DNA of 64,000 bases from Defluviimonas salinarum (GTDB lineage: Bacteria; Pseudomonadota; Alphaproteobacteria; Rhodobacterales; Rhodobacteraceae). A program made the position numbers and the translations under genes. Below are positions 1 through 64,000 of this stretch, piece by piece. The stretch covers positions 62,001 through 126,000 of the forward strand of contig NZ_JAPDOG010000004.1 in NCBI RefSeq assembly GCF_026013545.1, given 5' to 3'. Positions within the stretch are counted from its first letter, which is position 1. Every line of letters begins with the position of its first letter. Below the pieces are notes generated by a model, which did no database searches, had not been told where the DNA came from, and saw nothing but the letters and a program-made list of their open reading frames with translations.

Positions 1-61
1 TGCGGCCGATGATGTCCCACAGAACGGAGCCAATGCAGAGAATGTCGGGCTGCGCTGTCAT
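1..61 (-). CDS. PfkB-family carbohydrate kinase, N-terminal fragment (cut by window edge)
   Basis: Reading the minus strand from an ATG at 61 gives 20 residues, MTAQPDILCIGSVLWDIIGR, open to the window edge. The I-x-x-I/V-G-S-x-x-x-D-I-I pattern is the first beta strand and glycine turn of ribokinase/PfkB sugar and nucleoside kinases. It lies 29 bases after the stop of the TetR gene on the same strand, so the two may be co-transcribed. Only the start is visible, so the substrate cannot be inferred. Confidence 0.6.
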   Translation of the reverse strand, partial: MTAQPDILCIGSVLWDIIGR

Positions 62-90
62 CACGCTGGTTTGCCGGGAAACACTGCCGA

Positions 91-705
91 CTACAAGCGC
101 GGTTCAAATGTCTGGCGGATGAACTGCCGCAGGAGCAGGATCTGGCCGACGATCATGTGGGGCTCGCCGAGCGCCTTGCCCATGACGATCCCGCCCTCGA
201 TCACCGTGCCGATCATGTCCGCCAGGGCCTCGGTGTCGACGTCGTCCCGGGGGGGATAGGTCGCGCACAGCTCGTCGAACACATCCTGGAAGCGCCGCCG
301 CCACGCCAGGACGGCGCGCCGGTTGGCCTGCCGCACCTCTTGATCGAACAGGCGGTCCTGATAGGCGGCCGTCGCCACGATGCAGCCGGGATGCCCGTTG
401 GGCATGTCCTCCAGCAGCTCGGCCAGGAGCCGCAGGCCGATCAGGGTCGTGTGCAAGGGATCGTCGCTCAGCTCCCGCGCCCGGGACCAGAGACCGTCGA
501 AGAGTTCGTTCTCGACCTCGATGTGGCGCTCGATCAGCGCATGGGCGAGCGCGTTCTTGTCCGGGAAATGGTAGAAGAAGCCGCCCTTGGTGATCTCGGC
601 CCCGGCCACGATCTCCTCGATCGAGGTCGCGTCGAAGCCCTTGGAGAGCACCGCCGCCTCGGCGATATCCATGATCCGGGTCCGGGTGTCGGTCTGCTTT
701 GCCAT
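91..705 (-). CDS. TetR/AcrR-family transcriptional regulator
   Basis: 204 residues, the usual TetR length. The N-terminal helix-turn-helix is clear: an IEEIVAGAEITKGGFFYHF segment at about residues 28-46 matches the TetR recognition helix signature (K-G-x-F-Y-x-H-F). The C-terminal two thirds is the variable ligand/dimer domain. The ATG at 705 follows an AAGGGAG ribosome site. A perfect 19-bp palindrome sits 18 bases upstream of the start, between this gene and the divergent methyltransferase gene, so autorepression and control of the neighbour are likely (inference). Ligand unknown. Confidence 0.9.
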   Translation of the reverse strand: MAKQTDTRTRIMDIAEAAVLSKGFDATSIEEIVAGAEITKGGFFYHFPDKNALAHALIERHIEVENELFDGLWSRARELSDDPLHTTLIGLRLLAELLEDMPNGHPGCIVATAAYQDRLFDQEVRQANRRAVLAWRRRFQDVFDELCATYPPRDDVDTEALADMIGTVIEGGIVMGKALGEPHMIVGQILLLRQFIRQTFEPRL

Positions 706-723
706 CTCGCTCCCTTGCGTTCT

Positions 724-742
724 ACTGGACCGACGGTCCAGT
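724..742. promoter_or_regulatory. Perfect palindromic operator, probably for the adjacent TetR regulator
   Basis: ACTGGACCGACGGTCCAGT is a perfect inverted repeat: 9-bp arms around a central A. The core GACCG-A-CGGTC is of the kind bound by TetR-family dimers. It lies between the divergent TetR gene (start 705) and the methyltransferase gene (start 896), close to the TetR start as expected for autorepression. Confidence 0.75.
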
Positions 743-895
743 TCTCCGAGGGCGGAACTGCGGCCGACTTCACGCCGGCATGCACAAGCTTCTGAATTAC
801 AACGGCAAAAAATGTTACCTCGTAGTATACCGCAAGCAAACTAGGTCTCAAAGCCGCAATTCGTCATTCCTTTCTTACGGACAAGGAGGAGTGAA

Positions 896-1858
896 ATGAC
901 TTTGAAACAGGACGCCACGCGCCGTTTTCTCGACGATCCTAGGATCTACCTGACCGACGGCGGCTTCGAGACCTCGATGGTCTTCCACGAGGGGCTGGAC
1001 CTGCCCGCCTTTTCGGCCGTCGTGCTTCTTGATGATGCGAAAACGCGAGCGGCCGTGACCCGGTATTTCGAACGGTTCCTCGCCATCGCCGAGGAGGCCG
1101 GGACCGGCTTCGTGCTCGACACCGCCACCTGGAGGGCGGCCGACCACTGGGCTGCGGCCATCGGGCGGCCGAAGGCGGAACTGCGGCAGCTCGCGCGCGC
1201 ATCGGTGGCATTCGCGCAGGCGCTGAGGGCGCGGTGGGCTGGAAGGGTCGACCCGATCCTGATCGAGGGTGTGGTCGGGCCGGCCGGTGATGGCTATGCG
1301 CCTGAATCCCTGCTGGCGCCCGATGAGGCCGAGGCGCTGCATGCCGGACAGGTCCGACTCCTCGCCGAGGAGGGCGTGGATTTCATCGGCGCCATCACGA
1401 TGACCCATCCCGGCGAAGCGATCGGCATCGTCCGGGCCGCGCAGGCGGCGGGTGTTCCGGTGGTGGTCAGCTTCACCGTGGAGACCGATGGGCGCCTGCC
1501 GAACGGCCAGACGATCGGCGCGGCGATTGCCGAGACCGATGCCGCGACCGGGGCCGCGCCGCTCTACTACATGATCAACTGCGCCCATCCCGATCACTTT
1601 GCGGCAGAACTTGGACAGGGCGACTGGCGCGCCCGGATCGGCGGGATCAGGGCCAACGCCTCGCGCCTCAGCCATGCCGAACTCGACAAGGCGGAGGAGC
1701 TCGATGACGGCGATCCGGAGGAGTTCGGCCAGCTTCATGCCGCCTTCGCCGGGCTCCTGCCGGGGCTCAAGGTCACCGGCGGCTGCTGCGGCACCGATCA
1801 CCGTCATGTCGGCTGCGTCGCGCGGCATGTCGTGGGACCGGCCGTCGCCGTCGCGTGA
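896..1858 (+). CDS. Homocysteine S-methyltransferase family protein
   Basis: 320 residues with the family's zinc ligands: a cysteine in MINCAHP (C229) and the paired cysteines of GGCCGTDH (C297, C298). These are the hallmarks of the betaine/S-methylmethionine:homocysteine methyltransferase fold. The N-terminal LTDGGFET corresponds to the usual L-D-G-G/A-M-x-T entry. The enzyme would move a methyl group from a methylated donor to a thiol such as homocysteine in the cytoplasm; the donor is not evident. The ATG follows a strong AAGGAGG site. It is divergent from the TetR regulator and probably under the 724-742 operator. Confidence 0.88.
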   Translation: MTLKQDATRRFLDDPRIYLTDGGFETSMVFHEGLDLPAFSAVVLLDDAKTRAAVTRYFERFLAIAEEAGTGFVLDTATWRAADHWAAAIGRPKAELRQLARASVAFAQALRARWAGRVDPILIEGVVGPAGDGYAPESLLAPDEAEALHAGQVRLLAEEGVDFIGAITMTHPGEAIGIVRAAQAAGVPVVVSFTVETDGRLPNGQTIGAAIAETDAATGAAPLYYMINCAHPDHFAAELGQGDWRARIGGIRANASRLSHAELDKAEELDDGDPEEFGQLHAAFAGLLPGLKVTGGCCGTDHRHVGCVARHVVGPAVAVA

Positions 1859-1887
1859 ACACCCAACTCAGCAACAGGAGAAGACCA

Positions 1888-2436
1888 ATGAAGTTCCTTA
1901 CCATCACCGCCTTCGCCACCGGCCTCGCGCTGCCGGCCTTCGCAGCACCCCTCAGCGGCTTCGACGTGGCCGAGGATCTGTCGCGGTTCGTCCATGCGGC
2001 CGCCCCGGCCTTCGATGACGGGTCTCCGGCCTATGGCACGCCCTTCATCACGCAGGGCTACATCTACCCGGCCGGAACGCTCGACGGCGGCGTCGAGGGA
2101 ACCCTGCCCGACGGAAGCCCGGCCTTTCCCGAAAAGGTCATCGGCACCTGGACCTGCGACGGCTATTTCGTCGGCGAGGGCCTGCGTACGCTCACCGGCG
2201 ACATCGTCGTGACCCGGCAGGTCTACCAGTTCGCCAACGGCGACGTTCTCATCAGCCAGGGCTCCGAACTCGCGGACATCGGCGTGCCGGTGACGCGGGC
2301 GGTCACCGGCGGAACCGGCGACTATGCCGCTGCCGGTCCGGCGCTCGAACAGGTGCTTCTCGGCATGACCGACGGCTACGGCGTGCGCCTGCAGGTCGCG
2401 CTCGAACCGGCCCGTCAGCGCGCAGCGCTCGACTGA
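1888..2436 (+). CDS. Secreted protein of unknown function, possible dirigent/AOC-type barrel
   Basis: 182 residues. The start is set at ATG 1888 because a 19-residue signal peptide follows (MKFLTITAFATGLALPAFA) and GGAG precedes it. The mature protein is rich in short beta-like segments. It ends with a conserved-looking stretch, AVTGGTGDYAAAGPALEQ, that resembles the GGTG-x-Y-x-x-A-x-G turn of allene-oxide-cyclase/dirigent-like barrels. That resemblance is a visual judgement only. The gene lies 29 bases after the methyltransferase and probably shares its transcript. Confidence 0.7.
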   Translation: MKFLTITAFATGLALPAFAAPLSGFDVAEDLSRFVHAAAPAFDDGSPAYGTPFITQGYIYPAGTLDGGVEGTLPDGSPAFPEKVIGTWTCDGYFVGEGLRTLTGDIVVTRQVYQFANGDVLISQGSELADIGVPVTRAVTGGTGDYAAAGPALEQVLLGMTDGYGVRLQVALEPARQRAALD

Positions 2437-2453
2437 TGTAACCTGCACCATGC

Positions 2454-2478
2454 GCCCGGCCGCGATCTTCGGCCGGGC
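2454..2478 (+). terminator. Intergenic hairpin between the secreted protein and acetyltransferase genes
   Basis: GCCCGGCC (2454-2461) pairs perfectly with GGCCGGGC (2471-2478) across a 9-base loop. There is no T run after it. It is either a weak terminator or a 3'-end stabiliser separating the TetR-controlled pair from the next gene. Confidence 0.4.
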
Positions 2479-2506
2479 AGGCGATCCAACAGTCAGGAGC
2501 GTTCCC

Positions 2507-3103
2507 ATGACCAGACCCGATCTGACCATCCGCAAGGCTTGCGCCGCCGATGCCGGTTTCATCGCCGAGATGGTCAACCAAGCCGGCGAGGGCATCGCCC
2601 TGCATTTCTGGTCAATGACGGCACCTGTCGCCAGTGCCGCAATCGAGGTCGGCATTGCCCGTGCCGCCGGAGAGACCGCGGCGATTTCCTACCGCAACGC
2701 CTGGATCGCCGAGATTGGCGGCGAGGCCGCTGGCTGCCTGATTGCCCATCGCCAGCCCGAGACGCTGCCGCCCCCCGATCCCGAGACCCCGCCGCTCTTC
2801 CGCCCTCTGGACTCGCTGGAGGCGGAAGCCCCCGATACCGGCTATGTCCATGTGCTTGCGACCGCGCCCGCCTTTCAGGGCCGCGGCATCGGCACCCGCC
2901 TTCTGGACTTCGCCGAGCGCTATGCCGGCCCGAGGGGCATGAGCCTGATCGTCGCCGATGCCAACGAAGGTGCCCGGCGGCTCTATGAACGCGCGGGCTA
3001 CCGGGTCGCGGCGCGGCGGGCGATGGTGAAGGATGGCTGGGCCGGCGCGGGCCGCGAGTGGCTTCTGATGGTCAAGCCCGCGGATCACGCGCGCAATGGA
3101 TAA
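2507..3103 (+). CDS. GNAT-family N-acetyltransferase
   Basis: 198 residues from ATG 2507, preceded by CAGGAGC. The acetyl-CoA-binding motif A is evident: VHVLATAPAFQGRGIGTRLLD (positions about 123-143) carries the Q-G-R-G-I-G-T loop. It is followed by an N-E-G-A-R-R-L-Y-E-R-A-G-Y motif typical of GNAT C-termini. It should transfer an acetyl group from acetyl-CoA to an unidentified amine. An in-frame ATG at 2450 would add 19 residues but lacks a ribosome site and overlaps the hairpin. The 3' end overlaps the convergent cupin gene by 19 bases. Confidence 0.85.
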   Translation: MTRPDLTIRKACAADAGFIAEMVNQAGEGIALHFWSMTAPVASAAIEVGIARAAGETAAISYRNAWIAEIGGEAAGCLIAHRQPETLPPPDPETPPLFRPLDSLEAEAPDTGYVHVLATAPAFQGRGIGTRLLDFAERYAGPRGMSLIVADANEGARRLYERAGYRVAARRAMVKDGWAGAGREWLLMVKPADHARNG

Positions 3104-3420
3104 CGGTCGGGCTCCTCGAAGACATCGAGCACCACCGTTCCCGCGGCGATCCGCGCCGAATGCAGGGCGCCGGACGGAATCGTATAGGTCTCGCCCGGCC
3201 GGTAGCGGCGGGTCTCGCCCTCCACCGTCAGCTCGATCTCGCCCTGAAGCACCGTCCCCCACTGCCCCCCGTGGGAATGCGCGGGCAGGTCGAGATTCTC
3301 GTGGAACGTGAAGAAGACAGCGAGCCCGTCATCCGAGCGCAGGACATTCGTCGTGATCACCTCCTCGGGGAACGGGATGTCGACGGCGGGAAACCGGCGC
3401 ATGAAATCGGCAAGCGGCAT
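3085..3420 (-). CDS. Small single-domain cupin protein
   Basis: 111 residues. The first cupin motif is visible as AHSHGGQWGTVLQGEIEL (two histidines, a Gln and G-E) and the second as YTIPSGALHSA with its histidine, so a metal site is plausible. Single-domain cupins include sugar-binding proteins and small dioxygenases; nothing here identifies the substrate. The gene is convergent with the acetyltransferase. GGAAGGA precedes the ATG. Confidence 0.85.
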   Translation of the reverse strand: MPLADFMRRFPAVDIPFPEEVITTNVLRSDDGLAVFFTFHENLDLPAHSHGGQWGTVLQGEIELTVEGETRRYRPGETYTIPSGALHSARIAAGTVVLDVFEEPDRYPLRA

Positions 3421-3508
3421 GGGGAAGATCCTTCCGGCTTCGGTATCTTGTTGATTTGGTGCAGAGTGAAGCCGACAATCGCGGCCGTATCAACCGAAGG
3501 AGACACAG

Positions 3509-4189
3509 GTGCCGAGTTTTCGTGGATTCCCGCCCGAGACCTTCGCGTTCCTGTCCGATCTGAAGGCCAACAACAAGCGGAGCTGGTTCGAAGCCAACCG
3601 GGATCGCTACGAAAACCTCTGGAAAGCGCCCGGGCTCGATTTCATCGAGGCCCTCGGCCCCGGCATGGCGGCGATGGAGCCGCCGATGAAGGCCGAGGCG
3701 CGGATCAACGGCTCGCTCCGGCGGATCAATCGCGACGTGCGGTTCGCGGCTGACAAGTCGCCTTATGAGCCCTGGCTGCACCTGATCTTCTGGCCCGGAG
3801 ACCACCCCAACAGGGGGGCCGGCATGCATGTCGTGCTGACGCCCGAGGGGCTCGGCTATGGGGCGGGGCGGTGGGCGTTTGACGGTCCGGTGCTCGCCCG
3901 CTATCGCGAGCGGCTCGCCGACGCGACGGAGCGGGCGGCGCTGCTCGCCGCGCTGAAAGAGGCGGAGGGCGTCGGCTGTCACCTCGACGAGCCACATCTG
4001 AAGCGCCTGCCAAAGGGCTGCGATCCCGCGCCGGAATGGGATTACCTCCTGCGCTACAAGGGGATCGTCGCGCGCACGATGGAGGGTGGCTTCATGCCGG
4101 GCTGGATCGGGACGCCCGCGGCCGTCGAAGAGATGCTCGACCGGACGCGCAGGCTCATGCCGCTGATTGGCTGGCTGCACGCCCTGTGA
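3509..4189 (+). CDS. DUF2461 family protein
   Basis: 226 residues starting at GTG 3509 behind GAAGGAGA. The opening [21 protein letters not shown]...WFEANR and the [18 protein letters not shown] block are the conserved parts of DUF2461 (TIGR02453-like), a widespread family without a firm biochemical role. No signal peptide or membrane segment is present. The gene stands alone, transcribed towards rpsB. Confidence 0.85.
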
Positions 4190-4221
4190 CGCGCCGCGGC
4201 CACGGCTTCCCGGCAGGGGGC

Positions 4222-4250
4222 TTGCGCGCCGTCGCAAATCGTCCTATACG
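4222..4250 (+). promoter_or_regulatory. Candidate sigma70-type promoter for rpsB-tsf
   Basis: TTGCGC (4222-4227) and TATACG (4245-4250) are separated by 17 bases. They lie 125 bases before the rpsB start with no gene between. The spacing is ideal and the -35 and -10 each match consensus moderately. A start just downstream would give a leader of about 120 nt carrying the hairpin below. Confidence 0.45.
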
Positions 4251-4313
4251 CGCGCCACTTCACAGGCGAGGCTTGGGCCTTCGGGGGAGACATCCCCGCA
4301 AGGTCCGCCGGTT

Positions 4314-4334
4314 GTCCCGGATCCGATCCGGGAC
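4314..4334 (+). promoter_or_regulatory. Hairpin in the rpsB 5' leader
   Basis: GTCCCGGAT (4314-4322) pairs perfectly with ATCCGGGAC (4326-4334) around a 3-base loop, 40 bases before the rpsB ATG. rpsB-tsf operons are known to be autoregulated by S2 acting on the mRNA leader, so a structured leader fits. A role for this particular hairpin is inference. Confidence 0.45.
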
Positions 4335-4374
4335 CTCATGCTTCGCCGAGGCGCAAACCGGAAAGGAAATGGAC

Positions 4375-5136
4375 ATGGCGCTCCCCGATTTCTCCATGCG
4401 TCAGCTCTTGGAAGCTGGCGTTCACTACGGCCACCAGACCCAGCGCTGGAACCCGCGGATGTCGGAATACATCTACGGCGACCGCAACGGCATCCACATC
4501 ATCGACCTGACGCAGACGGTGCCGATGCTCGACGCCGCGCTCAACGTCATCCGTGAGACCGTGGCCAAGGGCGGCCGCATCCTCTTCGTCGGCACCAAGC
4601 GTCAGGCTGCCAAGCCGATCGCCGATGCCGCGGAAAAGTGCGCGCAGTACTACATGAACCACCGCTGGCTCGGCGGCACGCTGACGAACTGGAAGACCGT
4701 GTCCCAGTCGATCGCGCGCCTCAAGCAGATCGACGAGGTTCTGGGTTCGGGCGCCGAGGGCCTGACCAAGAAAGAGCGTCTGGGCATGGAGCGCGAGCAG
4801 GCGAAACTCCAGGCCTCGCTCGGCGGCATCCGCGAGATGGGCGGCGTTCCCGACCTTCTCTTCGTGATCGACGTGAACAAGGAAGACCTCGCCATCCTCG
4901 AAGCGCAGAAGCTCGGGATCCCGGTCGTCGCTATCGTCGACACCAACTGCTCGCCCAAGGGCGTTGACTACGTCATCCCGGGCAACGACGACGCCGCCCG
5001 CGCGATCGCGCTCTACTGCGATCTCGTGAGCCGCGCCGCGCTTGACGGCATGTCCGCCCAGATGGGCGCTGCCGGCATCGACATCGGTGCGCTCGACGAG
5101 GCGCCGGCCGAGGAAACGGTCGCCGAAGAGGCCTGA
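4375..5136 (+). CDS. rpsB: 30S ribosomal protein S2
   Basis: 253 residues, normal for alphaproteobacterial S2. Diagnostic segments are [17 protein letters not shown] at the N-terminus, [25 protein letters not shown], and [15 protein letters not shown] with [12 protein letters not shown]. The protein binds the 30S subunit and helps hold S1 and the mRNA. The start is ATG 4375 (MALPDF) behind GGAAAGGAA; an ATG two codons upstream sits too close to the ribosome site. It forms the classical operon with tsf downstream, with a hairpin between the two genes. Confidence 0.97.
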
Positions 5137-5185
5137 CCGGACCCGGTGGGGCGCGTTCGAGCGTCCTGTCATCCTACCTTCATCG

Positions 5186-5204
5186 GGCGGGGATACTCCC
5201 CGCC
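5186..5204 (+). promoter_or_regulatory. rpsB-tsf intergenic hairpin (possible attenuator)
   Basis: GGCGGGGA (5186-5193), a 3-base loop, and TCCCCGCC (5197-5204) form a perfect stem in the 102-base gap between rpsB and tsf. No T run follows, so it would reduce rather than stop read-through, or protect the rpsB end. The gap-plus-hairpin layout resembles the partial terminator known between these genes in other bacteria. Confidence 0.45.
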
Positions 5205-5238
5205 TGACCCATTGAGAAATCTTCGAAGGAGAGCCGAC

Positions 5239-6147
5239 ATGGCGATCACCGCACAAATGGTGAAAGAGCTGCGCGAGTCGACCGGCGCGGGCATGATGGA
5301 CGCCAAGAAGGCGCTGACCGAGACGAATGGCGACATGGAAGCCGCCGTCGACTGGCTGCGCACCAAGGGCCTGGCCAAGGCCGCCAAGAAGGCCGACCGC
5401 GTCGCCGCCGAGGGCCTGATCGGCGTCGCCGTCAAGGACGGCCGTGGCGTCGCCGTCGAGATCAACTCGGAAACCGACTTCGTCGCCAAGAACGCCGACT
5501 TCCAGGACATGGTCCGCGACATCACCAACATCGCGCTGCAGACCGGCGAGACGCTGGAGGTTCTGAAGGCCACCCATCTGAACGGCAAGCCGGTCGAAGA
5601 CGTCCTCACCGACGCGATCGCCCGCATCGGCGAGAACATGACGCTGCGCCGGATGCACGTTCTTGAAGGCGACACGGTCTATACCTACGTCCACTCGGCC
5701 GCTGCCGAGAACATGGGCAAGATCGGCGTTCTCGTTGCTCTGAACGGCCCGAAGGACAAGGCGGAGGCGATCGGCAAGCAGTTCGCCATGCACATCGCCG
5801 CGACCTCGCCGCTCGCGCTGAACGAGGCCGCGCTCGATCCTGCCGTCGTGGAGCGCGAACTCCAGGTCCAGACCCAGAAGGCGCTCGAGGAGAACGCCGC
5901 CTCGGCGAAGCCGAAGCCCGATCAGGTGATCCACAACAACATCATCCCGGGCCGGATGAAGAAGTTCCTCTCTGAAAACACGCTGCTCGGCCAGCAGTTC
6001 GTGATCAACCCGGACGTGACGGTCGAACAGGCCGCCAAGGATGCCGGCGTCGAGATCACCGGCTTTGCCCGCGTCGCGGTGGGCGAGGGCATCGAGAAGG
6101 AAAAGGAAGACTTCGCCGCCGAGGTCGCAAAGACCCGCGGCGCCTGA
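5239..6147 (+). CDS. tsf: Elongation factor Ts
   Basis: 302 residues. The N-terminal UBA-like module [20 protein letters not shown] is conserved. The [12 protein letters not shown] core contains the T-D-F-V motif that contacts EF-Tu and displaces its magnesium. EF-Ts exchanges GDP for GTP on EF-Tu. The start is ATG 5239 behind GAAGGAGAG. It is the second gene of the rpsB-tsf operon and is followed by a strong terminator. Confidence 0.97.
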
Positions 6148-6172
6148 TCCCTCGTCAGGACTTCGTCTCAGG

Positions 6173-6199
6173 AAGGGCCGGGGTAATCCCGGCCCTTTT
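6173..6199 (+). terminator. Rho-independent terminator of rpsB-tsf
   Basis: AAGGGCCGGG (6173-6182), a GTAAT loop and CCCGGCCCTT (6188-6197) form a perfect 10-bp stem whose 3' arm runs into TTTT at 6196-6199. It lies 25 bases after the tsf stop. Confidence 0.85.
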
Positions 6200-6366
6200 G
6201 TCATTTCGGGGAATGCTTGTATCCGGTCAATGACCGGCTTGGCTGGGTCCGGCGGGTGCGAAACACCCGCCGGGCCCGGAACCCGGATTTCCGGGATTTG
6301 GGCTCAAGTCCCGAGGTTCTGGCGGTTTCGGCTCAAGCCCCACCAAATCACCACTCACTGAACCTC
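6200..6366. repeat. Partial or diverged first copy of the tandem structured repeat (unit C)
   Basis: No gene. The segment contains GGCGGGTG-CGAAA-CACCCGCC and other short hairpins. It ends with GAGGTTC (6313-6319) pairing perfectly with GAACCTC (6360-6366), enclosing the sequence ACCACTCAC. The same ACCACTCAC next to the 3' arm of a closing stem occurs 314 and 632 bases further on in units A and B. The closing stem here has different bases that still pair. The 5' part of a full unit would run into tsf, so this copy is truncated or shorter. Confidence 0.6.
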
Positions 6367-6419
6367 GTCACGATGCCGCATCCACCGTGATCGCGCCTGA
6401 CGCAGATCAACTGTGCAGC

Positions 6420-6677
6420 GGGAATCTTCGCGACTTCGGGACGGCATGGGAACAGGATGGGAGACAGGAAGGGCGGCGCCTCCGGTCGATGGAGTCGCCG
6501 CCCTGATGCGCGCCGGCACCTGTTGGGGACATGGACAGGGCGCGCAAAAGTGTCGGACCAGCCTGCCCATGAAAACGACCGGCTGGTCCGCACCCGGTTG
6601 CCCGGCGCTCCCGCTTCCCCCGCAAACGCGGGCTGGTCCTGGGAGCCGTTCCTGGCCAATGCCACCACTCACGGAAC
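6420..6677. repeat. Tandem structured repeat, unit A
   Basis: No gene. Helices in order: a 33-nt hairpin at 6471-6503 (13 pairs, one mismatch); GCGCGC 6508-6513 with GCGCGC 6540-6545 and inner CCTGT/ACAGG; a 10-bp stem 6554-6563 with 6581-6590; CCCGC 6619-6623 with GCGGG 6628-6632; and a closing stem GTTCC 6648-6652 with GGAAC 6673-6677 around TGGC-CAAT-GCCA and CCACTCAC. Every element recurs about 317 bases later in unit B, partly with different but pairing bases. This looks like a structured RNA. Read on the minus strand it would begin at the closing stem and end at the 33-nt hairpin like a terminator. Confidence 0.75.
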
Positions 6678-6733
6678 ATTCCCACGTTGTCCGCTTTCCG
6701 GCTTTTCAGGCTGATTTGAATCAACGGAATTCA

Positions 6734-6995
6734 GGGATTCTCGCTGCGCCGTCGAACCGACACAGATTGAGGGGGCTATAAAAGGGTGGGTGGTACGCCT
6801 CGCCAAGAGGCGTACCACCCGATGTCGCGCCAGCACCTGTTGGGGATGAGGACAGGGCGCGTCTTCGTGTCGAACCTGCCAGATGAGAAAGCATCCGGCA
6901 GGCCCAACTTCCGGTTTCCCGGGCCCCCCATTCCCCCGTAAAAAACGGGCTGGTCCGGGGGAGCAGTTCCTGGCCAATGCCACCACTCACGGAAC
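6734..6995. repeat. Tandem structured repeat, unit B
   Basis: No gene. Counterparts of unit A: a 33-nt hairpin at 6788-6820 with a perfect 14-bp stem; CGCGC 6826-6830 with GCGCG 6857-6861 and inner CCTGT/ACAGG; CCTGCC 6875-6880 with GGCAGG 6897-6902; CCCGT 6935-6939 with ACGGG 6945-6949; and GTTCC 6966-6970 with GGAAC 6991-6995. The last 30 bases are identical to those of unit A. On the minus strand the 33-nt hairpin is followed by ACCCTTTTAT, a terminator-like run. Confidence 0.75.
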
Positions 6996-7151
6996 GAGGA
7001 AGATATTGCAGGTTTACCCAACGTAAGGAAAGTATGGGAATCCATACCCGCCTGAATTGTAACGAAGTCTTGAGCGCAAGCGGTCGAACTGCAAAACCTT
7101 CCGTCTCCAGACCGATCATTGTCCTGCCGTTAGAAACAATGCGGAGCCAGA
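6996..7151. other. Gene-free stretch between the repeat array and the LuxR gene
   Basis: 156 bases, less GC-rich than the surroundings. I see no credible open frame or RNA gene in it. It would hold the 3' untranslated region of the LuxR gene. If the repeats are minus-strand RNAs, it would also hold the promoter of unit B; AATATC lies near the right distance, but no convincing -35 was found. Confidence 0.5.
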
Positions 7152-7919
7152 TCACTCCGGAAGCATGAAGATCTGATTCTGGAACGAGGCCTTCAAGACC
7201 GCCTGGGCTGTGGTCTCGACGTCGAGCGCCTCGCGCGCAAGGCGAAGGTGCTTCTCGACCGTGGCCGGCGTCAGCCCCATGATCGTGGCGATGTCCTGCA
7301 TGGTCTTGCCGTCACCGACCCATTCGAGCGCCTCACGCTGGCGTGGCGTCAGGGCCCGGCGCGACGAGGCGAAGGGCATCGCCGTGATCCGGAGGTGGGT
7401 GATGTTGTTGATGATGGCGATCTCGGAACCGAACTCCTCCCACATGGAGTCGACCTCGAACTGTCGCATGCCGGGCCTGGCGCAAAGACCGATGGCGCCC
7501 TTCGCGCGGACGGAGACGTCCCGAAAGCTGATCGAGTAGCCCGCCCGGATGTCATAGCGGAAGTTCAGATCGACGATCTGCTTCTCGATATCGCTTAGTT
7601 CGCGACTAGCGGCCACCTCGTCGATCAGCCGCCAGGAACACGTTCCTTCATTCGCGGCAGCCCAGTTCACCATCGGAGCGTGATTGAACAGGCCGGATCT
7701 CACGAACAGGTCGAGATACCGCTCGTCGTGATTCGACAGGACGAGGAGGTCGTCGGCATTGCCGAAGGAGGTCGAGGTCCGGAACCGGGTGAAGCCGTAG
7801 AGCAGGCGGTCGAAGCCGTATTCCGCCATCTTGGCGAGATGAAGCGACCAGATCTCCTCGATGGTTTCTGCCTCAATGACCCGTTCCAGATGCGGGATGA
7901 TCGGGGACGGCGGCTTCAT
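7152..7919 (-). CDS. LuxR-family regulator with autoinducer-binding-type N-terminal domain
   Basis: 255 residues. Residues about 20-170 resemble the acyl-homoserine-lactone-binding domain (RLLYGFTRF, YLDLFVRSGLFNHAP, CSW, GAIGLCA). The C-terminal LTPRQREALEWVGDGKTMQDIA with LTPATVEKHLRLAREAL is a GerE-type helix-turn-helix. No luxI-type synthase is visible in the window, so it would be a LuxR solo. The acidic residue normally preceding the conserved Pro of the pocket appears to be Ala (NHAPMV), so the ligand may not be a standard AHL. GGAGGCG precedes the ATG. Confidence 0.88.
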   Translation of the reverse strand: MKPPSPIIPHLERVIEAETIEEIWSLHLAKMAEYGFDRLLYGFTRFRTSTSFGNADDLLVLSNHDERYLDLFVRSGLFNHAPMVNWAAANEGTCSWRLIDEVAASRELSDIEKQIVDLNFRYDIRAGYSISFRDVSVRAKGAIGLCARPGMRQFEVDSMWEEFGSEIAIINNITHLRITAMPFASSRRALTPRQREALEWVGDGKTMQDIATIMGLTPATVEKHLRLAREALDVETTAQAVLKASFQNQIFMLPE

Positions 7920-8141
7920 CAGCGCCTCCGTGCGGAGGTCTGACCAAGGCCGTAGCCGCCTGCGTCCAACGCGGCGGAATGATCACGAACAACCGTGAGT
8001 GTGGCCAACTGAATCAAAGAAGCCATGACACTATCCCCGTTCAAGTTGTGCCATGCCGTCTGAACACTGTCGAGGGGAGCCACTTTTCATTTCACCCGTT
8101 CGTGATACCTAATGTGGCGCACAACCAGAGCGGAGCCTGCC

Positions 8142-9326
8142 ATGACGGATGGACATTGGGACGTAGTGATCGTCGGCGGCGCGGTCACCGGTGCGGCGAC
8201 GGCCTGGTGGCTGCTCGGGATTGCACCCGGCCTGCGGGTCATGGTGGTCGAGAAAGACCCGACCTATGCCCGCGCCGCGACGGCGCTCTCGGTGGCCTCG
8301 GTACGTCAGCAGTTCTCAAATCCCGTGAACGTCGAGATCTCGCGCTTCGGCGCCGCGTTCATCCGCGATTTCGGCGCGCGAATCGGCCCGGAGGGCGGGG
8401 TTCCCTCGCTCGGCCTGAAGGAGAACGGCTACCTGTTCCTGACCGGAACCGAGACGGGGGCCGAGGTGCTCGAGGAGCTGGCCGCGATGCAGCGCGGGCT
8501 CGGAGCGGCGACCGAAGTGCTCGGCCGGGCGGAACTCGCGCGGCGCTATCCGTGGATGCAGTTCGACGATGTGGTCGCCGGCAGCATCGGCGCGCGGGAC
8601 GAGGGCTGGTTCGACAACATGGGATTGCTGAACGGGTTCCGGGCGGGTGCCAGGGCGCGCGGCGCGGTCTTCGTCCATGACCGGGCCGTGGGGCTGGAGC
8701 GGGAGGGCGCACGCGTCACGGCCGCAATGCTCGAAACCGGGGGCAGGGTGTCTGCCGACGCCTTTCTCTGCGCGGCCGGCACCGGCTCGACCGAAATCTG
8801 CGCGATGGCGGGCATTGCGCTGCCAGTCGAGCCGCGCAAGCGCACGGTCTTCGTTGTCGACGCGCCAAACGCCCGGCACGCCGACGCCCCCCTGATCATC
8901 GACCATACCGGGATCTACCTGCGCCCCGAACACGGCACCTGGATCACCGCGACGGTGCCGATCGACGACGGTCCCTGCGACGAGACGGACTGGGAGCCCG
9001 ATCACGCCCAGTTCGAGGACCTGATCTGGCCGCGGCTCTACAACCGGAGCGAGGGCTTCGACGCGGTCAAGGTGATGCGGTTCTGGGTCGGTCACTACGA
9101 TTACAACCGCCTGGATCAGAACGCGATCCTGGGGCGCTGGCCGGGGACCGAGAATTTTCACGTCGCGACCGGCTTTTCCGGGCACGGCCTGCAGCAGGCG
9201 CCCGCGGTGGGACGCGGCATGGCGGAACTGATCCTTACGGGGCGCTACGAGACACTCGACCTCTCGCCGCTCGGGCCGGAGCGCGTGTTGGAGAACCGGC
9301 CCTTCCTCGAACGCGCCGTCGTCTGA
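8142..9326 (+). CDS. FAD-dependent oxidoreductase, D-amino-acid oxidase/glycine oxidase type
   Basis: 394 residues from ATG 8142. The N-terminal dinucleotide-binding loop VVIVGGAVTGAATAWWLL and the C-terminal GFSGHGLQQAPAVGRGMAELI flavin-contact motif define the DAO family (FAD-linked amine/amino-acid oxidases, FOXRED1-like). The protein lacks a signal peptide. The substrate cannot be read from the sequence. An in-frame ATG at 8112 would add 10 residues; the downstream start was chosen for its GGAG and closeness to the conserved fold start. It is divergent from the LuxR gene, so regulation by that protein is possible. Confidence 0.85.
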   Translation: MTDGHWDVVIVGGAVTGAATAWWLLGIAPGLRVMVVEKDPTYARAATALSVASVRQQFSNPVNVEISRFGAAFIRDFGARIGPEGGVPSLGLKENGYLFLTGTETGAEVLEELAAMQRGLGAATEVLGRAELARRYPWMQFDDVVAGSIGARDEGWFDNMGLLNGFRAGARARGAVFVHDRAVGLEREGARVTAAMLETGGRVSADAFLCAAGTGSTEICAMAGIALPVEPRKRTVFVVDAPNARHADAPLIIDHTGIYLRPEHGTWITATVPIDDGPCDETDWEPDHAQFEDLIWPRLYNRSEGFDAVKVMRFWVGHYDYNRLDQNAILGRWPGTENFHVATGFSGHGLQQAPAVGRGMAELILTGRYETLDLSPLGPERVLENRPFLERAVV

Positions 9327-9339
9327 CGCGCCCGCGGGG

Positions 9340-10212
9340 TCACAGCTTGTCGACGGGAACCTTGAGATAGGTGCCGCCATCCTCGTCGGGCGGCGGCATC
9401 CGGCCCGCCCGCATGTTCACCTGCAAGGACGGGATGATCAGCTTCGGCATGTCGAGCGTCCGGTCGCGCGCTTCGCGCAAGGCGACGAACTCCGCGGCTG
9501 AGCGCGATCCGCCGATATGGACGTTGCGCGTCTTCTCCTCGGCGACCGTCGTCTCCCAGGCGAAATCGTTGCGGCCGGGGGCCTTGTAATCATGGCCGAC
9601 GAAGATCCTCGTCTCGTCGGGCAGGGCGAGGATCTTCTGGATCGAGTCGTAGAGCATTTCGGCCGAGCCGCCGGGGAAGTCACAGCGTGCGGTGCCGAAA
9701 TCCGGCATGAAGAGCGTGTCGCCGACAAAGGCCGCGTCGCCGATCACATAGGTCAGACAGGCCGGCGTGTGGCCGGGCGTGTGCAGGACCCGGCCTTCGA
9801 GCGCACCGATCCCGAACTGGTCACCGTGGCGAAACAGGCGGTCGAACTGGCTGCCGTCGCGCTGGAACTCGGTGCCCTCGTTGAAGACCTTCCCGAAGGT
9901 GTTCTGAACGACCGTGATCTTCTCGCCGATGCCGATCCGGCCGCCGAGGCGTTCCTGGATATAGGGCGCGGCCGAGAGGTGATCGGCGTGGACATGGGTT
10001 TCGAGGATCCATTCGACCCGCAGTCCCTTCGCGCGGATATGCGCGATCACGCGATCGGCCGAAGCCGTGCCGGTGCGGCCCGAGGCGTAGTCGAAGTCGA
10101 GAACCGAATCCACGACCGCGGCGGCCAAGCTGCCGGGATCGACGACGACATAGCTCACCGTGTTGGTCGCCTCGTCGAAAAACGCGGTCACGTCAGGTTT
10201 CACGAGCGTCAT
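9340..10212 (-). CDS. MBL-fold hydrolase, ETHE1/Blh-type persulfide dioxygenase
   Basis: 290 residues from ATG 10212 behind GGAGG. The metal motif THVHADH spans residues 72-78. The later HTPGHTPACLTY, VGDTLFMPDFGTARCDFPGG and FVGHDY segments match ETHE1 and the Blh hydrolases that oxidise glutathione persulfide to sulfite in sulfide detoxification. No rhodanese domain is fused. A palindrome 45-70 bases upstream could serve a sulfide-responsive repressor. It is convergent with the FAD oxidoreductase, with 13 bases between. Confidence 0.85.
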   Translation of the reverse strand: MTLVKPDVTAFFDEATNTVSYVVVDPGSLAAAVVDSVLDFDYASGRTGTASADRVIAHIRAKGLRVEWILETHVHADHLSAAPYIQERLGGRIGIGEKITVVQNTFGKVFNEGTEFQRDGSQFDRLFRHGDQFGIGALEGRVLHTPGHTPACLTYVIGDAAFVGDTLFMPDFGTARCDFPGGSAEMLYDSIQKILALPDETRIFVGHDYKAPGRNDFAWETTVAEEKTRNVHIGGSRSAAEFVALREARDRTLDMPKLIIPSLQVNMRAGRMPPPDEDGGTYLKVPVDKL

Positions 10213-10256
10213 GGTCTGCCTCCGGGATCGTCTCCACAGGATATGGTCAACGCCAA

Positions 10257-10282
10257 ACACATATCAAGTGATGAATATGTGT
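10257..10282. promoter_or_regulatory. Inverted repeat upstream of the persulfide dioxygenase gene
   Basis: ACACATAT (10257-10264) and ATATGTGT (10275-10282) are perfect 8-bp arms with a 10-base spacer, in an otherwise GC-rich region. AT-rich dyads of this kind in front of persulfide dioxygenase genes are typical targets of ArsR-type persulfide sensors (BigR/SqrR). No such regulator is encoded nearby, so the link is inference. Confidence 0.55.
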
Positions 10283-10298
10283 GGTGAAACGCTAAAGG

Positions 10299-10961
10299 TC
10301 ACGTCAGCGCCCGGACTCGCGCGACGAATTGGGGCAGGTCGCGGAAATCGTCGAAGTCGCCGGCGAAACGGATCTCCGAGCGCGGCACGCGAAGATACCC
10401 GGCGGAGAAGAGCAGGAACGGCATGCCGGCGGCTTCGGCGGTGTGCGCATCGACCTCGCTGTCGCCGACGAAGACGCAGTCGCCGCCGAGTGCCGCGCAG
10501 GCGGCGCGGAGCGGGGCAGGGTGGGGCTTTCGTTCGGCCAGGGTGTCGCCGGCGACGACGCAGTCGAAGAACGGCGCGAGCCCGAGCGCGTCAAGAACCG
10601 AGGCCGTCGCCGCGGCGGGCTTGTTGGTGCAGATCCCGAGCCGGTGCCCGTCGGATCTCAGCGTTCCGAGCGTCTCGCGGACATGAGGATAGACCGTCGT
10701 GAACTCGGCGGAGCGTTCGGTGTAGTCCGCCACCAGCCGCCCGGCCAGCGCATCGTGTCGGGCCATGTCGATCCCGCGCTCGGCCATGACGCGGGCCACG
10801 AGCACCTTGGCGCCGTCGCCGACGAAGGAACGGATCCGGGCCGGCACCATCGGTGGCTGACCCTCGGCCGCGAGCATCCTGTTCACCGCCGCCGCGAGAT
10901 CGGGCAAGCTGTCGATCAGCGTGCCGTCGAGATCGAAGATCAGCGCCGGGGCAGGGCTCAC
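10299..10961 (-). CDS. gph: Phosphoglycolate phosphatase (HAD superfamily)
   Basis: 220 residues. HAD motif I is FDLDGTLIDSLPDL near the N-terminus, motif II CTNKP in the middle, and motif III/IV KPHPAPL with FVGDSEVDAHTAEAAGMP. The cap domain type fits Gph/PGPase, which removes 2-phosphoglycolate arising from oxygenation or DNA repair. The GTG at 10961 overlaps the stop of the upstream gene as GTGA, indicating translational coupling. A second GTG at 10973 is possible. Close HAD relatives with other substrates cannot be excluded. Confidence 0.85.
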   Translation of the reverse strand: MSPAPALIFDLDGTLIDSLPDLAAAVNRMLAAEGQPPMVPARIRSFVGDGAKVLVARVMAERGIDMARHDALAGRLVADYTERSAEFTTVYPHVRETLGTLRSDGHRLGICTNKPAAATASVLDALGLAPFFDCVVAGDTLAERKPHPAPLRAACAALGGDCVFVGDSEVDAHTAEAAGMPFLLFSAGYLRVPRSEIRFAGDFDDFRDLPQFVARVRALT

Positions 10962-11512
10962 GCCGCCTTCCACTTGATCGAGCAGCCCATCGAGGCGACT
11001 TGGTGCTCCGGTCCCTTGCCGGTTTCCGCGACCATCCGCATCGCCTCGTAGAGCTCGCGCCTGACGTCAGGAGCCGCGGCCTGGCGGCCCGACGCGTCGA
11101 GGCGGCCGCGATACTGAAGCTCGAGCGCCGCGTTGAAGCCGAAGAAGTCGGGTGTGCATGTCGCGCCGTAAGCCTTTGCGACGGCTTGGCTTTCGTCGTA
11201 GAGATAGGGGAAGGTGAAGGCGTGCCGGACGGCTTCGGATTTCATGGCGTCGAAGCCGTCCTGCGGATAGGCCAGAGCGTCGTTGGAAGAAATCGCGGCG
11301 GCACCAATGCCGAGGTCCTGCAGCGCCTTCGCATCCCGGACGATGCGGTCGATCACCGACTGGACATAGGGGCAGTGGTTGCAGATGAACATGATCAGCG
11401 TGCCTTTCGGACCCGCGATCTCGGACAATGACCAGTCGCGGCCATCCGTGCCGGGCAGCGTGAAATCCACCGCTTTCCAGCCAAACTCACAGACGGGCGG
11501 AGATACTGCCAT
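10958..11512 (-). CDS. Thioredoxin-fold redoxin family protein
   Basis: 184 residues. The active-site-like CNHCPYV motif follows a redoxin start (DFTLPGTDGRDWSLSEI). C-terminal CTPDFFGFN and GCSIKWK match the thioredoxin-family proteins annotated as AhpC/TSA-like with a C-x-x-C-P centre. It is probably a cytoplasmic thiol oxidoreductase, since no signal peptide is seen. It is coupled to the downstream phosphatase gene by a 4-base overlap and follows rpe on the same strand. Confidence 0.83.
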   Translation of the reverse strand: MAVSPPVCEFGWKAVDFTLPGTDGRDWSLSEIAGPKGTLIMFICNHCPYVQSVIDRIVRDAKALQDLGIGAAAISSNDALAYPQDGFDAMKSEAVRHAFTFPYLYDESQAVAKAYGATCTPDFFGFNAALELQYRGRLDASGRQAAAPDVRRELYEAMRMVAETGKGPEHQVASMGCSIKWKAA

Positions 11513-11529
11513 GGCGTTTTCCTCTGACT

Positions 11530-12216
11530 TCAGGCGGCTTCGGCCGCCTTGCGGATCGCAGCGATATTCTGGCCGTAGACCTCGGGCTTCGCAACCGAAC
11601 CGCCGGAAAACACGCCCGATCCGGCCACCAGGACATCTGCGCCGGCTGCCGCGACCAACGGCGCGGTCTCGGGCGTGATGCCGCCGTCGATCTCGATATG
11701 GATCGGGCGATCGCCGATCATGGCACGCAAGGAGCGGATCTTATCTATTTGGGAATGAATGAATTTTTGCCCGCCGAAGCCGGGGTTCACCGTCATTACG
11801 CAAACCAGGTCGATGAGATCCATGACCGGCGCGACAGCGTCGGCCGGAGTTCCGGGATTGATCGCGAGGCCAGCCTTTTTTCCTGTCGCGCGAATGGCTT
11901 GCAGCGTGCGGTGGATATGCGGGCCGGCCTCGACATGAGCGGTGATGATGTCGACGCCGGCCTCGGCGAAGGCGTCGATATAGGGATCGACCGGCGCGAT
12001 CATCAGGTGCACATCCATGACCGTGCGGATATGCGGCCGGATCGCCTTGCACATGGCCGGGCCGAAGGTCAGGTTCGGCACGAAGTGGCCGTCCATCACA
12101 TCGACATGAACCCAGTCGCAGCCTTGATCCTCGATGGCACGGATCTCCTGACCGAAATTCGCGAAATCGGCGGAGAGGATCGACGGGGCGATCTTGATCT
12201 TGCGGTCGAAGGGCAT
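11530..12216 (-). CDS. rpe: Ribulose-phosphate 3-epimerase
   Basis: 228 residues from ATG 12216 behind GGAGC. The conserved [19 protein letters not shown] start, [31 protein letters not shown] and [12 protein letters not shown] blocks carry the metal-binding His/Asp residues of Rpe. It interconverts ribulose-5-phosphate and xylulose-5-phosphate in the pentose phosphate and Calvin pathways. A longer in-frame start at 12267 adds 17 unconserved residues and was rejected. It lies on the same strand as the thioredoxin-like gene, 17 bases upstream of it. Confidence 0.96.
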
Positions 12217-12359
12217 GGAAAGGCTCCGGGATTGTTGTCGAGAACCGTCTAGCGGCAAAAGGTCCACAACGCCAGAATGCAGCTTCGACTTGCGGCAAAT
12301 ACTGGCAATGGAGGCAGTTTCAGGCCGAATTCTTCCATCTTTAAATTACATAATTCGGC

Positions 12360-13523
12360 TTATCGGATATTGGTGTCGGAATCGACGGGCACGCCCTTCC
12401 GCCAAACTCCCGCGAGTCTCAGGTCATCCGTGAGATGGACGAAATCCGCATCGCGCCCCGGTTCCAGCATGCCGCACCGATCTGTGAGGCCAAGCACGCG
12501 CGCCGGGATCCGGCTCGCCATCGCCAGCGCACGGTCGAGCGCGACGCCAACATCGTCGCGCAACACCCGGATCGCGCGTGTAAAGTTCAGATCCGCACCC
12601 GCGAGCGTGCCGTCCGCAAGCGTGAGCCTTCCATCCCGTCTGAGGATCTCACGACCGTTCAATTCGAAACGCCGGATTCTGGCTCCGGCTGGCGCCATCG
12701 CGTCGGTCACGAGGAAGATCTCGCCCGGCCCGGCCTTGGCCGCCAGCGCGGCCGCCATTGCAGCCGGATGCACATGGATGCCGTCGGCGATCAGCCCGGC
12801 GTCGAGCGCTCCGGTTGTCAGCGCCGTGCCGACGAGGCCCGGCTCCCGGTGGCCGAGTGGACTCATGGCGTTGAAGAGATGCGTGGCGAGCCGCGCGCCG
12901 GCGGTCACGGCGGCCTTGCAGGTCGCGAAATCCGCGTCGGTGTGGCCGAGGGACACGATCACGCCGGCCTCGGACAAGGCCGATATCTGCGCGAGGCTCA
13001 CGCTTTCGGGCGCCAGCGTCACCATGAGCCTCGGCAACCGCCGCGCGGCGTCGAGCAGCATCGCGAGGTCGCCCTCCTCCATCGGCCGGATCAGCGCGGG
13101 ATCATGGGCGCCCTTCCGGGCAAGGCTCAGATGCGGCCCCTCGAGGTGGAGCCCTGCGACACCGGATATGCGCGCGGCAATCGCCCCCTCGACCGCGTTG
13201 ATCGCGGCGCGCGTCTGCGCGGACGTGTCGGTGATCAGCGTCGGCAGGAACGTCAGGGTGCCGAACCGCGCGTGGGCCTCGGCGATGCGGGCTAGGGTCG
13301 CGACGCTCGGCGCGTCGTTGAACATCACCCCGCCGCCGCCGTTGAGTTGCAGATCAACGAATCCCGGCGCGAGAATCCCGCCCGAAAGAGCTACCGTCTC
13401 GACTCCGCCGGTCCGCGCCTCTGGCGGCAGGATCGCGGCGATCCGGCCCCGATCGACGAGAAGCGCGCCGGGACCGAGCCGGTCGCCGTCGAAGATCATG
13501 GCACCGTGATAGAGCGTCGGCAT
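12360..13523 (-). CDS. nagA: N-acetylglucosamine-6-phosphate deacetylase
   Basis: 387 residues. PGFVDLQLNGGGGVMFND, HLEGPHLSLARKGAHDPAL, LGHTDADFATC, THLFNAMSPLGHREPGLVG and LVTDAMAP are the successive metal and substrate motifs of NagA. It removes the acetyl group from GlcNAc-6-phosphate. The ATG at 13523 shares its A with the stop of the upstream kinase gene (TGATG), and GGAGG precedes it. Together with the kinase it would convert GlcNAc to glucosamine-6-phosphate. No nagB deaminase is in the window. Confidence 0.94.
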   Translation of the reverse strand: MPTLYHGAMIFDGDRLGPGALLVDRGRIAAILPPEARTGGVETVALSGGILAPGFVDLQLNGGGGVMFNDAPSVATLARIAEAHARFGTLTFLPTLITDTSAQTRAAINAVEGAIAARISGVAGLHLEGPHLSLARKGAHDPALIRPMEEGDLAMLLDAARRLPRLMVTLAPESVSLAQISALSEAGVIVSLGHTDADFATCKAAVTAGARLATHLFNAMSPLGHREPGLVGTALTTGALDAGLIADGIHVHPAAMAAALAAKAGPGEIFLVTDAMAPAGARIRRFELNGREILRRDGRLTLADGTLAGADLNFTRAIRVLRDDVGVALDRALAMASRIPARVLGLTDRCGMLEPGRDADFVHLTDDLRLAGVWRKGVPVDSDTNIR

Positions 13524-14395
13524 CACTGTACCTCCAAGGCCGCCAACCGCGCCGCAAGCGCAAGCGCGCCGTCGAGCGCGCTGCCCTTCGGTGCTACGAT
13601 CCTCTCGGCGAGGGCCGGAGGGAGCCATGCTGCGTAAGCTGGGCCAAGACCTCCGGCCAGGCACAGCGGCTCGCCTTCGGCCAGACCGAGCGCGGCGGTC
13701 GCGCGTTCGACATAGGCGGCCCCCTCGCCCATCAGGCGCCCGGCCACCGCGTCCCCGGCTGTGGCCGCGGCAACAATGTCCGGCGCGAGCGCGGCATACT
13801 CGGCCGGGGATGCGCTCAGTCCAAAGGCGGTGATCCCGGCGGCACCGCCGAACCTCTCCAGCGTGGCTCTTGTCAGGCGGCTCGACGGTGCCATCCCGTC
13901 ATGGTCCAGCAGCGTTTCGGTCAGCAGACGGCGGCCGAGCCAGGCGCCCGAGGACTGGTCGCCAAGCGCGAAGCCCCAGCCGCCGACGCTGCGGATCCTG
14001 CCGCCGGTCTGGCGGCCGATGAAAGACCCGGTGCCGATCGCCGCGACCACGCCGTCATCCAGCCCGAGCGCGCCCGCGATCATCGTCGGCTGATCGTCGG
14101 TGACGGTGACGCGGGCAAACGGCAGCCCTGCGACGACCCGGTCGGCCATCGCTGCGTCCATGACGCCCGCCAACCCGAGATGCGCAACCGCTTGCCCGAG
14201 TGCGGCTTTGGGCAGACCGGCGGCCTTCGCGAGGCGCGGCAGCAGGCTCGCGATCCGCGCCATCGCGCCGGCGAAGTCCGAGACGTTCGCGGGCCCGCCG
14301 ACCACTTCGACACGCTTGCCGGACCCGAGGCACAGCGCCGCCCGACAAGACGTGCCGCCGCCGTCAAGGCCGATCAGGATTGGCGCCTCGACCAT
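13523..14395 (-). CDS. BadF/BadG-type amino-sugar kinase (N-acetylglucosamine or glucosamine kinase)
   Basis: 290 residues of the ASKHA kinase fold. The phosphate-1 loop is LIGLDGGGTSCRAAL at the N-terminus. VAAIGTGSF is the phosphate-2 motif, and the GGWGFALGDQSSGAWLGR block is characteristic of GlcNAc/glucosamine kinases in the BcrAD/BadFG family. Coupling to nagA by a TGATG overlap supports an amino-sugar substrate. GlcNAc and GlcN cannot be distinguished from the sequence alone. Confidence 0.86.
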   Translation of the reverse strand: MVEAPILIGLDGGGTSCRAALCLGSGKRVEVVGGPANVSDFAGAMARIASLLPRLAKAAGLPKAALGQAVAHLGLAGVMDAAMADRVVAGLPFARVTVTDDQPTMIAGALGLDDGVVAAIGTGSFIGRQTGGRIRSVGGWGFALGDQSSGAWLGRRLLTETLLDHDGMAPSSRLTRATLERFGGAAGITAFGLSASPAEYAALAPDIVAAATAGDAVAGRLMGEGAAYVERATAALGLAEGEPLCLAGGLGPAYAAWLPPALAERIVAPKGSALDGALALAARLAALEVQ

Positions 14396-14449
14396 GTTCT
14401 CGATCCCGTCCTCTCAGCGATGCCCAGTCGAAGATTGACGATGGTCTCT

Positions 14450-16102
<1,653 letters not shown>

Positions 16103-16729
16103 CTACATCAGGCTGGTCACCCAGAGGATCGTTGCATCCTCGGCGCTCAGCGAAATCACGTTGTGGCCCATCGTCGCGTCGTAATAGGCGCTGTCGCCAC
16201 GGCGCAGATCGACGGGTTCGTAGAACTCTGTGTACAGCCGGACGACTCCGGTCAGGACATAGAGGAACTCCTCGCCGTCATGGCGGACCCAGCCGTCGAA
16301 CTCCTCGATCGCGCGTGCCCGGATACGCGCGGTATAGGGCAGCATCTGCTTGGCCCGCAGCGCGCCGGCGAGCAGCCGGTGCTCGTAGGTCGCGGTGGCG
16401 TGGGCCTGGCCCTCGGTTGCCTTGGTCACCGCCATCCGCCCCGAGATCTGCGCCTTCGACGGCGGCGTGAAGAGCTGGGGCACCGTGATCGACAGGCCCT
16501 CGGCGAGCTTCTTCAACGCCTCGTAAGTCGGTGACATCTGGCCGTTCTCGATCTTCGAGAGGGTCGAGCGCGCGAGCCCCGCCTGCCCCGCAGCCTGTTC
16601 CAGTGTCCAGCCGCGCTCCTTTCTCAGGTCGCGCACTCGCTGGCCGAGGTTGAGCGGCTCGGCCGGCTCGCTCTCGGCGCCGTCCGCACGGGCGATGCGG
16701 ATCATTCCGGTCGGGTCGATGTCGCTCAT
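16103..16729 (-). CDS. XRE-family regulator with C-terminal cupin sensor domain
   Basis: 208 residues. The helix-turn-helix (VRDLRKERGWTLEQAAGQAG...STLSKIENGQMSPTY, about residues 32-69) is followed by a linker. A cupin barrel follows (EEFDGWVRHDGEEFLYVLTGVVRLYTE, then a second motif ending SLSAEDATILWV). This architecture is typical of regulators of amino-acid, polyamine or carboxylate catabolism. It is divergent from the acyl-CoA ligase operon 84 bases away and is a good candidate for its regulator. Confidence 0.9.
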   Translation of the reverse strand: MSDIDPTGMIRIARADGAESEPAEPLNLGQRVRDLRKERGWTLEQAAGQAGLARSTLSKIENGQMSPTYEALKKLAEGLSITVPQLFTPPSKAQISGRMAVTKATEGQAHATATYEHRLLAGALRAKQMLPYTARIRARAIEEFDGWVRHDGEEFLYVLTGVVRLYTEFYEPVDLRRGDSAYYDATMGHNVISLSAEDATILWVTSLM

Positions 16730-16813
16730 CTGATCATTCCAAGAGGGTCACCAGTGCAATAGCGCCATTCCACCCCGGCTTGCAACGGCTGGACGGGCGG
16801 CGTAGCGAGGGGC

Positions 16814-18325
16814 ATGCGCTCCGTTACCGATCCTCTGCCCTGGCCCGCCTGCCCCGCGCCGTTCAACCTTGCGCGGCATGTGCTTGCCGCCGCCGGGTCC
16901 CGGCCTGACCATGTCGCGCTGCAGATCCTGCGGCCCTCGGGTGCCGAACGTTGGAGCTACGGTCGGCTCGAGGCCGCCGTGCGCGGCGTGGCGACCGGTC
17001 TTCTGGAGCGGGGGCTTGTGCCCGGCGACCGGGTGATGCTGCGGCTCGGCAACGGAGTCGCCTTTCCGCTCGCCTTCCTCGGCGCGGTGACTGCGGGGCT
17101 GGTGCCGGTGCCGACCGCGGCGGGCCTCACATCCGGCGAGGTGGCCCGGCTCTGTGCCGCGCTCGCGCCGAAGCTGATCGTCGCGGGCGAGGGTATCGCC
17201 CTGCCCGATCCCGCCCCCTGCCCGGTCCTGAGCGAAGCCGAGCTCCGCGGCTTCGAGGCGCGCCCGCCCGCCGACTGGGCGCTCGGCGATCCAGACCGGC
17301 TCGGCTATGTCGTCTTCACCTCGGGCACCTCCGGCCGTCCGCGGGCCGTCGCCCATGCCCATCGCGCGGTCTGGGCCCGTGGCATGATGGCCGGGGGCTG
17401 GACCGGCATAGGCGCAGAGGACCGGCTGATGCATGCCGGGGCGCTGAACTGGACCTACACGCTCGGCACCGGGCTCTTCGATCCCTGGGTAGCCGGTGCC
17501 ACCGCGCTGGTCGCCGCAGAGGGCGTGGCGGTCGAGCAGCTCCCGCTTCTGGCGAAGCGGTTCGACGTCACGGTTTTTGCCGCTGTTCCCGGCGTTTATC
17601 GCAAACTCCTCGCGCAAGGAGGACCGCTCGTCCTGCCCCGGCTCCGGCATGGTCTGTCGGCCGGCGAAAAACTCCCGTTGGCGATTCGCCAGGCCTGGCG
17701 CGACGCTACCGGCACCGACCTGCACGAGGCGATGGGAATGTCGGAATGCTCGACCTTCCTCTCATCCAGCCCGCTCCGCCCCGCGCCCGATGGCGCGACC
17801 GGCTATCCGCAGCCGGGCCGCAGGATCGCGGTTCTCGGGGGCAACGGTCTTCCCGCCGAACGCGGCGAGGCGGGCATCCTCGCCGTGCATCGCACCGATC
17901 CCGGACTGTTCCTTGGCGTGCTTGAAGGCGATACAATTGCCCCTCCCGAGGGCGACTGGTTCCAGACCGGCGACATGGTGACGATGGCCGAAGATGGCGC
18001 GATCACCTCGCTGGGCCGCGCCGACGACATGATCAACGCAGGCGGTTTCCGCGTCTCGCCGGCCGAGATCGAAGCCGCGCTGAACAGCCATCCCGGCGTC
18101 GGCGCCAGCGCGGCGGTCGAACTCAAGGTCAAGGCCGATGCCAGCGTCATCGCCCTCTTCTACATCGGGGAGGCACCCGAGGCCGAGCTGGCGGCGCATG
18201 CCGAAGCCTGCCTCGCGCGCTACAAGCAGCCGCGGCTCTATCTTCGCCGCGACGCCTTGCCGGTGACCGCGAACGGCAAGATCAATCGCCGCGCGCTACG
18301 TGAGGAATGGAAGGAAACACCATGA
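16814..18325 (+). CDS. AMP-forming acyl-CoA synthetase (ANL superfamily)
   Basis: 503 residues. The adenylation P-loop TSGTSGRPRAVAH is at about residues 169-181. GYPQPGRRI, WFQTGDMV, GRADDMINAGGFRVSP (hinge) and the C-terminal NGKINRRALR catalytic lysine are all present. It would activate a carboxylic acid through an acyl-AMP to a CoA thioester. The layout resembles benzoate/acetate-type ligases, but the substrate is not determinable. The stop overlaps the next ATG (ATGA), so it is the first gene of a coupled three-gene operon. Confidence 0.9.
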   Translation: MRSVTDPLPWPACPAPFNLARHVLAAAGSRPDHVALQILRPSGAERWSYGRLEAAVRGVATGLLERGLVPGDRVMLRLGNGVAFPLAFLGAVTAGLVPVPTAAGLTSGEVARLCAALAPKLIVAGEGIALPDPAPCPVLSEAELRGFEARPPADWALGDPDRLGYVVFTSGTSGRPRAVAHAHRAVWARGMMAGGWTGIGAEDRLMHAGALNWTYTLGTGLFDPWVAGATALVAAEGVAVEQLPLLAKRFDVTVFAAVPGVYRKLLAQGGPLVLPRLRHGLSAGEKLPLAIRQAWRDATGTDLHEAMGMSECSTFLSSSPLRPAPDGATGYPQPGRRIAVLGGNGLPAERGEAGILAVHRTDPGLFLGVLEGDTIAPPEGDWFQTGDMVTMAEDGAITSLGRADDMINAGGFRVSPAEIEAALNSHPGVGASAAVELKVKADASVIALFYIGEAPEAELAAHAEACLARYKQPRLYLRRDALPVTANGKINRRALREEWKETP

Positions 18326-18981
18326 TCCGGCTCGATATTCTTTCTGACATTGCCTGTCCCTGGTGTTATGTCGGAAAAGCCTATCTCGATCGTGCGCTCG
18401 AGGCCCATCCGGAGCATCCGTTCGTCATCGAGTGGCATCCCTACCAGCTCAATCCCGAGATGCCGAAGGAAGGCATGGACCGGCGCGCCTACATGGAGGC
18501 GAAGTTCGGCGGCCGCGAAGGCGCCGCCCGCGCCGATGCGCCGCTCGTCAGCCACGCCGCCGAGGCCGGAATCGAGCTCAACCTCGACCGGGTTCAGCGG
18601 GCACCGAACACGCTCGACGCGCACCGGCTGATCCACTGGGCCGGGTTCGAGGGCCGACAGACGGCGATGGTCTCGGCGTTGTTCCGCGCGCTCTGGCGCG
18701 ACGGGCGCGATGTCGGCGATGCCGATACGCTGGCCGATATCGCCGGCGAGGTCGGCCTCGACCGGGACATGATGCGCCGTCTCCTCGATGGCGATGGCGA
18801 TGTGGAGGAGATCCGCGCCCGGATCGAGCATGCCCGCGAGCGCGGCGTGAACGCGGTCCCGACCTTCATCATCGCCGAGCGCCATGTGCTTCAGGGCGCC
18901 CAGCCGACCGCGACATGGGGTAAGATCGTCGAGGAACTGTCTGAGCGCATTGCCGAATTGCGCAGGAATAGCGAGACGTGA
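18322..18981 (+). CDS. DsbA-family (FrnE-like) oxidoreductase
   Basis: 219 residues from ATG 18322. The N-terminal SDIACPWCYVGKAYLDRAL has a C-P-W-C centre (C12, C15), and the C-terminal GVNAVPTFIIAERHVLQGAQ contains the cis-Pro loop. This is the cytoplasmic FrnE/2-hydroxychromene-2-carboxylate-isomerase-like branch of DsbA proteins; there is no signal peptide. It overlaps both neighbours by 4 bases, so its product is made together with the ligase and the transporter. Thiol redox versus glutathione-dependent isomerase activity is unresolved. Confidence 0.86.
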   Translation: MIRLDILSDIACPWCYVGKAYLDRALEAHPEHPFVIEWHPYQLNPEMPKEGMDRRAYMEAKFGGREGAARADAPLVSHAAEAGIELNLDRVQRAPNTLDAHRLIHWAGFEGRQTAMVSALFRALWRDGRDVGDADTLADIAGEVGLDRDMMRRLLDGDGDVEEIRARIEHARERGVNAVPTFIIAERHVLQGAQPTATWGKIVEELSERIAELRRNSET

Positions 18982-20201
18982 CCACCGCAGCCGACATCGC
19001 GCCGGCCCGGCGCCTGCCCCTGCCGGAGTTCGTGGCGCTTCTCGCGATGATGTTCGCGATGACCGCCTTCTCGATCGACGCGATGCTGCCGGCCATGCCG
19101 GAGATCGCGGTGGAACTCGCGCCCGCGGCGCCGAACCGGGCGCAACTGATCATCACCAGCTTCGTCTTCGGCATGGGGCTTGGCACCTTCGTGACCGGCC
19201 CGCTCTCGGACGCGTTCGGCCGCCGTGTGGTGATCATTGGCGGCGCGTTGCTCTACTGCCTCGGCGCGCTGTTGGCCTGGGCGGCGCCGACGTTGGAACT
19301 GGTGCTGGCGGCGCGGATCCTCCAGGGGCTCGGCGTCGCGGGGCCGCGCGTTGCCGGATTGGCGCTGGTCCGAGACCTCTATGCCGGACGCGAGATGGCG
19401 CGGCTGATCTCGTTCGTGATGATGGTCTTCGCGCTGGTGCCCGCGGTGGCCCCGCTCTTCGGCTCTTTCATCATCGCGGGATTCGGCTGGCGCGCGATCT
19501 TCATGGCCTTCGTTCTCTTCGCGCTGCTCAGCATGTCGTGGTTCGGCCTGCGCCAGGCCGAGACGCTGCCCAGGGAACGGCGCCGCGCCTTCTCTCCCGC
19601 CCCGCTCCTCGCCGCGGCGCGCGAGGTGGCGTCCCACCGGCTCGTGATCCTGGTGACGCTGGTTCTGACGCTGGTTTTCGGAAGCCTCTTTGCGACCCTC
19701 GCCTCCACCCAGCAGGTCTTCGACCAGAGCTTCGGCCGGGCCGAGAGCTTTCCGAGATGGTTCGCGCTGATCGCCGTGATCGCCGCGAGCGCAAGCCTGC
19801 TCAACGCGCGGCTCGTGACGCGGCTCGGCATGCGGCGACTTGCGACCGCGAGCTTCGCCTTGCAGGCGGTGAATTCCGGGGTCATCGCGGCTGTGTTCGC
19901 GCTCGGCCTCGTGCCGGAATGGTTCAGCTTCTGGCTCTATCTCTATTGGACGACAACGGTTTTCTTCATGCTCGGCACGACGATCGGCAACCTGAACGCG
20001 CTCGCGCTGGAGCCGATGGGCCATATCGCGGGAACGGCCGCGTCGCTGGTCACCGCGCTCGCAACGGTGCTGTCGGTGGCGGTCGCAGAGCCTGTCCGGC
20101 TTGCCTTCGATGGCACGCCCGTGCCGCTGATGGCGGGGGTCTTCGCCTGCTCCGTCGTGGCGCTGCTGCTGATGCTCCTGCTGCCAAGGTCGGAGGGGTG
20201 A
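18978..20201 (+). CDS. MFS transporter, Bcr/CflA-type drug-efflux family
   Basis: 407 residues with about 12 hydrophobic segments. The motif GPLSDAFGRRVVIIGG between segments 2 and 3 is the MFS motif A. LARILQGLGVAGPRVAGLALVRD corresponds to the Bcr/CflA motif B region. It starts at GTG 18978, overlapping the previous stop as GTGA. It should be an inner-membrane proton-driven exporter, perhaps of a product or toxic substrate of the ligase pathway (inference). Confidence 0.88.
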   Translation: MTTAADIAPARRLPLPEFVALLAMMFAMTAFSIDAMLPAMPEIAVELAPAAPNRAQLIITSFVFGMGLGTFVTGPLSDAFGRRVVIIGGALLYCLGALLAWAAPTLELVLAARILQGLGVAGPRVAGLALVRDLYAGREMARLISFVMMVFALVPAVAPLFGSFIIAGFGWRAIFMAFVLFALLSMSWFGLRQAETLPRERRRAFSPAPLLAAAREVASHRLVILVTLVLTLVFGSLFATLASTQQVFDQSFGRAESFPRWFALIAVIAASASLLNARLVTRLGMRRLATASFALQAVNSGVIAAVFALGLVPEWFSFWLYLYWTTTVFFMLGTTIGNLNALALEPMGHIAGTAASLVTALATVLSVAVAEPVRLAFDGTPVPLMAGVFACSVVALLLMLLLPRSEG

Positions 20202-20220
20202 GCCGCCACGGCAGCCGGGG

Positions 20221-23200
20221 TCAGCCTTGGCGGACCTTCTCGGCAAGCTCGCGGGCGATCGCAAAGACCCCCTTGATCTTGTCGCTGTCCTTGCTCCAGT
20301 CGCGCCGGACGATGACCTTGTTGTCCTTGATCTTGGCCATTCCCCGCTCGGCCTGCAGATAATCCACGAGGCCCGCCGGATTGGGGAATTTGTCCATGTG
20401 AAACTGCACCGTCGCGCCTTTCGGGCCGGCGTCGAGCCGGCCGATATGCGCCCGCCGGCACATCGCCTTGATCCGCATGACCACGAGCAGCGTGTTGACC
20501 TCCTTCGGCACCGGGCCGAAGCGGTCGATGAGCTCGGCGGCGAAGCCTTCGAGCTCCACCTTCGTCGTGAGCGAGGAGAGCCGGCGGTAGAGCCCGAGAC
20601 GCACGTCAAGATCTGGAACGTAGCTGTCCGGGATCATCACCGGCACGCCGAGATTGATCTGCGGCGACCATTGCCCGTCCTCGGCGATGGGCGTCTCGAG
20701 ATCGCCGGCCTTGATCCTGGCGATCGTGTCCTCAAGCATCGATTGATAAAGTTCGTAGCCTACCTCGTTGATATGACCGGATTGTTCTTCGCCGAGAATA
20801 TTGCCGGCGCCGCGCAGGTCGAGGTCCTGCGAGGCAAGGTTGAACCCCGCCCCGAGGCTGTCGAGGCTGCCGAGGAGGCGCAGCCGTTTCTGCGCGTTCG
20901 GCGTGAGCGGCAGGCGCGGCTTCGTGGTGAGGTAGCAATAGGCCCGCAGCTTCGACCGCCCCACCCGGCCGCGGATCTGGTAGAGCTGCGACAGGCCGAA
21001 CATGTCCGCCCGGTGCACGACCATCGTGTTCGCGGTCGGAATGTCGAGCCCGCTCTCGACGATGGTCGTCGCCAGGAGCACGTCGTACTGGCCGTCGTAG
21101 AACGCGTTCATCCGCTCGTCGAGTTCGCCCGCCGCCATCTGGCCGTGCGCGATGACATAGCTGACCTCGGGCACATGGGTCTTCAGGAACTCCTCGATCC
21201 CGGGCAGGTCCTTGATGCGCGGGACGACGTAGAAGCTCTGGCCGCCACGGTAGCGTTCGCGCAGGAGCGCCTCGCGGATGGTCACGCTGTCAAACTCGCT
21301 GACATAGGTGCGGATCGCCAGACGGTCGATCGGCGGAGTGCCGATTATGCTGAGATCCCGGACACCTGTGAGCGAAAGTTGAAGTGTGCGCGGGATCGGA
21401 GTCGCGGTCAGGGTGAGGACATGGATCTCCGACCGCATCTCCTTCAGCCGCTCCTTGTGGGTGACACCGAAATGCTGCTCCTCGTCGATGACGAGAAGGC
21501 CGAGATTGCGGAACTTCATTCCCTTGGCGAGCACCGCATGGGTGCCGATGACGATATCCACCGTGCCCTCGGCCAGGCCCTCGCGCGTCTGCGCGGCGTC
21601 GCGGGCGGAAACGAAGCGCGAGAGCGGCCGCACGGTGATCGCGGTGCCCCGGAAGCGGTCCGAGAAGGTCTTGAAATGCTGGCGGGCGAGTAGCGTCGTC
21701 GGCGCGATCACCGCGATCTGGACCCCGGACATCGCGGCGATGAAGGCGGCGCGCATCGCCACCTCGGTCTTGCCGAAGCCGACATCGCCGACGACGAGCC
21801 GGTCCATCGGGCGGCCCTCGGCGAGATCCCCCGCCACCTCCTCGATGGCGGACAGCTGGTCGTCGGTCTCCTGGTAGGGGAAGCGCGCGGCGAAGGCGTC
21901 CCATTCGTGATGCGGCGCCTCGAGGATCGGCGCCTTGCGCAGCAGCCGCTCGGCCGCGACCCGCATCAGCCGCTCGGCGATCTGGCGGATACGCTCCTTG
22001 AGCTTCGCCTTCTTCGCCTGCCAGGCACCGCCGCCGAGCTTGTCGAGCAGCCCCTCCTCGTGGCCGTAGCGGCTGAGAAGCTCGATGTTCTCGACCGGCA
22101 GGTAGAGCCGGTCGCCGCCGGCATATTCGAGCGCCACACAATCATGCGGCGCGCCGAGCGCGGTGATCGTCTCGAGCCCGGTATAGCGGCCGACGCCGTG
22201 GTCGACATGGACCACGAGGTCACCCGGCGAAAGCGATTGAGCTTCGGTCAGGAAGTTCTCGGCCTTCCTGCGCTTTTTCGCGCCGCGGATCAGCCGCTCG
22301 CCAAGCACGTCCTGCTCGGAGATCACGGTGAGCCCGCCACCCTCGAACCCGTGTTCGAGCGCCCAGACCGCAAGGAACAGCCCGCCCTTGCCCTCGGGCA
22401 CGTCGCGAATGTCGCGGATAAGCGTGGTGCCCAGCACCTCCTCGTCTTCCAGGAGGCCCTTGAGGCGCTCGCGCGCGCCTTCGGAATAGGAGGCGACCAC
22501 CACCTGTCCATCCGCGCGGCGCGCGTTCAGATGGTCGGCCAGAGCGCTGAAGAGATTGACGTTTTCAAGCTGGCGCTCGGGCGCGAAGTTGCGACCGATC
22601 CGGCCGCCGGCGTCAAGGACACCGGGCCCGGTCGCCTGCGGCAGCTCGACGAACTGGATCACCCGGTGACCAGCAATAGCCACCTGCCAGCCGGCATCGT
22701 CGAGATACATCAACCCCGGCGCGCAGGGCTTGTAGACGGAATCCAGCCGGTCCTTGCGCCGCATCGCCTCGCGCCGGGTGTCGTATTGATCCTCGATCCC
22801 CTCCCAGCGCGAAAGCCGCGCCGGGGTGAGCTGGTCGTCGAGCATCACGCTCGCGCCGGGCAGGTAGTCGAACAAGGTCTCCAGCCGTTCGTGGAAAAAT
22901 GGAAGCCAATGCTCCATCCCGGCGTGCTTGCGTCCCGCGCTCACCGCCTCGTAAAGCGGATCGTCGGTGCCGGCGGCGCCGAACTCGATGCGGTAGTTCT
23001 GCCGGAAGCGGGTGATCGCCGCCTCGTCGAGGATGATCTCGGAGACCGGCGCGAGTTCTACTGCGGTCAGCTTCTCGGTCGTTCGTTGCGTTGCCGGATC
23101 GAAGCGTCGGGCGCCGTCGAGCACGTCGCCGAACAGGTCGAGCCGGACCGGGCCGCCCTCGCCCGGCGGGAAGATATCGATGATGCCGCCGCGGACGGCG

Positions 23201-23661
23201 TAGTCGCCGGGTTCCGTTACGGTCGGGCTTTGCGAGAAGCCCATGCGGACGAGGAAGCCGCGAAGGGCGGCCTCGTCGATCCGCTGGCCAACGCGGGCGG
23301 TAAACGAGGCGGCGGCCAACACCTCGCGCGCGGGAAGGCGCTGCGTCGCGGCGCTGAGCGTGGTCAGGAGGATGAACGGCCCCGGCAGGCCCTGCGCAAG
23401 TGCCGCGAGCGTCGCCATCCGGGTCGCGGAGACATCGGCATTCGGCGAGACGCGGTCGAAGGGCAGGCAGTCCCAGGCCGGGAAGGTCAGGACCAGTGCG
23501 TCGGGCGCGAAGAAGGCGAGCGCGGCCCGCATCGCTTCCATACGCTTGTCGTCGCGCGCGACATGAAGGACGGGCGCGCCCTTCGCCAGCTCACGGGCGA
23601 GGAGGCGGGCGTCGAATCCCTCGGGCGCGCCGGAGAGCGTGATATGGGCAGGCATGGTCAT
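20221..23661 (-). CDS. mfd: Transcription-repair coupling factor
   Basis: 1146 residues, standard for Mfd. In order: a UvrB-like N-terminal module (FPAWDCLPFDRVSPN, GDYAVRGGIIDIFPPGE); the RNA-polymerase-interaction domain (SPGDLVVHVDHGVGRYTGLETI); the RecG-like translocase with Walker A GDVGFGKTEVAMRAA, VIDEEQHFGV and TATPIPRTLQ; motif VI RGRVGRSKLRAYCYL; and a C-terminal TRCF domain. It strips stalled polymerase and recruits UvrA. ATG 23661 is chosen; ATG 23655 and a start at 23670 are alternatives. It is convergent with the MFS gene, 19 bases away. Confidence 0.97.
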   Translation of the reverse strand: MTMPAHITLSGAPEGFDARLLARELAKGAPVLHVARDDKRMEAMRAALAFFAPDALVLTFPAWDCLPFDRVSPNADVSATRMATLAALAQGLPGPFILLTTLSAATQRLPAREVLAAASFTARVGQRIDEAALRGFLVRMGFSQSPTVTEPGDYAVRGGIIDIFPPGEGGPVRLDLFGDVLDGARRFDPATQRTTEKLTAVELAPVSEIILDEAAITRFRQNYRIEFGAAGTDDPLYEAVSAGRKHAGMEHWLPFFHERLETLFDYLPGASVMLDDQLTPARLSRWEGIEDQYDTRREAMRRKDRLDSVYKPCAPGLMYLDDAGWQVAIAGHRVIQFVELPQATGPGVLDAGGRIGRNFAPERQLENVNLFSALADHLNARRADGQVVVASYSEGARERLKGLLEDEEVLGTTLIRDIRDVPEGKGGLFLAVWALEHGFEGGGLTVISEQDVLGERLIRGAKKRRKAENFLTEAQSLSPGDLVVHVDHGVGRYTGLETITALGAPHDCVALEYAGGDRLYLPVENIELLSRYGHEEGLLDKLGGGAWQAKKAKLKERIRQIAERLMRVAAERLLRKAPILEAPHHEWDAFAARFPYQETDDQLSAIEEVAGDLAEGRPMDRLVVGDVGFGKTEVAMRAAFIAAMSGVQIAVIAPTTLLARQHFKTFSDRFRGTAITVRPLSRFVSARDAAQTREGLAEGTVDIVIGTHAVLAKGMKFRNLGLLVIDEEQHFGVTHKERLKEMRSEIHVLTLTATPIPRTLQLSLTGVRDLSIIGTPPIDRLAIRTYVSEFDSVTIREALLRERYRGGQSFYVVPRIKDLPGIEEFLKTHVPEVSYVIAHGQMAAGELDERMNAFYDGQYDVLLATTIVESGLDIPTANTMVVHRADMFGLSQLYQIRGRVGRSKLRAYCYLTTKPRLPLTPNAQKRLRLLGSLDSLGAGFNLASQDLDLRGAGNILGEEQSGHINEVGYELYQSMLEDTIARIKAGDLETPIAEDGQWSPQINLGVPVMIPDSYVPDLDVRLGLYRRLSSLTTKVELEGFAAELIDRFGPVPKEVNTLLVVMRIKAMCRRAHIGRLDAGPKGATVQFHMDKFPNPAGLVDYLQAERGMAKIKDNKVIVRRDWSKDSDKIKGVFAIARELAEKVRQG

Positions 23662-23691
23662 CGCCCTCACCTATCCCGCCCGGCGCAGGAG

Positions 23692-24219
23692 TCAACCGGG
23701 CAGGATCGAGAGGTTCATGTTCTGCAGCATGCCCCAGAACGCGGTGACGAAGATCGAGACGATTCCGATCGCCTGGACCATGATCCGATGCATCGAAAGC
23801 CGCCGGCGCAGAACTTCTCCCTGCTCGTCATGCTCCTCGATCCGGGCCGCCGTCGCCAGGCTGAGCAAGCCGACCAGCGACATGGGCAGCGCGATCAGAA
23901 AGATCGCCTGGCAGAATTCCACCCGGTAGAGGAAGCCCAGAAGCCCGAGAGTGGTGAGCACGAAGCTGAACATGGCCATCAGGATCACGCCGGCTTCGCG
24001 GCCGATATAAAGGATCCGGGTCACATTGACCCGCACGATGTCCTGAAGATCCTGCTCCGCTTTCCCGCCCAATCGGCGTGCGCGCATCACCATGTCGAAC
24101 GGGATGCCAAGCACCCGGTGCGATGCTGCCGACCAGGTGACCGCCAAAGCGATCCAGTACCAGAGGTTCGAGAACGATCGAAAGTCGATCAGGTCGTGAA
24201 GCGTTTGCGTAAAGTCCAA
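23692..24219 (-). CDS. Conserved inner-membrane protein, four predicted membrane segments
   Basis: 175 residues starting at TTG 24219 behind GGGGAAA. Hydrophobic stretches are LWYWIALAVTWSAA, GVILMAMFSFVLTTLGLLGFL, AIFLIALPMSLVGLLSLA and MVQAIGIVSIFVTAFWGML. Between the first two lies a charged cytoplasmic stretch (MVMRARRLGGKAEQDLQDIVRVN). I recognise it only as a conserved rhodobacterial protein, sometimes annotated as linked to Suf iron-sulfur assembly; the sequence gives no support for that. It lies just upstream of mfd on the same strand. Confidence 0.8.
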   Translation of the reverse strand: MDFTQTLHDLIDFRSFSNLWYWIALAVTWSAASHRVLGIPFDMVMRARRLGGKAEQDLQDIVRVNVTRILYIGREAGVILMAMFSFVLTTLGLLGFLYRVEFCQAIFLIALPMSLVGLLSLATAARIEEHDEQGEVLRRRLSMHRIMVQAIGIVSIFVTAFWGMLQNMNLSILPG

Positions 24220-24337
24220 GGCGTTTCCCCGATGCCTGCCGGTTCGATGCTAGCGGCGCCCTGCGGCGGTTTCCACCCTTGAGATATGGTGCGAACCGTG
24301 CAACCCGTATTTTCGACCGCAGAGAAGAGACCGCGAC

Positions 24338-25333
24338 ATGACCCCGATCCAGGCCCCCTACCCCGCCACCCGATTCCGGCGCCTGCGCCGCACGGCCGCC
24401 CTGCGCGATCTCGTGGCCGAAACCCGGCTCGGCGTGAGCGACCTGATCTGGCCGATCTTCGTCACCGACGTTCCCGGCGCCGACGTGGCCGTGCCTTCGA
24501 TGCCGGGCGTGTCACGGTTGACCGTCGAGGGCGCGGTGCGCGCCGCCGAGGAGGCGGCAAGGCTGGGGATTCAGGCCCTCTGCCTCTTTCCCTACACCGA
24601 TCCCACGACGAAGACCGAAGCCTGCGAAGAGGCCTGGAACCCCGAGAACCTCTCCAACCGCGCCGTACGCGCGATCAAGGCGGCGGTGCCGGAGCTCGCG
24701 GTGATGACCGACGTGGCGCTCGACCCCTACAATGCCAATGGCCACGACGGGCTCGTGCGGGACGGAATCATCCTCAACGACGAAACGGTCGAGGCGCTGG
24801 TCAGGATGGCGCTCGCCCAGGCCGAGGCGGGGGCCGACATTATCGGCCCCTCGGACATGATGGACGGACGGATCGGCGCGATGCGTGCCGGGCTAGAGGC
24901 GGCGGGTCACAAGGACGTGGCGATCCTGAGCTATGCCGCGAAGTATGCCTCCGCCTTCTACGGCCCGTTCCGCGACGCCGTCGGCGCGTCCGGCGCCCTG
25001 AAGGGCGACAAGAAGACCTACCAGATGAACCCGGCGAACCGTGACGAGGCGCTGAGGCTCGTCGCCCGCGACCTGTCTGAAGGGGCGGACATGGTGATGG
25101 TCAAGCCGGGGCTTGCCTATCTCGACATCTGCGCCGCGGTGAAGGCCGAGTTCGGCGCGCCGACCTTTGCCTACCAGGTCTCTGGCGAATACGCGATGCT
25201 CAAGGGCGCAATCCTGAACGGCTGGGTGAAGGAGGAGGTGATCCTCGAAAGCCTGCTCGCGTTCCGGCGCGCGGGATGCGACGGGATCCTCACCTATTTC
25301 GCCCCAGACATCGCGCGTATCCTGCGCGGCTGA
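24338..25333 (+). CDS. hemB: Delta-aminolevulinic acid dehydratase (porphobilinogen synthase)
   Basis: 331 residues. The catalytic lysines lie in YAAKYASAFYGPFRDA (K202) and MVKPGLAYLD (K256, Schiff base). The metal region reads DVALDPYNANGHDG (residues 125-138), aspartate/alanine-rich rather than the cysteine-rich zinc type, so this is a non-zinc HemB as known for Rhodobacter. It condenses two 5-aminolevulinate molecules to porphobilinogen for haem, bacteriochlorophyll and cobalamin. No other hem gene is adjacent. Confidence 0.97.
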   Translation: MTPIQAPYPATRFRRLRRTAALRDLVAETRLGVSDLIWPIFVTDVPGADVAVPSMPGVSRLTVEGAVRAAEEAARLGIQALCLFPYTDPTTKTEACEEAWNPENLSNRAVRAIKAAVPELAVMTDVALDPYNANGHDGLVRDGIILNDETVEALVRMALAQAEAGADIIGPSDMMDGRIGAMRAGLEAAGHKDVAILSYAAKYASAFYGPFRDAVGASGALKGDKKTYQMNPANRDEALRLVARDLSEGADMVMVKPGLAYLDICAAVKAEFGAPTFAYQVSGEYAMLKGAILNGWVKEEVILESLLAFRRAGCDGILTYFAPDIARILRG

Positions 25334-25462
25334 TCCGGCGAGGTCTCGCGGAGTTGAACGCGTGCTGCGCAAGTCTTGATGACAGGGCGGGCAATCTGCA
25401 CTATAGATGGTGTTGAAACGGCCAGATAAGGTCGACGTCGGCATTGAGAGCGGAGCAGCGAG

Positions 25463-26020
25463 ATGAGCGGACTTACCCGTCGCGGAGCAATTCTTTATGG
25501 CAGCGCCCTGTTGGGGCTTTCGGCTTGCGGCAACGGGGTGGGAGGTTCCGGCGCGGCGCAGCTCGACGCGCGGGTCGACGCCACGCGGGATTTCCTGCGC
25601 GATCGCTATCCGGGCACGGTCGATCTGACGAACCGGGCCTCCGGTGTGCTCTACATGCCGCTGATGACCGAGGCCGGTCTCTTCTTCGGTGGCGCCTACG
25701 GGCAGGGCGCGCTCCGGATCAACGACATCACCGTCGACTACTACTCGGCGACCCAGGCGAGCTGGGGCCTGCAGGTCGGCGCGCAGCAATACGCCCATGC
25801 GCTGTTCTTCATGACGCCGCAGGCGCTCGCCGACTTCCGCAGGGCCGACGGCTGGGTTGCCGGCGCGGACGCGAAGTATGCCACGCCCGAGGGCGGCGGA
25901 TCGCTCGGTGCCGACACGACAACGACGACCTCGCCGGTCGTGGCGATGGTCTTCGGCCAGGCGGGCTTTATCGCTGGCGCGACAGTCGAAGGCACGAAGT
26001 ACACGCGGATCATTCCCTGA
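25463..26020 (+). CDS. SYLF/Ysc84-domain lipoprotein
   Basis: 185 residues. The N-terminus has TRRGAIL, a short hydrophobic stretch and a lipobox LGLSAC, so it is exported and probably lipid-anchored at Cys 25. The rest matches the SYLF (YSC84) lipid-binding domain: GVLYMPLMTEAGLFFGGAYGQGAL, then DYYSATQASWGLQVGAQQYAHALFFMT. SYLF proteins bind phosphoinositides in eukaryotes, while bacterial roles are unclear. A possible promoter (TTGATG at 25376 with CACTAT 17 bases later) lies upstream. Confidence 0.85.
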   Translation: MSGLTRRGAILYGSALLGLSACGNGVGGSGAAQLDARVDATRDFLRDRYPGTVDLTNRASGVLYMPLMTEAGLFFGGAYGQGALRINDITVDYYSATQASWGLQVGAQQYAHALFFMTPQALADFRRADGWVAGADAKYATPEGGGSLGADTTTTTSPVVAMVFGQAGFIAGATVEGTKYTRIIP

Positions 26021-26066
26021 AGATTTCGTTCGGCGCGGCGCCGGACGGATCGAAGCGGGGGGCTGT

Positions 26067-26179
26067 CTGCCCCCCGCGCCCCCCGAGAGTATTTGAGAAC
26101 AGAAAGTGAGACAGGCCGCGGCCGCTTTCTGTCCTTAAATACTCCGGGGGAATCCCCGCGCAAGCGGGGATGGGGGCAG
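26067..26179. repeat. REP-like nested inverted repeat between convergent genes
   Basis: Left arm 26079-26106 (CCCCCCGAGAGTATTTGAGA..., ending CAGAAAG) is an imperfect inverse of right arm 26125-26150 (CTTTCTG...AAATACTCCGGGGG). Outside these, CTGCCCCC near 26067 can pair with GGGGGCAG at 26172-26179, and a small hairpin ATCCCCGC-GCAA-GCGGGGAT lies within 26152-26171. It sits between the ends of the SYLF and dehydrogenase genes and could terminate both. The GAGTATTT core flanked by C or G runs is, to my knowledge, a recurrent intergenic motif of Rhodobacteraceae. Confidence 0.7.
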
Positions 26180-26211
26180 CGCCCCCTTCCGACGCCGCAG
26201 CAGTTCTACGG

Positions 26212-27084
26212 TCAGTCGAGCTTTCTGAGCCGGGCGATCAGGCTTGACGTGTCCCAGCGGCCGCCGCCCATCTTCTGCACGTCTTTGTAGAACTGGTCGA
26301 CGAGCGCCGTAACCGGCAGGCTCGCGCCGTTCTCGTCCGCGGTGGCGAGGCAGATGCCGAGATCCTTGCGCATCCAGTCGACCGCGAAGCCGTAGTCGAA
26401 CTTCCCCTCAGCCATGGTCTTGTGGCGGTTGACCATCTGCCACGATCCGGCTGCGCCCTGGCTGATCACCTCCACGAGTTCCTCGATATCGAGCCCGGCC
26501 TTCTCGGCGAAGTGGAGCCCCTCGGAGAGGCCCTGGACGAGACCGGCGATGCAGATCTGGTTGGCCATCTTGGCGAGTTGCCCCGCGCCGGTATCGCCGA
26601 GGCGCCGGCAGATCCGGGCATAGGCGGCGATGACCGGCTCGGCGCGCACATAGTCCGCCTCGGGGCCGCCGCACATCACCGAGAGCACGCCGTTCTCCGC
26701 CCCGGCCTGACCACCCGAGACCGGCGCGTCGACATAGCCGATCCCGCGTTCGGCCGCGCTCGCCGCCAGCTCGCGGGTGACGGCGGCCGAGACCGTCGTG
26801 TGATCGACGAAGACCGCGCCCTTCGACATTCCGGAGAACGCGCCGTCCTCGCCGGTGCAGATCATGCGCAGGTCGTCGTCATTGCCGACGCAGGCCATCA
26901 CGAAATCGGCGCCCCGGGCCGCCTCCGCCGGCGTTGGGGCCGCGGCGCCGCCATGCCTAGCCACCCAGGCCTCGGCTTTCGCGGGCGTGCGGTTGTAGAC
27001 CGTGACCTCGTGCCCCCTGGCAGCAAGATGGCCGGCCATCGGAAAGCCCATCACGCCCAAGCCGAGAAATGCCAACCTCGCCAT
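26212..27084 (-). CDS. NAD(P)-dependent beta-hydroxyacid dehydrogenase (3-hydroxyisobutyrate dehydrogenase family)
   Basis: 290 residues. The Rossmann loop FLGLGVMGFPMAGHLAARGH begins the protein. VDHTTVS, VDAPVSGGQAGAENGVLSVMCGG (substrate loop) and the catalytic-lysine region GAGQLAKMANQICIAGLVQ follow. These motifs cover 3-hydroxyisobutyrate dehydrogenase, tartronate semialdehyde reductase and related imine reductases; the substrate is not resolved. The gene stands alone, with the REP-like element after its end. Confidence 0.9.
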   Translation of the reverse strand: MARLAFLGLGVMGFPMAGHLAARGHEVTVYNRTPAKAEAWVARHGGAAAPTPAEAARGADFVMACVGNDDDLRMICTGEDGAFSGMSKGAVFVDHTTVSAAVTRELAASAAERGIGYVDAPVSGGQAGAENGVLSVMCGGPEADYVRAEPVIAAYARICRRLGDTGAGQLAKMANQICIAGLVQGLSEGLHFAEKAGLDIEELVEVISQGAAGSWQMVNRHKTMAEGKFDYGFAVDWMRKDLGICLATADENGASLPVTALVDQFYKDVQKMGGGRWDTSSLIARLRKLD

Positions 27085-27220
27085 CTCATCCTCCCAAGAT
27101 CATTGCGGTTCAGCCCGTTCTGCCCTAGTTAACCGCCCTGCCCGTGCCGTCAACCGGTCCCATGGGGCGGCGCCGGCATCGGGCGCGCCGTCTTGTGACC
27201 TGATCCGAGCCCCGACCTTC

Positions 27221-29686
27221 ATGGCAACCGTGTTTCGCTGGCTTCTGCGTATCTTCACCGGGCTGGTCGTCCTGGCCGCGGCGGCGTTGGGTCTGAGCTA
27301 TTACTTCGCGTCGCGCTCGCTGCCGGACTATGACGAGGACTTCCGCGTGACCGGTGTCACCGCGCCGGTCGAGATCGTACGCGACACCGCCAATGTGCCG
27401 CATGTCTTCGGGGCAAGCGATTCCGACGTCTTCTTCGCGCTCGGCTTCGTTCACGCGCAGGACCGGCTCTGGCAGATGACCATGTTGCGGCGCACCGCGC
27501 AGGGCCGGCTTGCGGAGGTTTTCGGGACCGCGAGCGTCAAGACCGACGAACTGATGCGCCGGCTCGATCTCTACGGCCTCGCTGTTAAGTCGGTCGCGGC
27601 GCAGGACGAGACGACGAAGGCGGCGCTGGAGGCCTATGCCAAGGGGGTCAACGCCTGGATCGGCATCGTCAACGAAGAGGCGAAGGGCCGCGGCGCGCCG
27701 GAGTTCTTCCTCTTCTCGAACGAGATCCCCTATTGGCAGCCGGCCGATTCCATCGCGATCCTGAAGCTGATGGCGATGCGGGCGACCGGGCAGATCGCGT
27801 CCGAGGTCCTCACCGCCCGGCTGTCGCTCCTGTCGCAGGACTGGGCGCGCGACCTGATGCCCGACGTTCCCGGCAAGGGCGTGGCCGCGTTGCCGCCCTA
27901 TGCGAGCCTGATGCCGGGCGTGAAGCGTTCCTTCGCCGCACTCGAACGCGTCCATAACCCGTTGTCGCCGGTGGCCACGATGCCGTTCGCCGGCGCCTCC
28001 AACGCCTGGGCCGCGGCGCCGAACCGCTCGGCCGCCGGCGGCTCGCTTTTGGCCAATGACCCGCATCTCGATCTCAGCGCGCCCTCGCTCTGGTACCTCG
28101 CACGCCTCGAACTCGAGACCGGCGGTGTCATCGGGGGCACGATCCCGGGCATTCCCGCCGTCCTCACCGGACGCAATGCCGGGCTTGGCTGGGGGATCAG
28201 CACCGCCTGGCTCGACGACCAGGACATCCGGATGGAGGAGCTCAATCCCGCCGATCCGGAACGCTACCGGACCCAGGACGGCTGGAAGCCCTTCGTCAAC
28301 CGCCGTTCAATCATCGAGGTCAAGGACGCGCCGCCGGTGACCGTAACGCTCCGGTGGAGCGACAACGGCCCGATCATTCCGGGCTCTCACTTCGACCTTG
28401 CCTCCGTCACCCCGCCCGGCCATGTCGCGGCGCTGAACTGGACCGCGCTCGATCCGGCGGACAAGTCGATGACCTCGGCGATGAAGTTGATGCACGCCCA
28501 ATCGGTCGAGGACGGCATCGAGGCGGGCAAGGATTTCGTCGCACCGGCGCAGAATGTGGTCATGGCGGATGCTGAAGGGATCGCGATGGTGATGTTCGGC
28601 GCCATGCCCGAGCGCCCTGCTGCGATGCAGGGTCAGGGCCGCCTGCCCGCGCTCGGCTGGAAGCCGGAAAACCGCTGGACCGGACGGATGCCCTATTCGG
28701 ACAATCCGCGCTTTCTCAATCCCGAGGGCGGGATCGTCGGAAACACCAACAACAAGACAGTCGACCGTCCGTTCCCGAACCATGTCGCCTTTCGCTGGGG
28801 CGACACCCAGCGGGTCCAGCGCTGGACCCGGCTGATGCAGGAGCGCGAGGTCCACAGCCGCGAGAGCTTCATCGCGGCCCAGCTCGACACCGTGTCTCCG
28901 GCCGCCCGCACCTTGCTGCCCCTCATCGCGGCCGACCTCTGGTTCACCGGCGAGGCCGCGCCCACCGGCACGCAGGAACGTCTCCGGCAGACCGCGCTCG
29001 AGGTACTGGCCGAGTGGGACGGCGACATGAACGAACACCTGCCCGAACCGCTGATCTACGCGGCTTGGGTCAGGGCGCTCCAGAATCGGCTGATCCGCGA
29101 CGAACTCGGACCGCTTGCCGACTCCTTCTCCCATGTCGAGCCGCTGTTCATCGAACGCGTCTACCGCGACATCGACGGCGCCTCGCGCTGGTGCGACGTA
29201 ATGCAGTCTGCGCCGATCGAGACCTGCGCCGAGGTTGCGAGTCTCGCGCTCGACGACGCGGTTCTCGAACTGTCGGAGCGCTACGGGTCGAACGTCGAGA
29301 GCTGGCGCTGGGGCGACGCCCACCAGGCGGCGCAGGACCATCCGGTTCTGGGGCGCACGCCGTTCCTCAAGTGGGTCGTCAACATCCGCCAGTCGAAGAG
29401 CGGCGGGGACCACACGCTCGACCGCGGGCTCACGGCCGGCAACGGCGACGAGCCGTTTCTCAACGTGAACGGCGCCGGCTACCGCGGGGTCTACGACTTC
29501 GCCGATCCCGACAGTTCGGTCTTCATCATCTCGACGGGACAGTCGGGCCATCCCCTGAGCCGCCATTACGACGATCTTAGCGTTCTGTGGCGCCGGGGCG
29601 AATATGTACCGATGTCGCTCGACCCCGAACTCGCGCGCGCCGCGGCGACCGGGATCATGGTCCTGACGCCGACCGGTACGCCGTAG
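27221..29686 (+). CDS. Penicillin acylase family protein (N-terminal-nucleophile hydrolase)
   Basis: 821 residues from ATG 27221. A membrane anchor or uncleaved signal spans about residues 5-27 (WLLRIFTGLVVLAAAALGLSYY). The alpha-subunit part contains IVRDTANVPHVFGASDSDVFFALGFVHAQDRLWQM. The autocatalytic site is GASNAW, with Ser 260 as the predicted nucleophile, followed by SLLANDPHL. Family members deacylate beta-lactams, acyl-homoserine lactones or other amides in the periplasm. Quorum quenching is one possibility, but the sequence does not decide it. Confidence 0.9.
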   Translation: MATVFRWLLRIFTGLVVLAAAALGLSYYFASRSLPDYDEDFRVTGVTAPVEIVRDTANVPHVFGASDSDVFFALGFVHAQDRLWQMTMLRRTAQGRLAEVFGTASVKTDELMRRLDLYGLAVKSVAAQDETTKAALEAYAKGVNAWIGIVNEEAKGRGAPEFFLFSNEIPYWQPADSIAILKLMAMRATGQIASEVLTARLSLLSQDWARDLMPDVPGKGVAALPPYASLMPGVKRSFAALERVHNPLSPVATMPFAGASNAWAAAPNRSAAGGSLLANDPHLDLSAPSLWYLARLELETGGVIGGTIPGIPAVLTGRNAGLGWGISTAWLDDQDIRMEELNPADPERYRTQDGWKPFVNRRSIIEVKDAPPVTVTLRWSDNGPIIPGSHFDLASVTPPGHVAALNWTALDPADKSMTSAMKLMHAQSVEDGIEAGKDFVAPAQNVVMADAEGIAMVMFGAMPERPAAMQGQGRLPALGWKPENRWTGRMPYSDNPRFLNPEGGIVGNTNNKTVDRPFPNHVAFRWGDTQRVQRWTRLMQEREVHSRESFIAAQLDTVSPAARTLLPLIAADLWFTGEAAPTGTQERLRQTALEVLAEWDGDMNEHLPEPLIYAAWVRALQNRLIRDELGPLADSFSHVEPLFIERVYRDIDGASRWCDVMQSAPIETCAEVASLALDDAVLELSERYGSNVESWRWGDAHQAAQDHPVLGRTPFLKWVVNIRQSKSGGDHTLDRGLTAGNGDEPFLNVNGAGYRGVYDFADPDSSVFIISTGQSGHPLSRHYDDLSVLWRRGEYVPMSLDPELARAAATGIMVLTPTGTP

Positions 29687-29718
29687 CCGCCCATGCCGCG
29701 GCGCCAAACCCGGCGGCC

Positions 29719-31026
29719 TCAGCCGGGCTGGCTGTCCGTGTCCCGGAGCGCCTCGAACGCCGCCTTCTGCCGCGCGCTCCAGCGCACGGTGACGTGGTGA
29801 CCGTCCTCGCAGTCGGCCTCTGTCACGACGACGCCTTCGCGGTGGAGCCAGGCCCGCGCGCGGCCGGCGGTGAAGGGCAGGACCAGTTCGACCTCGTAGC
29901 GCTCGTCATCGAGCGCGGTGGTGATTGCGTCGAGCAATGCCGCAAGCCCCTCCCCGGTAAGCGCCGAGACGGCGTGAACCTCGGGCTTGCGGGCGTCCTG
30001 AACCAGGAGTGCCTCGCGCAGCGGTGGGGCCAGCATGTCGATCTTGTTCCAGACCTCGAACATCGGCACCTCTTCCGAGACCCCGAGGCTTTCGAGGATC
30101 TCGCCGACATCGGCGGCCTGCTCTTCGGTCTCGGGATGGGCAATGTCGCGCACATGCAGGATCAGGTCGGCTTCCAGCACCTCCTCGAGCGTCGCGCGGA
30201 ACGCCGCAACGAGCTGTGTCGGCAGGTCCGAGATGAAGCCCACCGTGTCCGACAGGATCACCTTCTTGCCCGATGGCAGCACCACCCCGCGCATGGTCGG
30301 GTCGAGCGTGGCGAAGAGCATGTCCTTGGCCAGCACTTCCGCCCCGGTCATGCGGTTGAAGAGCGTCGACTTGCCGGCGTTGGTGTAGCCGACGAGCGCC
30401 ACGATCGGGAACGGCACCTTGCGCCGTGCCGCGCGGTGCAACTCGCGCGTCTTCACCACCTTTTCGAGCTGGCGGCGGATCTTCACGACCTCTTCGTCGA
30501 TCGCACGCCGGTCGGCTTCGATCTGGGTCTCGCCGGGGCCGCCGACGAAGCCGAGTCCGCCGCGCTGACGTTCGAGATGGGTCCAGGCGCGCACGAGCCG
30601 CGTGCGCTGGTAGTTCAGCGCCGCGAGCTCGACCTGCAGCACGCCCTCGCGGGTCCGCGCCCGGTCGGCGAAGATCTCCAGGATCAGGCCGGTCCGGTCG
30701 AGGAGCTTGACCTTCCACTCCTTCTCGAGGTTGCGCTGCTGGACCGGGCTCACCGGACCGTCGACCAGCACAAGATCGATACCGGCCTCGGCGAAGCGAA
30801 GGCCCAGTTCCTCGATCTTGCCGGAGCCGAACAGCATTCCGGGATGCACCTTGCCCAGACGCACGACGTCCGCACCGACCACGGCGATGTCGGGCAACGC
30901 CGCGGCAAGCGCCACCGCCTCGGCAAGCGCATGCTCCGGCAGGCGACGCGTCCGCGCCGTTTTCAGATCTGGATGAAGGACGTAGGCCCGTGTCGGGCGG
31001 TCCTTGACAGTCTTGGGATCGATCAG
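29719..31026 (-). CDS. hflX: Ribosome-associated GTPase HflX, apparently starting at CTG
   Basis: 435 residues if it begins at CTG 31026. The GTPase has P-loop [12 protein letters not shown], switch region [20 protein letters not shown] and NKID. The N-terminal HflX domain has [17 protein letters not shown] and the [19 protein letters not shown] glycine-rich segment. In-frame coding continues 37 codons above the first ordinary start (GTG 30915), through [20 protein letters not shown], which looks like a genuine HflX N-terminus. The CTG overlaps the hfq stop as CTGA with GAGGG six bases upstream. No ATG, GTG or TTG lies in frame above 30915. Confidence 0.9.
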
Positions 31027-31256
31027 TCTTCGCCCTCGTAAAGGGAGATGGGCTGGCCCGGCATGATGGTCGAGATCGCATGCTTGTAGACAAGCTGCGA
31101 TTGGCCATCGCGGCGCAGCAGCACGCAGAAGTTATCGAACCAGGTGATCACCCCCTGCAGCTTCACCCCGTTGATCAGGAAGATCGTGACCGGAACCTTC
31201 GCCTTGCGGACATGGTTAAGAAAGGCATCTTGTAAATTTTGCTTGTCGGCAGCCAT
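31023..31256 (-). CDS. hfq: RNA chaperone Hfq
   Basis: 77 residues, the short alphaproteobacterial form. The Sm1 motif is [30 protein letters not shown] and the Sm2 motif YKHAISTI. The acidic tail is brief. It forms a hexameric ring that pairs small RNAs with mRNAs. The ATG at 31256 starts MAADKQN. It lies after trkH with a 143-base gap, so it may have its own promoter, and overlaps hflX by 4 bases. A long in-frame upstream extension crosses trkH antisense-like sequence and is not real. Confidence 0.97.
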
Positions 31257-31319
31257 GTTTATTGTCGCCTTGTTGTTTTCTTCGCGAGTCGCTTCCGCCC
31301 CTCGGCGCTGCACCGGGAG

Positions 31320-31340
31320 CTTGAGGCGAGTATGCTCAAG
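31320..31340 (-). promoter_or_regulatory. Inverted repeat in the region upstream of hfq
   Basis: CTTGAG (31320-31325) and CTCAAG (31335-31340) are perfect 6-bp arms with a 9-base spacer, 64 bases before the hfq start. It could be a leader hairpin or operator. Hfq is known to regulate its own mRNA in some bacteria, but a link here is speculative. Confidence 0.3.
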
Positions 31341-31399
31341 ATTTCGGGAGTTTCCACCGAAAAAATAATGTTGTTCCGGCGTGAACGATCGCCCGAACG

Positions 31400-32914
31400 T
31401 TAGCCACGCCAGAAGTCGGGGTTGAGCAGCGCGATGATCGCCAGCGTCTCGAGCCGCCCCAGCACCATCGCCGCCGCCGCGACTGCGCGCGCGGCCGCGT
31501 CGAGCTCGGCCCAGCGGAGCGCGAACTCGCCCGCTACCGTGGCCAGCGGACCGGTGGTCGAGAGCGCGGCCACCGCGAAGGTGGTGGAGGCCTGGAAATC
31601 GAGACCGGTCAGCGCCAGCGCCAGCATCGTGATCGCGATCGACAGCGCGAAGAGCATGAAGAAGATCCACGCCATCTGCGCGCCCTGGCGGCGCAGTTTG
31701 CGGGCCTGGACCCCGGCGCCGCCGATCGAGCTCGGATGGACCAGCCGTTCGATCTCGCGCTCGCCGTGGCGGTAGAGCGCATAGACCCGCAAGAGCTTCA
31801 CGCCGCCCGCCGTGGTCGCGACGCCTCCGCCGATCACCGAGAGACCGACGAGAATGAGGCCCGGCGTCGCCAGTCCCGACCAGGTGCGCGCCTCGGCCCA
31901 GTCGCCGGATTCGAACCCGGTCGTGGTCATGAACGACAGGACGGTGAAGACGCCGCCCCAGAGCGCGCGCAGCGCGGCGACGGTGTCGGCCACCTCGTCG
32001 ACCTCGAACGCGCCGACCCAGTGGCGCAGGAACAGAAGCGCCGGCACCACCGTCAGCAGGAGAAGCGCCATGCGCAGCTCGGGGTCGTCGATCAGGCTGC
32101 TCGCGTTTCGCATTGTGCGCCCCGACGGATAGAACCGCCGCGACAGGCCGAACACGAGGAACGGGAAGATAACGAACTCGCCCGCCACGCCCGAGCCTGT
32201 GCCTCCCATTCCCCCGACCGGCGAGATCCCCGAGGTCGAGAGGGTGGACATCGCGTGGCAGGCCGCGACGAGCGCGGTGTCGCCCGCGAGGATCAGGCCG
32301 ATCCAGAGCACGAGCGTCGATCCGCCGTAGACCGGCAGGAGCGTGAGCGTGTAGCGCACCAGCCGCTCGGACGCCGTCGCGCCACGCGCGACCTGCCCGC
32401 CCGAGACCGCGCCCTGCCCGGCTGTCGCGCCGGTCAGAACCTCGAACCCGCCGAGGTTCATCGGCGCCAGGATCGCCACCGCCGTCACGAGGACGAAGAA
32501 GCCGCCCATCCAGCCGACGAGCGCGCGCCACAGGTGCACCGTCGGCGGCAGGCTTTCGGGATAGAAGAGCGTCGCCCCGGTCGTGGTGAGCGACGAGACC
32601 ATCTCCCACCAGGCGTCGTAGAGGCTGACGGCGGGAACCGACTCGGCCATGGGCACGGCGAGCATCACCGGCAGCACCGTGAAGGTCCCGAGCAGCGTGA
32701 GCAGCTGGCCGCGCGCAGGCTGCGAAGGGCGGTTCGCGGCGGTCGCGATCCCGAGCACCGCCGCGAGCAGCAGGAACAGCGTGCCGGAATAGAGAAAGGC
32801 GCGCGACACCGGGTAGTTGCGGGTGGCGAAGCCATGAATCGCCGGCACATACATCGCGAGCGCCCCGATCCCGATCAGGATCACCATGAAGGGAAGATCG
32901 AGGATGCGGCGCAT
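31400..32914 (-). CDS. trkH: Trk-type potassium uptake protein TrkH
   Basis: 504 residues with about ten hydrophobic helices. The four P-loop filters are visible: [30 protein letters not shown] and ALSTTGPLA, each with the central filter glycine. This is the inner-membrane K+ channel subunit of the Trk system, gated by TrkA. The start codon lies 3 bases after the trkA stop, so the two are coupled. hfq follows. Confidence 0.95.
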
Positions 32915-32917
32915 GGC

Positions 32918-34294
32918 TCAGAAGAAGTCGATCGAGACCTGCAGCAGGCGCTCGACCTCGGGCACGTCGCCGGACATGCAGAAGAGTGCCACGACATCGC
33001 CCTCGTCGATGCGGGTGTCGCCCGTCGGCTTCACGACCTTGTCGCCCTTCATCAGCGCGCCGACCAGCACGCCCTCCGGGAACTCGATCTCGCGCACGAG
33101 CCGTCCGGCGATGGGCGAGGTCGAGAGGACCTGCGCCTCGATCACCTCGGCCTCGGCATCGCCGATCGAATAGATTGCCCGCACCCGTCCGTGGCGGATA
33201 TGGCGCAGGATCGACGACACGGTCGTGGCGCGCGGGTTGATATAGGCGTCGATGTCGAGCGCCCCCATCAGGGGGACCAGCGTCGGGTCGTTGATCAGCG
33301 CGATCGCCATCTTGCAGCCGGCCTGCTTGGCGCGCACGGCAGCGAGGATGTTGGTCTTGTCGTCGTCGGTGACCGCGAGCACGGCGTCGGCGCGGTCGAC
33401 ATTGGCCTCGGCGAGAAGCTCCATGTTCATGCCGTCGCCGTTCAGCACGATCGTGCGTTCGAGCGCGTCGGCCGCGCGTTCGGCGCTCTCGCGGTTCTTC
33501 TCGATCATCTTGGCACGGATTCGGTCGGTGCGCGCCTCGAGCGCGCGTGCCACCGCAAGGCCGACGTTGCCGCCGCCGATGATCACCACACGCTCTTGCT
33601 TCTTCGTCGCCTTGCCGAAGATGTCGAGCGTGCGATTGACGTCCTCGACATGCGAGAAGGCGTAGATCTGGTCGCCCGCATAGAGCTGGTCGTCGGGCTC
33701 GGGCGCGAAGAGCCTGCCGTCGCGGCGGATGCCGACGACAATGGCGCGGAGCGTCGAAAAGAGGTCGGTGAGTTGGCGCAGGGGCGTGTTCAGCACCGGG
33801 CAGTCTTCGTCGAGGGCAACGCCGAGAAGCTGCGCCTTGCCGTTCATGAAGCTCTCGGTGTCGAAGGTCGATGGCGCGGCGAGACGCTGCAGCGCCGCCT
33901 CGGCCACCTCGCGTTCAGGGCTGATCACCACGTCGATCGGCAGGTGGTCGCGGCGATAGAGGTCGGAATAGATCGCGTCCATGTAGGACTGGGCGCGGAG
34001 CCGCGCGATCTTGCGGGTAATGCCGAAGACCGAATGGGCGACCTGGCAGGTGACCATGTTCACCTCGTCCGAATAGGTCGCGGCGATGATCATGTCGGCA
34101 TCGCGCGCGCCCGCGCGCTCAAGCACGTCCGGATAGGAGGCGAAGCCCGCCACGCCCTGCACGTCGAGCGCCTCGGTCGCGCGGCGCACCAGCTCGGCGT
34201 TCATGTCGACGACGGTGACGTCGTTCCTCTCTCCTGAGAGGTGGCGCGCGATCTGCCAGCCGACCTGGCCCGCGCCACAGATGATCACCTTCAT
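32918..34294 (-). CDS. trkA: Trk system potassium transporter peripheral subunit TrkA
   Basis: 458 residues in two RCK units. The first begins [19 protein letters not shown] and the second [19 protein letters not shown], both NAD(H)-binding loops. Each is followed by a TrkA-C lobe ([17 protein letters not shown] and [19 protein letters not shown]). It binds nucleotides in the cytoplasm and gates TrkH. It sits 125 bases downstream of ntrX on the same strand, the usual alphaproteobacterial order. Confidence 0.95.
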
Positions 34295-34419
34295 GCCCGA
34301 TCTCCCGTACGAGGCCGACGCTCTTGATAGGCGCGCGCCCGCAGGCGGTCAACGGCGCAAGCAAGCACCGATCTCAGACCAGTCACGGCTGTTGCGCTGG
34401 CACCGTGTCGAGATCGCGC

Positions 34420-35823
34420 TCAGACATCTTCCTCCTCGAACTGGGCGACCCGCGCGCCGGTTTTCGAACTGGTCACGACGCCGAGCGACTTCAGCTTGCG
34501 GTGGAGCGCCGAACGTTCCATGCCGACGAAGGTCGCAGTGCGGCTGATATTGCCGCCGAAGCGGTTGATCTGGGTCAGAAGGTACTCCCGCTCGAAAAGC
34601 TCGCGCGCCTCGCGCAGCGGCAGCGTCGCGAGCCCGCCGGACAGGAGAATCCGCCCGTCCTCGCCGCCCGCATCGTTCTGGCTGGGCAGTTCGCGCGCGT
34701 CGATCGGACCGCTCGCCTCGCCGAGGATCAGAACCCGTTCGATGACGTTTCGAAGCTGGCGGATGTTGCCGGGCCAGGCCATCGTCTGCATCAGCGCGTC
34801 GGCCTCTTCGCTTAGGTCCCGAAGCGGCAGGCCCTGGCCCTTGTTGAAGGTCTCGACGAAGTGGCGCGCAAGCTCGGGTATATCCTCGCGCCGCTCCTCC
34901 AGCGTCGGTACGGCAATCGGTACCACGTTCAGCCGGTCGAAAAGCTCCTGGCGGAACCGGCCCGCGGCGATCTCGCTCGGGAGATTGCGGGTGGTTGACG
35001 AGATCACCCGCAGATCGACGCGCACTTTGTCGGCGCCGCCGACGCGGGTGAACTGCTGCTCGGTCAGGACGCGGAGGATCTTCGACTGGGTGCCGAGCGG
35101 CATGTCGGCCACCTCGTCGAAATAGACGACGCCGCCATGCGCCTGCTCGAGAAGGCCCTTCTCCACGCCGCGTTCCGGCGTTTCCCGGCCGAACAGGACC
35201 TCTTCCATCCGCTCGGGCTCGATCGAGGCGGAGGAGACGGTGACGAACGGCCCGCTCGCCCGGTTGGAATTGACGTGGATGTAGCGCGCGGCCACCTCCT
35301 TGCCGGACCCCGGCTGGCCGGTCAGCATCACCCGGCCGTTCGACTTCGTGACCTTGTCGAGTTGGCCCTTCAGCACCCGGAACGCCGGCGAGTTGCCGAT
35401 CATCTCGGAGGAGCTGACGTCACGCCGCCGCAGCGAGGCGTTTTCGCGCCTGAGCCGCGAGGTTTCCATCGCGCGGGTGATTACCACGGTGAGCTGGTCG
35501 ATGTTGAAGGGCTTCTCGATGAAGTCGTAGGCGCCCTGCTTGATCGCGGCGACCGCGATCTCGATGTTGCCGTGGCCCGATATGATGATGATCGGCACAT
35601 CGGGATTGTCGCGCTTCACGGTCTTGAGGATGTCGATCCCGTCCATCCGGCTGTCCTTGAGCCAGATGTCGAGGATCATGAGCGCAGGCGGCTCGTTGTT
35701 GATCTCGGCCATGCACTCGTCCGAGTTGGCCGCGAGCCGTGTCGTAAAGCCTTCGTCCTTCAGGATATCCGAGATCAGTTCCCGGATGTCGCGTTCGTCG
35801 TCGACAATCAGAATGTCATTCAC
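34420..35823 (-). CDS. ntrX: Nitrogen/redox response regulator NtrX, lacking the GAFTGA loop
   Basis: 467 residues. The receiver domain has phospho-acceptor D52 (MILDIWLKD) and K in FIEKPF. The AAA+ domain has GQPGSGKE, VYFDEVADMP and WPGNIRQLRN. The C-terminal Fis-type helix-turn-helix is GNISRTATFVGMERSALHRKLKSLG. Where sigma54 activators carry GAFTGA, this protein reads LFGRETPERGVEKGLLEQA, so it probably does not engage sigma54. It starts at GTG 35823, overlapping the ntrY stop (GTGA). NtrYX controls nitrogen and redox genes. Confidence 0.95.
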   Translation of the reverse strand: MNDILIVDDERDIRELISDILKDEGFTTRLAANSDECMAEINNEPPALMILDIWLKDSRMDGIDILKTVKRDNPDVPIIIISGHGNIEIAVAAIKQGAYDFIEKPFNIDQLTVVITRAMETSRLRRENASLRRRDVSSSEMIGNSPAFRVLKGQLDKVTKSNGRVMLTGQPGSGKEVAARYIHVNSNRASGPFVTVSSASIEPERMEEVLFGRETPERGVEKGLLEQAHGGVVYFDEVADMPLGTQSKILRVLTEQQFTRVGGADKVRVDLRVISSTTRNLPSEIAAGRFRQELFDRLNVVPIAVPTLEERREDIPELARHFVETFNKGQGLPLRDLSEEADALMQTMAWPGNIRQLRNVIERVLILGEASGPIDARELPSQNDAGGEDGRILLSGGLATLPLREARELFEREYLLTQINRFGGNISRTATFVGMERSALHRKLKSLGVVTSSKTGARVAQFEEEDV

Positions 35824-38093
35824 TGTCCACCTCCGGCGGCTTCCATCGCCTTCTCCTTCTGTGTCCGGCCGGATCGTGCGCGCGGCAGGCGAATCTCGGC
35901 CAAAGCGCCACGCCGGGCGCCGTCCTGGAACGGGTCGGCGTCGCTCAGCGTCAGCGTGCCGCCGTGTTCCTCGATGATTTTCTTGACGATCGGCAGTCCG
36001 AGCCCGGTGCCCTTCTCGCGGGTCGTCACATAGGGCTCGAACAGCCTTGCACGGTCCTCGGGTAACCCGATCCCGTTGTCGGCGATGCGGATCGTGACGA
36101 GATCCTCGCTCGCTGTCATGCTCACTCGCACCTCCGGCGCATACCCTTCTGTTGCGCCAGTTTCCATATAGCTTTCAACCGCCTCGCCGGCGTTCTTTAT
36201 AAGGTTCGTCACCGCCTGCGAGATCATGGTCGCGTCCAGTTCGACCACCACCGGTTCTCCCGGCAGGTCGGCCACCAGCGCCGCCCCGTGCAGGGAGCCC
36301 TCCTGCAGGGTCACGGCATCGCGCATCAGCTTCGACAGGTCGTGATCGCGCCGGTCGGGTTCCGGCATGCGGGCGAATTTCGAGAACTCGTCGACGATGC
36401 GCCTGAGATCGCCGGTCTGGCGAACGATGACGTCGGTCATCTGGCCGAGCGCCTCGGCCTGGTCGCCGACGAGGCTTGTGAACTTGCGCTTGATCCGCTC
36501 CGCTGAGAGCTGGATCGGGGTCAGCGGGTTCTTGATCTCGTGCGCGATGCGGCGCGCGACATCGCCCCAGGCGGCCATGCGCTGTGCCGAGACGAGTTCG
36601 GTCACGTCGTCGAAGGCAACGACGTAGCCCTCGAGCCGCCCGTCCGAGTTGCGCCGGATCGCCATCCGCACGAGCAGGCTTTCCAGCCGCCCGCCCCGGC
36701 TGATCTTGATCTCCTCCTGCGCCACTTCGCCGATCCCCTCGCGGAGCCGGTCGAAGAGCGCCGCGAATTCGGGCACGGCGTCCGCGAGGGCGCGGTCGTG
36801 GTCGCTGGTCTCGTCGAGTTGAAGCAAGCGGGTGGCGGCGCGGTTGAGGAAGTCGACCTTCCCCTCGGCGTCGAGGCCGATGACGCCGGACGTGACGGAC
36901 GACAGGACCGAGTCGAAGAGCCGCCGGCGCCGTTCGGTGATGCGGTGACTGTCGATCAGTGCCTGGCGCTGGGTATTGAGTTGCCGCGTCATCTGGTTGA
37001 ACACGCGGCCGAGCATGGCGATCTCGTCGTCGCCCTCCTCCTCGACCACCTGCACCTCGAGATCGCCGGCCCCGACGCGTTGCGCTGCACCCGCGAGCCG
37101 CCCGACCGGGCGTGACAGCCGCTCGGCGAACCACAATCCCATCCAGATCGCCGCAAGCACGAGGATCAGCGCGAAGCCGATGTAGACGAGGCCGAATTCG
37201 AACACGACGCGGCCGCGCGAGGCTTCGAGCTGCTTGTAGAGGTCCACGGTCGCGCGGGTTTCGTCGAGCAGGCTGAGGATCTGGCCCTTCACGTCGCGGC
37301 TGACGTAGAGGAACCGGTCCGCGAAGGCGGGCAGCGCGACCAGCGCGCGGAACTCGTTGTTCGACCAGTCCTCGATCAGCACCGTCTCGCCTTCGCGGGC
37401 GCGTTCGATCTGATCCGCTCGGGGTTTCTCAAAATCGAAGAGATAGCTGCGTTCGCCGCGCGCCTTGAGTTCGCCGCCGCCGTCGATCACATAGGCCTCG
37501 CGCAGCCCGCGCTGGATCTGGGTCTGGCCCTGGGTCAGAAGCTGGCGCAGGTCGCTGTCGGAAAGCAGGAACGTCTCGCGGCGGGCGGCGTTGAGATATC
37601 CGCCGAGCGCCTCGGCATCGGCGATCAGGTCGCGCCGGTGTTCTTCCTGGTAGGCCTCCGCAGCGGAAAGCGAGGTGCCGACCACGCCGCGCACGCGGTC
37701 CGAGAACCAGCCTTCGAGGCCGATGTTCACCGTGAGCCCGGCAAAGACCGCGACGAGGATCGTCGGCACCAGCGCGATGCCCGCGAAGACCCCCGTCAGC
37801 CGCAGGTGCAGCCGCGAGCCGGCCGATTTCGCCCGCCGCGCCGCGATCATCCGCGCGAGCCGCGAAAGCACCATGCCGCCGAGCGCGAGGAAATAGACGA
37901 GATCGGCGAGCAGGATCAGCCGCAGGGCGTTCGAATCGGCGCCCTGTCCGAACGGTCCGAGGCCGATGAACGTCGTCAGCGCGAGAAGCGGGCCGAGAAT
38001 GACGAGCCCGAGCGTCACATAGTTCTGGAAACGCCGCTGCTTGCGCAGACGTGTCAGCCTGTCCGTCGAGAAACTGCGCGCTAAGCCCTGCAC
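35820..38093 (-). CDS. ntrY: Sensor histidine kinase NtrY
   Basis: 757 residues. Hydrophobic segments lie near residues 24-46, 56-78, 96-120 and about 296-318, enclosing a periplasmic loop. A HAMP (RLSRPVGRLAGAAQRVGAGDL), a PAS domain (DSVLSSVTSGVIGLDAEGKVDFLNRAA), the H-box [19 protein letters not shown] (H518) and the ATP lid (NLIKNAGEAVE, DNGIGLPE, GTGLGLPIVKKI) follow. It phosphorylates NtrX. It is encoded between ntrC and ntrX with a 98-base gap after ntrC that may contain its own promoter. Confidence 0.95.
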   Translation of the reverse strand: MQGLARSFSTDRLTRLRKQRRFQNYVTLGLVILGPLLALTTFIGLGPFGQGADSNALRLILLADLVYFLALGGMVLSRLARMIAARRAKSAGSRLHLRLTGVFAGIALVPTILVAVFAGLTVNIGLEGWFSDRVRGVVGTSLSAAEAYQEEHRRDLIADAEALGGYLNAARRETFLLSDSDLRQLLTQGQTQIQRGLREAYVIDGGGELKARGERSYLFDFEKPRADQIERAREGETVLIEDWSNNEFRALVALPAFADRFLYVSRDVKGQILSLLDETRATVDLYKQLEASRGRVVFEFGLVYIGFALILVLAAIWMGLWFAERLSRPVGRLAGAAQRVGAGDLEVQVVEEEGDDEIAMLGRVFNQMTRQLNTQRQALIDSHRITERRRRLFDSVLSSVTSGVIGLDAEGKVDFLNRAATRLLQLDETSDHDRALADAVPEFAALFDRLREGIGEVAQEEIKISRGGRLESLLVRMAIRRNSDGRLEGYVVAFDDVTELVSAQRMAAWGDVARRIAHEIKNPLTPIQLSAERIKRKFTSLVGDQAEALGQMTDVIVRQTGDLRRIVDEFSKFARMPEPDRRDHDLSKLMRDAVTLQEGSLHGAALVADLPGEPVVVELDATMISQAVTNLIKNAGEAVESYMETGATEGYAPEVRVSMTASEDLVTIRIADNGIGLPEDRARLFEPYVTTREKGTGLGLPIVKKIIEEHGGTLTLSDADPFQDGARRGALAEIRLPRARSGRTQKEKAMEAAGGGQ

Positions 38094-38191
38094 GAGCTCG
38101 CCCCTGTATATTGGGCCGCCTCAGCGGCCATCGCCGATATCTCGTGGTCCTTGCGCCGCTTGCCACCGGCGGGCCACGTTGTGTTGCTGTT

Positions 38192-39559
38192 TTACATCAA
38201 CTTGCGGCGCCGTGTCACGCGGATATCAAGGTCGGTAATCTTCTTGCGCAAAGTATTGCGATTGATGCCGAGAAGATCGGCGCATTTCGCCTGGTTTCCG
38301 CTGGTCGCGTCGAGCGCGATCTCGATCAGCGGGGTCTCCATCTCCTTGAGAATGCGGTCATAAAGGCCGGGCGGCGGCAGTCCGTCGCCATGCAGGTCGA
38401 AATAGCGCTTGAGATGCCGCGCGATCGAGGCCGAAAGCCGCTCACCCTCCTCCGCGGCCCCGGCGCGGGGCAGTTCGGCCGGCGCTGGCCCGAGTGCCGC
38501 GTCGACTTCGGCGCGGGTGATTTCGGCGCCGAGCGCAGTAAACATCAGCCTACGAATCGTGTTCTCGAGCTGGCGCACGTTGCCGGGCCAGCGGTAGGCG
38601 CGAATGAGAGCGGTGGCCTCGTCGCTCAGCCGCCGCGCCGGGGCGCCGTCGCGCTCGGCGCGGGCGAGGAAATGCTCGGTCAGGAGCGGGATGTCATCCA
38701 CCCTCTCGCGCAGCGCGGGCACCGCGAGGGTGACGCCGCCGAGCCGGTAGTAGAGATCGTTTCGGAACCGGCCCGCCTCCAGCTTCGCCGCCAGATCCTC
38801 CTGGCTCGTCGCGAGGATCCGCGGCGCGTTGTCGGTGAACGTATCGAACATCCGCACGATCCGGCCCTGCAGCTCGGAATCGAAATCCCCTACCTCGTCA
38901 AAGACGATCGTGCCGCCCCGGGCGCGGGCGATGAGCGATGACGGTCCGTCGACGCCGTGCAGGTCGGCGGCCTGGGCGGTGATGAAGGGCATCGTGCGGC
39001 GGTCGGAGAAATCATGGATCGCGCGGGCCACGAGCGACTTGCCGGTGCCGGATTCGCCGGTGATCAGCACCGGCAGATCGGCGTTCATGACCCGCGCCAC
39101 GAGCCGGTAGAGCGCCTGCATTGCCGGGGTGCGGCCGACCAGCGGCAGGTCCTCGGCGGCCTCGCGCGGCGCCGCTGCGGCCGGCGCGGTGCGATGCTTC
39201 TGGCTCAACGCGCGCGAGGCGCGCTTCATCAGGTCGGGCAGGTCGAAGGGCTTCGGCAGGTAGTCGTAGGCCTCGGCCTCGGCGGCCTGGATCGCCGTCA
39301 TGATCGTGTTCTGGGCCGAGATCACGATCACCGGCAGGCCGGGGCGCACGGCGGCGATCTTCGGCAGTGCCTCGATGCCGTTGCCGTCGGGCATGACCAC
39401 GTCCGAGATCACCAGGTCGCCCTTGCCCTCCTCGACCCAGCGCATCAGGGTCACGAGCGAAGAGGTCGCATGGACCTTGCAGCCCGCACGCGTCAGCGCC
39501 TGGGTCAGCACCGTTCGGATCGTGCGGTCGTCATCGGCGACAAGGACGGTGCCATCCAT
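38192..39559 (-). CDS. ntrC: Nitrogen regulation protein NtrC, sigma54-independent (GAFTGA-less) type
   Basis: 455 residues. Receiver domain with D53 ([10 protein letters not shown]) and K103 region YLPKPF; AAA+ P-loop GESGTGKS (168-175); [19 protein letters not shown]-terminal helix-turn-helix [21 protein letters not shown]. The segment between FITAQAADL and the Walker B strand is about 20 residues shorter than in enteric NtrC and lacks GAFTGA altogether. This matches Rhodobacter capsulatus NtrC, which activates the housekeeping polymerase. The ATG shares its A with the ntrB stop (TGATG). Confidence 0.96.
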
Positions 39560-40638
39560 CAGAAGCCCTCCTCAGGTTTCGGGGCGACGGGAAGCGAGAG
39601 GCGGAAGGTGGTGCGCCCGGGCACGGAATCCGCGGTGATCCAGCCGTCGTGATCGGCGACGATCTTCGAGACGAGCGCGAGCCCGAGCCCGGTGCCGTTC
39701 TCGCGCCCCGAGACGAAGGGATCGAAGATCGCCTCGGCGATCTCGGGCGGGATGCCCGGCCCGTCGTCGCTGACCTCGATCTGCAGCGGCAGCGACGTGC
39801 CACTGCCGTCGGCGCGCCGCAGCCTCAGCGCGTGGTCGTAGAAGGTGCGGATCCGGATCGTGCCGGGCTGGCCCTTCGCCGCCTCGGCCGCGTTCTTCAG
39901 GAGGTTAAGCACCACCTGCAAAAGCTGGTCGGCATCCCCCCGCGTCGGCGGCAGCGAAGGGTCGTAATCCTCCTGGATCGTCATATGCGCGGCGAAACCG
40001 AGGATCGCGGAGCGCCGCGCCCGGTCGAGCACGTCGTGGATATTGACCGCCCGCGCCTCAGGCGGGCGCAGGTTGCCAAACTGCTCGACCTGTTCGAGAA
40101 GCTTCACGATACGCCGGGTCTCGGCCACGATAAGGTCAGCGAGTTCGATGTCTTCCGGCCCGAGGTTCATCGACAGGAGTTGCGCTGCCCCGGTGATCCC
40201 GGCCAGCGGGTTCTTGATCTCGTGCGCCAGCATCTCGGCCATGCCGATGGCCGAGCGGGCAGCCGATCTCATCCCCTGCCCGCGCCCCAGTCGCTCGGCA
40301 AACTCGCGCGGCGAGATCATCAGGAGGATCGTGCCCGGCGCATCCGCCAGCGGCGCGGCCTGCAGGTTGCAGGTCACCGGCGCCCGTTCGCCCGTGCCGA
40401 CGTCGACATCGTTGATGAAAAGCGAGGCATTGTTGGCGCGCACCCGGGCGAACACCTCCTCGAGCGGCGCGTCGATCGCGAGGCGGTCGAAGACCGGCTG
40501 ACCCGCAAAGGATCGTGCCGACATGTTGAGAAAGAGCTCGGCCGCGGGATTGAGGTCAAGCGCCCGGTCTTCGGCATCAATCAGGATCGCCGGCACCGGC
40601 AGCGAGGCCCAGAGCGTCGCGGCGGACGGCAGCGTCAT
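39559..40638 (-). CDS. ntrB: Nitrogen sensor histidine kinase/phosphatase NtrB
   Basis: 359 residues from ATG 40638. An N-terminal PAS domain ([27 protein letters not shown]) precedes the H-box [19 protein letters not shown] (H139) and the catalytic motifs [19 protein letters not shown] and [12 protein letters not shown]. It is cytoplasmic, with no membrane segment, as expected for GlnB-responsive NtrB. The start overlaps the dusB stop (ATGA) and the stop overlaps ntrC. It phosphorylates or dephosphorylates NtrC according to nitrogen status. Confidence 0.96.
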
Positions 40639-41630
40639 GCCGCCCGCCCCACGAGGGCGCCGCCGATCCCGGCGCGGATCAGGGCATGCACCTCGACCGG
40701 ATCCGTCGCCACCATGATCCGCGCCCGCAGGCGCGCCTCCATCCCCGCCTCGTCGGCATACCAGCCGAGATGCTTGCGGGCGATCCGGACCCCGAGCTCG
40801 CGCCCGTAGAACGACAACATTGCCTCGTAATGACCTGAAATCATGTCCGAAAGCGCCATCCCTTCCGGTACGGCCGGAGCCGGCCGGCCATAGAGCGCCG
40901 CCGCGATTTCGGCGAGCCGCCACGGCGCCCCTTGTGCGCCCCGCCCGACCATCACCCCGTCTGAGCCGGAAGCCGCGAGGGCCGTCCGCGCGGAGGCGAC
41001 ACCGATGATATCGCCATTCGCGATGACCGGGATCCGCACCTCCTCCTTGACCGCGCGGATCGCCGCCCAGTCGGCGCTGCCCTTGTAGAACTGCTGGCGG
41101 GTGCGGCCATGCACGGTGATCATCCGGACCCCGGCCGCCTCGGCCCGCCGGGCGAGTTCGGGCGCATTGAGGCAATCGGCATCCCAGCCGAGCCGGCATT
41201 TCAGCGTCACCGGCAGATCGACCGCGCCCACCACCGCCTCGATCAGCCCGAGCGCATGGTCGGGATCGCGCATCAACGCCGAGCCCGACAGCCCGCCGGT
41301 GACCTTCTTGGCCGGGCAACCCATGTTGATGTCGATGATCCGCGCGCCCATGTCCGCGACGATGCGCGCCGCCTCGGCCATCGCCCGTGCCTCGCGGCCG
41401 GCAAGCTGCACCGAGGTCGCGGTGCTGTCGGCAAGCCCGAGATCGGTCCGTGCCTTGGCCCGGACCGAGGGCTTCTCGGTCAGAAGCTCTCCGGAGGCCA
41501 CCATCTCGGATACGGTGAGGCCCGCGCCGAATGACGCGACCAACCGCCGGAACGGCAGGTCGGTGATGCCCGCGAGCGGGGCGAGCAGGACCGGCGGGTC
41601 GAGCGTGACCGGACCGAGATCGAGCGCCAT
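40635..41630 (-). CDS. dusB: tRNA-dihydrouridine synthase (NifR3)
   Basis: 331 residues. [16 protein letters not shown], the catalytic-cysteine loop [51 protein letters not shown] and [13 protein letters not shown] are the conserved FMN and tRNA motifs of DusB. It reduces uridines in tRNA D-loops. In Rhodobacter the gene is known as nifR3 and heads the ntrBC operon, exactly as here, with a 4-base overlap to ntrB. It is divergent from ispDF. Confidence 0.96.
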
Positions 41631-41819
41631 ATGCCTAATCCTTGTGCAGGTGCCCTTCTGTTAGTCGGCCTTGCCATGAAAGGCAAACGGAACGGCCCGC
41701 CGGATCGGGTCCAGGCAAGAGTTGCCCGGTTTTTGGGCGCTTCTGCCGCAGGGCGCGACCAGCCGCGCCATTGCCGGAACGCGCCGGGGCGATTAGAGCA
41801 GGAGAAAACGGAGGACGGC

Positions 41820-42959
41820 GTGGCGGAAGACGCGAAGACGGCGGTGATCATCGTTGCGGCGGGCCGCGGCATGAGGGCCGGAGGGGCCGAGCCGAAACAA
41901 TGGCGGCAGATCGGCGGGCGGAGCCTCCTGTCCCGCACGGTCGAGGCCTTCGCAGGCGTTGGCCGGATCGTCGTCGTGCTGCATCCCGACGACATGGCGC
42001 GCGGGCTCGCCGCGTTCGCCGGGCGGGTGACGCTGGTCGCCGGGGGCGCGACGCGCGCGCAATCGGTGCGCAACGCGCTGGAATCGCTTGACCCCTCCCG
42101 GATCGACCGGGTTCTCATCCATGACGGTGCCCGCCCCTTCGTCTCGGCTGCACTCATCGAGAACGTTCTCGGCGCGCTCGACACCAAGCCGGCCGCGGCG
42201 CCGGCGCTTGCCGTGACGGATGCGCTCTGGACCGGGGCGGAGGGACGCGTCACCGGCATCCGGCCGCGCGACGGGCTCTTTCGCGCCCAGACCCCGCAGG
42301 GTTTCCGCTTCGCGGAGATCCTCGCCGCCCACCGCGCCTTTCCGGGCGACGCCGCCGACGATGTCGAGGTGGCGCTGGCCGCGGGGCTTGACGTCGCCAT
42401 CGTCGAGGGCGAGGAGGAGAACATCAAGATCACCTGGCCCGGCGATTTCGACCGCGCCGAACGGAAAGTGGGGCTTGGGATGGATGTCCGCACCGGAAGC
42501 GGCTTCGACGTGCACGCCTTTAAGGCGGGCGACCATGTCATGCTCTGCGGCGTGCGGGTGCCGCATACGCAAGCGCTGCTCGGCCATTCCGACGCCGATG
42601 TCGGGATGCACGCGCTGACCGACGCGATCTACGGCGCTCTGGCCGAAGGCGATATCGGTCGCCATTTCCCGCCCTCGGACCCGCAATGGAAGGGGGCCGC
42701 GAGCGAGACCTTCCTCGCCCATGCCGCTGAGCTTGCGCGATCGAGGGGCTACCGGCTCTCGAACGCCGATGTGACGCTGATCTGCGAGCGCCCGAAGATC
42801 GGCCCGCATGCTATTGACATGGCAGGGGAACTCGCGCGGATCACCGGCGTGGAGCCGGACCGGATCAGCGTCAAGGCCACGACCTCAGAGCGGCTCGGCT
42901 TTACCGGTCGCGAGGAGGGAATCGCCGCCCTCGCTTGCGTGACGCTGGTGAAGCCATGA
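41820..42959 (+). CDS. ispDF: Bifunctional IspD-IspF (MEP isoprenoid pathway)
   Basis: 379 residues from GTG 41820 behind ACGGAGGACGGC. Residues 1 to about 220 are the cytidylyltransferase IspD ([46 protein letters not shown]). From about 223 on is IspF ([65 protein letters not shown]). The fusion catalyses two non-consecutive steps of the MEP pathway and is common in alphaproteobacteria. In-frame sequence upstream of the GTG is unconserved. The stop overlaps the pgpA start (ATGA). Confidence 0.96.
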
Positions 42960-43456
42960 CGCTGCCGCGACTCATCGCCACCTGGTTCGGCACCGGGCTC
43001 CTGCGACCCGCTCCGGGCACCTGGGGCTCGGCGGTCGCGGTGGCGCTCGGCCTCGTGATCCACGGGATCGGGCATTTCCCGCTCCTGCTGGCCGCGACGA
43101 TCCTCGTGATCCCGCTCGGCTTCTGGGCTACGGCAGGGGCCGTCGCGGGACAGGCCGACAAGGACCCCTCGGAGATCGTCATCGACGAGGTGGCGGGCCA
43201 GTGGATCGCGCTCCTCTTTCCCTCCGCCGGGTTCTGGTGGGCCGGGCTCGACAGTTGGCACTTCCCCTGGCCGGGCTGGGTCGCGGCCTTCCTCTTCTTC
43301 CGGCTCTTCGACATCTGGAAGCCGGGGCCCGTCGGCCGCGCCGATCGTAAACATACCGCCGCCGGCACGATGGAGGATGACCTCTGGGCCGGTCTCTTCG
43401 CCGGTGTAGCGACGATGATCGCCGCCGGCCTCTGGCACGGGGTCATGCGGCTGTGA
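42956..43456 (+). CDS. pgpA: Phosphatidylglycerophosphatase A
   Basis: 166 residues from ATG 42956. [37 protein letters not shown], and [16 protein letters not shown] with [12 protein letters not shown] are the conserved PgpA motifs; the acidic residues form the metal site. It dephosphorylates phosphatidylglycerophosphate in the inner membrane, and several hydrophobic segments are seen. It overlaps ispDF upstream and cinA downstream by 4 bases each. Confidence 0.94.
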
Positions 43457-43926
43457 ACCGGGCGGCGACGCTCCTGTCGCTGGCGCGGTCTCGAGGCGCC
43501 ATGATCGCCACGGCGGAAAGCTTCACCGGCGGGCTGATCGCGGGCGCGGTCACCGAGGTCGCGGGTGCTTCCGACATCTTCGACCGCGGCTTCGTCACCT
43601 ATTCAAACGCCGCCAAGGTCGCGATGCTCGGCGTGTCGGAGGCGACGCTCGCGGCTCACGGCGCCGTCAGCGAGGCGGTGGCGCGCGAGATGGCCGAGGG
43701 CGCGCTCGCCCGCTCCGGGGCGACGCTCGCCGTCGCCGTCACCGGCATCGCTGGGCCGGGCGGATCCGAGCACAAACCCGAGGGGCGGGTCTGTTTCGGC
43801 CTCGCCCGCAAGGGCGCGCCGACGCGCGTCGAGACGGTGGAGTTCGGCGCCCCTGGCCGCTCCGAGGTGCGGGCGGCGTCGGTCGCGCATGCGCTCGACC
43901 TCCTGATCGCCGCACTCGGCGGCTGA
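43453..43926 (+). CDS. CinA-family nicotinamide-nucleotide amidohydrolase (C-terminal domain only)
   Basis: 157 residues starting at GTG 43453 (GTGA overlap with pgpA). [49 protein letters not shown] and VTGIAGPGG are the PncC/CinA C-terminal motifs. The usual A-E-S-C-T-G-G reads A-E-S-F-T-G-G here. The enzyme deamidates NMN to nicotinate mononucleotide in pyridine-nucleotide salvage. The molybdopterin-like N-terminal domain of full CinA is absent. Confidence 0.9.
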
Positions 43927-43947
43927 TCCGCGCCGCGCTGGTTTTTT
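43917..43947 (+). terminator. Possible terminator after the ispDF-pgpA-cinA operon
   Basis: CGGCG (43917-43921) can pair with CGCCG (43931-43935), overlapping the cinA stop, and a run of six T follows at 43942-43947. The stem is short and set back from the T run, so this is a weak call. Confidence 0.35.
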
Positions 43948-43978
43948 CGTCACAACCTCGGGAAACCGCCCAAATTGC

Positions 43979-43998
43979 GGGCAGATTGCAAACTGCCC
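43979..43998. promoter_or_regulatory. Inverted repeat upstream of the ammonium transporter gene
   Basis: GGGCAG (43979-43984) and CTGCCC (43993-43998) form perfect 6-bp arms with an 8-base AT-rich spacer, 93 bases before the amt start. A second dyad (CCGC-N7-GCGG) partly overlaps it on the left. Given the ntrBC genes nearby and the usual nitrogen control of amt, an NtrC site is a reasonable guess, but the motif is not a textbook NtrC box. Confidence 0.4.
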
Positions 43999-44091
43999 TG
44001 ATTTTCGGCGCGTTTCCGAAGAACGGGCTTTGCGCGACGGCCACTTCACGCTTTTCCGCGCGGACAGGAATGCTCGCGAAAGGAAATGCAG

Positions 44092-45270
44092 ATGAATGGC
44101 GCCGATACCGCCTGGATCCTCGTGGCGACGGGCCTCGTCCTCCTGATGACGTTGCCGGGATTGGCGCTGTTCTACGGCGGGCTCGTCCGGGCGCGGAACG
44201 TGCTCTCGGTCTTCATGCACTGCTTCGCGGTCGCCTGCCTGATGAGCGTGCTCTGGCTCGTATGCGGCTACTCGATCGCCTTCGGCGGCGAGGACCCGCT
44301 CTGGGGCGGCCTGTCCCGCGCCTTCCTCGCCGGCGTCGATGCAACGACCGTGAAGGGCACCCTTCCCGAGGTGCTGTTCTTCGCCTTCCAGATGACCTTC
44401 GCGATCATCACGCCCGCGCTCTTCCTCGGCGCCTTCGCCGAGCGCGTGGGCTTCGGCTTCGTCCTCCTCTTTTCCGCGCTCTGGATGCTGCTCGTCTACG
44501 CGCCGGTCGCGCACTGGATCTGGGGCGGCGGCTTCCTCGCCGATGGTGGGATCTTCGGCGCGACGGGCACGAAGGACTTCGCCGGCGGGATCGTGGTGCA
44601 TGAGACCGCTGGCCTCGCCGCGCTGGTCCTCGCGGTGATGGTCGGCCCGCGCAAGAACCGCACCACGCCGCCGCACAATCCGGGCTTCGTGGCGATCGGC
44701 GCGGGGCTCCTCTGGGTCGGCTGGTTCGGCTTCAACGGCGGCTCGCAGCTCGCCGCCGACGGCGGTGCGGCGATGGCGATCACCGTCACGCATCTCTCGG
44801 CCGCGACCGCCTCGCTCACCTGGGCGCTCTGGGAGCGGGTGAAATTCGGCCGCGCCTCGCTCGTCGGCCTCGTCACCGGCACCATCGCCGGGCTCGCCTC
44901 GATCACCCCGGCATCCGGCTTCGTCGGTCCGCTCGAGGCGCTGGTGATCGGAGCGGTCGCGGGCGTCCTTTGCCAGGAGGCGGTGGCGCTCATCCGCAAC
45001 CGGATCCGTATCGACGACACGCTCGACGTCTTCGCCGTCCACGGCGTCGGCGGCATTTTCGGCACGGTGATGATCGCGGCCTTCGGCGCGGGCAGCTGGA
45101 CCGCGCAGCTCGGCGCGCTGGCCATCGTCGGGGTCTTCACCGTCGCCGCGACCTGGATCCTCGCCAGGCTCGCGGGGCTCGTCACGCCGATCCGGGTCGA
45201 CGCGGAAACCGAGTTCAACGGGCTCGACATCGCCGCCCACGGAGAGCGTGCCTACGACATCACGTCGTAG
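44092..45270 (+). CDS. amt: Ammonium transporter
   Basis: 392 residues with about 11 membrane helices. LPGLALFYGGLVRARNVLSV is the Amt signature of helix 1, and the twin histidines lie in IVVHETAGLAAL and FAVHGVGGIFGT. The usual FNAGS pore motif reads FNGGSQL. The start is ATG 44092 because AAAGGAA directly abuts the ATG at 44086. No signal peptide and no adjacent glnK gene are present, unlike many amt loci. It imports ammonium across the inner membrane. Confidence 0.95.
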   Translation: MNGADTAWILVATGLVLLMTLPGLALFYGGLVRARNVLSVFMHCFAVACLMSVLWLVCGYSIAFGGEDPLWGGLSRAFLAGVDATTVKGTLPEVLFFAFQMTFAIITPALFLGAFAERVGFGFVLLFSALWMLLVYAPVAHWIWGGGFLADGGIFGATGTKDFAGGIVVHETAGLAALVLAVMVGPRKNRTTPPHNPGFVAIGAGLLWVGWFGFNGGSQLAADGGAAMAITVTHLSAATASLTWALWERVKFGRASLVGLVTGTIAGLASITPASGFVGPLEALVIGAVAGVLCQEAVALIRNRIRIDDTLDVFAVHGVGGIFGTVMIAAFGAGSWTAQLGALAIVGVFTVAATWILARLAGLVTPIRVDAETEFNGLDIAAHGERAYDITS

Positions 45271-45290
45271 GCGCGCTCGACCTGTCGCGT

Positions 45291-45315
45291 GAACGGGGCC
45301 CTCGGGGCCCCGTTC
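45291..45315. terminator. Terminator between amt and the convergent RatA-like gene
   Basis: GAACGGGGCC (45291-45300) pairs perfectly with GGCCCCGTTC (45306-45315). The run after it (TCCTTC) is weak in T. Because the genes on both sides converge, it probably serves both. Confidence 0.65.
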
Positions 45316-45324
45316 TCCTTCGGA

Positions 45325-45780
45325 TCAGACCTGTCCGTAAAGCGCCGCCGCGCGGGCCTCGAAGGCGCGCACGACGCGGTGCATCGCCTCGTCGAACACC
45401 ACGCCAATCAGCTTTTGCAGAATCGCGTTGCGGAAGGCGAAATCGACGAAGAACGACACCTCGCAGCCCCCCACGGCGCGGTCGCGGAAGTTCCAGCTCG
45501 ACTGCAGGTGATGGAACGGCCCGTCGAGATACTCCGTCTCGATCCGCCGCTCGTCAGGCCAGAGCACGACCCGGCTGCCGAAGCGTTCGCGGAACACCTT
45601 GAACGAGATCACCAGGTCGGCCTCCATCAGCTCGGACCCGTCCTCGCGCTTGCGCCGTGTGCGGATCCGCGCCGCCGCGGTCCAGGGCAGGAACTCGGGA
45701 TAGCGTGCGACATCGGATACCAGATCGTACATCTGCGCCGCGGTGTAGGGCATCGTCCGCGTTTCGGAATGTGTCGGCAT
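45325..45780 (-). CDS. RatA/COQ10-type START-domain protein
   Basis: 151 residues from ATG 45780 behind AAGGGG. Conserved parts are YTAAQMYDLVSDVARYPEFLPW, VISFKVFRERFGSRVVL, GPFHHLQSSWNFRD and FFVDFAFRNAILQKLIGVVFDEA. The family includes COQ10 (ubiquinone-binding) and E. coli RatA. The fold binds hydrophobic ligands; a role in ubiquinone-dependent respiration is more likely than a toxin role (family knowledge). There is no antitoxin-like partner beside it. Confidence 0.88.
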   Translation of the reverse strand: MPTHSETRTMPYTAAQMYDLVSDVARYPEFLPWTAAARIRTRRKREDGSELMEADLVISFKVFRERFGSRVVLWPDERRIETEYLDGPFHHLQSSWNFRDRAVGGCEVSFFVDFAFRNAILQKLIGVVFDEAMHRVVRAFEARAAALYGQV

Positions 45781-45846
45781 CCCCATCCCCTTGGTGACTC
45801 TGGCGGCCCATGTCGCTAAATGGGAGCACAAGATCAAGAGGGCCCC

Positions 45847-46407
45847 ATGCCGCACAAACCCTATGTCATCGACGAAATGATCTCGGCCAAGGCCATCGCG
45901 GCACGGGTCGAGGCGCTCGCCAAGGAAATCACGCGGGCGTTTGGCGGTACCGACAAGCTCGTCGTGGTCGGGCTCCTGCGCGGCTCCTTCGTCTTCATAG
46001 CCGATCTGGTGCGCGAGATCGACCTGCCGGTCGAGGTCGATTTCCTCGAAGCCTCCTCCTATGGCAATGCGATGGAAAGCTCGCGCGAGGTGCGGATCCT
46101 GAAGGACCTGCGCGGCGAGATCTCCGGCCGCGACGTCCTTGTCGTCGAGGACATCGTCGACACAGGATTCACGCTCAGCCATGTCGTGCGGCTCCTGAAA
46201 AGTCGCGAGCCAAGGCGGCTCGAGGTCTGCGCGCTGCTCGACAAGCCCTCGCGGCGCGAGGTCGATATCCGTGCGACCTGGACCGGGTTCGAGATTCCGG
46301 ACGAGTTCGTCGTGGGTTACGGCATCGACTTCGCGCAGCGCAACCGCAACCTGCCGCATATCGGCAAGGTGCGCTTCACCGAACCGGAGGCCGGTGAGCC
46401 GGCATGA
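45847..46407 (+). CDS. hpt: Hypoxanthine phosphoribosyltransferase
   Basis: 186 residues from ATG 45847. The PRPP loop [18 protein letters not shown], the [19 protein letters not shown] entry and the C-terminal [18 protein letters not shown] define Hpt. It converts hypoxanthine (or guanine) and PRPP to the nucleotide in purine salvage. Its stop overlaps the ATG of a 63-codon membrane-protein gene (ATGA). It is divergent from the RatA-like gene, 66 bases away. Confidence 0.95.
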
Positions 46408-46595
46408 ACCCGATCCATCTCCTGCGGATGGCGCGGATCGCCCGCCACCCGCCGTCGCGAAACCGTGTCCTGCTCGTCGCGGCGGTGGTCGTGATTTGCC
46501 TCGCCTTGGCCGGGCTCGAACGGCTCGGTCTCGCGCCCGGTGGCGCACTCGTCGATCCCGGCGGCACCGTGCCGAAGGTGCGCCCGCTGCCCTGA
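46404..46595 (+). CDS. Small single-pass membrane protein, translationally coupled to hpt
   Basis: 63 residues: a basic N-terminus ([14 protein letters not shown]), one hydrophobic helix ([22 protein letters not shown]) and a short Gly/Pro-rich tail. The 4-base overlap with hpt argues that it is expressed. I do not recognise a function. The basic-in, single-helix design is like many small conserved inner-membrane proteins. Confidence 0.65.
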
Positions 46596-46606
46596 ACCTC
46601 GCCGGC

Positions 46607-47476
46607 TCAGGGTACTCCAACGGCTCCCCGAAGCCGCGGCGCGATGGCGCGCAATGCCTCTGAAAGCAGCCTGCGGGTTTCGGCGATCCGCGGCACCTCG
46701 GCCAGATCGGCATGGCTCGCAACCCAGATATCGACCGACAGGTCCGGCAGGATGCCCGTCACCCGTTCGAGCCGGGGATCCTCGGCGCCGAGGAGATCCG
46801 GCAGAACCGCCATCCCCTGCCCCGTCGCCGCGACCTCGCGCAGAACCGGGAAACTGTCGGCAGCGGCAACGATCCGCGCCGGATCGACCGATGCGGCGAT
46901 CCAGGTTCCGACCGGCGTGCGCGCCAGCGGGCCCGAGAGGCCAAGCCAGTCGTCGGTCGCCGCCCCCTTGGCGCGGAACAGGCCGAACCCGAGCACCCCG
47001 GCGGTTTCGCCGACCAGATCCTCGGGCAGCCGGAGCGTCGGACGCACCGTGATCTCGGCATGGGTCCGCGCGAGGTCGAGATGGGTGTTCGTGCAAAGGA
47101 TCTCGATCCGGAGGTCGGGCGCCTCGGAGCGCAGTTCGGCCACGATCGGAGGCAGCACGAACTGGCAGAAAGTGTCGGTCGCCGTCACCCGGATGTTGCC
47201 GGACAGCGGCGAGCGCACGCCCTGGAGCATCCGCCCGACCGCCTGCACGGCACGGTCGACCTCGCGCGCCGCCTCGATGACGCGGTTTTGCACCGGCGGG
47301 ACGGAATAGCCGCGCGCGGTCTTGTCGAAGATCTCGATCCCGACCGCCTCCTCGTAGGCGGCGATCCGGCGCAGGACGGTGGCGTGGTTGACGCCGAGCC
47401 GCCGCGCCGCGCCGCTGACCGAGCCCTCTTCCGCCACCGCCAGCACGAAACGAAGGTCGTCCCAGTTCTCGCGCAT
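46607..47476 (-). CDS. LysR-family transcriptional regulator
   Basis: 289 residues from ATG 47476. Helix-turn-helix: WDDLRFVLAVAEEGSVSGAARRLGVNHATVLRRIAAYEEAVGIEIFDK, about residues 4-51. A type-2 periplasmic-binding-like effector domain follows from about residue 90. It is divergent from a cytochrome c'-like gene, and the shared intergenic region holds a nested dyad at 47547-47577, so it probably controls the cytochrome genes. Effector unknown. Confidence 0.9.
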   Translation of the reverse strand: MRENWDDLRFVLAVAEEGSVSGAARRLGVNHATVLRRIAAYEEAVGIEIFDKTARGYSVPPVQNRVIEAAREVDRAVQAVGRMLQGVRSPLSGNIRVTATDTFCQFVLPPIVAELRSEAPDLRIEILCTNTHLDLARTHAEITVRPTLRLPEDLVGETAGVLGFGLFRAKGAATDDWLGLSGPLARTPVGTWIAASVDPARIVAAADSFPVLREVAATGQGMAVLPDLLGAEDPRLERVTGILPDLSVDIWVASHADLAEVPRIAETRRLLSEALRAIAPRLRGAVGVP

Positions 47477-47546
47477 CACATGTTCTCCCAACGCCGTGCC
47501 GCCCGTCGTGGCCTCCGTGCGCGGCGAGCTGCTCTGTGCGTATTCT

Positions 47547-47577
47547 CACCAATACCATGCGAAATTTCCGATTGGTG
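47547..47577. promoter_or_regulatory. Dyad between the LysR and cytochrome c' genes
   Basis: CACCAAT (47547-47553) and ATTGGTG (47571-47577) are perfect inverted arms. The palindrome GAAATTTC (47561-47568) lies inside the 17-base spacer. LysR-type regulators bind interrupted dyads with a T-N11-A core in divergent promoter regions, which fits both the position and the symmetry. Confidence 0.55.
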
Positions 47578-47628
47578 GAAGAATTCGGCACAGCTATCCT
47601 TCCCCTTATCAATCGCAGGGAGATTTCC

Positions 47629-48093
47629 ATGAAGACCTTTCTTTTGACGATAACCGCCGCCACGATCCTGATCACCGGCGTCGCCACCGCCCAGGACGCG
47701 CCTTTCGCGCGCGAGATCAAGGTGCGCCAAGGCATCATGGGCTACCGGACCATGAATGTCGCCATTCTCGGCGCCATGGCCAAGGGCGAGGTCGACTACA
47801 ACGCCGAACAGGCGCAGAAGGCCGCCGACAACCTCCTGACCGCCGCGTCGATCGACATGTCGATGCTCTGGCCGGAAGGCTCTGACGATTTCGCCAATCC
47901 CGACACGCGGGCGCTCGCCAAGATATGGGAGGGCGGTTCGGATGTCGGCGCCAAGGCGCAGGCGCTGGTCGATGCGGCGACCGCGATGCAGGCCGCGGCC
48001 GGGATTGATCTCGCGAGCCTTCAGGGCGCGTTGAAGGGCGTGGGCGATGCTTGCACGGCCTGCCACGAAGCCTACCGGGCATCTGCCAACTAA
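47629..48093 (+). CDS. Cytochrome c'/c556-type protein
   Basis: 154 residues from ATG 47629 behind AGGGAG. A signal peptide (MKTFLLTITAATILITGVATA) is followed by a four-helix-bundle-like sequence (EIKVRQGIMGYRTMNVAILGAMAKGE). The single haem motif CTACH is near the C-terminus (C142-H146), the hallmark of class II cytochromes c. The periplasmic protein may carry electrons or bind NO. It is followed after 34 bases by a dihaem cytochrome gene. Confidence 0.92.
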   Translation: MKTFLLTITAATILITGVATAQDAPFAREIKVRQGIMGYRTMNVAILGAMAKGEVDYNAEQAQKAADNLLTAASIDMSMLWPEGSDDFANPDTRALAKIWEGGSDVGAKAQALVDAATAMQAAAGIDLASLQGALKGVGDACTACHEAYRASAN

Positions 48094-48127
48094 TCCGGCG
48101 CGCCTTCGTTCCTGACGCGAGCCGACG

Positions 48128-49018
48128 ATGCGCCGGATCCTTCTCAGCCTGACGATCCTCGCTGCGACGGGCGCGGCCGGCGCCTGGTTCGTGCTCCGGC
48201 CCGAGCCGCTGCCCGCCGATGCGTTGGCGGGCCTCGAGGCCGACGCCGTTCGCGGCGAGCAGGTTTTCTGGGCGGGCGGCTGCGCCGCCTGCCACTCCGC
48301 CGAGAAGGCCGAGGGTGCGGACCGGTTGGTGCTCAAGGGCGGCCGGCGCTTCCCCTCACCGTTCGGCACCTTCGTCGCACCGAACATCTCGAACGACCCT
48401 GCTGCGGGGATCGGGACATGGACCGCGCTCGGTCTCGCCAACGCGATGCTGCGCGGGGTCTCGCCCGAAGGCCGTCACTACTACCCGGTCTTTCCCTATG
48501 CGAGCTACGCGCGGGCGACGTTGCAGGATGTCGTCGACCTGCGCGCCTTTCTCGCCACGCTGCCCGCCGACCCGAGCCCCAGCGCGCCGCACGAGGTGGC
48601 GTTCCCCTACAACATCCGCCTCGGCCTCGGGCTCTGGAAACGGCTCCATCTCGACGACGGCTGGGTGGTGGCCGGCGACCTGAACCAAGCCGAGACACGG
48701 GGCCGTTACCTCGTCGAGGCGCTCGGCCATTGCGGCGAATGCCACACGCCGAGGGGGGGCCTCGGTGCGATGGACCGGAACCGCTGGCTCGCAGGCGCGC
48801 CCATTCCGGGCGGCAAGAGCCGGTTTCCGAACCTCACGCCGGCGAAGCTCACCTGGTCCGAGGCCGATATCGTCGCCTTCCTCACCACCGGCTTCACGCC
48901 GGACTACGATTCGGTCGGCGGTGCGATGGCCGAGGTGGTCGACGGCCTCTCCCATCTCGCCCCGTCCGACCGGGCGGCCATCGCCGCCTACCTCAAGCGT
49001 GTTGTACCGGCTGAGTGA
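48128..49018 (+). CDS. Dihaem c-type cytochrome, dehydrogenase-subunit type
   Basis: 296 residues with an N-terminal membrane/signal segment (ILLSLTILAATGAAGAWFV). Two class I haem motifs occur, CAACH (52-56) and CGECH (202-206). Between them PNISNDPAAGIGTWTALGLANAMLRG and HYYPVFPYASYA resemble cytochrome subunits of membrane-bound alcohol or sugar dehydrogenases. No dehydrogenase subunit is encoded nearby. It is probably co-transcribed with the cytochrome c'-like gene. Confidence 0.88.
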   Translation: MRRILLSLTILAATGAAGAWFVLRPEPLPADALAGLEADAVRGEQVFWAGGCAACHSAEKAEGADRLVLKGGRRFPSPFGTFVAPNISNDPAAGIGTWTALGLANAMLRGVSPEGRHYYPVFPYASYARATLQDVVDLRAFLATLPADPSPSAPHEVAFPYNIRLGLGLWKRLHLDDGWVVAGDLNQAETRGRYLVEALGHCGECHTPRGGLGAMDRNRWLAGAPIPGGKSRFPNLTPAKLTWSEADIVAFLTTGFTPDYDSVGGAMAEVVDGLSHLAPSDRAAIAAYLKRVVPAE

Positions 49019-49123
49019 CGCCGGGTCGTTCCGGATTCACCGGTCGTTAACCCTGCTGCGGAAAGCTGAAGCCGGGACGCCGAACAATCACGCGACTCGG
49101 CGGTTGCCTGACGGGAGCTTTCG

Positions 49124-49498
49124 ATGCCGATCCGTTTGCCCTGTATCTCTGCCGTCCTCGGCCTGATCGGCCTCGTGCTGGCGGTCCCGGCCCACGCCCA
49201 GAGCCGGGAAAGCCGATCGCCCGCGGCTGCAGCCCACATTGCGGCCACGCGCCCGGTGTCCGGCCCAGAAGTCCGGTCCGGGTTCGCTTACCGGGCGACG
49301 GTCGAGTGGATACGGCCGGTGACGTCTTTTGAAGGCACCGGGTTCGGGGCGCCCGGCCGGATTGACCGGCGTCTGACGGCCTTGTTCGCCGATGAACTCG
49401 GCAACACCTTGATCAAGCAGATCCGCGCCGGAGCCGAACTCGCCGTAACCCCCGCTGCCGGACAGCGTCTCGACCTGTCGGTCGGGTTGAATTTCTGA
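49124..49498 (+). CDS. Small secreted protein of unknown function
   Basis: 124 residues from ATG 49124 behind GGGAGC. A signal peptide ends near VPAHAQS. The mature part has alternating segments (SGFAYRATVEWIRPV, IKQIRAGAELAVT) and finishes LDLSVGLNF, a terminal-Phe beta-strand like an outer-membrane beta-signal. At about 98 mature residues it is very small for a barrel, so it may be an oligomeric or non-barrel protein. I do not recognise a family. It follows the dihaem cytochrome gene by 105 bases. Confidence 0.6.
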   Translation: MPIRLPCISAVLGLIGLVLAVPAHAQSRESRSPAAAAHIAATRPVSGPEVRSGFAYRATVEWIRPVTSFEGTGFGAPGRIDRRLTALFADELGNTLIKQIRAGAELAVTPAAGQRLDLSVGLNF

Positions 49499-49517
49499 GC
49501 CAGCCGAGCCGCGCGTT

Positions 49518-50468
49518 TCAGCCGCGGCCGAGCTTTTCCAGCCGCGCCGCCCGGAGCCGGGCGAAATCCTCGCCCGCATGGTAGGAGGACCGCGTGAGCG
49601 GCGTCGCCGAGACCATCAGGAATCCCTTGCCATAGGCGGCCTTCTCGTAGCCCGCGAATTCCTCCGGCGTCACGAACCTGTCGACCCGATGGTGCTTCGG
49701 CGTCGGCTGCAGGTACTGGCCGATAGTGAGGAAGTCGACGTCGGCCGCGCGCATGTCGTCCATCACCTGCCGCACCGACTGCCCGTCCTCGCCGAGCCCG
49801 ACCATGATGCCGGACTTGGTGAACATCGCCGGGTCGAGTTCCTTGACCCGCTGCAGGAGCCGCAGCGAGTGGAAGTAGCGCGCGCCGGGTCGGACTGAGG
49901 GGTAGAGACCGGGCACCGTCTCGAGGTTGTGGTTGAAGACATCGGGGCGAGCTTCTACAACTTTTTCAAGAACTTCCGGCGCACACTTCAGAAAGTCCGG
50001 GGTCAGGATCTCGATCGTGGTCCCCGGCGAACGGTGCCGTACCGCGCGGATCGTCTGTGCGAAATGCTCCGCGCCGCCATCCTCGAGGTCGTCGCGGTCG
50101 ACCGAGGTGATGACGACATGCTTCAGCCCCAGCGTCTCGACCGCATGGGCCACCCGCCCCGGCTCGAACGCGTCGAGCGCGTCGGGCCGGCCGGTCGCGA
50201 TATTGCAGAACGAGCAGCCCCGGGTACAGATCTCGCCCATGATCATCATCGTGGCGTGGCCGGCCGACCAGCATTCGCCGACGTTGGGGCAACCCGCCTC
50301 CTCGCAGACCGTTACGAGCTTGTTGGTGCGCAGGATGTCGCGGGTCTGCTTGTACCCGGCGGAAGTCGGGGCCTTCACGCGGATCCAGGCCGGTTTCTTC
50401 GGCTGCTCCTGGTCAACTCGATGCGCCTTCTCGGGATGGCGCTGGCCCGGAATCTTGAGATCTCGCAA
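49518..50468 (-). CDS. lipA: Lipoyl synthase
   Basis: 316 residues starting at TTG 50468 with AAGGG upstream. The radical-SAM cluster is CTRGCSFC and the auxiliary cluster [20 protein letters not shown] near the C-terminus carries the serine that ligates the auxiliary cluster. It inserts two sulfur atoms into octanoyl groups on lipoyl domains. The gene is monocistronic here, with no lipB adjacent. Confidence 0.96.
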
Positions 50469-50611
50469 GAGATTTTCCCTTCAACAGGTCGCAAAATCCC
50501 AATACGCCCTGCGGCGCCGGATGGCAATCTGGCTTTGGCGGGCGAATCCGCCGAATCGGAGCCCGAGGCAATGGGCACCGGCCGCGAACAGGAAACCAAA
50601 GGGACAGGACC

Positions 50612-51283
50612 ATGAGCAAGAAACTCGTCGCCGAAGTGATCGGCACATTCATTCTGGTATTTCTCGGGTCGAGCGCGATCGTCTTCATGGCCGACGCGAT
50701 CGGCCTGATCGGAATCTCGTTTGCCTTCGGCCTCGGGGTCGTGGCCGCCGCCTACGGGCTCGGCGCGATCTCGGGGGCGCATCTGAACCCGGCAGTCTCG
50801 ATCGGCATGGTGACCGCCGGGCGCATGAGCGTCGGCGACTTCATCGGCTATGTCATCGCCCAGGTGATCGGCGCGATCCTCGCCATCATCGTGCTGTGGG
50901 TCATCGCCGCGGGTAATCCCGAGTGGTCGATCGCGACCAACGGCCTTGGCCAGACGACGGTCGGCGCCTACGGCACCACGGGCGCGCTCGTGTTCGAGGC
51001 GGTGGCGACCTTCCTCTTCGTCACCGTGATTCTCGGAGCCACCCATTCCAGCGCTCCGGGCGCGATGGCGGGCCTGGCAATCGGCCTGACGCTGGTATTG
51101 ATCCACCTCGCGGGGATTCAGGTCTCCGGTTCCTCCGTCAATCCGGCCCGCTCGCTTGCGCCGGCGCTCTTCGTCGGCGGCGATGCGCTGGCGCAGCTCT
51201 GGCTCTACATCGTCGCGCCGCTCGCCGGCGGCGCCGCGGCGGGCGCGCTCCACGCCGCCGGGTTCACCCGTGCCGACGCATAA
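50612..51283 (+). CDS. aqpZ: Aquaporin Z-type water channel
   Basis: 223 residues, six membrane helices and two half-helices with the NPA motifs SGAHLNPAVS and SGSSVNPARS. The N-terminus KLVAEVIGTFILVFLGSSA is typical of AqpZ. The residue pattern (short loops, Arg after the second NPA) suggests a water rather than glycerol channel. A strong terminator follows. Confidence 0.94.
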   Translation: MSKKLVAEVIGTFILVFLGSSAIVFMADAIGLIGISFAFGLGVVAAAYGLGAISGAHLNPAVSIGMVTAGRMSVGDFIGYVIAQVIGAILAIIVLWVIAAGNPEWSIATNGLGQTTVGAYGTTGALVFEAVATFLFVTVILGATHSSAPGAMAGLAIGLTLVLIHLAGIQVSGSSVNPARSLAPALFVGGDALAQLWLYIVAPLAGGAAAGALHAAGFTRADA

Positions 51284-51310
51284 CGCCCGCCTTCTGATCA
51301 CCTGACAGCG

Positions 51311-51340
51311 AACGGCCCCCGTGTCGAGCGGGGGCCGTTT
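51311..51340. terminator. Terminator between aqpZ and the convergent DUF6456 gene
   Basis: AACGGCCCCCG (51311-51321) pairs perfectly with CGGGGGCCGTT (51329-51339) around a 7-base loop, followed by T. The 11-bp GC-rich stem lies in the short gap between two converging genes and probably serves both. Confidence 0.75.
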
Positions 51341-51355
51341 CCAGGCGCCGTCGTG

Positions 51356-52501
51356 CTATCCGATCAGCGGCGCCCTGCCGCCATTGGTCTCGTCGTAGTG
51401 GCGCTTGAGCCGCTGCAGCGCGATCCGGAGCACGATCTTTCCCGACCGCGCCGACCAGCCCATGCGCCGCTCGGCCGCCTCCAACCCTTCGAGATAGCAG
51501 CAGCAGCGCAGCACCATGTCGCCGAGTCCGGGGCCGAGATCCTTTAGCGCGGCCGCAACCCGATCGCGCGCCCTGCCCGATCCGCCGCCAAGCCCGCCGT
51601 CGCCCGCGAAACTGCCGCGGTCGCCGGCGGTCAGGAAGCGGTCCCAGTTCTGGGCGACGCGCGGCCCCATCTGCGCCAGTTCGAAATCCTCGCGCAGCCG
51701 CTCGCCGGCAACGACGAGATCGGGCGTCAGGAACGGCTGACCATCCTTCTCCTTCCGCCGCGCCAGGACGGCGAGCGGGCTTTCCGCGAGGTTGTAGCGC
51801 ATGCGCCGCGGCGTCTGCTCGCCCGGCTCCATTACTACACGCTCGTCCCAGACCCGGTGCTGTTCGGTGAAGGGCGTCTGGGCCTCGGCGAAGCCGCCGG
51901 CCCGGGTCGATTGCTCCTCGGCCAGGAGCCGCTTCAGTGCGGCACGGCCCGCCGCCGTGATCTCGTAGGTGGTCACCCGGCCCGGTTTCTGCACCGCGAT
52001 CCAGTCCTTCAGGGCGAAGGCCTGCGCGGCAGAGCGATCGACCACCGCGATCCGCACGGTTCCCTTGAGGACGACCGCCTTTTCCATCTCCGGCGCGATC
52101 GCGAGCAGGGCACCGGCCTCGCAGAGGCGGCGCAGAATGCGGCGCGCCTCGCGCTCGACGGTGGATTCGTCGGCGATCTGGGGCTGGATCGAGCGGATCG
52201 GTGCGGTCATCGGGCAGTTCCCTTCCTGTGCAAAATCTGGTCGCGAAGTTTCCTGTGCCCGTTCCGTCCCGATCAGGCGAAGATGTAGCCGGCCGAGCCG
52301 GTCCAGTGCGTCATCGACCAGAGGATCGTCGCGACGGTTCTCGAAGGCACGAACCTTGCGCAGCACCGTCGAGGCATGGCAGCCCTCGCTCCGCGCCAGC
52401 GCGCGGATCGACAGCCCCTCCTCCGTATGGCGCAGATAAAGGCGCGCATTTTCGGGCAACCAGGCAGGCAAGCCGGCCTGCATGTGAACCATCAGCGTCA
52501 T
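51356..52501 (-). CDS. DUF6456-domain putative DNA-binding protein
   Basis: 381 residues. The N-terminal helix-turn-helix reads GLSIRALARSEGCHASTVLRKVRAFENRRDDPLVDDAL, about residues 29-66. The middle resembles a winged-helix unit (RRILRRLCEAGALLAIAPEMEKAVVLK...KPGRVTTYEITAAGRAALKRL). The C-terminal part (about 260-381) is the DUF6456 region, with RRMRYNLAESPLAVLARR before it. The function is unknown; it is probably a regulator conserved in Rhodobacterales. It is divergent from the DUF6477 gene. Confidence 0.82.
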   Translation of the reverse strand: MTLMVHMQAGLPAWLPENARLYLRHTEEGLSIRALARSEGCHASTVLRKVRAFENRRDDPLVDDALDRLGRLHLRLIGTERAQETSRPDFAQEGNCPMTAPIRSIQPQIADESTVEREARRILRRLCEAGALLAIAPEMEKAVVLKGTVRIAVVDRSAAQAFALKDWIAVQKPGRVTTYEITAAGRAALKRLLAEEQSTRAGGFAEAQTPFTEQHRVWDERVVMEPGEQTPRRMRYNLAESPLAVLARRKEKDGQPFLTPDLVVAGERLREDFELAQMGPRVAQNWDRFLTAGDRGSFAGDGGLGGGSGRARDRVAAALKDLGPGLGDMVLRCCCYLEGLEAAERRMGWSARSGKIVLRIALQRLKRHYDETNGGRAPLIG

Positions 52502-52721
52502 CTTTCCCCCGGATGTCCTTCAGCGCCGTCACGTCGCCTTAACCACAACGAACTCAACCGTGTGTTGCTTTTCTTACCTGATCGTTAAAAACGAGCACGA
52601 CCCTGAGAATTGTTGATAAAATCTAAATTTCTTTGAACGATCCGGTCGCTCCACCGCCAAGACCCGCAACGGCGACGATTCCAGTTGCATCTTCCGGTTG
52701 TCAAATCTCCGGAGGATCAGA
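52502..52721. other. AT-rich divergent promoter region of the DUF6456/DUF6477 pair
   Basis: 220 bases, clearly less GC-rich than the flanks. They contain CGTTAAAAACG near 52584 (an 11-base palindrome) and a TTAACC near 52538. TTAA elements recall CtrA half-sites, but no full TTAA-N7-TTAA was found. No open frame of interest. Confidence 0.4.
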
Positions 52722-53012
52722 ATGTCCGATCTACTCTCGCTCGTGTCCGAACTGCGGCGTCCCCGCCTCTTGATCCGCGCCGCCCGGGCCGGGCTTGCCG
52801 AGTACAACCGCAGCCGCGACCTGAGGCGGGTGATACGCGTAGCGGATACGCCCGCGCCGGAGCGGGCGCTGTCGGCCCTCCTGGCCGAGGAGGAGCGGTT
52901 GGAGGCGACGCGCCAGGCCGGCGACGCCTCCTACAGCTTCATCCGCCATATCGAAGTGCTGATCGCGATGATGGCCGAGGCGCGGCTCCTGCCACAGCCG
53001 GGCCGCGCCTGA
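52722..53012 (+). CDS. DUF6477 family protein
   Basis: 96 residues from ATG 52722 behind GGAGGATC. It begins MSDLLSLVSELRRPRLLIRAARAG. It contains an Arg-rich segment (YNRSRDLRRVIR) and a helical Glu-rich stretch (ALLAEEERLEATRQAGDASYS). It matches the small DUF6477 family that occurs beside DUF6456 proteins in Rhodobacterales. No function is known. A strong terminator follows. Confidence 0.75.
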   Translation: MSDLLSLVSELRRPRLLIRAARAGLAEYNRSRDLRRVIRVADTPAPERALSALLAEEERLEATRQAGDASYSFIRHIEVLIAMMAEARLLPQPGRA

Positions 53013-53018
53013 ATGCGA

Positions 53019-53044
53019 AAGGGCCGCCCTGATGGGCGGCCCTT
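53019..53044. terminator. Bidirectional terminator between the DUF6477 and MttB-family genes
   Basis: AAGGGCCGCCC (53019-53029), loop TGAT, and GGGCGGCCCTT (53034-53044) form a perfect 11-bp stem. The A/T ends make it work in both directions between the convergent genes. Confidence 0.8.
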
Positions 53045-53067
53045 CCTGTCCCTCGCGACTGGCGCGA

Positions 53068-54612
53068 TCACATGAAGGCGTCGGGCATCGAGGCCTTCTT
53101 CTTCGCGACGTATTCGTTCAGCGCCTCTTCGACCGCCGGGTCGATCGCCGGCTTCTGGTAGTCGTTCAGGAGCTTGTTCACGCGCGCGCGTGCCAGCGCC
53201 ACGGTGTCGCGGGCGCCTTCCTCTTCCCAGGCCTCGTAGGGCTTGTAGTCGAGCAGTTCGGTCCGCCAGAACGCCTGCTTGAAGTTCGATTGCGTGTGTT
53301 CGCAGCCGAGATAGTGGCCGCCCGGGCCGACCTCGCGGATCGCGCCCATCGCCTGGCCGGTCTCGGACATGTCGATGCCCTTGGCGAGGTGATGCAGCAC
53401 ACCGAGCTGGTCGGCATCCATCACGAACTTCTCGAAGGACGACACCAGGCCGCCTTCCAGCCAGCCGCAGGAATGCAGCATGAAGTTCACGCCCGCGAGG
53501 AGACCCATGTTGAGCGAGTTCGAGGTCTCGTAGGCGGCCTGCGCGTCCGGCAGCTTCGAGCCGCAGAACGAGCCCGCCGAACGGTACGGCAGCCCCATGC
53601 GGCGGGCGAGCTGGCCCGCGCCGTAGGTGATATGCGCCGCTTCCGGCGTGCCGAAGGTCGGCGCGCCCGAGTTCATGTCGATCGAGGTCACGAAGGCGCC
53701 GAAGATCACCGGCGCACCCTGACGGATGAGCTGGCTGTAGGCGACGCCCGCCAGCACCTCGGCCATGACCTGCGTCAGCGTACCCGCGACCGTCACCGGC
53801 GCCATCGCGCCGCCGACGATGAAGGGCGAGATGATGCAGGCCTGGTTGGCCTTCGCGTAGACTTCCAGAGCGCCCATCATGATCCCGTCGAAGGTCATCG
53901 GCGAGTTGATGTTGACGAGCGAGGTCATCACGGTGTTCTGGTCGACGAAGTCGTTGCCGAAGAGGATCTTCGACATCTCGACCGAATCCGCGGCGCGGAC
54001 CGGCTCGGTCACCGAGCCCATGTAGGGCTTGTCGCTGAGCGTCATGTGGGCGAGCAGCATGTCGAGGTGGCGCTTGTTCACCGGGATGTCGGTCGGCTCA
54101 CACACCGTGCCGCCCGAGTGATGCAGCCATTTCGACATATAGCCGAGCTTCACGAACTTGTGGAAGTCGTCGAGCGTCGCGTAGCGGCGGCCACCGTCGG
54201 CATCACGGACGAAGGGGGGGCCGTAGACCGGGGCGAAGACGAGGCCACGGCCACCCACGGTCACGTTGCGCTCCGGGTTGCGGGCGTGCTGGACGTAGGA
54301 CGAGGGTGCGGTCTTGCAGAGCTGACGCGCGAGGCCCTTCGGGATGCGGACGCGCTCGCCGTCGACATCGGCGCCGGCATCCTTCCAGCGCTTCAGCGCC
54401 TCGGGGTTCTCGACGAAGTTGACGCCGACCTCCTGAAGGATCGTCTCGGCGTTGGCCTCGATGATCTCGAGCGCTTCCTCGTTGAGGATTTCGAGGTTCG
54501 GAATGTTGCGCTCGATGAACTTGGCGCATTCGATGCGGACAGCGGTGCGTTCCGCCCGGCGCGCCGCGCCGCCGCCACCCCGTGCCCGCCGGCCTTCCGA
54601 AACTTCGCTCAT
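53068..54612 (-). CDS. MttB-family (trimethylamine/betaine-type) corrinoid methyltransferase, non-pyrrolysine
   Basis: 514 residues from ATG 54612. Conserved MttB-family blocks: ILNEEALEIIEANAETILQEVGV, YVQHARNPERNV, SDKPYMGSVTEP, NINSPMTFDGIM, AGVAYSQLIRQGAPVIFGAF and GPGGHYLGCEHTQSNFKQAFWRTEL. The reading frame is uninterrupted, with no in-frame amber codon at the position where archaeal MttB inserts pyrrolysine. It therefore belongs with MtgB-like proteins acting on glycine betaine or other quaternary amines. No corrinoid protein gene is adjacent. Confidence 0.9.
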   Translation of the reverse strand: MSEVSEGRRARGGGGAARRAERTAVRIECAKFIERNIPNLEILNEEALEIIEANAETILQEVGVNFVENPEALKRWKDAGADVDGERVRIPKGLARQLCKTAPSSYVQHARNPERNVTVGGRGLVFAPVYGPPFVRDADGGRRYATLDDFHKFVKLGYMSKWLHHSGGTVCEPTDIPVNKRHLDMLLAHMTLSDKPYMGSVTEPVRAADSVEMSKILFGNDFVDQNTVMTSLVNINSPMTFDGIMMGALEVYAKANQACIISPFIVGGAMAPVTVAGTLTQVMAEVLAGVAYSQLIRQGAPVIFGAFVTSIDMNSGAPTFGTPEAAHITYGAGQLARRMGLPYRSAGSFCGSKLPDAQAAYETSNSLNMGLLAGVNFMLHSCGWLEGGLVSSFEKFVMDADQLGVLHHLAKGIDMSETGQAMGAIREVGPGGHYLGCEHTQSNFKQAFWRTELLDYKPYEAWEEEGARDTVALARARVNKLLNDYQKPAIDPAVEEALNEYVAKKKASMPDAFM

Positions 54613-54751
54613 ATCCCTGAGTCTCCTGACTATGTCGGTTTGGGGCACCTTGTACCCGCATTGGGCCGGGGCCGATTGCGGGATGCGGCGCTTCGCAAGC
54701 GAAAACGACATTTGACGACCCGGAAAGCGACGGCCGCAGGCTCCCGCGGCG

Positions 54752-55543
54752 TCAGGCGACGCGGGCGAGTTGCCCGGGCGCGAAAGGCTCGATCGTCACC
54801 CGGTCACCCTCGAAGGTGCAGAAGCTGCCCGGCGGCACCGAGTCCCAGCATTCGCCGGTTTCCAGGGGCTCTGAGACGACCGCGCGGCCGCGCCGCGAGT
54901 CCGACCAGCGGTGGTAGAGCGTCGGCGCCCCGGCGTCGGTTGCATAGCGCGCCGCATAGAGCTTCTCGCCATCGGAAAACGCCGCCGTCATCCGCACATG
55001 CGGCGCCGCTCCCTTCGCGCGCGACAGCACTTCGAACCGCGCTGTCGCCCGTTCTAGCGCGCCTTTGGGATCCTCGTCGAGCCCCTCGCCGAGCGCGACG
55101 AGGAACAGGGCCTCGCTGTCGGTCGCGCCCTTCCGGTGGGCATAGAGATGGTCTGGGATCAGCATCTCGGCATCGCGGCGCAGCGCGTCGTAGCCGCCGA
55201 TCTGACCGTTGTGCATGAAGGACCAGCGGCCGACCGCGAACGGGTGGCAGTTGTTGCGGCTCGTCGCGGTGCCGGTCGAGGCGCGGACATGGGCGAGGAA
55301 GAGATGCGACTTCACCTGCGCCGTCAGCGAGCGCAGGTTCGGGTCCGACCAGGCCGGCAGGATGTCGCGGAAGAGCCCCGGCTCCTCGCGATCGCCATAC
55401 CAGGCGAGCCCGAAGCCGTCGGCATTGATCGCCGACTTGCATTCCGAGGCACACTGGCTCTGATGGATGAGCGAATGGCCCGGCCGGCTGACGATGTCCT
55501 CGAGAAAGATCGGAGTGCCGGTATAGGCCGCCCATCTGCACAT
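54752..55543 (-). CDS. Class II glutamine amidotransferase
   Basis: 263 residues from ATG 55543. The start MCRWAAYTG exposes Cys2 as the N-terminal nucleophile. NADGFGLAWYG, FLAHVRASTGTATSRNNCHPF and WSFMHNGQIGGY are the glutamine-site motifs. It resembles EgtC/YafJ-type single-domain amidotransferases that hydrolyse gamma-glutamyl bonds. No ergothioneine genes are in the window, so the substrate is open. A longer in-frame start at 55603 would bury the catalytic Cys and was rejected. Confidence 0.9.
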   Translation of the reverse strand: MCRWAAYTGTPIFLEDIVSRPGHSLIHQSQCASECKSAINADGFGLAWYGDREEPGLFRDILPAWSDPNLRSLTAQVKSHLFLAHVRASTGTATSRNNCHPFAVGRWSFMHNGQIGGYDALRRDAEMLIPDHLYAHRKGATDSEALFLVALGEGLDEDPKGALERATARFEVLSRAKGAAPHVRMTAAFSDGEKLYAARYATDAGAPTLYHRWSDSRRGRAVVSEPLETGECWDSVPPGSFCTFEGDRVTIEPFAPGQLARVA

Positions 55544-55702
55544 GCTCTCGCCTCGCGTAGCGGGCGGCGCCTTCGGATTCCGCCACGTCCGGAAGCCTGG
55601 CACTGCCTCGTTGCTTTTGGCTTAACGTAGCGCGGATCACGGCGGCAATCGACAGATTCCGTTCAGGTCTCCGTATTATCGGCGCTTCGCTGCCCGGCGG
55701 CA

Positions 55703-56191
55703 TCAGCGCCGGGGCGCCTCCGCTCCGGTCGCCGTGACCGGATCGCCCACCGCGATACGGCCCGCCTGGACCACTTCGGCGCACCAGCCGCCGTGGCCGC
55801 GCATCGCGTTGTAGCCGCCCTGCCCCAGCGCCGCCTCCATCCGCGAACAGGGCGCGCAGGGGCTGGTGATCGTCACCTCGGCGCCGCCGATCCTCAGCCG
55901 CGCATGGCGAAGCGCGCCAAGGTTGATGCCCTTGATCACGAGATTGCGCCGCAGGAGTTCAGGCGCGACCGCCTCGCGCCGGCAGAGCGCGGCGATCACC
56001 GGCAGGTGCTCCGCCTGAATCAGCGTCAGCGCGCGCTTGCCTTCACGGGCGTGATCGCCCGCGAGCCCTGCCTCGGTCAGTTCCGCCGCATCAACCGAGA
56101 CGGGATCGGCCAGCCGCTCGGGGCGCAACCCGATCCAGACCACTCGCCCCGCCCCGGCATGGGTTGCCAGAAGCCGGGCGAGATCCGCCAT
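55703..56191 (-). CDS. MOSC-domain protein
   Basis: 162 residues from ATG 56191. VVWIGLRPERLAD, LTEAGLAGDHAREGKRALTLIQAEHLPVI, LRRNLVIKGINLGAL and ITSPCAPCSRMEAALG (with the conserved cysteine) match MOSC domains, related to molybdenum-cofactor sulfurases and YiiM/YuaD. It probably handles sulfur on a cofactor or reduces hydroxylamines. Its ATG overlaps the DUF1330 stop (TGATG), so it is the last gene of the alaS operon. Confidence 0.9.
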   Translation of the reverse strand: MADLARLLATHAGAGRVVWIGLRPERLADPVSVDAAELTEAGLAGDHAREGKRALTLIQAEHLPVIAALCRREAVAPELLRRNLVIKGINLGALRHARLRIGGAEVTITSPCAPCSRMEAALGQGGYNAMRGHGGWCAEVVQAGRIAVGDPVTATGAEAPRR

Positions 56192-56487
56192 CAGGCTTCC
56201 TCGAGCACCATCAGGTCGCGTTCGCTGGCGCCCTTCGCATGGGCGAGCGCGGCCTGGTACTCGTCGCTGTTGTAGCAGGCGACCGCCGCTTCGAGCGACG
56301 GGAAGCGCGCCACGACGTTGCGCGGCCGCTCGTTGCCCTCGAGCTGGACATAGCGCCCGCCGCGCGCGAGAAACACGCCGCCGTGCCTGGCAATCGCCGG
56401 GCCCGCTGCCTGGGCATACTTGCCGTAGGCCTCGGCATCCGTGACCTTCACATGCGCAATCCACAGCGCGGATTTGGTCTCGCTCAT
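56191..56487 (-). CDS. DUF1330 family protein
   Basis: 98 residues: ALWIAHVKVTDAEAYGKYAQAAGPAIARHGGVFLARGG, then NVVARFPSLEAAVACYNSDEYQAALAHA. This is the dimeric ferredoxin-like fold of DUF1330, and similar small proteins include degradative-pathway enzymes. No catalytic residue can be named. It is coupled upstream to alaS (TAATG) and downstream to the MOSC gene (TGATG). Confidence 0.92.
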   Translation of the reverse strand: MSETKSALWIAHVKVTDAEAYGKYAQAAGPAIARHGGVFLARGGRYVQLEGNERPRNVVARFPSLEAAVACYNSDEYQAALAHAKGASERDLMVLEEA

Positions 56488-59150
56488 TACTTCGCACCTC
56501 CGATGATCGCTTCGGCGGCCTTAACCGCCTCCTCGGCCTTCGACGCATCCGCGCCGCCGGCCTGCGCCATGTCCGGCCGCCCGCCGCCACCCTTGCCACC
56601 GAGCGCCTCGGCCGCGGCCTTGACGATGTCGACCGCCGAGAGCCGCGCGGTGAGGTCCGGCGTCACGCCCGCCGCCACCGCCGCCTTGCCACCGGTATCG
56701 GCGACGACGAGCACCGCGCCCGAGCCGATCCGTGCCTTCAACTCATCGACGAGCGCGGGCAGGTCCTTGCCGGAGACGCCCGAGACGATCTGCGGCAGGA
56801 AGCGGATGCCGTTGACCTCGCGGTCGGCAGCGCCCTGCCCCGCGCCGCCGCCCATCGCCAGTTCGCGGCGAAGCTGCGCGACCTCGTTGGCGAGCGCCCG
56901 GCGCTCGTCCATCAGCGCCTTCACGCGAGCCGGCACGTCGGCGGCCTGCGCCTTCAGCGTCGCCGCAACCTCGCCCAGCCGCTGGTCCTGGCCACGCAGG
57001 TGGTCGAGCGCCGCCTGACCGGTCAGCGCCTCGATCCGCCGCACCCCTGCGGAGGACGCCGAGTCGCCGAGCGCCACGAAGGCGCCGATGTCACCCGTGC
57101 GTTTCACATGGGTGCCGCCGCACAGCTCCAGCGAATAGGTGTCGCCGTCGGTACCCTTGCCGGAACCCGAAAGCGTGCCCATCGAGACGACCCGCACCTC
57201 GTCGCCGTATTTCTCGCCGAAAAGCGCCTGCGCGCCAAGCCCGCGGGCATCGTCGGGCGTCATGATCCGCGTCTCCACCGGCGAGTTCTGGCGGATGAAC
57301 TCGTTGACCTCGGCCTCGACATCGGCAAGTTCCGCGCTCGTCAACCCCTTGGAATGGCTGAAATCGAAGCGCAGCCGGTCCTCGGCATTGAGCGAGCCGC
57401 GCTGCGCGACATGATCGCCAAGCGCGCGGCGGAGCGCCTCGTGCAGGAGGTGGGTCGCAGAATGGTTCGCCCGGATCGCGGTGCGGCGGGCATGGGCCAC
57501 TTCCAGCTTTGCCGGCTGGCCACGGGCGATCTCGCCCTCGGCCACTTCGGCGATGTGGATGAAGATGCCGGCGGATTTCTTGGTGTCCGTCACCCTGGCC
57601 ATGCCGGTATCGGTGCGGATGAAGCCGGTATCGCCGACCTGGCCGCCGCTCTCGGCATAGAATGGCGACTGGTTGACGACGATCTGCACCTTGGCGCCGC
57701 TCGCCGCCGCACCGGTTTCCTTGCCCTCCGCGACCAGCGCGAGGATCTGGCCCTCGGCGGTCTCGGTATCGTAGCCGAGGAACTCGGTGACCCCGTGCTT
57801 TTCGGCCAGGTCGTACCAGATCGTGGCGTCCTGGGTCTCGCCCGAGCCCGCCCAGGCGGCGCGCGCCTTAGCCTTCTGCTCCTGCATCGCGTGGTCGAAG
57901 CCCGCGACATCGACGGTCCGGCCCTTCTCGCGCAGCGCATCCTGCGTGAGATCGAGCGGGAAGCCGTAGGTGTCATAGAGCTTGAACGCCGCGGCGCCCG
58001 GCAGCGGCTTGCCCTCGCCGAGTTTTCCAAGTTCGTCGTCCAGCAGACGGAGTCCGCGCTCAAGCGTCTGCTTGAAGCGGGTCTCCTCGAGCTTCAGTGT
58101 CTCCTCGATCAGCGCCTGCGCCCGCTGCAGTTCCGGATAGGCCCCGCCCATCTGCCGCACCAGCGCCGACACAAGCCGGTGCATCAGCGGATCCTGCGCG
58201 CCGAGAAGATGCGCGTGCCGCATCGCGCGGCGCATGATCCGGCGGAGCACATAGCCGCGCCCCTCGTTCGACGGCATCACCCCGTCGGCGATCAGGAACG
58301 AGGTGGATCGCAGGTGGTCGGCGATGACCCGGTGGTGGATCTTGCCCGGCCCGTCGGGATCGGTCGAGGTGCCATGCGCCGAGGCCTCGATGAGGCTCCT
58401 CATCAGGTCGGTGTCGTAGTTGTCGTGCTTGCCCTGCAGAAGCGCGCCGATCCGCTCCAGCCCCATGCCGGTGTCGATCGACTGCATGTCGAGTGCGCGC
58501 ATCGAGCCGTCCTCGAACTGCTCGTTCTGCATGAAGACGAGGTTCCAGATCTCGATGAAGCGGTCGCCGTCCTGCTCGGCCGAGCCGGGAGGGCCGCCCC
58601 AGATATGGTCACCGTGGTCGTAGAAGATCTCGGTGCAGGGGCCGCAGGGACCGGTCGGCCCCATGCGCCAGAAATTGTCATCCGTTGGGATGCGGATGAT
58701 GCGGTCGTCGGGAAGTCCCGCGACCTTCTTCCAGATCCCGGCCGCCTCGTCGTCGGTGTGGTAGACCGTGACGAGGAGCTTGTCCTTGTTCAGTCCGAAA
58801 TCCTTCGTGAGAAGTTCCCAGGCGTAAGGGATCGCCTCGGCCTTGAAATAGTCGCCGAAGGAGAAGTTCCCCAGCATCTCGAAGAACGTATGGTGCCGCG
58901 CCGTGTAGCCGACGTTGTCGAGGTCGTTGTGCTTGCCGCCCGCGCGGACGCATTTCTGGCTGGTGGAGGCGCGGACATAATCGCGCGTCTCGACCCCGGT
59001 GAAGAGGTTCTTGAACTGCACCATGCCCGAGTTGGTGAACATCAGCGTCGGGTCGTTGCGCGGGACGAGCGGCGAGCTGTCGACGATCCGGTGATCGTTG
59101 CGCCGGAAGAAGTCGAGGAAGGTCGAGCGGATGTCGTTCAGGCTGGGCAT
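56487..59150 (-). CDS. alaS: Alanine-tRNA ligase
   Basis: 887 residues. The catalytic core starts [40 protein letters not shown] and includes [15 protein letters not shown]. The editing domain carries HSATHLLH (563-570) and CGGTHV (C677, H681), the zinc ligands. A C-terminal helical and C-Ala part ends [18 protein letters not shown]. It charges tRNA-Ala and edits mischarged Ser/Gly. It is coupled to the DUF1330 gene downstream. Confidence 0.97.
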
Positions 59151-59241
59151 CGGGCGGGCCTCTCGGGGCGGAAGGGATCAGCCTTGGCGTGTTAGCCCTT
59201 GTCGGGGTCCATGTCCATATTCCTGCGGCGCAGCATTGCCG

Positions 59242-59601
59242 TCACGTCAGGTGCAGGAAGACCTTCGCGACGATCTGCCAGCGGCCCTCGTGGTAAAGCA
59301 GGTTCAGCGTGTCGCGGAAATCGAGCCCGGCCCAGACATTGACCACCCGTACCACCGCCGTATCGCCGGCCACCACGATCGACTCGATCTCATGCGGCGG
59401 CACCGGTGCATCGGCCGGGATCGCCTCGGCCTCGCAGGAGGCGATGAACTTCTCGACGCCATCCCATTCGAGCCCGCCGCCGAAATGGCCGATCGAGGCC
59501 GCCTTCGGATGGAAGGCACGCGCAAGCGCCGCGCGGTCCCCGCGCGCCATCCCCTCGACATAGGTGGCGACGGTGCGGCGAATATCCTCGAAATGATCCA
59601 T
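59242..59601 (-). CDS. NTF2-like (lumazine-binding/SnoaL-type) protein
   Basis: 119 residues from ATG 59601 behind GGGGGAGAG. MDHFEDIRRTVATYVEGMARGDRAALARAFHPKAASIGHFGG and the ending VVNVWAGLDFRDTLNLLYHEGRWQIVAKVFLH fit the putative lumazine-binding family of NTF2-like folds. Such proteins form small pocketed dimers of diverse function. A terminator just upstream separates it from recA. Confidence 0.82.
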   Translation of the reverse strand: MDHFEDIRRTVATYVEGMARGDRAALARAFHPKAASIGHFGGGLEWDGVEKFIASCEAEAIPADAPVPPHEIESIVVAGDTAVVRVVNVWAGLDFRDTLNLLYHEGRWQIVAKVFLHLT

Positions 59602-59621
59602 AAGCTCTCCCCCAAATGCGA

Positions 59622-59645
59622 AACGCGGCCCCAAGGGGCCGCGTT
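59622..59645 (-). terminator. Terminator of recA
   Basis: AACGCGGCCCC (59622-59632) and GGGGCCGCGTT (59635-59645) form an 11-bp inverted repeat. Read on the minus strand it lies 39 bases after the recA stop and is followed by TTTCGCATTT. It ends before the ribosome site of the NTF2-like gene. Confidence 0.75.
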
Positions 59646-59683
59646 CGATCCTCGCATGAAGGGGAGCGATCTCCAAACCGCTC

Positions 59684-60760
59684 TCAGCTCTCCATCACAT
59701 CCTCTGCCGAGGCGTCGTCATCCGAGGCCCCGAAGTCGAGCCCGTGGCTCGCCCGGATCTTGTCCTCGATCTGCCAGGCCATGTCGGGGTTGTCCCTCAG
59801 GAACTGCTTGGCGTTCTCGCGGCCCTGGCCGATACGCTCGTCACCGAAGGAATACCAGGCGCCGGACTTCTCCACGACGCCGGCCTTGACGCCGAGGTCG
59901 ATGAGCTCGCCGGTCTTGGAGATGCCCTCGCCATACATGATGTCGAACTCGACCTGCTTGAACGGCGGCGCCACCTTGTTCTTGACGACCTTGACGCGGG
60001 TCGTGTTGCCGACGACCTCGTCGCGATCCTTTATCGAGCCGATGCGGCGGATGTCGAGCCGCACCGAGGCGTAGAATTTCAGCGCGTTGCCGCCGGTCGT
60101 CGTCTCCGGCGAGCCGAACATGACGCCGATCTTCATGCGGATCTGGTTGATGAAGATCACCATGCAGTTCGAGCGGCTGATCGAGGAGGTCAGCTTGCGC
60201 ATCGCCTGGCTCATGAGCCGGGCATGAACGCCGACATTGCTGTCGCCCATGTCGCCCTCAAGCTCCGATTTCGGCGTCAGCGCCGCGACCGAGTCGACGA
60301 CGACGAGGCTGACCGCGCCCGAGCGCACCAGCGTGTCGACGATCTCCAGCGCCTGCTCGCCGGTATCGGGCTGCGAGATCAGCAATTCGTCGAGATTGAC
60401 GCCGAGTTTCTTCGCATATTGCGGGTCGAGCGCGTGTTCCGCGTCGACGAAGGCGCAGACCCCGCCCTTCTTCTGCTCCTCGGCCACGACATGGAGCGTG
60501 AGCGTGGTTTTCCCCGAGCTTTCCGGCCCGTAGATCTCGACGATCCGGCCCTTCGGCAGGCCGCCGATCCCGAGCGCGATGTCGAGCCCGAGCGAGCCCG
60601 TCGAGGTCGCCTCGATCTCCATCACCGGGTTGTCCGCGCCAAGGCGCATGATCGAACCCTTGCCGAACTGCCGCTCGATCTGCGCGAGGGCCGAATCGAG
60701 GGCTTTCTGTTTGTCTGCGGAGCGCTTGTCGTTCATGTCGAAAAGGTTCGTCACTGCCAT
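59684..60760 (-). CDS. recA: Recombinase A
   Basis: 358 residues from ATG 60760 behind AAGGAAGC. Walker A GPESSGKT (78-85), [33 protein letters not shown] and [20 protein letters not shown] (loop L2) are canonical. An acidic tail closes the protein ([12 protein letters not shown]). It binds single-stranded DNA, promotes strand exchange and triggers LexA self-cleavage. A perfect alphaproteobacterial SOS box lies 51 bases upstream. It is divergent from the sulfotransferase-like gene. Confidence 0.98.
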
Positions 60761-60810
60761 CGGTCGCTTCCTTATTTCACACCCGGCTAAGGGCGGCAAT
60801 CGCTGCTCGT

Positions 60811-60825
60811 GTTCTTGTCATGTTC
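60811..60825. promoter_or_regulatory. LexA/SOS box of recA
   Basis: GTTCTTGTCATGTTC is an exact GTTC-N7-GTTC, the direct-repeat LexA site of alphaproteobacteria. A second, one-mismatch copy in the other orientation (GATC-N7-GAAC, 60838-60852) lies 12 bases further on. Both are upstream of recA in the divergent promoter region. Confidence 0.88.
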
Positions 60826-60951
60826 TCATGTTTATGAGATCAAAAAGAGAACATTTCAACACGATTTTCGTCAAATCGACTTTTTCTTCTTCCGGTAAAG
60901 GATTACTTAACGGCGCCGTGATTTTTTCGCGGCACGGACACGGGAGGCGTG

Positions 60952-61545
60952 ATGCTTGTTTTCTGGAAGCAACGGCTGGTCTATCTCGCGACGCCGAAAA
61001 CCGGCAGCACCGCGATCGAGGCGGCGCTCGAATCGCTGGCGAGCGTCGTGATCCAGCGCCCGCCGGAGCTCAAGCATACCTCGGCCCATCGCTACTGGCG
61101 CTTCCTTGCTCCCTATCTTCAACTCGCGGCGGATGAGGATTTCCAGGTCGTCGCCGTGATGCGCGAACCGCTCGACTGGCTCGGAAGCTGGTATCGCTAC
61201 CGCCAGCGGGATGACGGGCCGCGCCCCGAACGCAGCACCGCCGGGATGAGCTTCAACCAGTTCATCGAAGCCTATCTGAGCGATCCGCAGCCCGAATTCG
61301 CGAAGGTGGGGCGCCAGAGCCGGTTCCTCGTTCCCGACAAGGGACCCGGCGTCGACCAGATATTCCGCTACGACGACATGCCGGGCTTTGTCGGGTTCCT
61401 CGAGGAGCGGCTTGACTGCGAGATCAACTTGCCCCGGCTCATGGTATCGCCTCCCGGATCGCTTGAGCTCGACGGCGGACTCGAAACTCGGCTGCGTGAG
61501 GAGCTACAGCGCGACTTTTCGCTCTACAACTCGCTCAAGGATTAG
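60952..61545 (+). CDS. Sulfotransferase-like protein
   Basis: 197 residues from ATG 60952 behind GGGAGG. The start MLVFWKQRLVYLATPKTGSTAIEAALESL contains a 5'-phosphosulfate-binding-type loop (TPKTGSTAI). VVAVMREPLDWLGSWYRYR resembles the 3'-phosphate motif R-x-P-x-x-x-x-x-S. It may use PAPS to sulfate an unknown acceptor. It shares the divergent promoter region with recA, so a damage link is possible though unproven. Its stop overlaps the convergent LysR gene by 4 bases. Confidence 0.8.
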   Translation: MLVFWKQRLVYLATPKTGSTAIEAALESLASVVIQRPPELKHTSAHRYWRFLAPYLQLAADEDFQVVAVMREPLDWLGSWYRYRQRDDGPRPERSTAGMSFNQFIEAYLSDPQPEFAKVGRQSRFLVPDKGPGVDQIFRYDDMPGFVGFLEERLDCEINLPRLMVSPPGSLELDGGLETRLREELQRDFSLYNSLKD

Positions 61546-62456
61546 GTCATCGCCGCGATGATCCAGTCGTACACGGCGCGGGCATCCTTCGTAGCACGAT
61601 CAGGATCGACGCCGATCAGGTAACCCCTCCTGCTTTCGACCTGTTCCGGAACCGCCAGCACCAACGACCCCGCCTTCAGACGGTCGTCGATGAGCCCATG
61701 CCACCCGAGTGCTATTCCAAGCCCGGCTTCAGCCGAGCGGACGACGAGATCATAGCTGTTGAATGTCGATCGCACCGCCGTTCGATGATGTTGCAGGCCG
61801 AACCGCGCAAGCCACTCCGTCCAGCTCATCCACGGCGCGCCGGGTGGCGAGGCCAGATCGACAAGCGCCTCGTGCAGGAGGTCCGAAGGCCTGAGCGTCG
61901 AGCCCGACCCCTTCAGATACGCCGGACTGCAGACGGCCGACACTCGTTCCTCCATCAGGCAAACCTCACCGGGCCGCCGTTCTCTCAGCTCGCCCATGCG
62001 GATGGAGATATCCGTGAGGGACGCGTCGGCCGGGGCCGGCAATTGCGAGGCAAGGACAGAGATGTTGAGGGCCGCAAACGCCTCCCGAAGCTCGGGCATG
62101 CGCGGCAGAAGGCGGAAGGTCGCGAAGGCGAAATCCACCGAGATCAGGACCTCGGCCGTCGGCGGTCGGGTCCGGAAGGCCGACAGCCCCGCGGTGGCCA
62201 GCGCGACACCCGGCGCCACGGCCTGATAGAGATCCTGCCCTCTTCGCGTGAGCTGTATGCCACGCCTGCCGCGTTCGAAGAGCTGAACGCCAAGACCTTC
62301 CTCAAGGCTCTTCATCCGCTGGCTCAGCCGCGGCTGTGTAAGGCCCGCCGCCTCGGCGGCCGCAGAGAATTTCCCAAGCTCGGCGGCCAGGACGAACAGG
62401 CACAGGTCCGAGCTGTAGCGGCCGAACATGGCATAAGCGTTGTGAAAGTCTGTCAT
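61542..62456 (-). CDS. LysR-family regulator, probably of choline-sulfate utilisation
   Basis: 304 residues from ATG 62456. Helix-turn-helix SSDLCLFVLAAELGKFSAAAEAAGLTQPRLSQRMKSLEEGLGVQLFERGRRG is followed by a LysR substrate domain (ISVDFAFATFRLLPRMPEL, GLGIALGWHGLIDDRL). Divergence from betC and its size fit the LysR regulators found next to choline sulfatase genes. A dyad with AT-rich arms lies between the genes. In-frame sequence above the ATG is unconserved. Confidence 0.88.
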   Translation of the reverse strand: MTDFHNAYAMFGRYSSDLCLFVLAAELGKFSAAAEAAGLTQPRLSQRMKSLEEGLGVQLFERGRRGIQLTRRGQDLYQAVAPGVALATAGLSAFRTRPPTAEVLISVDFAFATFRLLPRMPELREAFAALNISVLASQLPAPADASLTDISIRMGELRERRPGEVCLMEERVSAVCSPAYLKGSGSTLRPSDLLHEALVDLASPPGAPWMSWTEWLARFGLQHHRTAVRSTFNSYDLVVRSAEAGLGIALGWHGLIDDRLKAGSLVLAVPEQVESRRGYLIGVDPDRATKDARAVYDWIIAAMT

Positions 62457-62487
62457 TAGCAGGTGTCGCTGTTTTACGCCGCAGGAA

Positions 62488-62524
62488 CGCATATTCTCGT
62501 ATGATGTGCTATTTAAAATATGCG
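62488..62524. promoter_or_regulatory. Dyad in the betC/LysR divergent promoter
   Basis: CGCATATT (62488-62495) and AATATGCG (62517-62524) are perfect 8-bp inverted arms with a 21-base spacer, 32 bases upstream of the LysR start and 127 bases before betC. Position and symmetry suit a LysR-family operator that is autoregulated. Confidence 0.55.
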
Positions 62525-62650
62525 AACTACCGCGAAGGCAAACCCGGCGCTTCACAGTGGCCGATCCCGATCCGTCGGTGCCAGGCCGTGCGACCGGTCC
62601 CGCGTTCATAGTAAGTTGGCGCCGGCACGCCAGAATCCAAGGAGCAAGAC

Positions 62651-64000
62651 GTGAGCAGCACCTCGCAAGACAAACCGAACATCCTGATCCTCATGGTGGA
62701 CCAGCTCAACGGCACGCTCTTCCCCGACGGCCCGGCCGAGTGGCTGCATGCGCCGAACCTCAGGCGCCTCGCCGCGCGTTCGGTGCGGTTCCGCAACGCC
62801 TACACCGCCTCGCCCCTCTGCGCGCCAGGCCGCGCCTCGTTCATGTCGGGCCAGCTGCCGTCGCGCACGCAAGTCTACGACAACGCGGCCGAGTTCGCCT
62901 CCGACATCCCGACCTTTGCCCATCACCTGCGCCGCGCGGGCTACCAGACCTGCCTTTCGGGCAAGATGCATTTCGTCGGGCCCGACCAGCTCCACGGCTT
63001 CGAGGAGCGGCTGACGACCGACATTTACCCCGCCGATTTCGGCTGGACGCCGGACTACCGCAAGCCCGGTGAGCGGATCGACTGGTGGTATCACAACATG
63101 GGCTCCGTCACGGGCGCCGGCGTGGCCGAGATCTCCAACCAGATGGAATACGATGACGAGGTCGCCTACAACGCGACGCGCAAGGTCTATGACCTCGCGC
63201 GGGGGCTCGATGACCGGCCTTGGTGCCTGACCGTCAGCTTCACCCATCCGCATGACCCTTACGTCGCGCGGAAGAAGTACTGGGATCTCTACGAGGACTG
63301 CGAGCATCTCCTGCCCGAGATTCCGGCGATGGAGTATGCCGATCACGACCCTCACGCGAAGCGCATCTTCGACGCCAACGACTGGCGCAACTTCAACATC
63401 ACCGAGGAGGACATCCGCCGTTCCCGCCGCGCCTATTTCGCCAACATCTCGTACATCGACGACAAGATCGGCGGCATCCTCGAGGCGCTGGAGACGACGC
63501 GGCAGGAGGCGGCGATCCTCTTCGTCTCCGACCACGGCGACATGCTCGGCGAGCGGGGGCTCTGGTTCAAGATGAACTTCTACGATGGCTCTTCGCGGGT
63601 GCCGCTGATGATCGCCGCCCCCGGCCTCGATCCGCAGCGCATCGATACGGCCGTCTCGACCCTCGACGTCACGCCGACGCTGTGCGACCTCGCCGGGGTC
63701 TCGCTGGACGAAGTCATGCCCTGGACCGACGGGATGAGCCTCGTGCCGACCGCGAAGGGCACCGAGCGCACCGCGCCGGTGATGATGGAATACGCCGCCG
63801 AGGCCTCCTATGCGCCGCTCGTGTCGCTGCGTGAAGGGCGCTGGAAGTACAACCGCTGCGCGCTCGACCCCGACCAGCTCTTCGACCTCGAGGCCGATCC
63901 TCACGAGCTGACGAACCTCGCCGGCGACCCGGCCCATGCCGACACGCTCGCGGCGCTGAAGGCAAAGTCCGAGGCGCGCTGGGATCTCGCCCGGTTCGAC
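62651..64000 (+). CDS. betC: Choline sulfatase (3' end outside window)
   Basis: 450 codons are visible from GTG 62651, behind AAGGAGC, open to the window end. KPNILILMVDQLNGTLFPDGPAEWLHAPNL is the choline-sulfatase start. SPLCAPGRASFMSGQ holds the C-x-P-x-R sulfatase signature, with Cys57 to become formylglycine. SDHGDMLGERGLWFKMNFYDGSSRVPLM is the second metal region. It hydrolyses choline-O-sulfate to choline and sulfate, supplying choline for glycine-betaine synthesis. There is no signal peptide, so it is cytoplasmic. Confidence 0.95.
   Translation, partial: MSSTSQDKPNILILMVDQLNGTLFPDGPAEWLHAPNLRRLAARSVRFRNAYTASPLCAPGRASFMSGQLPSRTQVYDNAAEFASDIPTFAHHLRRAGYQTCLSGKMHFVGPDQLHGFEERLTTDIYPADFGWTPDYRKPGERIDWWYHNMGSVTGAGVAEISNQMEYDDEVAYNATRKVYDLARGLDDRPWCLTVSFTHPHDPYVARKKYWDLYEDCEHLLPEIPAMEYADHDPHAKRIFDANDWRNFNITEEDIRRSRRAYFANISYIDDKIGGILEALETTRQEAAILFVSDHGDMLGERGLWFKMNFYDGSSRVPLMIAAPGLDPQRIDTAVSTLDVTPTLCDLAGVSLDEVMPWTDGMSLVPTAKGTERTAPVMMEYAAEASYAPLVSLREGRWKYNRCALDPDQLFDLEADPHELTNLAGDPAHADTLAALKAKSEARWDLARFD

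Follow-up and report, generated by a model that had tools for sequence, protein, structure and literature searches.

The region between tsf and an orphan luxR-type gene in the window – by which is meant the whole stretch of 64,000 nucleotides analysed here – carries on its minus strand two full copies and one degenerate copy of a structured RNA that is detected in over half of the genomes sampled from the Rhodobacteraceae, a large family of marine and soil bacteria, almost always occupies the same locus and is missing from Rfam 15. The RNA family, its structure, its synteny, its upstream motifs and its complementarity to certain gene starts are all directly observed in the DNA. In the reading favoured here, whose chances we consider evenly balanced, the RNA would be a family-wide trans-acting small RNA (sRNA) with its own promoter and terminator, the C-rich loop of which would act on ribosome-binding sites, the best candidate target being a fadL-type gene. 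Such an RNA makes it possible to test whether an orphan receptor of the quorum-sensing type, an sRNA and import across the outer membrane are connected, and it provides – as far as predicted promoters go – an example of promoter swap following sRNA duplication.

RNA copies in the window

The ordinary full-length copy, a putative sRNA gene here called copy B (6780..6995, minus strand), scores 191 bits over 6815–6995 with R1, a covariance model built from 20 sequences in which both full window copies are included and the third is not; all window scores come from an unfiltered R1 run on positions 5000–8600. Its predicted ends – the 5′ end at about 6995 and the 3′ end in the T-run past the terminator, at about 6780 – are placed by conservation with relatives. 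Copy A (6460..6677, minus strand, 3′ end approximate), recognised by an R1 match of 154 bits over 6498–6677 and by direct repeats, is a second full copy with another upstream region, and copy C (6213..6363, minus strand, starting at 6363; 34.8 bits, E 1.9e-9) is a degenerate third one without the CAUCCCC hairpin. The preliminary description had proposed two full units and a partial one repeating with a spacing of 314–318, an arrangement borne out by the three R1 matches and by direct repeats at that spacing (6509–6563/6826–6880, 6594–6643/6911–6960 and 6641–6677/6959–6995), with a 27-nt direct repeat (6349–6375/6663–6689) marking the partial copy. Among the matching genomes, only three (G000, G369 and G390) hold two R1 matches each, a count from which weaker copies may have been lost through the filters; the tandem arrangement is a local oddity.

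Copy B, read 5′ to 3′ on the minus strand, begins with the hairpin GUUCCGUGAGUGGUGGCAUUGGCCAGGAAC (6966..6995; 6648–6677 in copy A) and continues with a tetraloop hairpin, CCGG-GAAA-CCGG (6911..6922), and a seed hairpin, CGCGCC...CUGUCCUCAUCCCCAACAG...GGCGCG (6826..6861), whose loop CCUCAUCCCCAA (6840..6851) is the proposed pairing seed. It closes with a terminator hairpin followed by UUUU (6788..6820), identified as an inverted repeat with a legible T-run; two-sided changes occur in 11 of the 13 pairs of this helix, helix 8 of the family consensus. The counterpart in copy A is a terminator-like hairpin with a weak T tract (6470..6504, minus strand). These are the two hairpins noted earlier as alike in length and not in sequence, and as inverted repeats they are indeed 93% (copy A) and 100% (copy B) complementary while unlike each other. 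The minus-strand unit proposed at the outset, with a 30-nt stem-loop at its start and a terminator-like hairpin at its end, is supported, as is its reading as a structured RNA. Compared with dinucleotide shuffles, the fold of copy B reaches z −6.75 on the minus strand and −3.74 on the plus strand, and that of copy A −3.31 and −2.15, respectively.

Behind tsf, at about 6175–6204, lies a GC-rich hairpin followed by TTTT, which would stop tsf transcription short of the RNA genes.

Structure and covariation of the RNA family

A MAFFT alignment of 26 copies, mostly from one genus, yields a consensus of eight helices with 93.4% of cells paired; two-sided changes are seen in 28 of its 52 pairs. The 119 two-sided cells compare with 35.4 in shuffles, a value reached by none of 500 shuffles; slid controls were 37–46% paired, and no measure was matched by shuffled or slid versions. 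Paired changes between the window copies had been taken as the mark of a functional RNA, and among homologues, too, covariation stands far above shuffles. For 70 distinct sequences, in an alignment made by the model and hence leaning to its structure, 91.8% of cells are paired, two-sided changes affect 48 of 53 pairs and the covariation score is 0.508 (0.149 shuffled, at most 0.070 slid). As only 12 consensus pairs emerge when 53 diverse copies are aligned by MAFFT alone, this wider count rests on the model-fitted alignment, and the MAFFT-only support for covariation is that of the 26-copy set.

From 5′ to 3′, an ordinary member consists of a 5′ hairpin (GUUCCGUGAGUGGUGGC..GCC..GGAAC), variable helices, often a hairpin with a GNRA-type tetraloop, a long covarying helix, the CAUCCCC-loop hairpin and a terminator hairpin followed by a T-run. 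In Ruegeria, Leisingera and Phaeobacter, the RNA is of a shorter type that – as read from single-sequence folds – has the motif in its last hairpin.

Distribution

A covariance-model search of the family and a comparison with Rfam, both proposed in the preliminary description, have now been carried out. R1 matches 225 of 394 Rhodobacteraceae genomes, a lower bound because its filters lose weak matches and the model misses the divergent copy of G070. That copy (L334) has the 5′ hairpin and a GGTAAGGGATTCC upstream motif, but its E-value of 0.09 is too weak for useful detection by the model. Of 385 genomes sampled class-wide, four match, all of the same family. Rfam 15 has no match anywhere in the window, 6S RNA included, and the sub-threshold matches in 6150–7160 – none of them to 6S RNA – lie well under the gathering score, which agrees with the earlier failure to place the element in any known family.

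When the minus strand of copy B is used as BLAST query, 25 of 61 genomes match at E 0.01. These include 19 of the 21 other genomes of the genus (G011 and G016 being without a match); in other genera it is mostly the 5′ hairpin that is matched, and one match (L031) resembles coding sequence. A scan of named species genomes with a 5′-hairpin pattern returned at least 119 loci. Among the 80 titles listed, nearly all are Rhodobacteraceae or genera of that family (Ruegeria, Leisingera, Shimia, Rhodovulum, Rhodobacter aestuarii and others); the outliers among the matches listed – one Sphingomonadales metagenome-assembled genome (MAG), one Nocardioides record and two Alphaproteobacteria MAGs – are taken to be mislabelled or unplaced.

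fadL as candidate target

According to the mechanism proposed here, an RNA of about 215 nt would be made from its own promoter and ended at its own terminator, a hairpin would hold the CAUCCCC loop single-stranded, and the loop would pair with purine-rich ribosome-binding sites of target mRNAs, thereby blocking their translation. The main candidate among such targets is the mRNA of a fadL-type outer-membrane importer, through GGGAUGAGG, which in this genus and in some others directly precedes the start codon of fadL. Within this genome, the loop complement UUGGGGAUGAGG occurs 31 times with at most one mismatch, compared with 8 times for the reversed control; of the 30 places read, many are inside long open frames, and two at gene starts were followed up, those of an ABC-transporter permease (PF00528) and of the fadL-type gene (PF03349). 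A second fadL-type gene of this genome (L267) is without the site.

Of 18 same-genus genomes with the loop, 15 have the exact word GGGATGA at the start of fadL; of 25 genomes of other genera that have the RNA, 8 do so (9 if G023 is counted). When each genome's own loop is paired with its own fadL start (−40..+10), the mean energy is −18.2 kcal/mol, with 38 of 43 at or below −12, as against −10.1 and 29% for base-shuffled starts; other genera alone give −16.7 and 22/25, as against −10.6 and 35%. No such excess is seen at the starts of tsf (−9.5, shuffled −8.7; 35 starts) or luxR (−11.35, shuffled −11.05; 42 starts) in this set, in which G021 is without a recognised RNA and rpsB yielded no starts.

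It might nevertheless be that the RNA is a real sRNA with other true targets, and that its match to fadL reflects a shared G-rich variant of the Shine–Dalgarno sequence; this is a serious contender, to which we give somewhat less than an even chance. Against it speak the distribution of the exact site, which is present at 23 of 43 fadL starts as opposed to 0/35 for tsf and 1/42 for luxR, and the longer word GTTAGGGATGA, which by eye recurs within the genus amid changing flanks. A further comparison is that of genomes with the RNA and those without a significant match, meaning none at E 0.01 by R1 (for G011 and G016, none by BLAST); a renewed search of the latter to E 10 brought out an evident divergent copy in G070. 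Overall, the site is found in 23/43 and 1/11 genomes, respectively (P 0.015), a difference that supports fadL, with the second figure taking 11 of the 13 fadL-matching genomes and leaving out G027 and G066. In favour of the shared variant, the corresponding figures for independent genera alone are 8/25 and 1/10 and not significant (P 0.23), and one genome, G074, has the site and no detected RNA. When a single standard loop is applied throughout, fadL starts from RNA-bearing genomes of other genera pair at −16.7, those from genomes without the RNA at −14.6 (P 0.18) and those of the Ruegeria type at −10.6 (P 0.00002).

The Ruegeria-type branch also counts on the side of the Shine–Dalgarno explanation. 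Its members, with the loop CCAUCCCCAU, have no site within −40..+10 in any of 17 fadL starts from 15 genomes, and these starts pair at a mean of −10.8 (shuffles −11.4); in one (L306), GGGATGA lies about 40 nt upstream of fadL. Since this branch keeps the RNA, fadL was rejected as a universal target. When genomes are grouped by loop type, the site is counted in 23/36 and 0/7 (P 0.0024), but this scripted count overlooks the site in one of the seven, G023, the start of which was missed, and with G023 included P becomes 0.033 overall and 0.35 for other genera alone. The site is absent from 13 of the 36 genomes with the loop CUCAUCCCC.

These final controls across genera lowered our assessment of an sRNA acting on fadL from fairly probable to evenly balanced. 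The fadL-type importer would still be the best candidate target, the complementarity being good within the genus and suggestive beyond it.

Upstream of fadL, several genera (L247, L249, L251, L275) share a recurring palindrome, CGTCA-N5-TGACG, often in the form ACGTCATTGATTGACG, perhaps a regulator site overlapping a −35 element.

Other candidate targets

Permease starts pair with the loop almost as strongly as fadL starts (−16.2, shuffled −12.2; 18 starts), another point for a shared Shine–Dalgarno variant. As the exact site is confined to one lineage, the energy signal partly reflects G-rich start sites. A GGGGATGA-type site before the start was found only in this genome and three relatives (protein about 93% identical), and the permease was dropped as a target in general; GGGATGA, when counted automatically, stands at 6/18 permease starts, two of which use the ATG within the word as their start codon. 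In this genome (L188, around 1501–1516; G000:C23:11866), TTGGGGATGAGG is found at the permease start codon, with similar words in three close relatives, and the permease may be a lineage-specific second target. The permease start of G018 (L221) contains GGGGGACG, which is complementary to the loop of the second RNA copy of that genome.

In the part of the family in which luxR possesses a leader of its own, a GGGGAU(G) site there might make the gene a second target, subject to feedback. Loop-complementary 8-mers occur in 16 of 59 luxR leaders not behind aroQ, while shuffles average 1.7 with a maximum of 6 over 200 runs. In aroQ–luxR genomes, there is no excess (1/58, shuffles 2.55), and the leader was rejected as a target there. 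Pairing of the 5′ hairpin with the luxR leader was likewise discarded: the match of 9+4 bp seen in the window is not conserved, and the word CACTCACGG is present in one of 130 luxR leaders, that of the window itself.

Conserved elements of the RNA

A structured RNA that binds a ligand or a protein, with tertiary contacts made by its 5′ hairpin and tetraloop and with only a secondary role for mRNA pairing, appears unlikely, though it deserves consideration. It would account for the conservation at the head of the 5′ hairpin, where the first 17 nt are exact in 20 of 26 model-found copies of other genera – more than a simple antisense RNA would need. The same 17 nt are exact in 130 of 140 copies, a figure that overstates conservation because copies were recognised by their 5′ end and loci were fetched with the exact 5′-hairpin pattern. 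This explanation is at odds with the retention of the loop as well: 109 of 140 non-redundant copies contain CATCCCC, 71 of them in the form TCATCCCC and 35 as CCATCCCC, and 123/140 fit a wider loop pattern. The invariance of CAUCCC in the 53-row alignment is partly due to selection, the rows being drawn from copies with a recognised loop. The tetraloop, too, fits a binding role poorly, 61 of the 140 copies being unmatched by the pattern; the others have GAAA (51), GCAA, GAGA or GUAA (18) or other forms (10).

Locus and upstream motifs

The syntenic partner of the RNA is the orphan luxR-type gene (7152..7919, minus strand), which encodes an autoinducer-binding domain (PF03472, E 4.1e-24) and a GerE domain (PF00196, E 2.6e-9); on the other side, the convergent neighbour is an open reading frame (5239..6147, plus strand) that we take to be tsf, for elongation factor Ts. 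The synteny set comprises 147 of 176 loci, 29 with an unrecognised RNA start having been dropped and some places being in twice. In 138 of the 147, the RNA is directly preceded on its own strand by a luxR-type homologue, mostly at 80–250 nt from the RNA start; tsf is downstream and convergent in 132, with rpsB past it in 111, and several of the remaining loci are cut off by the end of the stretch. The luxR gene stands behind aroQ (read from a protein motif) in 58 of 117 non-redundant loci. In a few same-genus genomes (L010, L011, L014), the luxR–RNA spacer contains a lux-box-like inverted repeat, CCTGYCC-N4-GGRCAG.

This arrangement would suit a promoterless 3′-UTR-derived or cis-acting RNA of the luxR transcript, luxR being upstream on the same strand at so short a distance, yet we regard that origin as improbable. 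One argument against it is the consensus of 138 upstream regions, aGGTAaGGAat.Cc..ACTt...tggCA...T...tGTTCC, in which roughly positions −53 to −36 relative to the RNA start form a conserved block. The core of this motif in the window, GTATGGATTCCCATACTT (the GGTAAGGAATCCC motif; 7030..7047, minus strand), lies 35–52 nt before the start of copy B and is its single exact occurrence in the genome. A loose pattern finds the motif in 107 of 139 regions (counted without a shuffled control), a stricter first pattern in 57 of 138. Together with the terminator helix, the conserved motif is seen at the level of sequence and suggests a transcription unit separate from luxR; the neighbouring LuxR protein may control it through this motif. 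A sigma-54 promoter was considered and dropped on inspection by eye.

The other argument against a promoterless RNA comes from four extra copies that bear a different box at a fixed distance. Copies A and C of the window and the second copies in G010 and G018 are without the ordinary motif and instead have a box resembling TTGAT-N4-ATCAA, the FNR consensus, with 1, 2, 1 and 2 mismatches, respectively. In the window, these boxes are TTGATTCAAATCAG upstream of copy A (6711..6724, minus strand) and TTGATCTGCGTCAG upstream of copy C (6397..6410, minus strand, same offset); in all four, the centre is at −40.5, a classical activator position. At that place, every one of the 107 copies bearing the ordinary motif differs from the box by six mismatches or more, and the whole window has two boxes with at most one mismatch. 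Extra tandem copies may thus be under FNR-type control, but a strict rule to that effect is opposed by the extra copy in G004 (L034, on another contig), which bears the ordinary motif. The FNR-type extra copies have diverged loops, AUGUCCCCAA, CUUGUCCCUCAGG and CCCCGUCCCCCG (6418–6677, minus strand, in the window; L009:1817–2056, plus strand; L016:1120–1379, minus strand), which suggests new targets.

That the RNA is a dispersed repeat or mobile element, as the tandem copies in this genome might hint, is extremely improbable, the next-best places in the genome reaching E 0.002 or worse and most loci being syntenic.

Possible role

If the RNA is indeed an sRNA acting on fadL, it could belong to an old family module in which an orphan LuxR receptor would be paired with an sRNA of its own, the sRNA controlling an importer of the FadL type and, in certain lineages, acting on the luxR leader as well. 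In Sinorhizobium meliloti, a FadL homologue helps sense long-chain acyl-homoserine lactones (PMC5977203, in the accessible part of its text, citing Krol and Becker 2014), and by analogy the sRNA would tune the hearing of long-chain signals. The tandem copies would be oxygen-responsive sisters which, after duplication, exchanged their upstream region for an FNR-type one and acquired an altered loop and new targets. We put forward this module as a speculative and rather doubtful extension; the link between FadL and the neighbouring LuxR receptor is attractive and would rest on that analogy. A search of the open literature for FadL, sRNA and Rhodobacteraceae together found no paper, and the sequence words of the RNA led to one unrelated paper.

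Relation to known RNAs

Among alphaproteobacterial RNAs, CcsR1–4 of Rhodobacter sphaeroides and AbcR1/2 of Rhizobiales are trans-acting antisense sRNAs with C-rich unpaired stretches. Like them, the RNA described here occurs as sibling or tandem copies and has a C-rich stretch complementary to purine-rich start sites; unlike them, it is about 215 nt long with several hairpins, holds its CAUCCCC seed in a closed loop, lies at another locus and has no Rfam match. The motif CCUCCUCCC, which we take to be that of the CcsR sRNAs, is found in none of 140 non-redundant copies. The Qrr sRNAs of Vibrio, which are tied to a LuxR protein of a different kind, offer a parallel in that an sRNA is linked to a quorum-sensing regulator with possible feedback; the LuxR proteins differ in kind, and the sequences were set side by side only through the Rfam scans.

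The accessible portions of the open main texts found, including PMC5107571, PMC2864571, PMC7866481 and PMC8625941, do not describe the RNA; supplements and most subscription papers are outside this scope. A transcript at the corresponding locus of Ruegeria pomeroyi DSS-3 has probably been detected already: in the part of Rivers et al. 2016 (PMC4809877) that could be consulted, a 188-nt RNA named 'riboswitch82' is listed against SPO1974, which we match by gene number and size rather than by coordinates. As far as the accessible text of the respective papers goes, SPO1974 is an orphan luxR (PMC3824088) and SPO1973 is aroQ (PMC4334477; PMC10041152). The known RNAs in the same portion of PMC4809877 include a homologue of the cobalamin riboswitch; if riboswitch82 is of that type, the present RNA would differ from it, four Ruegeria loci (R. 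pomeroyi not among them) having given three Rfam matches at E up to 10, none of them to cobalamin. The two share an orphan LuxR neighbour and the aroQ–luxR order seen at many of the loci described here, and their sizes are compatible.
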